Of a DNA stretch of 43,950 nt, positions 1 through 43,950 are shown in pieces. Source of the DNA: Deltaproteobacteria bacterium HGW-Deltaproteobacteria-18 (lineage in GTDB: Bacteria > Desulfobacterota > Desulfovibrionia > Desulfovibrionales > Desulfomicrobiaceae); NCBI GenBank assembly GCA_002841885.1, contig PHBE01000023.1:1-43950 (forward strand). Direction: 5' to 3'. The position numbers and the translations under genes are program-made. Every line of letters begins with the position of its first letter. Position 1 is the first letter of the stretch. Below the pieces are notes generated by a model that was not told the DNA's origin, did no database searches, and worked only from the letters and a program-made list of their open reading frames with translations.

Positions 1-537
1 GATGGTGTGCACCTTGTATTTGCGGTGCGAGATGGCGCGCATGAGCGGACGGATGAGCAGCATGGCCGCGCCGGTGGTTCCCATCCAGCTGGCCAGCAGG
101 GTGCCGATCAGCAGGATGATCACGTTGACCTGAGGCTTGCCCACCAGGGAGCCGCGCAGGCACACGCCGCCGGCGATGGTGAACAGGGAGAAGAGCAGAA
201 TGATAAAGGAAATGTATTCCAGAAACAGGACATGCAGCACATTGTAGACGGCCAGATCGAAACCGTACACCAGAGCGTACGGCACGATGAAGGCCGCGCC
301 CCAGAAAGCGGCGACCTTGCCGTAGTTGTGATGCCAGAAATGAGGAATTGCCAGCGGCATGATGGCGATGGACAAAAGCAGACCCGCAAAGGGCACTACC
401 CAGAGCACTCCCATCTGCTTGCCAATTTCATCCGCCGCATGGTGCAGCCCCCCGGCGGCCCAGATTTCAGGCGACATGCCAAGCACTCCCAGGCCCATGA
501 CTGCCAGGCAAAAAAACCACACAGAACTTTTCCGCAT
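1..537 (-). CDS. Sodium:proton antiporter, CitMHS_2/NhaD-like (N-terminal part, runs off window)
   Basis: The first 179 residues are present; the 3' end lies beyond base 1. The ATG at 537 is preceded by AGGAGA, 8 bases upstream. A hydrophobic signal-like leader (about residues 5-28) is followed by several membrane segments. The stretches PHFWHHNYGKVAAFWG and SWMGTTGAAMLLIRPLMRA resemble what I remember of the 'putative citrate transport / sodium:proton antiporter' family (Pfam CitMHS_2, ion transporter superfamily). The likely role is Na+/H+ exchange in the inner membrane, but the substrate cannot be read from sequence. It is downstream of and co-directional with bioA, separated by 68 bases that hold only a small GC hairpin without a T tract. 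Confidence 0.75.
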   Translation of the reverse strand, partial: MRKSSVWFFCLAVMGLGVLGMSPEIWAAGGLHHAADEIGKQMGVLWVVPFAGLLLSIAIMPLAIPHFWHHNYGKVAAFWGAAFIVPYALVYGFDLAVYNVLHVLFLEYISFIILLFSLFTIAGGVCLRGSLVGKPQVNVIILLIGTLLASWMGTTGAAMLLIRPLMRAISHRKYKVHTI

Positions 538-605
538 CCGATGTTCTCCTTTTTGTGTTGCCGCAAGCGCGGCAGCCGGTCGTTTGTGATCAAGGCCAAG
601 GGGCA

Positions 606-1889
606 TCAACGAAAATGCTCCGCCACGACCTTGACCAAGGATTTGGTCAAAAAGGCCAGGTCCTGGTCTCCCGTGATGTATGGCGGCATCACGTACACCA
701 AACGGCCAAAGGGACGAACCCAGACACCTTGCTCTACAAAAGAGGTCTGAATTTCGGCCATGCGCACCGGTTCCTTGAGCTCCACCACTCCGATGGCACC
801 AAGGATGCGCACATCTTGAATGTAGGACAAATTTCGCAGAGGGGCAAGGCCGATTGTCAGCAAACGCCCGACCCGCGCCACTTGCGAGGCCCAATCATTA
901 TCAAGAAGAAGTCGCAAAGAAGCCCTCGCCACGGCACAGGCCAGAGGGTTGCCCATGAAGGTCGGACCGTGCATGAACACTCCGGGATTTCCCGTGCAGA
1001 CACCCTTTGCCACGCGGTCCGTGGCCAGGGTCGCGGCCAGGGTCATGTAGCCTCCGGTCAGAGCCTTGCCCAGGCACATGATGTCCGGGCTGATCCCGGC
1101 ATGCTCGCAGGCGAACAGCTTTCCCGTACGCCCGAAACCCGTGGCAATCTCGTCAGCGATGAGCAGCACGTCAAAGGCGTCGCAGAGTTCTCGCACGCGT
1201 TTGAGATACATGGGATGATAGAAATACATCCCTCCCGCGCCCTGCACCACGGGTTCAAGAATCACGGCCGCGATCTCGTGATGGTGGCGCTCAAGCGCCT
1301 CGCGCATGGGAGTGATGTCGCTCTCGTCCCACTGGTCACCGAACCGGCAGCCGGGCCTCCGCACGAAATGATGCCTGCTCAGTACGCCCGCGAAACTCTC
1401 GTGCATTCCGTTCACGGGATCGCACACGCTCATGGCCGCAAAGGTGTCGCCATGATAGCCGCCCCGGATGGTCAAAAGGCGGTTCTTTTTCCCTTGCCCC
1501 CGGCAGATCCAATACTGGAAGGCCATCTTGATGGCGACCTCCACGGCCACGGAACCGGAATCGGCCAGAAAAACCTTGGTCAGAGGCGCAGGCGTCAGCT
1601 CGACCAGGGTCCGGCAAAGCTCGACGGCCGGCGCATGGGTCAGGCCGCCGAACATGACATGGGCCATGCGGGAAAGCTGGTCGGTGACGGCAGCGTTCAG
1701 GGCGGGATGGTTGTAGCCATGGATGGCCGCCCACCACGAGGCCATGCCATCGACAAGTTCCCGGCCGTCAGCAAGGCGGAGGCGCACGCCGTGCGCTGAA
1801 ACGACCTCGTGCACGGGCAGCGGACTCGTCGTCGAGGTATAAGGGTGCCAGATGTGTTCGCGGTCAAAATCAAGGATGTCGTTGGTCAT
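606..1889 (-). CDS. bioA: Adenosylmethionine--8-amino-7-oxononanoate aminotransferase
   Basis: A 427-residue class III PLP aminotransferase that makes 7,8-diaminopelargonate from KAPA and S-adenosylmethionine in biotin synthesis. The N-terminal [13 protein letters not shown] and the following [16 protein letters not shown] are the BioA signature. [16 protein letters not shown] and [16 protein letters not shown] (PLP-binding Asp) follow, then the Schiff-base lysine in [12 protein letters not shown]. The frame is open to 2009, but the ATG at 1889 (MTNDILDF) matches the family start; residues further upstream do not look like BioA. No other bio gene is in the window. It is transcribed divergently from queA, with an 87-base gap. 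Confidence 0.93.
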
Positions 1890-1976
1890 GGGCTCGCCGG
1901 TGAGTTTTTTGCACTGTTCGGAGGAATTGCGCTTCGCCGTGGCTTGAGCTAGCAGCACGTGGACACGAGGACAAAC

Positions 1977-3062
1977 ATGACCGCTATTCCACCGGAATTC
2001 AATCTTCAATCATATGACTTCGACCTGCCCGAAGCCCAGATTGCCCAGGACCCGACCGAAAAACGCGGGGCCTCCAGGCTGCTGGTGCTGGACCGGGACA
2101 GCGGCGAAATGCGCGACGCCATGTTCGCAGACATCCCGAACCTTCTCCCCCCGGGCGCGCTGCTGGTGGTCAACAACACCAAGGTTCTGCCCGCCAGGCT
2201 CATCGGACGCAAGGAATCAGGCGGCAAGGTCGAATTCCTGCTGCTCACGCCCCTGGCGCTGATCGAGGCTGACGCCGGCGCGGACGGCACAAGGACCGCC
2301 ACTGTTGAAGGCTTGCTCAAGGCATCAAAAGGCCCGCGCCAGGGCGACCTGCTCCTCTTCCCGGGCATCGAACTGCGCGTGCTTGAAAAGGGCGAGTTCG
2401 GGAGGGCGAAGGTTGCAATGCGCTGGAACGGCGATCTGGCCGAGCATTTCCTGAAGCAGGGGCACATCCCCCTGCCCCCGTACATCCACCGCGAGGACAA
2501 GAGCGAGGACCGCACCCGGTACCAGACCGTCTATTCCCGGGAAGACAAGCTCGGCTCCGTGGCCGCGCCCACCGCCGGACTGCACTTCACGCCGCAGATC
2601 ATGGACGCCCTGGCCGCGAGGGACATCCGGCTGGCCGAGGTCACCCTCTACGTCGGCTACGGCACATTCAGCCCGGTTCGCTGCGATGATATCCGCGAGC
2701 ACGCCATGCACGCCGAATATGCAGAGGTGCCCGAAGAGACAGCCCTCGCCATCGCCCAGGCCAAAAGCGAGGGCCGACCCGTTGTCGCCGTGGGAACGAC
2801 CACTTCCCGGACGCTGGAAAGCATGGCCACGGCGCTGGGAGAGATCGCGCCCTACAAAGGATGGACGGACATCTTCATCAGCCCCGGCTACCGCTTCAAG
2901 GTCGTGGACCAGCTCATCACCAACTTCCACTTGCCCCGATCTTCCCTAATCATTATGGTCTGCACACTCGCGGGCAGGCCACAGATTATCGATGCCTACA
3001 ATCACGCGGTCCGGCAGGGTTTCCGCTTTTTTTCCTACGGCGACGCCATGCTCATCCGCTGA
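1977..3062 (+). CDS. queA: S-adenosylmethionine:tRNA ribosyltransferase-isomerase
   Basis: A 361-residue enzyme that transfers and isomerises the ribosyl group of S-adenosylmethionine onto preQ1-modified tRNA, giving epoxyqueuosine in the tRNA wobble position. Family motifs include [14 protein letters not shown] near the N terminus, [49 protein letters not shown] and [13 protein letters not shown] near the C terminus. Length matches the usual 340-360. The frame is open from a GTG at 1959, but the ATG at 1977 has GAGG seven bases upstream and fits the family. The next gene begins 56 bases downstream without a visible terminator, so read-through into the kor genes is possible. Confidence 0.95.
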
Positions 3063-3118
3063 TCCGCCCGAAAACAAATCCCAGATCATCAACACTATCC
3101 CCCCCGTGGAGGTATTCC

Positions 3119-3358
3119 ATGTCAAGCAGAGTCGAGTTCCGGGAAGACCGCTGCAAGGGCTGCCTGCTCTGCACCGAAGTCTGCCCGACCGGCATCATCC
3201 AACAATCGAGTCGATTCAATCAGAAGGGATACAAGGTGACCGAAATCACCCCCGACATGATGAGCGAGTGCAAGGGCTGCGCCTTTTGCGCCATGATGTG
3301 TCCGGATTATGCCATCAACGTTTACACGACGAAGTCGGCCAAAGGAGGAGAAAAATGA
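3119..3358 (+). CDS. korD: 2-oxoacid:ferredoxin oxidoreductase, ferredoxin-like delta subunit
   Basis: A 79-residue protein with two complete [4Fe-4S] motifs, C12-C15-C18-C22 and C51-C54-C57-C61. It is the electron-carrying subunit of the four-part oxidoreductase encoded by the next three genes. The ATG at 3119 follows GGAGG at a normal distance. Its stop overlaps the start of the alpha-subunit gene (ATGA, 3355-3358), so translation is probably coupled. The order delta-alpha-beta-gamma is typical of anaerobe Kor/Vor operons. Whether the substrate is 2-oxoglutarate or a branched 2-oxoacid is not decided by this subunit. Confidence 0.88.
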   Translation: MSSRVEFREDRCKGCLLCTEVCPTGIIQQSSRFNQKGYKVTEITPDMMSECKGCAFCAMMCPDYAINVYTTKSAKGGEK

Positions 3359-4416
3359 GTACTCCCAAACGCATCTTCGTCAAAGGCAACGAGGCCATCT
3401 CGCGCGGAGCCCTGGCCGCAGGGGTCAAGTGCTTTTTTGGCTACCCCATCACCCCCCAGAATGACATTCCCGAATTCATGTCCACGGCCATGTTCGAGGC
3501 CGGAGGACAGTTCGTGCAGGCCGAAAGCGAAGTGGCCGCAGCCAACATGCTGCTCGGTGCCGCGGCGTGCGGCATCCGGGCCATGACCTCGTCCTCGAGC
3601 CCCGGCATGTCCCTCAAGCAGGAAGCCATTTCCTACATGGCCGGCAGCGAGTTGCCCGGCGTTCTTGTCAACGTCAGCCGCGGCGGCCCGGGACTCGGCG
3701 ACATCGGCCCTTCCCAGGGCGACTACTTCCAGTCCGTCAAGGGCGGCGGACACGGCGACTACAAGCTGCTGGTCCTGGCGCCGGGCACGGTGCAGGAAGC
3801 CTACGACCTGACCATCAAGGCCTTTGACCTGGCCTTCAAGTACAGAAACCCGGTTCTGGTACTGGCCGATGCCATCATCGGCCAAATGAAGGAACCCGTG
3901 GTGCCGTGGGTTCCCGAGAACCTGGACCCCGACGAGGGTCAGGACTGGGGTCTGCAGGGCGCCAAGGACCGCGACCCGCGTCTTCTGAAATCCCTTTTCC
4001 TCGATGATGGCGCGCTGGCGGGACAGAACCAGAAACTGCAGGCCAAGTACCGGGCCATGCAGGCCGAAGTGGATCAGGAACTCTTCCTGACCGAAGACGC
4101 CGAACTCATCGTCGTGGCCTTCGGCTCCATCGGCCGCATCGTCAAGAGCACGATCCGCAAATTGCGTGCTCAGGGCCATAAAGTCGGCCTGGTTCGACCG
4201 ATAACGCTCTTCCCTTTCCCTTCGGAAGTGCTCCTGAACCTGGCCAAAGAGGGCAAGCGTTTCCTGACCATCGAGCACAACATGGGCCAGATGGTGGAAG
4301 ACGTGCGCCTGTCCATCCGGACCGTGGCGGATTCGGCTTTCCATTGCCAGCTGCCCGGCAACCTGCCCACGCCGGATGATTTCGAAGAACCCATTCTGAA
4401 GGCGCTGGAGGGATGA
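3355..4416 (+). CDS. korA: 2-oxoacid:ferredoxin oxidoreductase alpha subunit (KorA/VorB type)
   Basis: A 353-residue catalytic subunit. Together with the beta subunit it oxidatively decarboxylates a 2-oxoacid with CoA, passing electrons to ferredoxin, or runs in reverse as a carboxylase. GYPITPQNDIPEF and the glutamate in QAESEVAAANM lie in the pyrimidine domain. SSSPGMSLKQEAISYMAGSE and the C-terminal domain (VVAFGSIGRIVK, VGLVRPITLFPFP) follow. The start at 3355 is preceded by a very strong AAAGGAGGAG. Known families with this architecture act on 2-oxoglutarate or 3-methyl-2-oxobutanoate, and I cannot separate these by eye. In a sulfate reducer, 2-oxoglutarate synthesis for an incomplete TCA cycle is the more likely role. 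Confidence 0.9.
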   Translation: MSTPKRIFVKGNEAISRGALAAGVKCFFGYPITPQNDIPEFMSTAMFEAGGQFVQAESEVAAANMLLGAAACGIRAMTSSSSPGMSLKQEAISYMAGSELPGVLVNVSRGGPGLGDIGPSQGDYFQSVKGGGHGDYKLLVLAPGTVQEAYDLTIKAFDLAFKYRNPVLVLADAIIGQMKEPVVPWVPENLDPDEGQDWGLQGAKDRDPRLLKSLFLDDGALAGQNQKLQAKYRAMQAEVDQELFLTEDAELIVVAFGSIGRIVKSTIRKLRAQGHKVGLVRPITLFPFPSEVLLNLAKEGKRFLTIEHNMGQMVEDVRLSIRTVADSAFHCQLPGNLPTPDDFEEPILKALEG

Positions 4417-4418
4417 GC

Positions 4419-5176
<758 letters not shown>

Positions 5177-5180
<4 letters not shown>

Positions 5181-5740
5181 GCATTTACCAGGATGCAATC
5201 ATCGCCGGATTCGGCGGCCAGGGCGTCATGCTCATCGGCAACCTCCTGGCCTACGCGGGCATGAACGCAGGGCTCAACGTGACCTACATTCCCGTCTACG
5301 GGCCGGAAATGCGCGGCGGCACGGCCAACTGCACCGTCGTGGTCTCCGATGACGTCATCGGATCGCCCATCATCCGCTCGCCCGTGAGCCTGATCATCAT
5401 GAACGGCCCGTCCCTGGACAAGTTCCAGCCGCAACTGCAGGACGGCGGAGTCCTGATTCTGAACTCCTCGCTCATCGATCCGGCCCAGACCGACAAGAAC
5501 CGGGTCAAGGTCTACGCCGTGCCGGTCAACGAGATCGCCGATGGCCTGGGCAACACACGCATGGCCAACATGGTCGCCATCGGCGCCTACGTGCAGGCCA
5601 CGGGCGTCATGCCGGTCAAACAGGTGCAGGACAGCCTCGATTCGGTCATCTCCGCACACTACAGCCACATGATCCCCAAGAACGCGGCAGCCATCCAGGC
5701 CGGCGCGGATTACGTCATCGCCAACGGCCAATACGCCTGA
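5177..5740 (+). CDS. korC: 2-oxoacid:ferredoxin oxidoreductase gamma subunit
   Basis: A 187-residue subunit of the pyruvate/2-oxoacid oxidoreductase gamma family. The N-terminal GFGGQGVMLIGNLLAYAG and IPVYGPEMRGGTANCTVVVS are the family hallmarks; this domain binds CoA in characterised relatives. Its ATG overlaps the korB stop (ATGA, 5177-5180) and GGAGG precedes it. A strong rho-independent terminator lies nine bases after its stop, closing the operon. Confidence 0.9.
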
Positions 5741-5748
5741 CGATCCCC

Positions 5749-5772
5749 GGGGCCCTCAGGGGCCCCGTTTTT
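5749..5772 (+). terminator. Rho-independent terminator of the kor operon
   Basis: GGGGCCC (5749-5755) pairs perfectly with GGGCCCC (5760-5766) across a four-base loop, followed by G and five Ts. It starts eight bases after the korC stop. Confidence 0.85.
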
Positions 5773-5811
5773 CCGCACCCATCCTTCACCTGAACCGTCA
5801 GAGGTGCGACC

Positions 5812-6627
5812 ATGCTTCTCCTCGGCATCATCGGCCACCCCCTCACGCACACCCTGAGCCCCGTCCTGCACAACTGGGGCTTTCGGGAACTGGGCATAAG
5901 AGCCTCCTATCATGTATGGGACACCCCTCCCGAAAAGCTCATCGCCTTCATGGCCGCCCTGCGCACCCTGCCCATCCACGGGGCAAGCGTGACCATTCCG
6001 CACAAGGAGACGGTCATGACCATGCTCGACAGTCTGACGGACAACGCCCGCGACATCGGCGCCGTGAACACCCTCTACTGGCAGGACAAAATGCTCTGGG
6101 GTGATAACACCGATGTGACCGGGTTCATGGCTCCGCTCCTTGAACACGAGGCACAGCCGGGCACGGTCCTGGTCCTAGGCGCGGGAGGAGCCGCCCGCGC
6201 AGCGGTCTGCGGCCTGCATCGCGCAGGATGGAAGGTATTTCTTTCCGCGCGCACGGGAGGCCGGGCCGACCGGCTGGCCCAATCCTTCCAGGCCGAGCAT
6301 GTACCCTGGTCCGACCGGCACGATATACGGCCTCACCTGCTGGTCAACACCACGCCCCTTGGCATGTCCGGACCATTTCAATCCCTCTCGCCCTGGAAGT
6401 CATCCCTGGCGGGCATCTCCCTGGTCTACGATCTGGTCTACAATCCAAGGGAAACCCAACTTCTGGTCCAAGCTCGACGCGAAGGCGTCGCCATCATCCC
6501 CGGCCTGCCCATGTTCGTGCATCAGGGTCTGGCCCAGTTCGAACGCTGGACCGGGCAGCGCTTCCCCATCCCCCGCGCCATGTCCCTCTTGGAGGAGACT
6601 CTGGCCGCCCGTGGAAAGGCATCGTGA
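5812..6627 (+). CDS. aroE: Shikimate dehydrogenase
   Basis: A 271-residue NADPH-dependent enzyme that reduces 3-dehydroshikimate to shikimate. The N-terminal GIIGHPLTHTLSPVLHN binds shikimate. SVTIPHKE holds the catalytic lysine and GAVNTLYW follows. LVLGAGGAARAAV (about residues 121-133) is the dinucleotide-binding loop. LLVNTTPLGMSG and FVHQGLAQFERW complete the family pattern. AGAGGTG precedes the ATG. The gene ends in a GTGA overlap with tag, so the two are probably co-translated. No other aromatic pathway gene is nearby. Confidence 0.93.
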   Translation: MLLLGIIGHPLTHTLSPVLHNWGFRELGIRASYHVWDTPPEKLIAFMAALRTLPIHGASVTIPHKETVMTMLDSLTDNARDIGAVNTLYWQDKMLWGDNTDVTGFMAPLLEHEAQPGTVLVLGAGGAARAAVCGLHRAGWKVFLSARTGGRADRLAQSFQAEHVPWSDRHDIRPHLLVNTTPLGMSGPFQSLSPWKSSLAGISLVYDLVYNPRETQLLVQARREGVAIIPGLPMFVHQGLAQFERWTGQRFPIPRAMSLLEETLAARGKAS

Positions 6628-7187
6628 TCCGCTGCCCCTGGCTGGATCTCTCCAAGCCGGACTATGTCCGCTACCACGACGAGGAGTGGGGAGTTCCGGT
6701 CCATGACGATCGCATTCTTTTTGAGTTCCTGATTCTCGAATCGGCGCAGGCCGGGCTGTCGTGGTACACGGTGCTGCGCAAGCGGGCGGGCTACAGGGCC
6801 GCCTTCGCCGAGTTCGATCCTCTGGCTGTGGCGCGTTTCACGCCTCATGACGTGGACCGGTTGCTGCTTAACCCGGGCATCATCCGCCACCGCCGCAAAA
6901 TTGAGTCCGCCATAGCCAACGCCCGTTCGTTCCTTGCCGTGCAGACCAGCCACGGCTCCTTTGATTCCTATCTGTGGAATTTTGTAGACGGCCGTCCGAT
7001 CATGCATGATATCGGAAGTCTGGCCGACTATCCCGTCACCATCCCCCAGTCCGACGCCCTGGCCAAAGATCTCAAAAAACGTGGATTCACGTTTCTCGGG
7101 CCCACCACCTGCTATGCCCTGATGCAGGCTGTGGGCCTGGTCAATGACCACAGCCGGGGCTGTTTCCGCAGGCATGAAGTCGCATAG
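6624..7187 (+). CDS. tag: DNA-3-methyladenine glycosylase I
   Basis: A 187-residue base-excision repair enzyme that removes 3-methyladenine from alkylated DNA. The GTG start at 6624 overlaps the aroE stop by four bases and has GGAAAGG upstream. It gives exactly the length of E. coli Tag. The zinc ligands of the family are visible: Cys4, His18 and the C-terminal His and Cys in VNDHSRGCFR. YHDEEWGVP and ESAQAGLSWYTVL are catalytic-domain signatures. The frame is open much further upstream inside aroE, but that part is a frame shadow. Confidence 0.93.
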   Translation: MIRCPWLDLSKPDYVRYHDEEWGVPVHDDRILFEFLILESAQAGLSWYTVLRKRAGYRAAFAEFDPLAVARFTPHDVDRLLLNPGIIRHRRKIESAIANARSFLAVQTSHGSFDSYLWNFVDGRPIMHDIGSLADYPVTIPQSDALAKDLKKRGFTFLGPTTCYALMQAVGLVNDHSRGCFRRHEVA

Positions 7188-7318
7188 CGTCGCCAGGCTT
7201 CCTCACTGCGCATTTCATACTTCAGGAGGGTGTTGAGCAACTAATTCTGGCACTTCAATGCGCAACGTGCTAAAAAAATTTATTACATTCTTTTTCAATC
7301 CGGCTCAGGGGGATCAGC

Positions 7319-8476
7319 ATGAACTTCACCGATCTGCGCAAATTCGTCGCTCCGGAAACAATTTTTGGAGTTGGTGCAGTGGACCTGGCCGGACAGTACG
7401 CAGGCAAATTCGGCATCAGCAAACCCCTGGTCGTCACTGACCCCGGCGTACTCGCCGCCGGATGGGCCACAAGAGTCATGGAGAGCCTGGCCGCCTTCGA
7501 CATCGAGGGGGTGATTTTTTCAGGGGTCACCCAAAATCCGAAGGCCGCAGAGGTCATGGCCGGTGTCGCTGCTTACGAAGCTGGCGAATGCGATGGCATC
7601 GTAGCCGTGGGCGGGGGCAGCCCCATGGACTGCGCCAAGGGCATCGGAATCGTCGTCTCCAACGGAGGGCACATCCTGGATTACGAAGGCGTGGACAAGA
7701 TCATCATCCCCATGCCGCCGCTCATCTGCATCCCTACCACGGCGGGCACTTCGGCCGACGTGTCACAGTTCGCCATCATCAACGACACGGACCGCAAGAC
7801 CAAGATCGCCATCATCAGCAAGACCATCATCCCCGATGTGGCCCTCATCGACCCGCAGACCCTGATGACCAAAAGTCCCTATCTCATCGCCTGCACGGGC
7901 ATGGACGCCATGGCCCACGCCATCGAGGCCTTTGTCTCCAGCGCCCACTCGCCCATGACCGATGTCCACGCCCTGGAAGCCATTCGTCTGGTTCACGGCA
8001 ACCTGCTGGAATCCTTCCTGCATCCCGATGACATGGAACTCAAGGCCAAGACCATGCTGGGCAGCATGCAGGCCGGGCTGGCCTTTTCCAACGCAAGCCT
8101 TGGCGCGGTGCACGCTCTGGCCCACAGCCTTGGCGGCTACAAGGACCTGCCCCACGGCGAATGCAACGCCCTGCTTCTGCCTCATGTGGTGGACTACAAT
8201 TTTTCGGCGGCGCCCGAACGATTCCGGGTCATTGCTGAAAATATGGGCATTGATTCCCGAGGCCTGAGCACCTCGGAAGTGCGCGCGTGGCTCATCGAAT
8301 CCATGACAAGCCTGCGCAGTTCCCTGGGCATCAAGGACAGACTGGCCTCCAAGGGCATCCGGGTAAGCGACATTCCGGTGCTGTCCGACAAGGCCGTCCT
8401 TGACCCCTGCCTGGTCACCAACCCCAAAGCCGCCAACAAGCGCGACATTCAAGTCATCTATGAAGAAGCAACCTGA
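7319..8476 (+). CDS. ercA: Iron-containing alcohol dehydrogenase, ErcA-like
   Basis: A 385-residue group III (iron-dependent) alcohol dehydrogenase. GGGS (98-101) binds NAD. The four metal ligands are all present: Asp196 and His200 in GMDAMAHAIEAF, His265 in GAVHALAHSLGG and His279 in DLPHGECN. The N terminus MNFTDLRKFVAPETIFGVGA resembles the ErcA subgroup, described in pseudomonads as dehydrogenase-like proteins in a regulatory circuit for ethanol oxidation. AGGGGG precedes the ATG. The next gene, a histidine kinase, starts inside the last 17 bases, supporting a signalling or joint role. Catalysis is not excluded because the active site is intact. The 131 bases upstream show no convincing promoter. 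Confidence 0.85.
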   Translation: MNFTDLRKFVAPETIFGVGAVDLAGQYAGKFGISKPLVVTDPGVLAAGWATRVMESLAAFDIEGVIFSGVTQNPKAAEVMAGVAAYEAGECDGIVAVGGGSPMDCAKGIGIVVSNGGHILDYEGVDKIIIPMPPLICIPTTAGTSADVSQFAIINDTDRKTKIAIISKTIIPDVALIDPQTLMTKSPYLIACTGMDAMAHAIEAFVSSAHSPMTDVHALEAIRLVHGNLLESFLHPDDMELKAKTMLGSMQAGLAFSNASLGAVHALAHSLGGYKDLPHGECNALLLPHVVDYNFSAAPERFRVIAENMGIDSRGLSTSEVRAWLIESMTSLRSSLGIKDRLASKGIRVSDIPVLSDKAVLDPCLVTNPKAANKRDIQVIYEEAT

Positions 8477-10715
8477 GGAGGCCAGCGCCACATCGCTGCG
8501 CGACAAGATCGTGGGGCTTAGCGAATCTTCGGGACGAAAAAGCTACTACCCCATGCTGCAGCAAAAAATCCGGGAGCTGCAAGGCGAGATCGCCGATCGG
8601 CACCGGGCCGAAGACACGCTGCGCAAAACATTGCTGCGCATCGAACGGCAGCAGGCCGTCATCGCCGAAATCTCCACGCACCCAAGCGTATTTCATGGCC
8701 GCCTGCAGGAAGCGGCCCCCATGATTACGGACAGGATGGCCCACGCCATGGACGTGGCCCGGGCAAGCCTGTGGATAATGCAGGAGGACAGGCTCTGCTG
8801 CATGGACAAGTTCGACGCGCAAGGCGGGGAACATACCTCCGGGATCTGCCTGGAATGCTGCAGGTTCGGCACCTATTTCGAGTCCATCGGAAAAGGCCCC
8901 GTCATCGTGCCCGACGTCCACCAGGATGCACGCACCCGCGACTTTTCCCCGAAATACCTCGAAGCGGGCGGGATCGCATCCATGCTCGACGTGCCGGTGC
9001 TCATCGACGCAGAACTGACCGCCGTCATCTGCTTCGAGCATGTCGGGGAACCGCACGCTTGGCAGCCGGACGAAGTCACTTTCGCCAGCCGCATCGCCGA
9101 CCAGGTGGCCCTCATCCTGGCCAGCCAGCGCCGGCGCCTGGCCGAGGAGCAGCTGCAAAGCGCCCACGCAAACCTTACACGCAACCTGCGCTTCACCGAG
9201 GTGTTGCTGGACGCCATTCCCATCCCGATCTTCTACAAGGATTCGGAACGGCGCTACCTGGGCTGCAACCAGACCTTCACCGATATCATGGGCATCAGCG
9301 CCGAAGAACTCCGGGGCAAAACAGCCCGGGAACTGTGGCCGGACCTGGCCGGAGCCTATGATGAAAATGACCACAGCCTCATTCAGGACACCCGCAAAAG
9401 CACCTACGAATCCAAAATCCGCAACAAGGATGGCGAGCTGCGCGAAGTCATCTTCGCCAAGCAGATTTTTTTTGATGAATTCAAGAACGCGGAGGGCATC
9501 ATCGGATCCTTCGTGGACATCACCGAACGCAACCGCGCCGCCAAGGAGACTCTGCGTTTACGCACACTGCTCGCCAACATCATCAACTCCATGCCGTCCA
9601 TGCTGATCGGAGTCGATGCCGACGGCCGCATCGCCCAATGGAACCAGCAAGCAGCGGTGGTGACCGGCGTAAGCGAAGCCCAGGCACAAGGCCGCCCCTT
9701 GGCGCAGGTGATTCCCTGGCTCGGTTCCGATATGCGAAAGATCAGCCAGTCCATCGCCAGCAAAAAACCATTTTTCGAAGGGAAGTTACGCAGAGTGGAG
9801 CATGGCGAGACCCTGTTCGAGGACGTGACCATCTACCCCCTTATCACCAACGGAATGGAAGGAGCGGTCATCCGCATTGACGACGTGACCGACCAGGTCC
9901 GCATCGAGGAAATCCTGATCCAGTCGGAAAAAATGCTCTCCGTTGGCGGCCTGGCTGCGGGCATGGCGCACGAAATCAACAACCCCCTGGCCTCCATCAT
10001 GGGCAATACCCAAGTCCTGGAAACCCGGCTCCTTCTGCCTTTGCCGCAGAATGAGCAGGCGGCTCTGGAAGCAGGCATCACCTTTGAAGCCTTGCAAAAC
10101 TACCTGGAGAAGCGGGGAATCCCGAAGATGCTGAGCTCCGTTCGCAGTTCGGGAACGCAAGCCGCACAGATCGTCAGCAACATGCTGAGCTTCAGCCGCA
10201 AGAGCGAACCCATGCTGGCGCCGGAAAACATCGTGGAGTTGCTCGACAAGACCCTGAATCTCGCCAGCACGGATTATGATCTGAAAAGAAACTACGACTT
10301 CAAGAAAATCCGCATCGTCCGCGAATTCGAGGACAACCTCCCCAACATCCTGGGCTCGGCAAGCAAGCTGCAACAGGTTTTTCTGAACCTGCTGCGCAAC
10401 GGTGCCGAAGCCATGGGCGAAAAGATCTACCCGGAAGGACAGAAGCCGCAATTCACATTGCGAGCAAAAAGGAATGCGCCATGGGTACGCGTTGAACTGG
10501 AAGACAACGGGCCAGGGCTTGAGGAATCCGTGCGTAAACGGGTGTTCGAACCGTTCTTCACCACGAAATCCGTAGGCAAGGGTACGGGACTGGGGCTGTC
10601 CGTCTCCTATTTCATCATCGCCGAAGAGCACTCGGGAATGATGGCCGTGCAGACGACCGAGGGAGAATGGACCAGATTTATCATCGACCTGCCGGTCGCG
10701 ACGTCGTCAGAGTAG
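8460..10715 (+). CDS. Soluble GAF/PAS/PAS sensor histidine kinase
   Basis: A kinase of 751 residues with no membrane segment, so it should sense a cytoplasmic signal. A coiled coil (about 31-72) leads to a GAF-like domain (about 80-222), then PAS domains at about 243-360 and 370-490. GLAAGMAHEINNPLAS contains the phospho-accepting His504. The N box has Asn647, DNGPGL begins at Asp682, then FEPFFTTKSVGKGTGLGLS. About 30 extra residues separate the two dimerisation helices after His504. No receiver domain is fused and no response regulator is adjacent. The ATG at 8460 overlaps the ercA-like gene and lacks a good SD; GAGGAGG lies downstream of it with no suitable start, so the exact start is uncertain. 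Confidence 0.87.
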   Translation: MKKQPEEASATSLRDKIVGLSESSGRKSYYPMLQQKIRELQGEIADRHRAEDTLRKTLLRIERQQAVIAEISTHPSVFHGRLQEAAPMITDRMAHAMDVARASLWIMQEDRLCCMDKFDAQGGEHTSGICLECCRFGTYFESIGKGPVIVPDVHQDARTRDFSPKYLEAGGIASMLDVPVLIDAELTAVICFEHVGEPHAWQPDEVTFASRIADQVALILASQRRRLAEEQLQSAHANLTRNLRFTEVLLDAIPIPIFYKDSERRYLGCNQTFTDIMGISAEELRGKTARELWPDLAGAYDENDHSLIQDTRKSTYESKIRNKDGELREVIFAKQIFFDEFKNAEGIIGSFVDITERNRAAKETLRLRTLLANIINSMPSMLIGVDADGRIAQWNQQAAVVTGVSEAQAQGRPLAQVIPWLGSDMRKISQSIASKKPFFEGKLRRVEHGETLFEDVTIYPLITNGMEGAVIRIDDVTDQVRIEEILIQSEKMLSVGGLAAGMAHEINNPLASIMGNTQVLETRLLLPLPQNEQAALEAGITFEALQNYLEKRGIPKMLSSVRSSGTQAAQIVSNMLSFSRKSEPMLAPENIVELLDKTLNLASTDYDLKRNYDFKKIRIVREFEDNLPNILGSASKLQQVFLNLLRNGAEAMGEKIYPEGQKPQFTLRAKRNAPWVRVELEDNGPGLEESVRKRVFEPFFTTKSVGKGTGLGLSVSYFIIAEEHSGMMAVQTTEGEWTRFIIDLPVATSSE

Positions 10716-10716
10716 A

Positions 10717-10742
10717 AATGGCAGACCCGGGAGCCTGCCATT
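10717..10742. terminator. Hairpin between convergent kinase and mltD genes
   Basis: AATGGCAG (10717-10724) pairs perfectly with CTGCCATT (10735-10742) around a 10-base loop, starting one base after the kinase stop. The following T tract is weak (TTCTT), and the other strand has an even weaker one. It is probably a bidirectional terminator. Confidence 0.5.
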
Positions 10743-10760
10743 CTTACGCGTTGATATTTG

Positions 10761-12398
10761 TCAGCGGTATACCTTGAGCCTGTCTCCGGGCCTGATGTGC
10801 CCATTCTTCGCCAGCTTGTTCCAGGCCAAAAGATCGGAGGGAGTCACCCCGAAAAGCTTGGCAATGCCCCACAGGCTATCTCCCGGCTGAACCTTGTAGT
10901 TGACCAGCTTTCTGCGCAAGGCATCGGCACTGGCCTTGGCGGTCTTGATCTCGGCGCTGCCCGCATCGGGCACATAGAGTTTCTGGCCAACCCGCAGCAC
11001 TGCGGAAGCACTGAGGCCGTTGGCCTTGCCCAGTGAAGACGGATCGGTCTTGAACTGCTTTGCGATGGACCAGAGCGTGTCCCCCTGGCGGACCAGATAG
11101 TTGGCTCTCTTTGATGCCCATTTTCTGGCGTCGGCCACCGAATCAGATTCAGACGCCGCACCCTGTGCGGGTATGCGCAGCGCTTGCCCCACTTTGAGAG
11201 CCTTCGACCTGCTGTCCTCGTTGGCTTGCTGCAGGACCGCCACCGAGACGTTGTATTTCCTGGAAATCCCCCACCACGTGTCCCCGGGCTTCACCCTGTG
11301 GGATGCGTAGCGGATCTCTCTTTGAGTCACTGGGCGCTTCAGGAAGTCCTGTGCCTTGGCCACAAGATGTCCGGGAACAGCGACCATGACGGAGCGGGCG
11401 GGAGGAGCTTCCTGCTTGCGAAAAGAGGGGTTGAGTTCCCGGAAAGACTTCCAGTCCATGCCCAGATCCTGGGCCAGGGCCAGGAGGTCCGTTTCCGGCT
11501 TGGCTTTCAGCATGACGGGGGCGGCGGGACGCTTCTCCATATCCAGAGGTTCAAAGCCCAATTTTTCCAGATTCCGGGCAACCTTGACCAGCGCCAAAAA
11601 CTTGGGAACGTAGAGCTTGGTCTCTTTCTTAAGATCCTCGGAGGCCTCGCAAAGGCTGAAAAAATCCTCGGTTCCCGTCTTCTTCAAGGCACGGCCGATG
11701 GCGCCCTCGCCCGCGTTGTAGGCGGCCAGAGCCAAGGACCAATCGCCGAAATCCCCATACAATTTTTTCAGATAGGCAATGGCGGCCTCGGTGGACTTGT
11801 AGGGATCACGCCGCTCGTCCACCCATTTGTCCACGGTCAGTCCGTAATTGGTCGCGGTCCGCGGCATGAATTGCCACACTCCGCAGGCTCCCGCATGGGA
11901 TTGGGCGAAGGGATTGAAACCGCTCTCGGCAAAGGGCAGATAGATCAGATCCTCGGGCAGTCCCTCGGCCAGAAAACGCTCCCGGATATGCGGCAGATAG
12001 AGTTGGGCCCGTTTGAGCCAACCCGTCATCGTGCCCCGCTGGACATGGGTGTAGTAGTGAAAATAGCGCTGGACATCCTCGTTTTCCTCGGTATCCAGAC
12101 CGATATGAAAGGATATCTGCGTATCGAGAATTTTCTGCTCCACCGCGGACAAGGCTTCGGCTTCGGGGAGATCATCACCGTCCTGCAGGACATCGAGCGG
12201 ATCAACATCTTCGACCGGCCCGCAGGCCTCCGGGGCGCCCTTGGCAGCCGTGCCATCCCGGTTCAGATCACTCCCGCCGTCCTGGCTGGCGGTGCCGGAG
12301 ACACCGAACTCCGACGGACTCTGAACCTTCTTGACGGGCATGCACCCCGCCAAGACCAGCATGATTAGGAGCAGAACTCCACGTATATGAAATGTCAA
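10761..12398 (-). CDS. mltD: Membrane-bound lytic murein transglycosylase with three LysM domains, MltD-like
   Basis: A 545-residue lipoprotein that should cleave peptidoglycan glycan strands. The signal ends in LVLAGC, the lipobox with Cys19. The SLT domain has the catalytic glutamate in PFAESGFNPFAQ, then GVWQFMPRTATNYGL and LALAAYNAGEGAIGRAL. Three LysM repeats fill the C terminus (HRVKPGDTWWGISRKYNV, YLVRQGDTLWSIAKQF, YKVQPGDSLWGIAKLFGV), anchoring it to murein. The start is TTG at 12398, with AGGAGA five bases upstream; the next ATG would destroy the signal peptide. It stands alone, facing rlmB across a 118-base gap. Confidence 0.92.
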   Translation of the reverse strand: MTFHIRGVLLLIMLVLAGCMPVKKVQSPSEFGVSGTASQDGGSDLNRDGTAAKGAPEACGPVEDVDPLDVLQDGDDLPEAEALSAVEQKILDTQISFHIGLDTEENEDVQRYFHYYTHVQRGTMTGWLKRAQLYLPHIRERFLAEGLPEDLIYLPFAESGFNPFAQSHAGACGVWQFMPRTATNYGLTVDKWVDERRDPYKSTEAAIAYLKKLYGDFGDWSLALAAYNAGEGAIGRALKKTGTEDFFSLCEASEDLKKETKLYVPKFLALVKVARNLEKLGFEPLDMEKRPAAPVMLKAKPETDLLALAQDLGMDWKSFRELNPSFRKQEAPPARSVMVAVPGHLVAKAQDFLKRPVTQREIRYASHRVKPGDTWWGISRKYNVSVAVLQQANEDSRSKALKVGQALRIPAQGAASESDSVADARKWASKRANYLVRQGDTLWSIAKQFKTDPSSLGKANGLSASAVLRVGQKLYVPDAGSAEIKTAKASADALRRKLVNYKVQPGDSLWGIAKLFGVTPSDLLAWNKLAKNGHIRPGDRLKVYR

Positions 12399-12462
12399 AA
12401 CAATCTCCTGGTCACAAGTTGGCCACTGGCCCTAAAAAAACGGGCGAGCGAGATCGAGCATT

Positions 12463-12502
12463 TTGACCTGCTACAGAAAAAAAAATCAAATTGCAATTCC
12501 GA
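12463..12502 (+). promoter_or_regulatory. Possible sigma-70 promoter for the rRNA methyltransferase gene
   Basis: TTGACC (12463-12468), then 17 bases that are largely A, then TCAAAT (four of six matches to the -10 consensus). It would put the transcript start close to the SD at about 12506. Weak evidence from consensus only. Confidence 0.25.
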
Positions 12503-12516
12503 ACCAGAGGCTCATC

Positions 12517-13275
12517 ATGGACCACCAAACGCACGAAAAACCCGAAAACAATACCCACCTCACCCCTGGCCGAAAACCGGTTCTTGAACTCCTTGCCTCA
12601 AGGCCCGAGACCCTGGACACGGTGTTCCTGTCCGAAGACGTTCCGGGCCTTGGGGAAGTGATCGGCAAATGCCGCGAGCTTGGGGTGCGCTTCCGCAAGG
12701 TGAAACGCCCCGAGCTTGATCGCATGTTTCCCGGAAATCACCAAGGAGTGGTGGCCCGCCTGCGCGGCCGGCAACTCGTCGAACTGGACCAGCTCATCAC
12801 CCAGGCCTGCCAGAGCGCATTTCCACTCATCCTGGCCCTGGATCAGGTCCAGGATCCGGGAAACGTTGGCACCCTGGCCCGCACCCTCCTGGCCCTCGGC
12901 GGAGCGGGCCTGCTCTTCCCCAAGGACCGCACGGCCTTTATCGGCCCGGCTGCCGCCAAGGCCGCAGCCGGGGCGCTCGACAGCCTTCCGCTGTGCCAGG
13001 TGGTCAATCTGGCCCGGGCGCTCGATACGTGCGCCGAGGCCGGACTTGCGATCTACGGCTCGGGCACCGGGCCCGAAAGCCGGGACCTCTTTTCGGCCCG
13101 ACTTCATTTCCCGGCGGTGCTGGTGCTCGGCAACGAGGACAAGGGTATGCGACCCAATGTGGGCAAGCGTTGTACGGAAAAGCTCTCCATCCCCATGCAG
13201 GGCGGATTCGATTCGCTCAACGTGGCGCAGGCCGGCGCCATGATTATGACGGAAATGTTGCGGCAGAGGCTTTAG
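12517..13275 (+). CDS. rlmB: TrmH/SpoU-family RNA 2'-O-methyltransferase, RlmB-like
   Basis: A 252-residue SPOUT methyltransferase. HLTPGRKPVLELLASRPETLD is the RNA-binding substrate domain (L30e-like). The knotted catalytic domain shows motif 1 in DQVQDPGNVGTLART, motif 2 in LVLGNEDKGMRP and motif 3 in FDSLNVAQAGAMIM. In E. coli RlmB methylates G2251 of 23S rRNA, but related enzymes act on tRNA, so the target is inferred. The ATG at 12517 follows AGAGG; a TTG at 12463 in the same frame lacks an SD. It converges on fliQ with only nine bases between stops and no visible terminator. Confidence 0.85.
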   Translation: MDHQTHEKPENNTHLTPGRKPVLELLASRPETLDTVFLSEDVPGLGEVIGKCRELGVRFRKVKRPELDRMFPGNHQGVVARLRGRQLVELDQLITQACQSAFPLILALDQVQDPGNVGTLARTLLALGGAGLLFPKDRTAFIGPAAAKAAAGALDSLPLCQVVNLARALDTCAEAGLAIYGSGTGPESRDLFSARLHFPAVLVLGNEDKGMRPNVGKRCTEKLSIPMQGGFDSLNVAQAGAMIMTEMLRQRL

Positions 13276-13284
13276 AGGAAAAGG

Positions 13285-13554
13285 CTATTTGATGTATTGC
13301 GGGAAGTTCAAGAAAATATCCTGAGTGTATGTGATCATCTTGTCCATGATCCAGGGGAAGGAGATGAGCAGCGCCAAAAAAACGGCGATGATCTTGGGCA
13401 CGAAGGTCAGGGTCATTTCCTGAATCTGTGTTGCGGCCTGAAGTATGCTGACAAAAACGCCAACGCCTAGACCCACTCCGAGCATGGGCAGGGCGATGAC
13501 CAGAGTCAGCTCGATGGATTGCCGTGCGAAACCGATGACAAATTCGGGGGTCAT
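13285..13554 (-). CDS. fliQ: Flagellar export apparatus protein FliQ
   Basis: An 89-residue membrane protein of the flagellar type III export gate. Two long hydrophobic segments (about 14-38 and 50-72) flank the conserved AATQIQEMTLTFVPKIIA. It assembles with FliP and FliR, which thread the export channel at the base of the hook-rod. AGGAG precedes the ATG. It is the last gene of the flagellar run; fliR and flhB are not in the window. Confidence 0.95.
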   Translation of the reverse strand: MTPEFVIGFARQSIELTLVIALPMLGVGLGVGVFVSILQAATQIQEMTLTFVPKIIAVFLALLISFPWIMDKMITYTQDIFLNFPQYIK

Positions 13555-13574
13555 GCGCCACTCCTGACTTGAGA

Positions 13575-14366
13575 CTAGATAAAACTGTTGACAAGGGAGC
13601 CGATAATCAGATTCCAGCCATCCACCATGACAAAAAGAAGGATCTTGAACGGAAGGGACACCATGACCGGCGGCAGCATCATCATGCCCATGGACAGAAG
13701 GATACTTGCCACGACCATGTCCAAAATGAGAAATGGGATGTAAATCAGAAATCCGATCTGGAATCCCGTCTTGAGCTCGCTGATCACGTAAGCAGGCACA
13801 AGAACCATGGTCGGCACGTCATCTTTGCTTTGCGGCCTCTCAAGGCCTGTTATCGAGAAGAAAACGGAAAGATCCTTTTCCCTGGTATGCTTGAAAAGAA
13901 AAGTCCTCAGCGGTGTTTCAGCCCGCTCCAGTGCTTCCCCGTAGCCGATCTCTTCCTTCAGATAGGGTTGCAGGGCCGTATCATTGATGATGCGTCCCGT
14001 GGGCATCATGATGACCACGGTCATGAAGATGGCCAGGGAAGCAAGCACCTGGTTCGGCGGCATCTGCTGGGTTCCCATGGCCTGGCGCAGAAAATGGAAG
14101 ACAATGATGATCCTGGTGAAGGACGTGACCGTGAGCATGAAGGCCGGAGCCATGGACAGCATCGTAAGCAGGGCCATGATCTCGAGAGCCACGGCCACTT
14201 TTTGCGGTTCAGCCTGTCCACTGGAAAGCTGCATGGAAAGGGAAGGAAGATTGGGCCCCTCGGCGGCCAGGAGCAACAGCGGGAAAAAACAGAAAAAAAG
14301 ACTAGGAAGGAGGATTCTCCCCAGTTTCCTGGTCCAGTGTGGTCTGAAAATCCGGGATCGGTTCAT
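13575..14366 (-). CDS. fliP: Flagellar export apparatus protein FliP
   Basis: A 263-residue core protein of the export gate. A signal peptide (about residues 14-36, ending in LLLLAAEG) is followed by the family signatures APAFMLTVTSFTRIIIVF, RQAMGTQQMPPNQVL and, near the C terminus, KTGFQIGFLIYIPFLILDMV. Length is normal. Its start lies 65 bases inside fliO; the next methionine (residue 45) would remove the signal peptide, so the overlap seems real. Confidence 0.95.
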   Translation of the reverse strand: MNRSRIFRPHWTRKLGRILLPSLFFCFFPLLLLAAEGPNLPSLSMQLSSGQAEPQKVAVALEIMALLTMLSMAPAFMLTVTSFTRIIIVFHFLRQAMGTQQMPPNQVLASLAIFMTVVIMMPTGRIINDTALQPYLKEEIGYGEALERAETPLRTFLFKHTREKDLSVFFSITGLERPQSKDDVPTMVLVPAYVISELKTGFQIGFLIYIPFLILDMVVASILLSMGMMMLPPVMVSLPFKILLFVMVDGWNLIIGSLVNSFI

Positions 14367-14658
14367 TGTCTGCCTGGTGCTCCGCTATCAAGTTGATTCC
14401 GTTGTCGGTGACGCCCAACACCAGAAGCTTATTCAAGAAGCGGACCACCACCAGCTGCTTGCGAGGGCCCAGGGCAACTCTTTCCTCCACCCTCAAAACG
14501 CCCGAAGCTCTTCCCTGCAGCCGTGCCGCCAGCCCGAAGCGTTTCAGGAGCGCAAGCGCGAGGAAAATGAGCCCCAAAATAAGCAGCAACGCTGCTGCCA
14601 TTTTGACCGATGCAAGCCCCAACCCTGCACCGGCGCCTGTCAAAGTCGCGTTACCCAA
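14302..14658 (-). CDS. fliO: Flagellar biosynthesis protein FliO
   Basis: A 118-residue protein with a single membrane segment (about 18-39) and the FliO domain (RVEERVALGPRKQLVVVRF, LLVLGVTDNGINLI). FliO helps assemble the FliP ring. It starts eight bases inside the end of fliN, and its last 65 bases overlap fliP. The acidic C-terminal tail past about residue 92 is encoded by the shared segment. Confidence 0.88.
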   Translation of the reverse strand: MGNATLTGAGAGLGLASVKMAAALLLILGLIFLALALLKRFGLAARLQGRASGVLRVEERVALGPRKQLVVVRFLNKLLVLGVTDNGINLIAEHQADNEPIPDFQTTLDQETGENPPS

Positions 14659-15217
14659 GCTGCTTCACCCTCTCGATGGGGCTGATGATATCGGTCAGCC
14701 GCACCCCGAATTTTTCATTGATGACCACGGCCTCTCCGCGTGCCACGAGCTTGCCATTGACCAGTATCTCAAGAGGCTCGCCAGCCAGCTTGTTCAGCTC
14801 TATGACCGAACCCTGCCCAAGCTGCAGCAATTCATTGATGAGCAGCTTGGTGCTTCCGAGCTGGGCTGAAACCTCAAGCGGAATGTCGAGGATGAAATCA
14901 AGGTCCTTGCGCAGCCCTTCGGGTCTGGGGGCCTTGGCTTCCGCCGTCAAATCTTTGTAATCGAAATCCTTGCTCTGGGCGGCAAGCTGCTTCTGCTTTT
15001 TTTCATGCTGGATCTTGGTCTCTTCCTCGTCGGCCAGAGCCTTGGCCCATTCGTCGGCGAGAGCCTGATCGGAACCGCCGGAGTCCTGTTCCTTCAACGC
15101 GGAACTCCAGGCATCGGCCAAATCTTTCTCGCCCCCGCCGCCTCCGGCCTCCGCGTCACCCTGCTGTTCCAGGGCTGCGGCCCATTCCGCCGCCAGCTTG
15201 TCCTGATCTTCGACCAT
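14651..15217 (-). CDS. fliN: Flagellar motor switch protein FliN with a repeated N-terminal motif
   Basis: A 188-residue protein, longer than the roughly 137 of E. coli FliN. The C-terminal SpoA domain (DIPLEVSAQLGSTKLLINEL, GSVIELNKLAGEPLEILVNG, VINEKFGVRLTDIISP) forms the C-ring with FliM. The N-terminal half is acidic and contains three similar units: LAAEWAAALEQQ (about 8-19), LADAWSSALKEQ (about 33-44) and LADEWAKALADE (about 53-64). They are separated by Gly/Asp/Ser-rich linkers. Such units may be docking sites for a chemotaxis protein or FliH; that is inference. AGGGGA precedes the ATG. Confidence 0.93.
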   Translation of the reverse strand: MVEDQDKLAAEWAAALEQQGDAEAGGGGGEKDLADAWSSALKEQDSGGSDQALADEWAKALADEEETKIQHEKKQKQLAAQSKDFDYKDLTAEAKAPRPEGLRKDLDFILDIPLEVSAQLGSTKLLINELLQLGQGSVIELNKLAGEPLEILVNGKLVARGEAVVINEKFGVRLTDIISPIERVKQLG

Positions 15218-15226
15218 ACCGTTCCC

Positions 15227-16204
15227 CTAGTAATTGAGTTCCTGTTCTTTGACGATCTTGAATGCCTTGTTGCCCTTGACAAAACCTGGAAGTCCAAAAA
15301 ACTTGAGTATCCCGTGGATTCGGCCCGAGAGCATGTCATCCTCATCCTGATCCAGCATGAGTATGTCGCCGGCCTTCATGTCGAGAAGCTGACGCCCGGT
15401 AATCTGCGTCGTGCCGAACGTGACATTCATGTCGACGGGCGTTTCCATGAGCCGGTCCCGGAAGCGGGAAATCCAGGCATGGTCGATTTCCAGCCGCTCG
15501 GTCTGAAATGCGGCGTACAGCTTCGACCTGATTGGCTCTATGGTTGCGTACGGCAGCGCCAGAACCATGGATCCCAGGGCGTTTTCCAGTTCCACCTCGA
15601 AAGAGATTACCACGACCACATCACTGGGAGGGACGATGGTGGCGAACTGCGGGTTGATCTCTGAGCGCAGCAGTTCGATGCTGACCTCGTGCACCGGACG
15701 CCAGGCATCTTCCAGATTGGCCAGGATGATCTTGACCACCTTGACGATGATGGACTGCTCGATGGGCGTGAAATCGCGCCCCTCGATCTTGGGCTGGCTG
15801 CCCGCGCCGCCGAAAAAATTCTCCACCAGGGAAAACACCAGCCGGGTGTCGACCACCAGCAGCGCGTTGCCGCGCAGAGGGTCGATCTTGAAAATGTTGA
15901 TACTCGTCGGAACAGGCAGGGAACGCATGAAATCCCCGAACTTGGACATGTCGATGGAGATCGGGTTCACGTCCACCCGCTTGCGCATGGTGTTGGCCAG
16001 GGCGCTGGTGCAGAGTCTTGAAAAGCGGTCGTTTATGATCTCAAGCACCGGCATGCGGCCGCGAATGATCCGGTCCTGGTTGGCCAGATCAAAGGCTACG
16101 AAGCCCTTCGTGTCAACGGCCACCTCTTCTTCGGTCTCGATCTCCCCGCCCGAAATTCCACGGAGCAGGGCATCGACCTCGTCCTGATTCAGGATCTTGC
16201 TCAT
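15227..16204 (-). CDS. fliM: Flagellar motor switch protein FliM
   Basis: A 325-residue C-ring protein that sets rotation direction. The N-terminal MSKILNQDEVDALLRGI is the segment that binds phosphorylated CheY. The middle domain has the FliM pattern (RLCTSALANTMRKRVDV, FMRSLPVPTSINIFKIDPL). The C-terminal SpoA domain ends in FGLPGFVKGNKAFKIV. Length and order are standard. It lies nine bases upstream of fliN and 18 downstream of fliL. Confidence 0.96.
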   Translation of the reverse strand: MSKILNQDEVDALLRGISGGEIETEEEVAVDTKGFVAFDLANQDRIIRGRMPVLEIINDRFSRLCTSALANTMRKRVDVNPISIDMSKFGDFMRSLPVPTSINIFKIDPLRGNALLVVDTRLVFSLVENFFGGAGSQPKIEGRDFTPIEQSIIVKVVKIILANLEDAWRPVHEVSIELLRSEINPQFATIVPPSDVVVVISFEVELENALGSMVLALPYATIEPIRSKLYAAFQTERLEIDHAWISRFRDRLMETPVDMNVTFGTTQITGRQLLDMKAGDILMLDQDEDDMLSGRIHGILKFFGLPGFVKGNKAFKIVKEQELNY

Positions 16205-16222
16205 ATACCGCCCACCAGTCGC

Positions 16223-16735
16223 TTACTGGACCACAAATTCCGTAAAATAGACATTGTGCACCTTGTTCTTGCCGATAATCTGGTTCAGTCGGCTGACGAT
16301 GTCGTTTTTCAGCTCGATCTTCTTGTCCATGCTGCTGATATCGGCAAAAGACTTACTGGAAAGCAGGAGCAGCAGGGTATCCTTGACCTTGGGCATGGCA
16401 GCGGTCAATTCCGCCGCTGCGGCAGCGTTCGCCACCTCCACGTCAAGCGTGGTCTTCAGATATCTGCGTCCCATTGGGTCGGACAGATTGACCACAAAGG
16501 AGTCAAGGGTCACCAGTTGCCCACCCGGTTCGGCCTCGGCCTTTTGCTCACCTGCGCCCTCGGCCGTTGCGTTCTCCGCGGAGCCCTCTGCCTTTGGCTG
16601 CAGAAAGAACTTCCACGCCGCAAAACCGCCCCCACCCAGAACGCCAAGGACAAGCAGCACTATGATAATGAGCTTGAGCTTGCCGCCCTTCTTTTTTTCT
16701 ACCTTCTCCGGCGCTGGCGCTTTTTTGTCGGCCAT
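16223..16735 (-). CDS. fliL: Flagellar basal body-associated protein FliL
   Basis: A 170-residue inner-membrane protein that rings the stator and supports motor torque. A lysine-rich cytoplasmic start is followed by one membrane helix (about 20-41), an Ala/Glu-rich linker and the periplasmic FliL domain (LDSFVVNLSDPMGRRYLKTT, RLNQIIGKNKVHNVYFTEFVVQ). The frame opens at an ATG at 16753, but the AAAGGAGG it overlaps sits ideally before the ATG at 16735, so the later start is chosen. Confidence 0.93.
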   Translation of the reverse strand: MADKKAPAPEKVEKKKGGKLKLIIIVLLVLGVLGGGGFAAWKFFLQPKAEGSAENATAEGAGEQKAEAEPGGQLVTLDSFVVNLSDPMGRRYLKTTLDVEVANAAAAAELTAAMPKVKDTLLLLLSSKSFADISSMDKKIELKNDIVSRLNQIIGKNKVHNVYFTEFVVQ

Positions 16736-16770
16736 ATATTCCTCCTTTGTCATCCTTGCGAAAAACGGGC

Positions 16771-17499
16771 CTAAAGATACGTTCGCCCCGTGGTTTTCAG
16801 TAAAATTTCCACTCTCCTGTTCCTGGCCCGGCCCTCAGGCGTGGTGTTGTCGCCCAGGGGAAATGCCTCGCCATAACCGGAAACTGAAAAACGCCGGGGA
16901 TCAAAACCCTGTTGCAAAAAAAAGGTCAGTACGGACATGGCCCGCTCCGAGGACAACATGTAGTTGTCCTTTTGACCGGCCGGGACGTTGTCCGTGTATC
17001 CCGCCACATTGATCGGCATGGTCACTGTGGCCAGGAACTGGGAGAATTCCGACAGAAGCTTGCGGCTTTCCGGCGCAAGCGCGCTTTCACCGACACCAAA
17101 AAGCAGCCCGTCGGAGAGGACGAGAGCGATTCCTTCGGGACGCACCAGAATCTGCAGGTTCTCGTCAAGGGTGCTCCTGGCCATTCCCTCGGGCAAGACC
17201 TCGTCCGGGAAAAGCAAATCCTTGATGCGTTGCGGGTCGTGCAACGCTTCGGCCGGATTCTCGATGACCACGTTCATGAACTCGAACCGGGTCGCCAGCC
17301 TGCCCGCCCCTTTTTTCGGAGCCAGCCCCATGTCGCCCACGAAGTGGGAAACCACGTCGCGCAGGATCGACTTGTCCATGGACGACATGGACAGCAGCAA
17401 CACAAAAAAGCTCAGCAGCAGGGTCATGAGGTCCGCAAAGGTAACCATCCAGGACGCATCCGGCGGGTCAAGCTCTGCGCGTTTTTTTCTGCGGGCCAT
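16771..17499 (-). CDS. motB: MotB-like stator protein with OmpA domain (second of a tandem pair)
   Basis: A 242-residue protein with the MotB layout: basic N terminus, one membrane helix containing the proton-path aspartate (SWMVTFADLMTLLLSFFVLL, Asp23), a periplasmic linker and an OmpA-type peptidoglycan-binding domain (NVAGYTDNVPAGQKDN, LSSERAMSVLTFFLQQG, RARNRRVEILL). Its ATG overlaps the stop of the preceding MotB-like gene (TGATG). Which of the two pairs with MotA, or whether both do, is not resolved by sequence. Confidence 0.88.
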   Translation of the reverse strand: MARRKKRAELDPPDASWMVTFADLMTLLLSFFVLLLSMSSMDKSILRDVVSHFVGDMGLAPKKGAGRLATRFEFMNVVIENPAEALHDPQRIKDLLFPDEVLPEGMARSTLDENLQILVRPEGIALVLSDGLLFGVGESALAPESRKLLSEFSQFLATVTMPINVAGYTDNVPAGQKDNYMLSSERAMSVLTFFLQQGFDPRRFSVSGYGEAFPLGDNTTPEGRARNRRVEILLKTTGRTYL

Positions 17500-18335
17500 C
17501 AGGGTCCTCCCGGCAGGTCGAAACGGAACAGGAAATCCTTGATCCGGTAGTTGTCCGAAGGTTCCCGGGCGGATTCCTCGCGCACGGCCTGCTCCGCCAT
17601 CTCATGGCTCCAGCTGCCGATACGTCTGTCGAGGGTGATCTCAACCCGCCGGTTGGTCAGCCGTTCGCCCGGGTTTTCGGTGGTCACACGGGGTCGAAAC
17701 CGCCCGAAAGCTTCCAGCCGCAGCTTCTCGGCATCGACGCCGGTCTCTATGAAATACCTGTACACGGCCATCACTCGCGCCAGAGAAAGCTCCCAGGAGA
17801 AGTCGACCTTGATCCACGGTTTGGCCAGGTAGTCAGGGCCAAATTCGTCCATGCCGTCCGAGGCGTGCCCCGACAATCCAAGGGGATGGGCGCTTTCCAG
17901 GACCACGGGCCGCAGACGATCCAGCAGCGACCGCCCTCTCTGCGTGAGCTCCGAGGATCCGGGAGCAAACAGCGCGTCGGCCCCAATGGACAGCCGCTGC
18001 ATGAAGCGGTTCGATTCAAAACGCAGGTCCTTGTCCGGATCTTCCCAGAGATGCTCCTTGACTGCGGAGAGATCCTTGAAAACGTTGATGGGTCCCGGGT
18101 CGACCTGGGTCCTGGTGTCCACCGTGGTCAGATCATTCATGCTTGGCGCGCCGGTGCCGAAAGTGCCGGAAACGGAGCCGATGGCGACCTTGCGTTTATA
18201 GACGTCCGTGAGGGAGGCCATGGAAACGAGCACTATGAAGAATGTCATCAGCAGGGTGACCAGATCCGAAAAGGTGATCATCCAGGACGGAAGCCCTGGC
18301 TTCGATTGCTCGCTTTTCGCCTTTCTTCTGATCAT
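17499..18335 (-). CDS. MotB-like stator protein with OmpA domain (first of a tandem pair)
   Basis: A 278-residue MotB homologue directly after motA. The helix SWMITFSDLVTLLMTFFIVL carries the conserved aspartate (Asp23). The OmpA domain is recognisable (GLSGHASDGMDEFGPDYL, LSLARVMAVYRYFIETGV, RLTNRRVEITLDRR) but departs from the consensus after the first strand, and a 30-residue charged C-terminal tail follows. The linker between helix and OmpA domain is long. Sequence identity to its neighbour is visibly low outside the helix and the NRRVEI segment, so the pair is an old duplication. Confidence 0.85.
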   Translation of the reverse strand: MIRRKAKSEQSKPGLPSWMITFSDLVTLLMTFFIVLVSMASLTDVYKRKVAIGSVSGTFGTGAPSMNDLTTVDTRTQVDPGPINVFKDLSAVKEHLWEDPDKDLRFESNRFMQRLSIGADALFAPGSSELTQRGRSLLDRLRPVVLESAHPLGLSGHASDGMDEFGPDYLAKPWIKVDFSWELSLARVMAVYRYFIETGVDAEKLRLEAFGRFRPRVTTENPGERLTNRRVEITLDRRIGSWSHEMAEQAVREESAREPSDNYRIKDFLFRFDLPGGP

Positions 18336-18354
18336 GATCTTCCCCAGCCCTGGT

Positions 18355-19110
18355 TCAGGACCTGACCTTGCGCTCCTTGGGAGGCAGATAGCTGTTCAGC
18401 TTCTCTTCGAGAATGCGCGGGTTCTCGCCTCGGGAAATGGACATGATCCCTTCCAGGATCATGGTCCGGATCAGGACCTCCTCGCGGCTGCGCGCACGCA
18501 GCTTGCCGGCCATGGGATTGAAAACGAGATTGGCGAGGACGGCGCCGTAAAAGGTGGTCAAAAGGGCCACGGCCATGGCCGGACCGATGGTGCTCGGATC
18601 GTTCATGCGCTTGAGCATGAGCACAAGGCCGATGATGGTGCCGATCATCCCCATGCCGGGGGCCAGGGTTCCGAAGGTCAGCAATATCTCGGCGCCTTTC
18701 AAATGGCGTTCCTCAAGACACGAAATCTCGGTCTCCATGATTTCCTGGATCAGCTGCGGATCAAGGCCGTCCACGGTCAATTGCAGACCCTTGCGCAAAA
18801 AATCATCGGGAATGTTTTTCAGGTGCGCCTCAAGAGACAGAATTCCCTCGCGCCGAACCCGGGTGGCGTAGTCGACAAACTGGGCAATGAGCGCCGCCGG
18901 ATCGTCCGCCTTGGACATGAATGTCTTTTTGATGATGCGGGCCACGCCGAGAACGCTCTCAAGGGGATGGGTGACCAGCACCGCGCCGATGGTTCCACCG
19001 ACGACGATGAGCAGCGAGGAAAAATCCAGAAACAGAAAACCGTCACCGCCCAGTGCTGCGATGACCAGCCCGAAGGCGACCAAGATTCCGATGATTGTGG
19101 CCAGATCCAT
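18355..19110 (-). CDS. motA: Flagellar stator protein MotA
   Basis: A 251-residue proton- or sodium-channel subunit with four membrane segments. The N-terminal pair (about 4-20 and 25-48) and the C-terminal pair around GTLAPGMGMIGTIIGLVLML and VALLTTFYGAVLANLVF are clear. The cytoplasmic loop between them (RRDG-type region: RVRREGILSLEAHLKN) contacts FliG. Residues upstream of Met at 19110 are not MotA-like, so this ATG (GGGGAC upstream) is the start. The ion cannot be assigned with certainty. Confidence 0.92.
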   Translation of the reverse strand: MDLATIIGILVAFGLVIAALGGDGFLFLDFSSLLIVVGGTIGAVLVTHPLESVLGVARIIKKTFMSKADDPAALIAQFVDYATRVRREGILSLEAHLKNIPDDFLRKGLQLTVDGLDPQLIQEIMETEISCLEERHLKGAEILLTFGTLAPGMGMIGTIIGLVLMLKRMNDPSTIGPAMAVALLTTFYGAVLANLVFNPMAGKLRARSREEVLIRTMILEGIMSISRGENPRILEEKLNSYLPPKERKVRS

Positions 19111-19132
19111 AAAACATCCGTCCCCAGGGCCG

Positions 19133-19828
19133 TTAGTTTGAGCCGCGTTCTCCAAATATTCTGGTGCCAATGCGCACCAAGGTCGCCCCTTCCTCGATAG
19201 CCGCCTCGAAATCCCCGGTCATGCCCATGGACAATTCCGGCAAGGCAAGACCGAAGTCTGTACGCAAGGCTTCGGCAAGTTCCCGCAAACGGGCGAAATA
19301 GGGGCGGGCCCGATCGGGATCGTCGAAAAAAGGAGGCATGAGCATAAGGCCTCGCCAACGCAGGCGCGTACCGCGAGCCAGAAATTCGGCCAGAGGCGGC
19401 AACTCTGACACCAGAATGCCGCTTTTCTGCTTTTCTTCGGCCAGGTTGACCTGCACCAGCACGTCCTGAACCACGTCCATCGCCTCGGCCTGACCATGCA
19501 ACGAGCGGGCCAGTTTCAGGGAATCCACCCCGTGAATGAGGGCGAAACGCCCGACCACGCTCTTGACCTTGTTGGTCTGCAGATGTCCGATAAGATGCCA
19601 GGATATTTCACGCGGGAGGATGGCCATCTTGCCCAGGGCCTCCTGCACGTAATTTTCGCCGAACATGGACTGTCCGGCCTCAAAAAGAGTCTGGATACCG
19701 TGCGCGGAGTGCAGCTTCGAAACGGCCAGCAGACGCGCGCTGTCCGGGCTCCGCCCGGCCCTGCGGGCAGCAGCGGCCATCTGCTCCAGAACTTTTTGCC
19801 ACCGCTCGGTGATGCTCGACTGGTCCAT
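19133..19828 (-). CDS. yggS: YggS/PLPBP-family pyridoxal phosphate homeostasis protein
   Basis: A 231-residue alanine-racemase-fold protein that binds PLP through Lys38 in LLAVSKLHSA and buffers free PLP. Family signatures FGENYVQEALGKM, WHLIGHLQTNKVKSVVG, ELSMGMTGDFEAAIEEGAT and VRIGTRIFGER are present. It stands between era and motA in the same direction with 17- and 22-base gaps. No functional link to motility is known for the family; co-transcription is likely from spacing. Confidence 0.93.
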   Translation of the reverse strand: MDQSSITERWQKVLEQMAAAARRAGRSPDSARLLAVSKLHSAHGIQTLFEAGQSMFGENYVQEALGKMAILPREISWHLIGHLQTNKVKSVVGRFALIHGVDSLKLARSLHGQAEAMDVVQDVLVQVNLAEEKQKSGILVSELPPLAEFLARGTRLRWRGLMLMPPFFDDPDRARPYFARLRELAEALRTDFGLALPELSMGMTGDFEAAIEEGATLVRIGTRIFGERGSN

Positions 19829-19845
19829 GGACTCTCTCCCTTTCC

Positions 19846-20772
19846 CTAGGACCCAAGGCCCAGGGACGTCATGAACTGGCCGTCCTCGGTCCAGCCTTCG
19901 CGCACCTTGACCCAGAGTTCCAGATGCACCTTTGTGCCGAGCAGCGCTTTAAGTTCCTGGCGGGCCTGTTGGCCTACAATTTTCAGATTCTGCCCCTGCT
20001 TGCCCACAATCATGCCCTTGTGACTGTTTTTTGACGTATAGATCATCGCCCCGATCATGGTCATGTTCTGCTCCGGCAATTCTTCCCAGGTCTCAATTTC
20101 GACGGCAATATTGTAGGGCAACTCCTGTTCCAGGGCCAGGAAAAGCTTTTCGCGGATGATCTCCGAGGCCATGAACCGAACCGAAGCCGTGCTCAACTGG
20201 TCTTCAGGAAAGAGCGCAGGGCTGAGCGGCAGGAATTCACGTATCACGGTCAGGAGGCCGTCAACGCCAACCCCCGTGCGGGCCGAGATGGGCACCAGTT
20301 CCACTCCGGGCCAACGCTCGGCGCAGTCGGCCAGCAACCCGAGCAGGCGCTCCTTGGGCTTGATCTGATCAACCTTGTTCAACGCCACGGCCATGGGCAC
20401 GCCAAGGGATCCGATCCGGGCGGCCAGGGGACGCAGGTCGCGTTCCAGGGCTTTTTCGTTGCCCGCATAGCGGGAGCCGTCAAGGAACAGGATGACTCCG
20501 TTGGCCTCCTGCAGGGCGCCCCAGGCGGCATCAACCAGAAAACGGTTCAGCTTGCCCCGCGCGGTATGAACACCGGGGGTGTCCAGAAAAATGATCTGCT
20601 CTTCAGCGGTGGTGTGAATCCCGGTGATGCTGGTGCGGGTGGTCTGCGGCTTGGGAGAGACAATGGCGATCTTTTCGCCGAGGACCTTGTTCAAAAAAGT
20701 GGATTTTCCTGCATTAGGAGGCCCGACTAGGGCGATGAATCCTGCTCGATAGGTAGGGGACATGGGTTCCAT
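19846..20772 (-). CDS. era: GTPase Era
   Basis: A 308-residue GTPase that binds the 3' end of 16S rRNA during 30S maturation. G1 is GPPNAGKST (about 17-25), G3 is FLDTPGV, G4 is ALNKVDQI. The C-terminal KH domain includes MTMIGAMIYTSKNSHKGMIV and GKQGQNLKIVGQQARQEL. The start is uncertain: ATG at 20772 (MEPMSPTYRAGF), ATG at 20763 or TTG at 20811. The 20772 ATG has the only reasonably placed purine-rich stretch and gives a usual length. It begins the long run that ends with fliQ. Confidence 0.93.
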   Translation of the reverse strand: MEPMSPTYRAGFIALVGPPNAGKSTFLNKVLGEKIAIVSPKPQTTRTSITGIHTTAEEQIIFLDTPGVHTARGKLNRFLVDAAWGALQEANGVILFLDGSRYAGNEKALERDLRPLAARIGSLGVPMAVALNKVDQIKPKERLLGLLADCAERWPGVELVPISARTGVGVDGLLTVIREFLPLSPALFPEDQLSTASVRFMASEIIREKLFLALEQELPYNIAVEIETWEELPEQNMTMIGAMIYTSKNSHKGMIVGKQGQNLKIVGQQARQELKALLGTKVHLELWVKVREGWTEDGQFMTSLGLGS

Positions 20773-20847
20773 ATGATCTTTGTAAAAGGATACCGACGGG
20801 TTGAAAATCAACCACGGCGAAGCTTTCGGGATTTGCGGGAATTATCC

Positions 20848-20877
20848 CTTGCCCTGCGCTTCGGAATCTGGATATAG
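20848..20877 (+). promoter_or_regulatory. Possible sigma-70 promoter for topA
   Basis: TTGCCC, 18 bases, then TATAGC, ending about 12 bases before the topA ATG. Only about seven of twelve consensus positions match, so this is tentative. Confidence 0.25.
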
Positions 20878-20889
20878 CCCCCAAACATT

Positions 20890-23130
20890 ATGGGCAAGGA
20901 CTTAATCATCGTAGAATCACCCGCCAAAATCAAAACCATCAAAAAGTTTTTGGGCGGCGGGTATGAAGTGGAAGCATCCGTGGGACACGTGCGTGACCTG
21001 CCGACCAAAACCCTGGGCGTGGACGAGGGCAACGACTTTGCCCCGGACTATCAGATCATCCCCGGCAAGGCCAAGGTCGTCAGCAAGCTCAAATCCGCGG
21101 CCAAGGCCGCAGACACGGTCTATCTGGCACCTGACCCGGACCGCGAGGGAGAGGCCATCGCCTGGCACGTGGCTGAGATCATCCGCACATCCAATGCCAA
21201 CGTGAAGCGCATCCAGTTCAACGAGATCACGGCCAAGGCCGTCAAAGAGGCCCTGGCCAACCCCACGGAACTGCGCAAGCCCCTTTTTGATTCCCAGCAG
21301 GCCAGACGCATTCTGGATCGTCTGGTGGGCTACAAGATTTCTCCGCTGCTCTGGAAAAAAGTCAAACGAGGCCTGTCCGCCGGGCGTGTTCAGTCCGTGG
21401 CCCTGCGCCTCATCGTGGACCGCGAGCGTGAACGCCAGGCCTTCATCTCCGAAGAATACTGGCTCTTCAAGATCACGGTCCAGGGCGAGAATCCCCCGCC
21501 CTTTGATGCCGACCTGTGGAAAGTGGACGGGGAAAAACCCGTCATCGGCGACGAAAAGACGGCTCTGGCCCTGGAGAGCCGCATCAACGGACAGCCCTAT
21601 CTCGTCCAAAACATCGTCGAAAAGGAACGCCAGCGCCACCCGCGCCCGCCGTTCATCACCTCCACCCTGCAGCAGGACGCCAGCAACAAGCTCGGCTTCA
21701 ACGCCAAACGGACCATGTCCGTGGCCCAGCGCCTCTACGAGGGCGTGGAGCTTGGCGAACGCGGGACCACGGCGCTCATCACCTACATGCGTACCGACTC
21801 GGTGCGCATTTCGGACGAGGCCCGGGACGGCGCGCGCGAATGGATCACCCGCACCCTGGGCCCGGAATACTATCCCGCTGAGCCCAGGGCCTACAAAAGC
21901 AAGGGCAGCGCCCAGGATGCCCACGAAGCCATCCGCCCCGTCGATCCGAGCCTGACCCCCGATTCCATAAAAAACAACCTGCCGCCCGAGCAGTACAAGC
22001 TCTACAAACTCATCTGGGAACGCTTCATGGCCTCGCAGATGGCTTCCGCACGCTTCTGGGACACGGTTGCCACAATCGAGAGCGGCCCGGCCCTGTGGCG
22101 CGCCAAGGGCGAAAGACTCGTCTTCCCCGGTTTTCTGCAGATTTGGCCGCAGTCCTCGGACAATCAGAGCGCCCTGCTGCCGAAACTTGTTACTGGTCAG
22201 GAACTGAGCCTTCAGCAACTGCACAAGGAACAGAAATTTACCCAGCCCCCGGCCCGCTTCTCCGAAGCGTCCCTGGTCCACAAACTCGAAGAGCTGGGCA
22301 TCGGCCGCCCCTCGACCTATGCGGCGATCATCTCCACCCTGACCGAGCGCGACTACGTACACATCGAGGATAAACATTTCCTGCCCACGGATCTGGGCGT
22401 CATTGTCTGCGACCTTCTGGTGGAACATTTCGCCCACCTCATGGACGCCGGATTCACGGCTCGCATGGAAGAAAGCCTCGACCATGTCGCGGAAGGCGAA
22501 ACCGACTGGGTCGCCCTGCTCCGGGATTTTACCCTGGACTTCAATCCGACCCTGGACAAGGCCCGCGAAAACATGACCCAGGTCAAGGCCGGCATGGACA
22601 CCGGGCTGTCCTGTCCCCAGTGCGAAGACGGCCGGCTGGTGGTCAAATTCGGCAAGAACGGAACCTTTCTGGGCTGTGCCAACTATCCCGCCTGTTCCTT
22701 CACCAGCAACTACATCCGCAACAGCACCGGAGAAATCGAGCTGGTCAAAGAGGAGGCTCCCGAAGAGCTCGGGCCCTGCCCCAAATGCGAAGACGGACGT
22801 TTGGTTGTCAAGAAAACCAAGACTGGCGGCAGATTCGTGGCCTGTTCGAACTATCCCGCCTGCCGCCACACCAAATCCGTGAGTACCAAGGTGCCCTGCC
22901 CCAAGGATGGATGTGACGGCGAACTGGTCGAGAAAACCAGCCGTCGCGGAAAGCCTTTCTATTCCTGCAGCAAATATCCCAAATGCGATTACGCAGTATG
23001 GGATTTCCCCGTGGCGAAGCCTTGCCCCCTTTGCGAGTCAAAGATCCTGGTGCGCAAGGAGACCAAGGCCAGAGGAGTGCACCTGGCCTGTCCGGTCAAG
23101 GATTGCGGATACTGGGAAAAAGAGGACTAG
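20890..23130 (+). CDS. topA: DNA topoisomerase I
   Basis: A 746-residue type IA topoisomerase that relaxes negative supercoils. The Toprim domain begins KDLIIVESPAKIKTIKKFL and includes LAPDPDREGEAIAWH. The cleavage tyrosine is about residue 299 in LITYMRTDSVRIS. Four Cys4 zinc ribbons close the protein, starting CPQCEDGRLVVKFGKNG, CPKCEDGRLVVKKTKTG, CPKDGCDGELVEKTSRRG and CPLCESKILVRKETKARG. E. coli has three comparable ribbons plus degenerate ones. No clear SD precedes the ATG. The stop codon shares a CTAG with the opposing gene. Confidence 0.96.
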   Translation: MGKDLIIVESPAKIKTIKKFLGGGYEVEASVGHVRDLPTKTLGVDEGNDFAPDYQIIPGKAKVVSKLKSAAKAADTVYLAPDPDREGEAIAWHVAEIIRTSNANVKRIQFNEITAKAVKEALANPTELRKPLFDSQQARRILDRLVGYKISPLLWKKVKRGLSAGRVQSVALRLIVDRERERQAFISEEYWLFKITVQGENPPPFDADLWKVDGEKPVIGDEKTALALESRINGQPYLVQNIVEKERQRHPRPPFITSTLQQDASNKLGFNAKRTMSVAQRLYEGVELGERGTTALITYMRTDSVRISDEARDGAREWITRTLGPEYYPAEPRAYKSKGSAQDAHEAIRPVDPSLTPDSIKNNLPPEQYKLYKLIWERFMASQMASARFWDTVATIESGPALWRAKGERLVFPGFLQIWPQSSDNQSALLPKLVTGQELSLQQLHKEQKFTQPPARFSEASLVHKLEELGIGRPSTYAAIISTLTERDYVHIEDKHFLPTDLGVIVCDLLVEHFAHLMDAGFTARMEESLDHVAEGETDWVALLRDFTLDFNPTLDKARENMTQVKAGMDTGLSCPQCEDGRLVVKFGKNGTFLGCANYPACSFTSNYIRNSTGEIELVKEEAPEELGPCPKCEDGRLVVKKTKTGGRFVACSNYPACRHTKSVSTKVPCPKDGCDGELVEKTSRRGKPFYSCSKYPKCDYAVWDFPVAKPCPLCESKILVRKETKARGVHLACPVKDCGYWEKED

Positions 23131-24014
23131 ACCTTTCGTCCGCGCATGCAGACCCTGTATTTCTTCAGAAACTCCACCGGGTTATAGCTGAGCTTGGCCT
23201 TGCGAAGCCCCTCGTCGCCAAGGTCCTGTTCACGATTGACAATCTTGAATCCCTGACAGCACCGCTCCAGAAAAATCTGGTTGATGGCCTGGTAGACGCC
23301 CTTGAAATTGGGGCATCCCTTTTCAAAATGGATGACCACGGTCGCATCGTCCAAGGCCTCGGCGATGGCGTAGGCGATCATCTTCTCATCGACCACAAGC
23401 CCGCCGCCGATAAGTCCGTCAAGCCTTGACCAGTCATGCATGACCTTGACGATGGCCCGGTTCTCCGCGTCCAGGGTCTGGTCGTTTTCGCTGTTGCGCC
23501 ACAAAAACCAGTCAGTCTGCAATGCAAGGGCGAATTCCACGGTTTTTTCATCCAGGGGCACGAACCTGGCGTCATGATCGCGCATGAACTGGTTGAGCAG
23601 ATTCTTCTTATTGTGAAATTTGCGCCCTTTGAGCTCGGTCAATTCGCCCACGTCGTAAAGATAATCCCAGTGTTCCCTGCATTCCTCCACTTCAACCCCA
23701 CTCAATCGCTGCTCCCAGATGAGCTTCAATTCCTCGGGGATGCGGATGAAGCAGGTGTCCTGCGGCAGATCGTCCTGCAAGGCGACCCAGTCGGCCTTCT
23801 CCCAATCCCCGACGGGAGCCCAGTACAAGGTCTGAGGAAAGGTTTGCCGAATGAGAACATAGTCATCCCTGAAAGACCATTCCAGGCCATATTCCCGGCC
23901 CCAGCCCCAGAGATTGATAAAGCTGTAATCCGACGGTTTCTGGCTGCACTGCGCCAGACGCCGATTATATTCTTTCTGCCCGTCAAGGGTGATTGGGCGA
24001 AACGTTTTTTCCAT
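23127..24014 (-). CDS. DUF2156 (GNAT-fold, LPG synthase C-terminal-like) protein
   Basis: A 295-residue protein resembling the DUF2156 / phosphatidylglycerol lysyltransferase C-terminal family, with two acyltransferase-like halves. Recognisable stretches are PSDYSFINLWGWGREYGLEW, LKGRKFHNKKNLLNQFMRDH, VIHFEKGCPNFKGVYQAINQ and GLRKAKLSYNPVEFLKKYRV. There is no membrane domain, so it is not a full lysyl-lipid synthase; the acceptor and donor are unknown. GGAAGG precedes the ATG. Its TAG stop and the topA TAG stop occupy the same CTAG palindrome (23127-23130). Confidence 0.75.
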   Translation of the reverse strand: MEKTFRPITLDGQKEYNRRLAQCSQKPSDYSFINLWGWGREYGLEWSFRDDYVLIRQTFPQTLYWAPVGDWEKADWVALQDDLPQDTCFIRIPEELKLIWEQRLSGVEVEECREHWDYLYDVGELTELKGRKFHNKKNLLNQFMRDHDARFVPLDEKTVEFALALQTDWFLWRNSENDQTLDAENRAIVKVMHDWSRLDGLIGGGLVVDEKMIAYAIAEALDDATVVIHFEKGCPNFKGVYQAINQIFLERCCQGFKIVNREQDLGDEGLRKAKLSYNPVEFLKKYRVCMRGRKV

Positions 24015-24089
24015 GAGCCCTTCCGATATAAGTTACGCAACAATTACGGCCATTTTGGTCAGATTTAAAAACTCAAGAAATCAAAGCTC

Positions 24090-24117
24090 TTGCAGTTGAG
24101 GCAAAAACAATTATACT
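24090..24117 (+). promoter_or_regulatory. Possible sigma-70 promoter for recJ
   Basis: TTGCAG (24090-24095), 16 bases, TATACT (24112-24117, five of six -10 matches). It lies in the 159-base A+T-rich gap between the divergent DUF2156 and recJ genes. Confidence 0.4.
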
Positions 24118-24173
24118 TTGTAACCCGTGGATGTCAAAGCACGTCACCCCAATTTTCCGGAAGCATGAAACTT

Positions 24174-25898
24174 ATGTCAGATACCCAGGCCGACTGGAAA
24201 CTCAAAACTCCGGCTCCCGAAGCCGCGCAAACCTCTGCCCAGCAGCGAGGCATCGCCGAACGCCTTGAAGTGAGCCCCCTTCTGGTTCACCTGATGTCCC
24301 TGCGCGGTCTGGTCTGTGAATCCGACATGGACAAGTTTCTGAGTCCCGGCCTTCGTTATATGCATCCGCTGGAAAAATGGCCCGGCATCGAGGCCGGTGC
24401 GACCCTGATCTGCAAAGCCGTCGAGGAAAACCGCAGGATCGCGGTCTGGGGCGACTACGACGTGGACGGGATCACGGCCACAACGCTGGTCAAGGACTTC
24501 ATGGCCCGCCGTGGCGTCGAAATCAGTCATTACATCCCCGACAGGCTCGACTTCGGGTATGGGCTGCATGTGGACGGCATCCGCGAACTGGCCGCCCAGG
24601 GGGTCGGGCTGCTTTTGACCGTCGATTGCGGCATCGCCAACAACGAGGAGATTCGCGAAGCCAGGGCGCTGGGGATGCAGGTCATCGTCACCGACCATCA
24701 TCTCCCCGGTCAGGAACTGCCCGAGGCCGAGGTCATCATCAACCCCAAGCTTGAAGGATGGCCCACTCCCAACCTTGCGGGGGTAGGTGTGGCCTTCCTG
24801 CTCATGGGCGCGGTCAACCGGCTCCTTCCCGGGGATGCGACTGACATCCGCGATTTTCTTGATCTGGTCGCCCTTGGTACCGTCGCCGATGTTGTGCCCC
24901 TGGATGAACAGAACAGAATCCTGGTCAAGAACGGGCTTCTGCTGATCAAGGAAGGCCGCCGTCCCGGCATCCAGGCCCTCAAGGAAATCAGCGGCCTGGC
25001 GCCGGACGACAATGTTGGCACGGGCTCCATAGGCTTTGCCCTTGCACCCCGCATCAATGCCGCAGGCCGCATCGGCGACCCGGACCTTGCCGTGCGAATG
25101 CTGCTGGCGCAAGACCCGGAAGAAGCCCGCCAACTCGCCACAAAACTCGACAAGCTCAACGCCAAGCGCAAACTCGAAGAACAGCGCATCCTGGAAGAGG
25201 CCATCGCCCAGGCCGAATCGCAACTTCACCTGCCAGGGCTGGTGCTGCACTCCGAACACTGGCACTCCGGCATCATCGGCATCGTGGCCTCGCGCATCGT
25301 GGAGCGCTTTCATCGCCCCTGCCTGATCCTGACCAAGGAGAACGGAATCTTCAAGGGTTCGGGCCGGTCCACCCCGTCCTTCGACCTGTACCAGGCTCTC
25401 TTGTCCTGCAAACAGTGTCTCTACAAATTTGGCGGCCACCGCCAGGCCGCAGGGCTCAAGCTCGAACCCTTCCAGCTGGCAAATCTGAAAAACCTTTTTG
25501 CCTGGGCCGTGGAAGAACAGTTGGGCTCAAACCCCGCGCCGCCGGTCCTGGAACTGGACGCGGAACTGCCCTTTGCCTTGATAACGGCCACATTGCTTAA
25601 AGAACTCGAGCTCTTGCAGCCCTTTGGTCAAGGCAACCCGAGGCCCATTTTCCTGTCCCCTCCGCTCAACATCCTCAAGCATCGTTTTTTCAGTCAGAAA
25701 AAACATCTGGAGCTGCACCTGTCTGATTCCAGTGACGGCACGAACATGCGTGCCGTAGCCTGGCGACAGGGTGAACGCTGGCAGGACGCCTCTTTCACGG
25801 GCAGGCAAATCAAAATCGCCTACACTCCGCGTCTTTCGAAATTCAACGGACTGCAACAAATCGAACTGGCCGTGCAGGATATCCTCTCACTGGAATGA
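24174..25898 (+). CDS. recJ: Single-stranded-DNA-specific exonuclease RecJ
   Basis: A 574-residue DHH-family 5'-3' exonuclease used in recombination and repair. WGDYDVDGITATTLVKDF is motif I, LLTVDCGIANNEEI motif II and VTDHHLPGQELP the DHH motif. The DHHA1 domain shows SGIIGIVASRIVERFHRPC, FKGSGRSTPSFDLYQAL and KFGGHRQAAGLKL. The OB fold lies at the C terminus. The frame is open to a TTG at 24090. The ATG at 24174 has GGAAG ten bases upstream and yields almost the E. coli length; the ATG at 24165 sits too close to that SD. Confidence 0.94.
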   Translation: MSDTQADWKLKTPAPEAAQTSAQQRGIAERLEVSPLLVHLMSLRGLVCESDMDKFLSPGLRYMHPLEKWPGIEAGATLICKAVEENRRIAVWGDYDVDGITATTLVKDFMARRGVEISHYIPDRLDFGYGLHVDGIRELAAQGVGLLLTVDCGIANNEEIREARALGMQVIVTDHHLPGQELPEAEVIINPKLEGWPTPNLAGVGVAFLLMGAVNRLLPGDATDIRDFLDLVALGTVADVVPLDEQNRILVKNGLLLIKEGRRPGIQALKEISGLAPDDNVGTGSIGFALAPRINAAGRIGDPDLAVRMLLAQDPEEARQLATKLDKLNAKRKLEEQRILEEAIAQAESQLHLPGLVLHSEHWHSGIIGIVASRIVERFHRPCLILTKENGIFKGSGRSTPSFDLYQALLSCKQCLYKFGGHRQAAGLKLEPFQLANLKNLFAWAVEEQLGSNPAPPVLELDAELPFALITATLLKELELLQPFGQGNPRPIFLSPPLNILKHRFFSQKKHLELHLSDSSDGTNMRAVAWRQGERWQDASFTGRQIKIAYTPRLSKFNGLQQIELAVQDILSLE

Positions 25899-25957
25899 GC
25901 AGACTTTTCTTTATCGCCAAAAGCACGTAGACAGCTGCAAAAATCATGGAGGAATAT

Positions 25958-26332
25958 ATGAAACGCCTCAGGAGTTTATTGATTGTTCTCGTACTGTTGA
26001 GCACGGGATGCGCGGCATTGGTGGTCGGAGGCGCGGCAGCGGTCGGAACGTATACATATGTTGCAGGACAGTTGCAGCGGACCTACAACGCCAATCTCGA
26101 CGCCACGTACCAGGCCACGCTGGCCGGATGCGAAGCGCTTGGGTTGCCCGTTCAGGACAGGCAAAAACAGCTCAGCAAAGCTTTGGTCAAGGTCATAGAC
26201 GGAGACCGTGATGTCTGGATATCGCTTACCGCTCAAAGCTCCACAACCACCGAAGTCTCCATCCGAGTGGGCTATCTTGGTGATGAGCTTGCGTCGCGGC
26301 GCATCCACGAAGCAATTCAGGCCCGGCTCTAA
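25958..26332 (+). CDS. Small DUF3568-like lipoprotein
   Basis: A 124-residue predicted lipoprotein: leader KRLRSLLIVLVLLSTGC with the lipobox Cys at about 18, then an Ala/Gly/Val-rich stretch and a compact domain with RTYNANLDATYQATLAGCEA and VSIRVGYLGDELASRRIHE. This matches the DUF3568 pattern as I remember it; function unknown. The ATG at 25958 follows GGAGG at an ideal distance; an ATG at 25946 overlaps that SD and is rejected. It is 59 bases after recJ and ends in a strong terminator. Confidence 0.8.
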   Translation: MKRLRSLLIVLVLLSTGCAALVVGGAAAVGTYTYVAGQLQRTYNANLDATYQATLAGCEALGLPVQDRQKQLSKALVKVIDGDRDVWISLTAQSSTTTEVSIRVGYLGDELASRRIHEAIQARL

Positions 26333-26336
26333 AAAC

Positions 26337-26365
26337 GTTAAGCCCCCGACCAGCGGGGGCTTAAC
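26337..26365. terminator. Bidirectional rho-independent terminator
   Basis: A perfect 12-bp stem, GTTAAGCCCCCG (26337-26348) with CGGGGGCTTAAC (26354-26365), and a five-base loop. On the minus strand it is followed by G and TTTTT; on the plus strand by AGTATATTTT. It separates the converging lipoprotein gene and the selenium operon. Confidence 0.93.
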
Positions 26366-26390
26366 AGTATATTTTGGGCCGCTACGCCCT

Positions 26391-27890
26391 TCAAACCCAG
26401 GCAAAACGCATGGCCTGCATGAAAGCGGGGCCGAAATCATCCCTTTCGATCAGCCCTTCCAAGACCACCCGACCCGGCAAGCAGGCAAGCCAGTCGCGGA
26501 TATCCTCCCGCTCCAGCGCCAGAAGAGTTCCAGCCAGAGCCGTGTTTCCGGCCACCTCTATTTTCTCCCGCCATGCCTCCGGCAAAAAACCCAGCGTGAT
26601 CAAGTCGGAAGGCTCCGCGTGCTCTCCCAAAGCCCCGGCCAGATAAATCCGAGCCACATCTGCTTCCTGCAGGCCCGCACGCCGGACCAGGCTTCTCAGC
26701 GCCACGTTGACTCCCGCCTTGGCCTTCAAAAATTCTTCGACATCACGCTCCGCCACGAACACCCCTGGTTCGAGGTCGAGAATACGGCCGACCCTGTGAG
26801 TGCGGATGCGCTGTGATATCTTGCGGGCCAAGGGCATCGTCGCGTCCCGAAAATGGCCAGCCTCATCGATCACGCCAAGACGCCGCAGCAGAGCCAATAT
26901 GGACGCGTAGCCCGTCCCGGAGACGCCGCTCAAAGGCGTCCCGAACCATTGAAGACCCGTTGGCCCAAGAGAGACGCGACTGAGCACGTGCTCTCCCGCC
27001 GCGGCTCCGCAGCACAGGCCCACGCCTTCGATGGCCGGCCCCATGGGCACGCTGCAGGCAAAAAAATGTTCTGCGTCCAGCGCCAGGACGAATTCACCGT
27101 TCGTGCCCAGATCGGCAAGAAGAAAAGGGTAGTCAGGCTCGAGAGTTGAAATATAAGCGAGGCCAGCGCTGATGTCGGCACCGATAAAGGGGCCGAGCAG
27201 GGGCGGAATATAGGCGGCAGGCAAATTGTCATCGATACGGACAGTCTCGCCGCCGCGCCATGGCAGACTGTACGGCGCATAGGCCAAGCCGTTAAGCGAT
27301 ACGTCCAGGAGGAGCCCTATCATGGTGCTGTTCCCGCAGACGGCCAGGGAAAGGGCTCCGCTCTGTCGCACCAAATCCTGCATCAACTGAATGGCCGATT
27401 GACGCAGATGATCACGCGCCGCATCCGAAGAGAGCGCGTATCTCAGCCTGGACATGACCTCGCTGCCAACACCCATCTGCGGATTGATCGTGGCAAACTC
27501 CGGACTATGGCCCGCACTGGAGCACAACGACCATTTGATCCGAGTGGTGCCGATATCAACGGCAAGGCCCTCACCGCGCACACCGCCAAGCATGACCGGA
27601 GCAGACACGGGCACTTCAATACTGCAAGGCTCAGTCACCAGATGCTTGCAGCCCAGTCGCCAGCCATCCGCCAATTCTTCAGCGCCAAGCCTCGTCTGGT
27701 CATCAGGGCACGGCAGAGGGGGGGCTTCAAGAAATCGAATCCTGCATTTGCCGCAAAGCCCGGTGCCTGCGCACAGTTCGCGGCCCCGACTGATGCCGGT
27801 CTCAAAAAGCAGGTGCAAAAACGGCTGACCGGGTCGGGCCTGGACCGAAACCGCAATTGCACCGGCCTGATGGATGTCGACTCTCAGCAC
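26391..27890 (-). CDS. 2Fe-2S ferredoxin/ASKHA-domain protein, RACE-like (DUF4445)
   Basis: A 499-residue protein. Residues 1-95 are a plant-type ferredoxin domain with cysteines 40, 46, 49 and 81 (ELCAGTGLCGKCRI, GWRLGCKH). The rest is an ASKHA ATPase fold: GLAVDIGTTRIKWSLC phosphate loop, LLADLGTNGEFVLAL second loop, then a CCGAAAGEHVLSRV region. This is the layout of reductive activators of corrinoid-dependent methyltransferases, which use ATP to return cobalamin to Co(I). No corrinoid protein or methyltransferase is nearby. The GTG start at 27890 lies inside the last seven bases of selD with AAAGG upstream, so it is translationally coupled to selD. Confidence 0.82.
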   Translation of the reverse strand: MLRVDIHQAGAIAVSVQARPGQPFLHLLFETGISRGRELCAGTGLCGKCRIRFLEAPPLPCPDDQTRLGAEELADGWRLGCKHLVTEPCSIEVPVSAPVMLGGVRGEGLAVDIGTTRIKWSLCSSAGHSPEFATINPQMGVGSEVMSRLRYALSSDAARDHLRQSAIQLMQDLVRQSGALSLAVCGNSTMIGLLLDVSLNGLAYAPYSLPWRGGETVRIDDNLPAAYIPPLLGPFIGADISAGLAYISTLEPDYPFLLADLGTNGEFVLALDAEHFFACSVPMGPAIEGVGLCCGAAAGEHVLSRVSLGPTGLQWFGTPLSGVSGTGYASILALLRRLGVIDEAGHFRDATMPLARKISQRIRTHRVGRILDLEPGVFVAERDVEEFLKAKAGVNVALRSLVRRAGLQEADVARIYLAGALGEHAEPSDLITLGFLPEAWREKIEVAGNTALAGTLLALEREDIRDWLACLPGRVVLEGLIERDDFGPAFMQAMRFAWV

Positions 27891-28930
27891 AGCATAAGCC
27901 TTTTTCCATCAGCTCGCGGCGGCTCCACAACCCCGATCTCGGCAACCATCTCGCCTCGGTCACGCAGCCACTCCCGCACATCACCAAGCACGTCAGATGG
28001 CACGCCGAGGAGCATTCCGCCCGAGGTCTGAGCATCGTACATGAGGTCAAGCAGGACGGGATCAAGAGCCGTCGAGGCTTCAACCGTCTTGTGACAAAAA
28101 TGCTTGTTGGCGTGACTGCCAAGCGGCAAAAGACCGACGCGGGCGAGATCCAGAGCGTGATCCATGATGGGAACGGAAGAGACATCAATGGATATCGAGC
28201 AGTCAGAGGCTGTCGCCATTTCAAGGACATGTCCCCCAAGACCGAAACCAGTGATGTCCGTTGCGGCCTTGAGACCGAATCTGGCGACCGCTTCGCCCGG
28301 AACGCGGTTGAGGCGTGCGGCCCAGCGATACACGTCTTCCTCAAATCCGTCGCATCCCTCCCACTGTGCCTTGATGGCTGTGGCCAGAACGCCTGTGCCT
28401 ATCGGCTTGGTCAAAAGAAGCACGTCCCCGGGCCTAAGCCCGGCGTTAGTGGCGTATCTGTCTGGGTCGACGATGCCCGTAACCGACAACCCGTACTTGA
28501 TCTCTTTGTCCTGAACGCTATGGCCACCGACCAGCATGGCACCGGCTTCCTGGACCTTGAGCAGTCCTCCGCGCAGGATTTCGCGAAGAATCGAAACATC
28601 CATGGTCGCGATGGGAAAACACACTATGTTCATGGCTACATACGGGACGCCGCCCATGGCATAAACATCGGAAAGAGAGTTGGCAGCCGCGATTTGGCCG
28701 AACCTGAACGGGTCATTTACTATGGGCGTAAAGAAATCCAGCGTCTGGACCAGCGCCTTTCCAGCAGGAAATCTGACAATGGCGGCATCTTCGCTGTTTC
28801 CCATCCCGGTAAGAATCCGTTCATCGCCCTCGAAATTCAGTCCGAGCAATGCCTGCTCCAAGTCCCCTGGAGCCAATTTGGCAGCTCAACCGGCGGCGCT
28901 GACCGTTTGAACCAATGGAGTGTTTTTCAC
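27884..28930 (-). CDS. selD: Selenide, water dikinase (selenophosphate synthetase), selenocysteine-containing
   Basis: A 348-residue enzyme that makes selenophosphate from selenide and ATP for selenocysteine and selenouridine synthesis. The frame starts at GTG 28930 (GAGGT seven bases upstream) and overlaps the LysR stop as GTGA. Codon 15 is TGA (28886-28888), in the context SAAGUAAKLAPGDLE. Position 15 is the catalytic Cys/Sec site and Lys18 the neighbouring essential lysine. Reading on gives a full SelD: QTLDFFTPIVNDPFRFGQIA, NSLSDVYAMGGVP, LVGGHSVQDKEIKYGLSVTG, TDITGFGLGGH. A call starting after the TGA would have to use a TTG (28876) and would lose the active site. A SECIS-like hairpin follows the TGA. 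Confidence 0.93.
28850..28888 (-). promoter_or_regulatory. Bacterial SECIS-like element with Sec UGA in selD
   Basis: The TGA (28888-28886) is followed after 12 bases by a perfect 6-bp stem, GCTCCA (28873-28868) with TGGAGC (28860-28855), and a seven-base loop GGGGACT. A lower 4-bp stem, TGCC (28883-28880) with GGCA (28853-28850), closes an internal loop. Spacing and a G-rich apical loop agree with the known bacterial SECIS layout bound by SelB. Confidence 0.8.
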
Positions 28931-29844
28931 GATTTTGACCTCACAGCAATGTTCTGAGCGTTGTTCTTCAAAAAGTCTATGAGCTTGATTGCGGCAGGAA
29001 ACAGGGATCTCTTCTTGTTGAAAACAACATGGAAGGATCGCTCCAACTGCAATCCGGGCAGGTCAACGGCCATAAGGGATCCCGTTTCAAGCTCATCATG
29101 GATGGTGATGGCGGAGGTGATGGACGCCCCCATGCCAGCGGAAAGACAGCGAGACATGGCACCGGCGTTTCGGACCATGATGACCGTTCGCAAGGAATGG
29201 ATGTCGATCCCGAACTTTGCGAGACTCTCAGCCATGGCCACACGCGTTCCTGAGCCCTCCTCACGCATGACCCAGGGCAGGGATCGCAACAAATCTTCCA
29301 CCGTCTGATGACGGTGTTTTTCATACAGCGACGGTGTCATGGCCAGAACAAGAGAATCGCTGGCGATCTTTTGATAGTGAAGATCGGGAGATTCAAATAC
29401 AGCGCCAACCACACCCAGCATCAACCCGTTGTCACGTACCTGCGTAACGATATCTTCGGAATCGCCTATGCGCAGATCCATTATCACTTCCGGGTACTTC
29501 TTCCAAAATTTTGCGAGGATTTCCGGCATGATGTAATTCGCAGGAATGGTGCTTCCGCCCAGATCAAGCTTGCCGGTAATGCGGTCCTGAAGCTTTCTGA
29601 GCTCGGAAATCGCCAGTTCGGATGCTTCAAATATTTTCTTGGCGTGTTCGTAGAGCACTTCGCCTGCCTTGGTAGGAACTACACTGCGCCCAATTCGGTC
29701 AAATAACTGGACTTCAAGTTCCTGTTCAAGCGAGGCCACATGTGCACTGATTGTCGGTTGAGAGAGATAGAGTGACTTTCCTGCCTTGGAAAAACTGCAG
29801 TGCTCGTAAACCTTCGAAAAAGCTTCGATTTTGCGGATGTCCAT
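28927..29844 (-). CDS. LysR-type regulator, probably of the selenium-metabolism subgroup
   Basis: A 305-residue LysR protein. The winged helix-turn-helix covers about residues 1-60 (FSKAGKSLYLSQPTISAHV), followed by the linker helix and a periplasmic-binding-protein-like effector domain (LDLGGSTIPANYIMPEILAK, VMREEGSGTRVAMAESL, AGMGASITS). The N terminus MDIRKIEAF and linkage to selD fit what I recall of a LysR group tied to selenium metabolism. The frame opens at 29880, but the ATG at 29844 is the family start. Its stop overlaps the selD GTG by four bases. The effector and DNA site are unknown. Confidence 0.85.
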   Translation of the reverse strand: MDIRKIEAFSKVYEHCSFSKAGKSLYLSQPTISAHVASLEQELEVQLFDRIGRSVVPTKAGEVLYEHAKKIFEASELAISELRKLQDRITGKLDLGGSTIPANYIMPEILAKFWKKYPEVIMDLRIGDSEDIVTQVRDNGLMLGVVGAVFESPDLHYQKIASDSLVLAMTPSLYEKHRHQTVEDLLRSLPWVMREEGSGTRVAMAESLAKFGIDIHSLRTVIMVRNAGAMSRCLSAGMGASITSAITIHDELETGSLMAVDLPGLQLERSFHVVFNKKRSLFPAAIKLIDFLKNNAQNIAVRSKS

Positions 29845-29858
29845 ATATGCCCATTCCT

Positions 29859-29888
29859 GGTATAGATAAAAACGATACATCAGGGCAA
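29859..29888 (-). promoter_or_regulatory. Possible promoter of the LysR-selD-RACE operon
   Basis: Read on the minus strand: TTGCCC (29888-29883), 18 bases, TATACC (29864-29859). It sits between the rplQ terminator and the LysR start. Match to consensus is moderate. Confidence 0.3.
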
Positions 29889-29911
29889 AAAATAAGGCAG
29901 CTTGGCTGCCT
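29886..29911 (-). terminator. Rho-independent terminator of the ribosomal protein cluster
   Basis: On the minus strand AGGCAGC (29911-29905) pairs with GCTGCCT (29901-29895) across a three-base loop, followed by TATTTTTT. It lies 19 bases after the rplQ stop. Confidence 0.9.
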
Positions 29912-29929
29912 CATTTTCTTTCGATATAT

Positions 29930-30352
29930 CTATGCTTCTTCAGTAGATGCTGAGGCTGCTGCCTCGGAACCTGCTGTTTCAGCAAACTTGTCACTCAAAC
30001 GTGTGAATTCGATAAGCGCCATGGGGGCACTGTCGCCGACACGAGGAATACCGAACTTGACGACTCTTGTGTAGCCGCCGGGGACATCCTTGAAGCGGGG
30101 ACCAATCTCATCAAACAGCTTTTTGACGCTGTGATGACTGCCCAGAACCGTATAGGCCTGTCTGCGAGCATGCAGAGTGTCCTGAAGTGCCATCGTGATG
30201 AGCTTGTCAGCAAAGATGCTCAGTTCCTTGGCCTTGGCTTCAGTCGTACGAATCCGCTCATGTTCAACCAAGGAGCGAACCATATTCTTCATCAGGGCTT
30301 TGCGGTGTTCCCACGTACGCCCCAGTTTTCGACCAGCTTTTCTATGCCTCAT
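29930..30352 (-). CDS. rplQ: 50S ribosomal protein L17
   Basis: A 140-residue protein near the peptide exit tunnel. [40 protein letters not shown] and [20 protein letters not shown] are family signatures. An Ala/Ser/Glu-rich tail of about 20 residues extends past the usual end. The start overlaps the rpoA stop by 11 bases. Last gene of the alpha operon. Confidence 0.97.
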
Positions 30353-31388
30353 CTTCTTCGTTCCTCTTTAACCAATCCTGGTACAATTCGTCAAAATTAT
30401 CGACTCTGATTCCGAAATCAAGTCCCATGCTCTCAAGAACCCGGCGAATGTCTTCCAGAGACTTCCGACCAAAATTCTTGGTCTTCAGTAAATCGGCCTC
30501 GGTCTTCTGGACCAGTTCGCCGACGATATGGATCCCTGCGCTTTTAAGGCAGTTGCTCGCTCTCACGGGAAGTTCAAGATCTTCGATGTTCTTGAAGAGA
30601 TTTTCGTTGATCTTGTCCTGGGGCTTGGATTTGGCCTTCTCAATATCAGCGGAGCCTTCATCGAAATTGATAAAGACGGTCAGCTGCTCTTTCAGAATCT
30701 TGGCGCTGAAAGCCAAGGCATCGTCCGGAGTGAGGGAGCCGTCGGTCCAAACCTCGATGATCAATTTGTCATAATTGGTCATCTGGCCGACACGAGCCTG
30801 CTCTACCGCATAAGCAACCTTGCGGATGGGAGAAAAGCTCGAGTCCAGGGTGATAACGCCGATCTCGTTGTCCAGATCCTCGTGCATCTCGGCAGGAACA
30901 TAGCCCTTGCCCATGCGGAACTCGAGATTCATGACCAAATCGATATCTTCGGAAAGAGTCGCGATATGCAAATCAGGATTGAGAATCTTAATATGCTGAT
31001 TTTCAACAATTGCAGACGCCGTGACCTCGCCTTTGGCATTGGCAATGAGCTGAACCCGCTGTGGCTCGGGAGTGTTCATAGCCACACGCAATTGCTTCAG
31101 GTTCAGAACAATGTCGGTAATATCTTCATTGACCCCGGGGATGGTCGTGAATTCATGCTGAATGCCCTGAATATTGACCGAAACCGGAGCCGCGCCCTGA
31201 AGAGAAGAAAGAAGAACCCGGCGCAGTGCATTTCCGATCGTGGTACCGAAACCTCTTTCCAGAGGTTCGCAGATAAATCGACCGTACATGTCATCGCATT
31301 TCGGATCTTTTTCAAGTTGTTCCGGCCTGACAAGCTCTGCCCAATTTCGGACGTAAACTTTTTTGTCTCCGCTATACGTAGAACTCAT
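30342..31388 (-). CDS. rpoA: DNA-directed RNA polymerase alpha subunit
   Basis: A 348-residue subunit whose dimer nucleates RNA polymerase assembly. The N-terminal domain shows [20 protein letters not shown] and [20 protein letters not shown]. The C-terminal domain ([40 protein letters not shown]) contacts UP elements and activators. Length is somewhat above the E. coli 329, mainly in the N-terminal extension and the tail. It is 12 bases downstream of rpsD. Confidence 0.98.
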
Positions 31389-31400
31389 GTTTACCGCCCT

Positions 31401-32027
31401 TTATTTGGAGTAGAGTTCAACAATCAACTGCTCTGTCATGGGGAACGTGATATCTTCTCTGGTGGGAAGAGCCTTTACAGATCCCTTGAGGGCAGGTGCA
31501 TCGATCTCGAGCCATGCAGGTACGCCACGACGAGCGACAACTTCCAGAGCCTCGGTGATTACAAGGTTCTTCTTGGTGCGATCCCGCACCTCAAGAACGT
31601 CACCGGACTTCATCTGAATCGAAGGCACATTGATGCGACGTCCGTTGAGGGTGAACAGACCGTGACGAACCATCTGACGAGCCTGGCTGCGCGAATTAGC
31701 AAAACCGAGCTTGTAGGCAACGTTGTCGATACGCGTTTCAAGCAACATCAACAAATTGGTGCCGGTGATTCCCTTGCGACGCTCGGCTTCCTCGAAATAT
31801 CTGCGGAACTGACCTTCAAGGATACCGTACATCTTTCTAACTTTCTGCTTCTCACGGAGCTGCAAGGCGTAATCACTAGGCTTTTTGCGAGCCTTTCCAT
31901 GGTCGCCGGGCGCATAGGCGCGACGCTCGAAAGCACACTTATCAGTATAACATCTATCGCCTTTGAGAAAAAGCTTTCCGCCTTCTCTTCGGCATATTCT
32001 GCACTTAGGGCCTGTATATCTAGCCAA
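31401..32027 (-). CDS. rpsD: 30S ribosomal protein S4, zinc-binding type
   Basis: A 208-residue primary 16S rRNA binder. The N-terminal domain keeps four cysteines, 9, 12, 26 and 31 ([16 protein letters not shown]), as in zinc-containing S4. The S4 RNA-binding domain follows ([40 protein letters not shown]). In many bacteria S4 represses the alpha operon translationally; no leader pseudoknot could be recognised here. Confidence 0.97.
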
Positions 32028-32039
32028 GGTAAATTCCCC

Positions 32040-32429
32040 CTATACTCTACGACGTTTGGGCGGACGGCAGCCGTTATGCGGAATGGGTGTCACGTCGCGG
32101 ATAAAAGCGACGCGCAAACCTACAGCATTGATTGCACGCATTGCGGACTCGCGTCCAGAGCCAGGTCCTTTCACGAGAATGCCTACAGATCGCATTCCGC
32201 ATTCCATGGCCTTGCGGGCAGCGGTTTCAGCGGCCTTCTGGGCTGCGAAAGGGGTGTTCTTACGGGAACCCTTGAAACCGGAAGCGCCGGAACTTGCCCA
32301 GCTGATTACGTTACCCGTCGGATCTGTGAAGGTAATAATCGTATTATTGAAGGTGCTGTTCACATGAGCAATACCCGTGGGGATATTTCTCTTTTCCTTT
32401 TTCTTGATTACTCTCTGCGGTCTTGCCAT
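32040..32429 (-). CDS. rpsK: 30S ribosomal protein S11
   Basis: A 129-residue protein of the 30S platform. [39 protein letters not shown] and the C-terminal [18 protein letters not shown] identify it; length is standard. It lies between rpsM and rpsD in the usual alpha-operon order, with 18- and 12-base gaps. Confidence 0.97.
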
Positions 32430-32447
32430 TTGTCTGTCTCCACCCAG

Positions 32448-32819
32448 TTACTTTTTCTTCTTACCAACAATGGCTCTGCGTGGGCCCTTGCGAGTGCGCG
32501 CATTGGTATGCGTGCGCTGACCACGACATGGCAAGCCGCGCCGATGTCTCAAACCTCTATAGCAACCGATATCCATCAGACGCTTGATATTGGCCACGAT
32601 CTCACGGCGCAAATCGCCTTCGACCTTATGACTGGCTTCCAATTCTTTACGAAGCGTGTTGATATCGTCACTAGTGAGATCGTCACTGTTTTTAGTCCAA
32701 TCAATACCTGTAGCATCAAGGATTTTAAGAGCTGTAGCTCGGCCGATGCCATAAATATATGTCAATGCAATATCTAGCCTTTTGTTTCTCGGCAAATCTA
32801 CACCAACTAATCTTGCCAC
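32448..32819 (-). CDS. rpsM: 30S ribosomal protein S13
   Basis: A 123-residue head protein of the small subunit that contacts P-site t[38 protein letters not shown] and [20 protein letters not shown] are diagnostic, as is the basic Lys-rich tail. First gene of the alpha operon proper; the S13 stop is 18 bases before rpsK and its start is 15 bases after the rpmJ stop. Confidence 0.97.
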
Positions 32820-32834
32820 AATATCCCCCTATCC

Positions 32835-32948
32835 TTAACCCTGTCTTTGTTTATGCCGCGTATTGTCACAAATCACTCTAAGCACGCCTTTGCGCTTAAT
32901 AACTTTGCATTTGGGACAAATTTTGCGAACTGAAGGTCTAACTTTCAT
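32835..32948 (-). CDS. rpmJ: 50S ribosomal protein L36, zinc type
   Basis: A 37-residue protein, easily missed for its size. It reads [19 protein letters not shown] and ends in [13 protein letters not shown]. Cys11, Cys14, Cys27 and His32 make the zinc ribbon. GGGGGA precedes the ATG. It sits between map and rpsM. The initiation factor IF-1 gene often found beside it is absent; only 39 bases separate it from map. Confidence 0.96.
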
Positions 32949-32987
32949 TGAATCCCCCGAAGATTTTCAATTGAAACTCAAGCCATT

Positions 32988-33752
32988 TTACATGTGGCTG
33001 AGAATAAATGGTCCGTCCTTGGTAATAGCCACCGAATGTTCAAAATGAGCAGATAGGCTTCGATCTTTGGTTACTGCTGTCCAACCGTCGGAGAGGATTT
33101 CGACCTGGTCGGTACCAATTGCAACCATTGGCTCAATGGCAATCACCATTCCCGGCTTCAAAGGCAATCTTGAGCTATTCTTGGGCACGTAATTGGGGAC
33201 TTCTGGCTTCTCATGAAGCATCCGGCCTATCCCATGACCAACAAATCGCTTTATAACGGAAAACCCTTGAGCCTCAACCCGTTCCTGTACAGCCCGTGAA
33301 ACATCGTAAAGGTCATTTCCTGGAACGGCCTGCTCGATTCCCAATCTGAGGGAATCCAAGGTAACTTCCAGTAAATGGGCCGCGCCCTTACTAATGCTTC
33401 CTACAGGAAAGGTCCTTGCGGTATCTCCGTAAAAACCCTGAAACTTAACGCCAAAATCAATGGATAATATGTCACCCTCAAGAAGTTCTCGCTTGGACGG
33501 AAATCCATGCACGATCTCTTCATTGACAGAACAGCATAGGGCATACGGGAAACCCAAATAGCCCTTGAATGCTGGAATAACATCAAAAGTAGCGCAAAGC
33601 TCTATAGCTTTTTCTTCCAATTCCCAGGTTGTTACTCCGGGGACAACCAAGCAGCCAACTTCATGAAGAATATTGGCCGCTATACGGTTGGCTTCTCGCA
33701 TGACGGCAATCTCCTGTGCGTTTTTCAGGAAAATGCCTCTATGTTTTTTCAA
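32988..33752 (-). CDS. map: Methionine aminopeptidase type I
   Basis: A 254-residue metallopeptidase that removes the N-terminal Met from new proteins. The metal ligands are visible in LLEGDILSIDFGVKFQGFYG and the Asp of YGDTARTFP, His in RFVGHGIGRMLHEKPEVPNY, Glu in VIAIEPMVA and Glu in HFEHSVAITKDG. The TTG at 33752 overlaps the secY stop (TTGA) and gives the family-like N terminus KKHRGIFLKNAQEIAVMREA. An ATG at 33701 has AGGAG at good spacing and could be an additional start, but it would lose conserved residues. Confidence 0.93.
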   Translation of the reverse strand: MKKHRGIFLKNAQEIAVMREANRIAANILHEVGCLVVPGVTTWELEEKAIELCATFDVIPAFKGYLGFPYALCCSVNEEIVHGFPSKRELLEGDILSIDFGVKFQGFYGDTARTFPVGSISKGAAHLLEVTLDSLRLGIEQAVPGNDLYDVSRAVQERVEAQGFSVIKRFVGHGIGRMLHEKPEVPNYVPKNSSRLPLKPGMVIAIEPMVAIGTDQVEILSDGWTAVTKDRSLSAHFEHSVAITKDGPFILSHM

Positions 33753-35062
33753 CCTTGCCTGCCCTTGATTTTCGCCTTGGCAAGCAAGCCGTCATATCTG
33801 CCCGAAATAAGATGCGACTGCACCTGGGACATGGTGTCCATGGCCACACCGACAACGATCAGCAGGGATGTTCCACCGTAATAGAAGGGAACATTGAACT
33901 GCTTCATCAAGACCATGGGCAAAACACAGACGAGCGAGATATACAAAGCGCCCCACAAAGTCAAACGGGTCAGAACCTTGTCGATGTACTCGTTGGTCTT
34001 GAACCCGGGGCGAATGCCGGGGACAAAAGCCCCTTGTTTCTTTAGGTTTTCGGAAATTTCCTTTGGATCAAAAACAATGGCCGTATAGAAAAAGCAGAAA
34101 AATACGATGAAAGCTACGAAACAAATATTGTAAATGATTGAATCTGGCCTGAAATAATCAGACATCTTGTTCAATATTTCAACATTTGAAAAGTTAGCAA
34201 TCGTCGCGGGAAACATCAGGATAGAAGATGCGAAAATTGGCGGAATAACTCCTGCCGTATTTATACGCAACGGCAGATGACTCGTCTGCCCTCCATACAT
34301 TTTCCGTCCGACCATACGCTTGGCGTAATGGATGGGAATTCTCCGCTGAGCTCGCTCCATGAAGGTGATGCCTACAAGAACCCCGGCCATGACGACCACA
34401 ACCAGCAGCACCGTGAAAAGAGAAACGTCACCGGCCGTGAAAAGCCGATAGGATTTCCCAATACCGCTGGGAAGTCCGGAGATGATGCCCGCGCATATGA
34501 TCAGACTGATACCGTTTCCGATTCCCTTCTCCGTGATTTTCTCACCCAGCCACATGATAAACACGGTGCCGGCCGTAAGAGTCAGAACGGTGATGATCCG
34601 AAATCCCCAACCAGGCATATACACGATGGAAGCCCCGGTGGGGCTTGTCATCGTTTCAACACCAATGGAGATCCCAAGACCCTGGATAACGGATATCAGC
34701 ACCGTTCCATATCGCGTATACTGGGTAATCTTCTTCTTCCCTGCAGCGCCTTCTTCCTTGCTCAGCCGTTTGAGTTCCGGGCTGACAACCGTCAAAAGCT
34801 GCAGGATGATCGAAGCGGAGATGTAAGGCATAATCCCAAGTGCAAATATGGACAGATTCATCAAGCCGCCGCCCGAAAACATATCGAACAGCCCAAAAAG
34901 GGTGTTTTGTGCGTTGGCAAAAAAATCTGCTAGAGCATTCCCGTCAACACCTGGTATCGGCAGATGAACACCTACTCGGAAAACAGCTAACAGGAGAAAA
35001 GTCCAAATAAACTTGCTTTTCAGCTCTGACATACCCGTGTTTGCGCCTTTGGATATACTCAC
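33749..35062 (-). CDS. secY: Preprotein translocase subunit SecY
   Basis: A 437-residue channel of the Sec translocon with ten membrane helices. LLAVFRVGVHLPIPGVD, ALGIMPYISASIILQLLTVV and the periplasmic plug region are family signatures; the cytoplasmic loop YAKRMVGRKMYGGQTSHLPL and C-terminal VPFYYGGTSLLIVVGVAMD follow. The start is GTG at 35062 (AAGGA upstream, two bases... after the rplO stop region); the open frame further upstream is inside rplO and not SecY-like. An ATG at 35032 is poorly spaced from any SD. Confidence 0.95.
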   Translation of the reverse strand: MSISKGANTGMSELKSKFIWTFLLLAVFRVGVHLPIPGVDGNALADFFANAQNTLFGLFDMFSGGGLMNLSIFALGIMPYISASIILQLLTVVSPELKRLSKEEGAAGKKKITQYTRYGTVLISVIQGLGISIGVETMTSPTGASIVYMPGWGFRIITVLTLTAGTVFIMWLGEKITEKGIGNGISLIICAGIISGLPSGIGKSYRLFTAGDVSLFTVLLVVVVMAGVLVGITFMERAQRRIPIHYAKRMVGRKMYGGQTSHLPLRINTAGVIPPIFASSILMFPATIANFSNVEILNKMSDYFRPDSIIYNICFVAFIVFFCFFYTAIVFDPKEISENLKKQGAFVPGIRPGFKTNEYIDKVLTRLTLWGALYISLVCVLPMVLMKQFNVPFYYGGTSLLIVVGVAMDTMSQVQSHLISGRYDGLLAKAKIKGRQG

Positions 35063-35066
35063 AATG

Positions 35067-35513
35067 CTATCCTTCGATCGAAATGGCTTCGCCACCTGCT
35101 GCAGTGATTTTTTCCACAGCCTGTTTGCTGAACTTGTGTGCCGTGATCTTAAGCGCCTTGACGGCTTCTCCGTCGCCAAGAATCTTGATCGGCTGATCAC
35201 GATCGACAAGGCCAGACAAGTACAAATCTTCGATCTTTACTTCGGTCATGTCAGCAAAGGCTGAATAGACGGTCGAAAGATTGAGAGTCTGGTAGACGAC
35301 GCGAAAAGGGTTCTTGAAGCCGCGCTTAGGCAGTCTGCGGTAAAGGCGCATCTGGCCGCCTTCAAACCATGCAGGAACTCCACCACCACTGCGGGCATTC
35401 TGACCCTTGTGACCTTTGCCTGAAGTTCCGCCCTGACCCGAAGCTGTTCCGCGGCCCAGTCTTTTCACCTTGGCGCGTTCCTCGGGGTATGGATACAATT
35501 CATGCAGGTTCAT
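35067..35513 (-). CDS. rplO: 50S ribosomal protein L15
   Basis: A 148-residue late-assembly protein. MNLHELYPYPEERAKVKRLG, GRGTASGQGGTSGKGHKGQ and GGQMRLYRRLPKRGFKNPF are the conserved glycine-rich and basic segments. Its ATG overlaps the rpmD stop (TAATG) and its stop is four bases before the secY GTG, giving tight coupling to the translocase gene. Confidence 0.97.
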   Translation of the reverse strand: MNLHELYPYPEERAKVKRLGRGTASGQGGTSGKGHKGQNARSGGGVPAWFEGGQMRLYRRLPKRGFKNPFRVVYQTLNLSTVYSAFADMTEVKIEDLYLSGLVDRDQPIKILGDGEAVKALKITAHKFSKQAVEKITAAGGEAISIEG

Positions 35514-35683
35514 TATTGAATAACCTCTACAAGATGCTTGACTTTATTGATCATCCCTCGAACACATTCATTGTCGGGAAGAGTGCGGACCTGGTTGAGC
35601 TTGGTAAACCCAAGAGCCTTGACAGTTCTTCTCTGCACAGGACTCTGGGTAATCAGGCTCTTAGTCAGTTTGATCTTAATCAT
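35513..35683 (-). CDS. rpmD: 50S ribosomal protein L30
   Basis: A 56-residue protein; it reads MIKIKLTKSLITQSPVQRRT, then KALGFTKLNQVRTLPDNECV and ends in KHLVEVIQ. Length and the LGL/KLN-type motif match L30. It lies between rpsE and rplO, overlapping the latter by one base, and follows GGTGA upstream of its ATG. Confidence 0.95.
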   Translation of the reverse strand: MIKIKLTKSLITQSPVQRRTVKALGFTKLNQVRTLPDNECVRGMINKVKHLVEVIQ

Positions 35684-35691
35684 AACTTCAC

Positions 35692-36183
35692 CTATTTTCT
35701 CTTGATGGTGAGAGTTTTGCCTCTCATCCGTCCGACGAGTTCGGCGCTGCGCAGTGAGCGCAGTCCCGCAAATGTAGCTCGAAGCACATTGTGGGGGTTG
35801 TTCGTGCCGATGGCCTTGGTCAGGATGTCATGAACGCCCGCAGCTTCCATGACAGCACGTACAGGTCCGCCAGCAATAATCCCGGTACCTGCGGAAGCAG
35901 GCTTGAGCATAACGTGGCCGGCACCAAAATTCCCCAGAACTTCGTAAGGAATGGTTCCATCGAGAAGTTCAACCTTCTGCATGTCCTTGCGAGCCCTGTC
36001 GGTGGCCTTTTTGATGGCATCAGGCACCTGATTGGCCTTACCCAGGCCGAATCCAACAGTTCCCTTGCCATCACCAACCACGACTAAAGCGCTGAAGCTG
36101 AATCGACGGCCACCCTTGACAACTTTGGCGACGCGATTGAGATAGACAATTTTCTCAATGAGTTCAAATTCGTTTTGTTGCAT
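35692..36183 (-). CDS. rpsE: 30S ribosomal protein S5
   Basis: A 163-residue protein of the decoding region. The N-terminal dsRNA-binding fold has [20 protein letters not shown] and [20 protein letters not shown]; the C-terminal domain has [20 protein letters not shown] and [20 protein letters not shown]. Nine bases separate it from rpmD. Confidence 0.97.
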
Positions 36184-36195
36184 GGATGTCCTCGA

Positions 36196-36549
36196 TTAAA
36201 AATTTAAGCCGCCTTCTCGGGCTCCATCGGCAACGGCTTTTATCCGGCCATGGTATACGAAGCCGTTGCGATCAAAGACCACGGAAGTGATGCTCTTCTT
36301 GATCGCTTCTTCGGCAACCTTCTTTCCTACCAACTTCGCATTCTCGACGTTCAGACGGATATTGTCGCCTTCAAGGCACAGCGTTGAAGCGGATGCCAAT
36401 GTTGCGCCGGCCAGATCGTCGATTATCTGCGCGTAAATATGCTTGCTGGAGCGAAAAACAACCAGTCTCGGCCTTTCAGGCGTACCGTTGATCTTTTTAC
36501 GAATCCGCATTTTGCGCTTTTTACGGGCTTCATCTCTTGATAATTTCAT
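36196..36549 (-). CDS. rplR: 50S ribosomal protein L18
   Basis: A 117-residue 5S rRNA-binding protein. The basic N terminus ([20 protein letters not shown]), [19 protein letters not shown] and the C-terminal [20 protein letters not shown], then AREGGLNF, are the family pattern. Confidence 0.97.
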
Positions 36550-36557
36550 AGCTTATC

Positions 36558-37097
36558 CTATTTCTTGCCGCCGGATTTGCCGGCCTTGCGACGGATAGTC
36601 TCATCAGTATATTTGATACCCTTGCCCTTGTACGGCTCAGGCGGACGGACCCGGCGAATCTGAGCCGCGACTTCACCGACGGCCTGCTTGTCACATCCGG
36701 AGATGGTAAGCTTGTTGCCTTCGGCCTTGGCCTGTATTCCGGCGGGCAACGCAAAGTTGACCGGATGAGAAAAACCGACATTCAGCACAACGGTATTGCC
36801 CTGGACATTGACCTTGTAACCAACGCCAATGACTTCGAGAGTCTTCTCGAAACCATTGGTGACGCCGGTGACGGCATTGGCAAGTAATGTTCTGCGCAAC
36901 CCATGCTGCTGGCGGGCGATCCGGCTGTCGTCAACTGGATTAACGGAAACCGTATTGTTGTCGACACTGACTGCAATGGCAGGATGTGTAGCGAGAGTAA
37001 GAACCCCCTTGGGTCCTTTCACTTCTATCCCGCTTTCCGCGATTTTAAGATCAACACCACCAGGGATGCTGATCGGCATTTTTCCTACTCGAGACAT
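36558..37097 (-). CDS. rplF: 50S ribosomal protein L6
   Basis: A 179-residue protein near the factor-binding site. MSRVGKMPISIPGGVDLKIA begins it; VIGVGYKVNVQGNTVVLNVG and VGEVAAQIRRVRPPEPYKGK are the diagnostic repeats. Length is standard. Gaps of eight and nine bases separate it from rplR and rpsH. Confidence 0.97.
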   Translation of the reverse strand: MSRVGKMPISIPGGVDLKIAESGIEVKGPKGVLTLATHPAIAVSVDNNTVSVNPVDDSRIARQQHGLRRTLLANAVTGVTNGFEKTLEVIGVGYKVNVQGNTVVLNVGFSHPVNFALPAGIQAKAEGNKLTISGCDKQAVGEVAAQIRRVRPPEPYKGKGIKYTDETIRRKAGKSGGKK

Positions 37098-37106
37098 AGC
37101 GATCTC

Positions 37107-37490
37107 CTACCAAATCTCACAAAGAAGTTCGCCGCCAACGCCGATTTCGGCAGCCTGTTTTCCCTCGAGCACACCCTTGGATGTGGACAAAATGCAAATT
37201 CCAAGACCATTTTGCACAGAAGGAATGCTCTTCGCACCCACATAAATACGACGACCAGGCTTGCTGATTCTCTTCAAGCCGGCAACGACAGCCTTATTTT
37301 CATGGTATTTCAAATTAACCAGTAAGGCATCATTCTCAAGGGCATATCCATTGATATAGCCCTCTTCGTTCAATATTTTGAGCAGCGCCTCGCGGGTGCG
37401 GCTGGGAGTAATGGAAACAGTTGAATGCATCGCTTTGTATGCATTACGAATTCGAGTCAATAAATCTGCAATAGGATCTATGACAGACAT
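37107..37490 (-). CDS. rpsH: 30S ribosomal protein S8
   Basis: A 127-residue primary 16S binder and, in E. coli, translational repressor of the spc operon. DPIADLLTRIRNAYKAMHST, ISKPGRRIYVGAKSIPSVQN and the C-terminal GLGICILSTSKGVLEGKQAA, then GGELLCEIW, identify it. Confidence 0.97.
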   Translation of the reverse strand: MSVIDPIADLLTRIRNAYKAMHSTVSITPSRTREALLKILNEEGYINGYALENDALLVNLKYHENKAVVAGLKRISKPGRRIYVGAKSIPSVQNGLGICILSTSKGVLEGKQAAEIGVGGELLCEIW

Positions 37491-37503
37491 GAGCGTACCT
37501 CAT

Positions 37504-37689
37504 TTACCAGCTAGATTTTCTTACGCCAGGCAGTTCACCGGCAAGGGCCATATTCCTGAAGCAGATTCTGCAAATGCCGAACTTGCGCATGAAGGCTCTT
37601 GGCCGACCGCAAATGGGGCATCTGTTATACTGGCGTGTGGAAAATTTGGGCTTCCGCTGAGCCTTGACCATCAAAGATGTGCGAGTCAA
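37504..37689 (-). CDS. rpsN: 30S ribosomal protein S14, zinc type (type Z)
   Basis: A 61-residue S14, the short zinc-binding form. Cysteines 24, 27, 40 and 43 ([24 protein letters not shown]) make the zinc knuckle, and it ends in [12 protein letters not shown]. The start is TTG at 37689 with GGAGGAG upstream, giving exactly the usual type Z length; the frame open further upstream lies in the gap and rplE. Confidence 0.95.
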
Positions 37690-37702
37690 GTTACACTCCT
37701 CC

Positions 37703-38242
37703 TTACTTCTTGAAGGGCATTCCAAGAAGCTTCAAAAGCATCTTGCCTTCTTTGTCAGTCTGGGCAGTAGTTATAACAGAAATATTCATACCCACTGCTT
37801 TTTCAATCCTATCGATCTCGATTTCGGGAAAGATAGTATGTTCCTTTATGCCAAGGGTATAATTTCCGCGGCCATCAAAACCTCTGTCCGGTACGCCCCG
37901 GAAGTCGCGGACTCTGGGAAGCGCTATCGTCAGAAGCTTCTCCAAAAAAGCCCACATCCTGTCTCCTCGAAGCGATACCCGGCAGCCTACAGGCATACCC
38001 TCACGCAGCTTAAAAGCAGCGATGGATTTCTTTGCCCGAGTTACAACGGCCCGCTGACCAGCAATCAGAGACAAATCGCGTACAGAATCCTGTATGATTT
38101 TGTTATTCTGGCTACCTTCACCCAGCCCCATGTTCAATGAGACACATTTAATCGAAGGAATCTGCATCACTGACGTGTAGTTGAATTCCTTCGAGAGTTC
38201 AGGAGCGACTTTATCTTTGTAGATCTTTTCGAGACTACTCAT
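37703..38242 (-). CDS. rplE: 50S ribosomal protein L5
   Basis: A 179-residue 5S rRNA-binding protein that contacts P-site tRNA. Signatures are [60 protein letters not shown] and [17 protein letters not shown]. Standard length; nine bases after rplX. Confidence 0.97.
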
Positions 38243-38251
38243 TGCTGCACC

Positions 38252-38581
38252 TTAACTGATCGTTTCATTGCATTTTTTGCAATAACGAACTTTCTTGTTA
38301 TCGTCGGTAAACTTATAACCCACTCTTGTCGGCTTTGAGCAAGCATTGCACACCAGCTGAACGTTAGAGACGTTCACAGGCATTTCCTTCTCAACTATTC
38401 CGCCAGGCTGGTTGTTATAAGGATTGGGCTTGGTGTGTTTTTTCACCATATTAGCCTTCTCGACAATAACCTGCTTTTTGCTGCGAAGAATTTTGACAAT
38501 CTTGCCGATCTTACCTTTGTCTTTTCCGACAAGAATCATCACATTGTCATCTTTGTGAATTTTCCAGACATGAGTAGACAT
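38252..38581 (-). CDS. rplX: 50S ribosomal protein L24 with C-terminal Cys4 ribbon
   Basis: A 109-residue assembly initiator protein. The KOW domain reads [20 protein letters not shown], followed by [20 protein letters not shown]. Cys78, Cys81, Cys101 and Cys104 ([16 protein letters not shown]) form a putative zinc ribbon that E. coli L24 lacks. It starts three bases after the rplN stop. Confidence 0.96.
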
Positions 38582-38584
38582 AGA

Positions 38585-38953
38585 TTACAACACCTCTGGG
38601 GCTAAAGATACAATCTTCATAAAGTTCTTTGCCCGCAATTCACGTGCAACAGGCCCAAAAATACGAGTGCCCATCGGCTCAAGGTTTTTATTCAGCATAA
38701 CAGCTGAATTATTGTCGAAGCGGATAAAAGTTCCATCAGGACGGCCGATCTCTTTTGTTGTTCTTACAACTACTGCCTGGAGAACATCGCCCTTTTTGAC
38801 TTTTCCATGAGGAATCGCTTCTTTGACTGACACCATGATGATGTCGCCAACACGAGCATAACGCCTCTTGCTTCCGCCCAGCACCTTGATGCAGGCAACC
38901 TTCTTGGCTCCGGAATTGTCTGCGACATCCAAAGTCGTCTGCATTTGAATCAT
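38585..38953 (-). CDS. rplN: 50S ribosomal protein L14
   Basis: A 122-residue interface protein. [40 protein letters not shown] and the C-terminal [20 protein letters not shown], then PEVL, are almost canonical. It follows rpsQ by 11 bases. Confidence 0.98.
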
Positions 38954-38964
38954 TTTACAATCCC

Positions 38965-39234
38965 CTACAAAGCTCTTTCAATGATTTTCATCAGATGCCA
39001 GTTTTTCCGCGCACTTAAAGGACGGGACTCGACGATCTGAACTTTATCCCCAATGTGACATTCATTGTTGGGGTCATGAGCCATGAATTTCTTTCTGCGG
39101 CGGATATATTTTTTAAGAACAGGATGTTTGACCAGTGTTTCGACACGCACGACAATGGTCTTGTCGTTCTTATCGCTCACTACGAAGCCAACAAGAGTTC
39201 TCTTGTTTGATGTCTTTCCGCTGTTACTCATCAC
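38965..39234 (-). CDS. rpsQ: 30S ribosomal protein S17
   Basis: An 89-residue OB-fold primary 16S binder. [40 protein letters not shown] and [20 protein letters not shown] define it. Its start overlaps the rpmC stop by 11 bases. Confidence 0.97.
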
Positions 39235-39427
39235 CTGTCTCCATGTCCTTCGCTTTCAAAATCGTCAAAATCCGAGCTATGGATTTCTTAACAAGCGGTA
39301 TTCTCTGACTATTTTCAAGCTGCGCGGTTGCATGCTGAAAACGAAGATTCATCAATTCCTTACGAAATTCACCAAGTTTGACCTGGAGCTTCTCAGGACC
39401 CAATTCCCGTAATTGTTGAGCATTCAT
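39224..39427 (-). CDS. rpmC: 50S ribosomal protein L29
   Basis: A 67-residue two-helix protein at the exit tunnel rim. ELGPEKLQVKLGEFRKELMN, LRFQHATAQLENSQRIPLVK and KSIARILTILKAKD are typical. It lies between rplP (six-base gap) and rpsQ (overlapping). Confidence 0.96.
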   Translation of the reverse strand: MNAQQLRELGPEKLQVKLGEFRKELMNLRFQHATAQLENSQRIPLVKKSIARILTILKAKDMETGDE

Positions 39428-39433
39428 CCTGTC

Positions 39434-39841
39434 TTACTCCTTTTCGACTATGGTAGTCTTTATAGGCAGCTTGTAGGCAGCTCTCTGCAATGCTTCTTTA
39501 GCCAGCTCCACGTCGACACCCTTGATTTCATAAAGGATGCGACCTCTCTGAACTGGTGCGCACCATCCGACTGGCGAGCCCTTGCCTTTACCCTGACGAA
39601 CTTCCAAGGGTTTGGCCGTAATCGTCTTGTCGGGAAAAATACGAATGAAAACCTTACCGCCTCTTTTAATGTGCCGCATCATCGCGATACGGGCGGCTTC
39701 AATTTGCTGACTCGTGAGTTTTCCGCATTCCATAGCCTTCAAACCGATTTCACCAAAAGCAACCGTGGTCGCGCGTCCTGCAAGACCGCGTATACGACCC
39801 TTCTGCTGCTTCCGAAATTTGACCTTTTTAGGACTCAGCAT
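39434..39841 (-). CDS. rplP: 50S ribosomal protein L16
   Basis: A 135-residue protein near the A site. [40 protein letters not shown] and [20 protein letters not shown] followed by [18 protein letters not shown] are diagnostic. Its ATG overlaps the rpsC stop as TGATG. Confidence 0.98.
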
Positions 39842-40479
39842 CAGCTATCTACCTCACTCAGGATCTCACCCTTGAACACCCAAACCTTTACGCCAATGAT
39901 ACCGTAAGTGGTTTTGGCAAGCGCAACACCGTAGTCGATGTCGGCACGCAGGGTATGCAAAGGTACGCGACCCTCTCTCGCCCATTCTGTACGAGCGATT
40001 TCCGCTCCACCAAGACGTCCGCCACACTGGACCTTGATCCCGAGTGCACCGAACTTCTGGGCCATGCCCAGGGTCTTCTTGATGGCTCGACGAAAAGCTA
40101 CCCGGCGCTCGAGCTGCTGCGCAATTGATTCCGCAACGAGCTGTGCATCTGTTTCCGGGCGGCGAATTTCGTTAACCTCTATCACAAACTCACGAGCAAA
40201 CTTGCCTTTGAGTTCAGCCCGCAGCTTTTCAATTTCAACGCCCTTTCGTCCGATAACAATACCGGGGCGTGCAGTGAAAAGAATCAAACGAACCTTGTCG
40301 GCAGCTCTCTCGATTTCAATCTTGGAAATACCGGCGTGAAACAGCTTTTCTTTTACATACTTCCGAAGCTTACTGTCTTCGAAAACATACTCAGCATATT
40401 TCTTGTCGCTAAACCAACGGGACTTCCAGTTTTTATTGTATCCCAGACGGAATCCGTAAGGATGAACTTTATGACCCAA
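39841..40479 (-). CDS. rpsC: 30S ribosomal protein S3
   Basis: A 212-residue protein at the mRNA entry channel. [20 protein letters not shown] starts it, the KH domain has [20 protein letters not shown], and the C-terminal domain [20 protein letters not shown]. Length is standard for the shorter bacterial form. Confidence 0.98.
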
Positions 40480-40491
40480 AGCACTGCCCTC

Positions 40492-40824
40492 CTAGAGTTC
40501 ATCGACAACCACAGTAATGTGGCTGCTGCGCTTGATAATTCTGTAAGCCCGGCCCATTGCCCTCGATTGAATCCGCTTCCAGCTCGGGCCGCCATCGATG
40601 CGAACTTCCTTCACATAGAGGTTGTCGACGTTGAGCTTGGAGTTGTGTTCAGCGTTGGCAATTGCAGTCGTCAGAACCTTCTCAATCAGACGGGCAGCTT
40701 TCTTGGGGGTGAATTTCAGGACATTCAACGCATCTTCCACGTGTTTACCGGTCACGTTACGTGCGACCAACCTGGCTTTCTGCGGGGAAACGCGTATAAA
40801 CTTGGCAACTGATCTTGTTTCCAT
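40492..40824 (-). CDS. rplV: 50S ribosomal protein L22
   Basis: A 110-residue protein lining the exit tunnel. KFIRVSPQKARLVARNVTGK, LKFTPKKAARLIEKVLTTAI and the tunnel loop region VRIDGGPSWKRIQSRAMGRA identify it. It lies between rpsS (14 bases) and rpsC (12 bases). Confidence 0.97.
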   Translation of the reverse strand: METRSVAKFIRVSPQKARLVARNVTGKHVEDALNVLKFTPKKAARLIEKVLTTAIANAEHNSKLNVDNLYVKEVRIDGGPSWKRIQSRAMGRAYRIIKRSSHITVVVDEL

Positions 40825-40838
40825 TTGAAACTTCCTGT

Positions 40839-41111
40839 CTATTTCTTCTTCTTATCAGCAGCGTGGCCAAAATAAGTCCTGGTGGGTGCAAATTCACCAA
40901 GTTTGTGTCCGACCATATTCTCAGAGACAAACACCGGGATAAATTTCTTTCCATTATGAACTGCAAAGGTAAGTCCGACCATCTCGGGTAAAATCGTAGA
41001 CCGGCGAGACCAAGTCTTGATCACCTGACGGCTTCTATCAGCGTGGGATTTTTCCACCTTGTTAAGCAGATGGCCATCCACGAAAGGGCCTTTTTTCAGA
41101 GACCTAGGCAT
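40839..41111 (-). CDS. rpsS: 30S ribosomal protein S19
   Basis: A 90-residue head protein partnered with S13. [40 protein letters not shown] and [20 protein letters not shown] are canonical. Eight bases separate it from rplB. Confidence 0.98.
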
Positions 41112-41119
41112 AGAAACTC

Positions 41120-41950
41120 CTACTTACTTCCACGGCGTTTTACGATTAACTTGGACGAAGGCTTCTTCGGCGAACGGGTCTTGTATCCCTTTGTAGGCTT
41201 ACCCCAAGGGGTAACGGGATGACGTCCACCAGAGCTTCTGCCCTCGCCACCACCCAACGGGTGATCGACAGGGTTCATCGCTACGCCACGAACCTTAGGA
41301 CGCTTGCCCAACCAGCGGTTACGTCCGGCCTTACCGATAGAGACATTCTCATGCTCGATATTGCCGACCTGACCGACGGTCGCGATGTTCACGGCCAAAA
41401 CCTTGCGAACTTCACCCGACGGCAATCTGAGCAGAGCGTACTTGTCTTCCTTGGCGATAACCTGAGCATAAGCTCCGGCGGAGCGGGCCAGCTGGCCTCC
41501 GCGACCGGGGTACAGCTCAATGTTGTGCACCAGGGTGCCAAGGGGGATACGAGCCAAAGCCAAGGCATTGCCCGGCTTGATGTCAGCTTTGTCGCCGGCT
41601 AGAATCTGATCGCCGACATTGAGTCCAAGCGGACAGATTATGTAACGCTTATCGCCATCGGCATAATGCAGCAGAGCGATGCGCGCACTTCTGTTCGGAT
41701 CGTACTCGATGGTGGCAACCTTGGCCGGAACATCAATTTTGTTACGCTTAAAATCAATCAGGCGATACAAAGACTTGTTTCCACCGCCACGGCGGCGCAT
41801 GGTTACACGGCCGTTATTATTGCGACCGCTTTTTTTATTCAAACCCTTGGTCAGGGACTTTTCAGGAGTTGTGCACGTGATCTCATCAAACGTGAGAACC
41901 GTCTGCGACCTGCGTCCGGCAGATGTGGGTTTAAGCTTTCGAATTGCCAT
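41120..41950 (-). CDS. rplB: 50S ribosomal protein L2
   Basis: A 276-residue protein needed for subunit joining and peptidyl transfer. [20 protein letters not shown] near the start, [40 protein letters not shown] and [20 protein letters not shown] identify it; the last contains the conserved histidine region. Confidence 0.98.
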
Positions 41951-41952
41951 GA

Positions 41953-42243
41953 TTACACCCCTTCAAAGAAATCAATCTTTTCGCCGGCGGCAAGAGATAC
42001 GTACGCTTTCTTGTATCCGCTGATCTTGCCAACCACGCGACCGAACTTCTTTCTAGTACGCGGGCGGTAATTGACAATGTTCACGGCGGTGACTTTCACG
42101 TTGAATACGTTCTCCACTGCACGCTGCACATCGATTTTGTTCGCGGCAGAATGAACAAAAAAAGCAACTTGGTTTCCAAGTTCCTTGAGGCCCGTGGATT
42201 TTTCAGAAATCAACGGCCTGAGTAATACTTGCGTGCTTTCCAT
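41953..42243 (-). CDS. rplW: 50S ribosomal protein L23
   Basis: A 96-residue exit-tunnel protein that docks trigger factor and [43 protein letters not shown] and [20 protein letters not shown] are family signatures. Its ATG overlaps the rplD stop (TAATG); two bases separate its stop from rplB. Confidence 0.97.
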
Positions 42244-42863
42244 TATTTCAACCTCTCCTGCAGGGCCAAAACAGCACCCTGGTCCAGGACCATCTGGGGA
42301 TACTTGAGGATTTCGTAAACATTGATCGACTGCGGATCCAACACGAGAATACCAGGAACGTTCCTGGCCGAAAGAGCAAGGTTGGTATCTTTTTCAGCAA
42401 CAACAATCAAGGCTTTTTTCAACCCAAGGGTATCCTTGCAGGCCACAAAGTTCTTGGTCTTGATCTCGTCGAACTGGAGCTTGTTGACAACAAGCATGTT
42501 CTCGGAGGTAAACCGCGAGGAGATGGCCATCTTCAGAGCAAGCTTGCGGATCTGCTTGTTGATCTTGAAACTGTAATCACGGGCCTGAGGTCCGTGAATC
42601 ACTGCGCCGCTTCTCCAGAGAGGGGAGCGACTGGATCCGGCACGGGCACGACCGGTGCCCTTCTGGCGCCATGGTTTTTTGCCACCACCCCGCACCAGAC
42701 CGCGGGTTTTAACACCGACGGTTCCGGAGCGAAGCTTCGCCAAATGAGACTTCACAGCCAGATGAAGCACTTCGGGTCTGACTTCGACCTGGAAGATATC
42801 ATCAGCCAGGGAAATCTCGCCGACTTCCTTCCTGTTTTGATCGTATACTTTCGCGTTTGCCAT
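42243..42863 (-). CDS. rplD: 50S ribosomal protein L4
   Basis: A 206-residue tunnel protein. The extended loop is clear in RGLVRGGGKKPWRQKGTGRA and RAGSSRSPLWRSGAVIHGPQ. In E. coli L4 represses the S10 operon through its leader; that leader would lie outside or at the tuf-rpsJ junction and is not evident. It follows rplC by 13 bases. Confidence 0.97.
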   Translation of the reverse strand: MANAKVYDQNRKEVGEISLADDIFQVEVRPEVLHLAVKSHLAKLRSGTVGVKTRGLVRGGGKKPWRQKGTGRARAGSSRSPLWRSGAVIHGPQARDYSFKINKQIRKLALKMAISSRFTSENMLVVNKLQFDEIKTKNFVACKDTLGLKKALIVVAEKDTNLALSARNVPGILVLDPQSINVYEILKYPQMVLDQGAVLALQERLK

Positions 42864-42876
42864 TATCTATACCCCT

Positions 42877-43509
42877 TTACTTCATCTTGCTGAGGACGAC
42901 GATCCCCTGCTTGGGTCCTGGAACTTGGCCGCGTACAAGCACGACATTTTCTTCCGGGCGGACGTCCACAATCTCGAGATTGAGCATCGTGGCGGTCTTG
43001 TTTCCAAGCTGACCCGGCATTTTCTTTCCCTTGAAAACCTTGCTCGGCCATGCGCACTGGCCGATCGAGCCGGGCTTTCTGTGGACCTGTTCGTGTCCGT
43101 GTGAGGCAGGAGCGCCGCCAAAATTCCAACGGCGGATGACACCTGCGAACCCGCGGCCCTTGGAGGTACCGGTAACGCGAATTTTTTCGCCGGGAGTGAA
43201 CATTTCTACGGTCAGCTTCTGACCGATTTCATATTCATCAACGCTGCCAAGACGGATTTCCTTCAGCATTTTGTAAAAGCCACAATTTGCCTTTTGCTGA
43301 TGGCCCTGCTCGGGTTTGGTCAGTCGATGTGCTGCCACTTCTTCAAAACCAACCTGTAAAGCGGTGTAACCGTCTTTTTCGCTGACCTTTTTTTCAATTA
43401 CTGGGCAAGGACCGGCCTGAATGACCGTAACGGGGATGACGTTTCCGTCAGCTCCGTAGATTCTGGTCATACCGATCTTGCGCCCAACGATTCCCAAAGT
43501 CTTTTTCAT
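42877..43509 (-). CDS. rplC: 50S ribosomal protein L3
   Basis: A 210-residue early assembly protein. [20 protein letters not shown] starts it; [20 protein letters not shown] and [20 protein letters not shown] include the Gln region methylated in E. coli. The C-terminal [18 protein letters not shown] is typical. Confidence 0.98.
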
Positions 43510-43527
43510 GATAGCCTCTCGTTATCC

Positions 43528-43836
43528 CTACAGCTTGATTTCTACATCAACGCCAGCGGGAAGATTCAGCTTACCCAGAGCATCAACCGTCTGTTGGGTG
43601 GGTTCAAGAATGTCCAAAAGGCGTTTGTGTACACGCATTTCAAACTGTTCCCGAGATTTCTTGTCCACATGCACAGACTTCTGAACCGTCTGCTTGTGGA
43701 TACGTGTCGGCAACGGAATGGGGCCGGCAATGGATGCACCGGTATTACGTGCGGAATCGACAATCTCAGCTACAGCCTTATCCAAAATGCGGTAGTCGTA
43801 CGCTCTCAATTTTATGCGAATTTTGTCACTATTCAT
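43528..43836 (-). CDS. rpsJ: 30S ribosomal protein S10
   Basis: A 102-residue protein, also the NusE partner of NusB in antitermination. [40 protein letters not shown] and [20 protein letters not shown] identify it. It is 15 bases downstream of tuf, so the two are probably co-transcribed. Confidence 0.98.
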
Positions 43837-43851
43837 GATGACCTTGCCTCA

Positions 43852-43950
43852 TTACTCCACGATTTCGGAAACAACACCAGCGCCAACGGTACGTCCACCT
43901 TCGCGGATTGCGAAGCGAAGACCCTTTTCCATGGCGATCGGGTTGATCAG
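43852..43950 (-). CDS. tuf: Elongation factor Tu (C-terminal end only)
   Basis: The last 32 residues of EF-Tu, ending [20 protein letters not shown] plus Glu and TAA. The rest lies beyond the window. It delivers aminoacyl-tRNA to the ribosome; placement just before rpsJ is the common str/S10 junction. Confidence 0.96.

Follow-up and report, generated by a model that had tools for sequence, protein, structure and literature searches.

The question raised by this locus is whether selD, the gene for selenide,water dikinase (selenophosphate synthetase), is translated through an in-frame TGA as selenocysteine (Sec), so that the enzyme would depend for its synthesis on its own product. The gene occupies positions 27884-28930 of the minus strand in a window of 43,950 nucleotides, by which we mean the whole stretch of DNA that was analysed. 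Its GTG start codon (28930-28928) stands 8 nt after a Shine-Dalgarno-like GAGG (28939-28942, minus strand) and overlaps by 4 nt (GTGA) the preceding gene, which encodes a LysR-type regulator, and its frame closes with a TGA at 27886-27884. Between these two codons there is a single internal TGA, at codon 15 (28886-28888, minus strand), and translation with Sec at that residue gives a protein of 348 aa. The coordinates, the GTG start, the Shine-Dalgarno sequence, the 4-nt overlap and the residues round the TGA were all correct in the original prediction, which had been made from the sequence of the window.

The product was assigned to SelD from its translation, from its relatives in the PDB and from its score against the curated SelD model TIGR00476 (333.3 bits, cut-off 125), while remaining under the cut-offs of two narrower SelD models, NF002098 (275.5 of the 299 bits required) and NF010705 (164.9 of 291). 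It aligned with the solved structures 2yye and 3u0o through the active-site segment, and a Cys in 3u0o falls opposite the TGA. Residues 14-18 read GUAAK, and Lys18, three residues after the Cys/Sec site, was kept in 43 of 43 loci. Translation of the frame and alignment thus both bear out the proposal that the TGA at codon 15 is the Cys/Sec site of SelD, with a Lys three residues on.

The same codon was TGA in all 110 loci that were read, comprising the window itself and 80 plus 29 relatives, among which L019 and L103 are identical in sequence and L024 and L116 probably belong to one genome; 104 of the loci were mapped by tblastn, and the other six were found through a peptide motif and then read. 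In a class-wide search, 262 of 297 genomes matched SelD at E <= 0.001, a few of them weakly and possibly through paralogues, and one TGA was recorded in all 150 of the matches listed. In nine loci of the same genus, the protein sequence encoded ahead of the TGA is conserved. Between the window and L103, for example, 7 of the 14 codons before the TGA differ, and six of these seven differences are synonymous. Judged from these comparisons, selection maintains the TGA of codon 15 as a sense codon, and the SelD segment before it is not a product of chance. As a separate observation, the codon immediately before the TGA (28889-28891) was GGT in 32 of 43 loci, where codon usage would lead one to expect about 8, possibly owing to a context effect on recoding.

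The genome in which the machinery for Sec was sought (3.99 Mb in 37 contigs, 99.97% complete) holds selA (579.9 bits), selB (366.5 bits, cut-off 242) and selC (86.3 bits, cut-off 47). A second match to the selC model, at 47.9 bits against the same cut-off of 47, is probably another tRNA, and ARAGORN found no tRNA genes in the window. The original prediction had named the absence of selB or selC, and a second, Cys-containing selD, as findings that would speak against it; all three of selA, selB and selC are in the genome, and selD has a single match genome-wide, which rules out a second, Cys form. Sec decoding has other customers in this organism, since two formate dehydrogenase genes (fdhA) were found over the cut-off and each of them holds one TGA. 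The best match to selenouridine synthase (mnmH/ybbB, TIGR03167) in the genome reached 25.7 bits against a cut-off of 219.75. A role of SelD in serving selenouridine was ruled out on this score, and Sec synthesis is therefore the sole use of selenophosphate found, of those searched.

A candidate bacterial SECIS-type hairpin, recognised from its fold, from counts of kept pairs and from the codon bias of codons 21-25, lies at 28855-28873 on the minus strand. It consists of an 8-pair stem with the loop GGA (GCUCCAGG-GGA-CUUGGAGC) and takes up bases 16 to 34 of the mRNA, numbered from the T of the TGA, that is, 13-31 nt past the TGA, with a spacing of 20 nt from TGA to loop. Pairing across the hairpin was kept in 92.6% of cells in 39 aligned sequences, against 17.3-57.7% when the partner was slid, a comparison in which the true register is favoured over the slid versions by the derivation of the structure from the window's own sequence. 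These 39 were the first, in hit order, of 99 distinct sequences, which were obtained from the 104 mapped loci after identical or short segments had been dropped, the 6 unmapped loci being excluded. Three of five shuffle measures of the hairpin beat all 500 shuffles, and the other two were reached by 100 and 57 of 500. Over the 99 sequences, the three pairs nearest the loop were each present in 93 to 99, all of the inner five together in 64 and the outermost pair in 33, counts that overstate the number of independent events because the sequences are related.

Codon usage was scored in 43 loci, selected by closeness and by name, from which L024 and L103 were left out as duplicates, and scoring was restricted to columns with the same residue in 35 or more loci. 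Codons 22-25 (GGG GAC CTG GAG) were used in 42/43, 42/42, 37/43 and 43/43 loci, respectively; for GGG at codon 22, about 10 of 43 would be expected from each gene's own usage, and among 117 conserved columns of residues that have at least four codons its codon entropy was the lowest. In the same 43 loci, codons 21-25 accounted for five of the eight columns in which a single codon was most in excess. As to folding energy, the 45 nt after the window's TGA were no more stable than synonymous recodings (z of -0.53), 31% of which fold as well, and the same test over 104 loci gave a mean z of -1.3, with 28 loci below -2 and 17 above 0. The case for a SECIS element, as read from sequence, is thus carried by the comparative evidence, of which the codon bias is the strongest, rather than by folding energy. 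An Rfam search of the window returned no matches at the gathering score, so the hairpin is neither supported nor denied by Rfam.

Homology, the full Sec machinery, the single selD, the kept TGA and the SECIS-type hairpin all support SelD being a selenoprotein, as originally proposed, and we put at about 97% the probability that the gene encodes a predicted active SelD with Sec as its nucleophile. By the established mechanism of bacterial Sec insertion, the hairpin would be bound by SelB with Sec-tRNA-Sec, the ribosome would insert Sec at UGA 15 of selD, and the resulting SelD would convert selenide and ATP into selenophosphate for SelA. Because the genome has only one selD, synthesis of the enzyme would depend on the product of SelD made earlier, and from this need for pre-existing product it follows that low selenium should lower SelD, presumably through termination at codon 15. 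A study that used fdhF (PMC4513850) reports a Sec recoding of 30-40% in vivo that needed enough selenium. We infer that the supply of SelD feeds back on its own synthesis, and the Sec trait of this genome is indicated to rest on one self-dependent enzyme.

On the minus strand, selD stands in a row of genes that runs from the LysR regulator through selD to an ASKHA protein and then to a terminator-like hairpin. The LysR-type gene (28927-29880, minus strand) matched NF040786, the NCBI model for selenium metabolism-associated LysR regulators, with 287.8 bits (cut-off 250) from residue 13, and its likely start is Met13, near 29844. The gene after selD (26391-27890, minus strand) encodes an ASKHA protein of the RACo/DUF4445 type, and its GTG start overlaps the selD stop, the overlap of the two genes being 7 nt (GTGCTGA). 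Its product matched the RACo C-terminal domain PF14574, formerly DUF4445 (139.1 bits, cut-off 27), and the RACo middle domain PF17651 (68.1 bits, cut-off 26.8), with a weak match to Fer2 (2Fe-2S ferredoxin) of 19.8 bits against a cut-off of 21, and the gene is the sole PF14574 match in the genome. As a corrinoid activator AcsV (NF040756) it scored 161.6 bits, below the cut-off of 800. The intrinsic terminator-like hairpin (26336-26366, minus strand; 13 pairs and a T tail) follows the three genes and came from a consensus scan that returned 5 such sites in the window against 4.4 expected. A promoter scan of 26300-30000 gave 3 sites against 1.5 expected, none of which precedes the LysR gene on the strand that encodes it. 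The genes rplQ and rpoA (29930-31388) precede the LysR, selD and ASKHA genes on the same strand, and these three may therefore be transcribed as part of the ribosomal protein operon.

By analogy, the ASKHA protein is probably an ATP-driven reactivase of B12 for methionine synthase. In Price et al. 2018 (PMC5764234), DUF4445 proteins, those of Desulfovibrio included, were inferred from mutant fitness to reactivate B12 for this enzyme. The activation domain of MetH (Met_synt_B12, PF02965) had no match in the genome, and the best metH match, with 427 bits, falls under the full-length cut-off of 1010.85 and ends at 873 of 1182. Reactivation of MetH is the simplest role for the ASKHA protein in view of the missing domain, the short metH match and the data of Price et al. 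As an aside, this metH match appears to be a core form that lacks the C-terminal activation domain. Sec in MetH itself was considered and rejected, and the TGA inside the match is read as the normal stop of metH because an 806-residue open stretch runs up to it, the match extending about 8 codons further.

Since selD lies between a selenium-type LysR gene and an overlapping, B12-linked ASKHA gene, its recoding might also set B12 reactivation. UGA 15, besides placing Sec, would then gate the LysR-selD-ASKHA operon of this genus by selenium, through translational coupling or polarity: ribosomes that insert Sec would translate as far as the selD stop, which lies in the overlap, and start anew on the B12 reactivase gene, and B12 reactivation would follow selenium status. 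We hold this extension to be tentative and on the whole unlikely. It agrees with the sole PF14574 match, the lack of a match to the Met_synt_B12 domain and the early end of the metH match, and also with the selD/ASKHA overlap, which is of equal size in all 10 loci of the genus that were read, the window among them, one of which has TAA for TGA. Linkage across the class speaks on both sides. It was assessed in the 112 genomes common to the selD and ASKHA tables, among the matches listed (150 for each gene): selD adjoins the ASKHA gene in 19 of these, from 7 genera and 4 families, whereas the two are apart in the other 93, either far from each other on one contig (28) or on different contigs (65). 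In the window's genus they are neighbours in 10 of the 11 genomes with a selD match, among the matches listed, but in the eleventh, the draft genome G236, they lie on different contigs. In L116, which belongs to another family, no ASKHA start is possible until 35 nt past the selD stop, and the two matches of G083 are separated by about 300 nt. Moreover, the ASKHA gene does not generally depend on selD, given that an ASKHA match is kept in 15 of the 20 genomes listed without selD (of 35 without selD in all). Three fragmented genomes of the same genus (G126, G214 and G263) match neither gene; selB is over the cut-off in G126 and G263 and not in G214, and either an assembly gap or a joint loss may lie behind the missing selD and ASKHA matches.

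If the gate were real, methionine synthase reactivation would track selenium supply and tie selenium to the metabolism of methionine and one-carbon units. The new lead from this locus is the tight linkage of selD to a probable B12 reactivase, which recurs in several genera and would make a coupling of selenium to methionine testable. The literature searched, which takes in few subscription papers, yielded no report of selD together with DUF4445, and selD with LysR and selenium was not found there in a Desulfovibrio or sulfate-reducing selenoprotein context.

We consider it improbable to a high degree that UGA 15 is mostly decoded as Cys or another amino acid, at least at low selenium. Such decoding would solve the bootstrapping of an enzyme dependent on its own product, a real start-up problem where there is a single selD, and Cys-containing SelD enzymes are called functionally equivalent in PMC4561486. 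However, the SECIS-type constraint and the complete Sec machinery favour Sec, and SelD carried over at division may suffice in growing cells.

That the TGA is a true stop, with SelD made from the downstream TTG at 28876 (330 aa) and lacking the catalytic residue, or with a gene in decay, is scarcely credible. A stop-to-stop ORF listing of selD does begin exactly at TTG 28876 and gives 330 aa, and the truncation of SelD by gene calling that the original prediction foresaw was thereby seen with one ORF lister. The product of that frame, however, would be without Sec15 and Lys18, and no other selD match was found in the genome, yet selA, selB, selC and TGA-bearing fdhA genes are present. This explanation was rejected because the codons ahead of the TGA are conserved as protein in nine loci of the genus and because the TGA occurs in 110/110 loci. 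Annotation without awareness of Sec would remove the active site of SelD. A sequencing or assembly error at 28886-28888 in place of TGC or TGT, which the original prediction had set beforehand as a finding against itself, has nothing in its favour and is excluded with next to no residual likelihood because the TGA recurs in relatives, both in 110/110 loci that come nearly all from other genomes and in 150/150 among the matches listed from the 297-genome search.

The SelD of E. coli is a Cys17 form, and it belongs with the chains 2yye and 3u0o to the same family as the enzyme with Sec preferred here, sharing the active-site segment G-C/U-x-x-K; the two solved chains differ from it in having Cys in the aligned position. 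FdhA and SelD were the most widespread bacterial selenoproteins of the set surveyed by Zhang et al. 2006 (PMC1794560), who list SelD as a selenoprotein for D. vulgaris and D. desulfuricans. These Desulfovibrio enzymes and the one described here are alike in coming from deltaproteobacterial sulfate reducers that also have Sec-containing formate dehydrogenases, and no difference between them was established. In Mariotti et al. 2015 (PMC4561486), Sec is given for 19% of the SelD genes of reference prokaryotes, always at the same position, whereas in the window's class it is found in 150/150 among the matches listed. Since these two papers describe SelD with Sec, the selenoprotein found here is ordinary, common in relatives and already known in kind. 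The DUF4445/RamA-like B12 reactivation proteins of Desulfovibrio and Phaeobacter (PMC5764234) are likewise of the RACo type in a genome without PF02965; they differ in that D. vulgaris DvMF_1398 is said there to hold two DUF4445 domains, whereas here the ASKHA gene overlaps selD.
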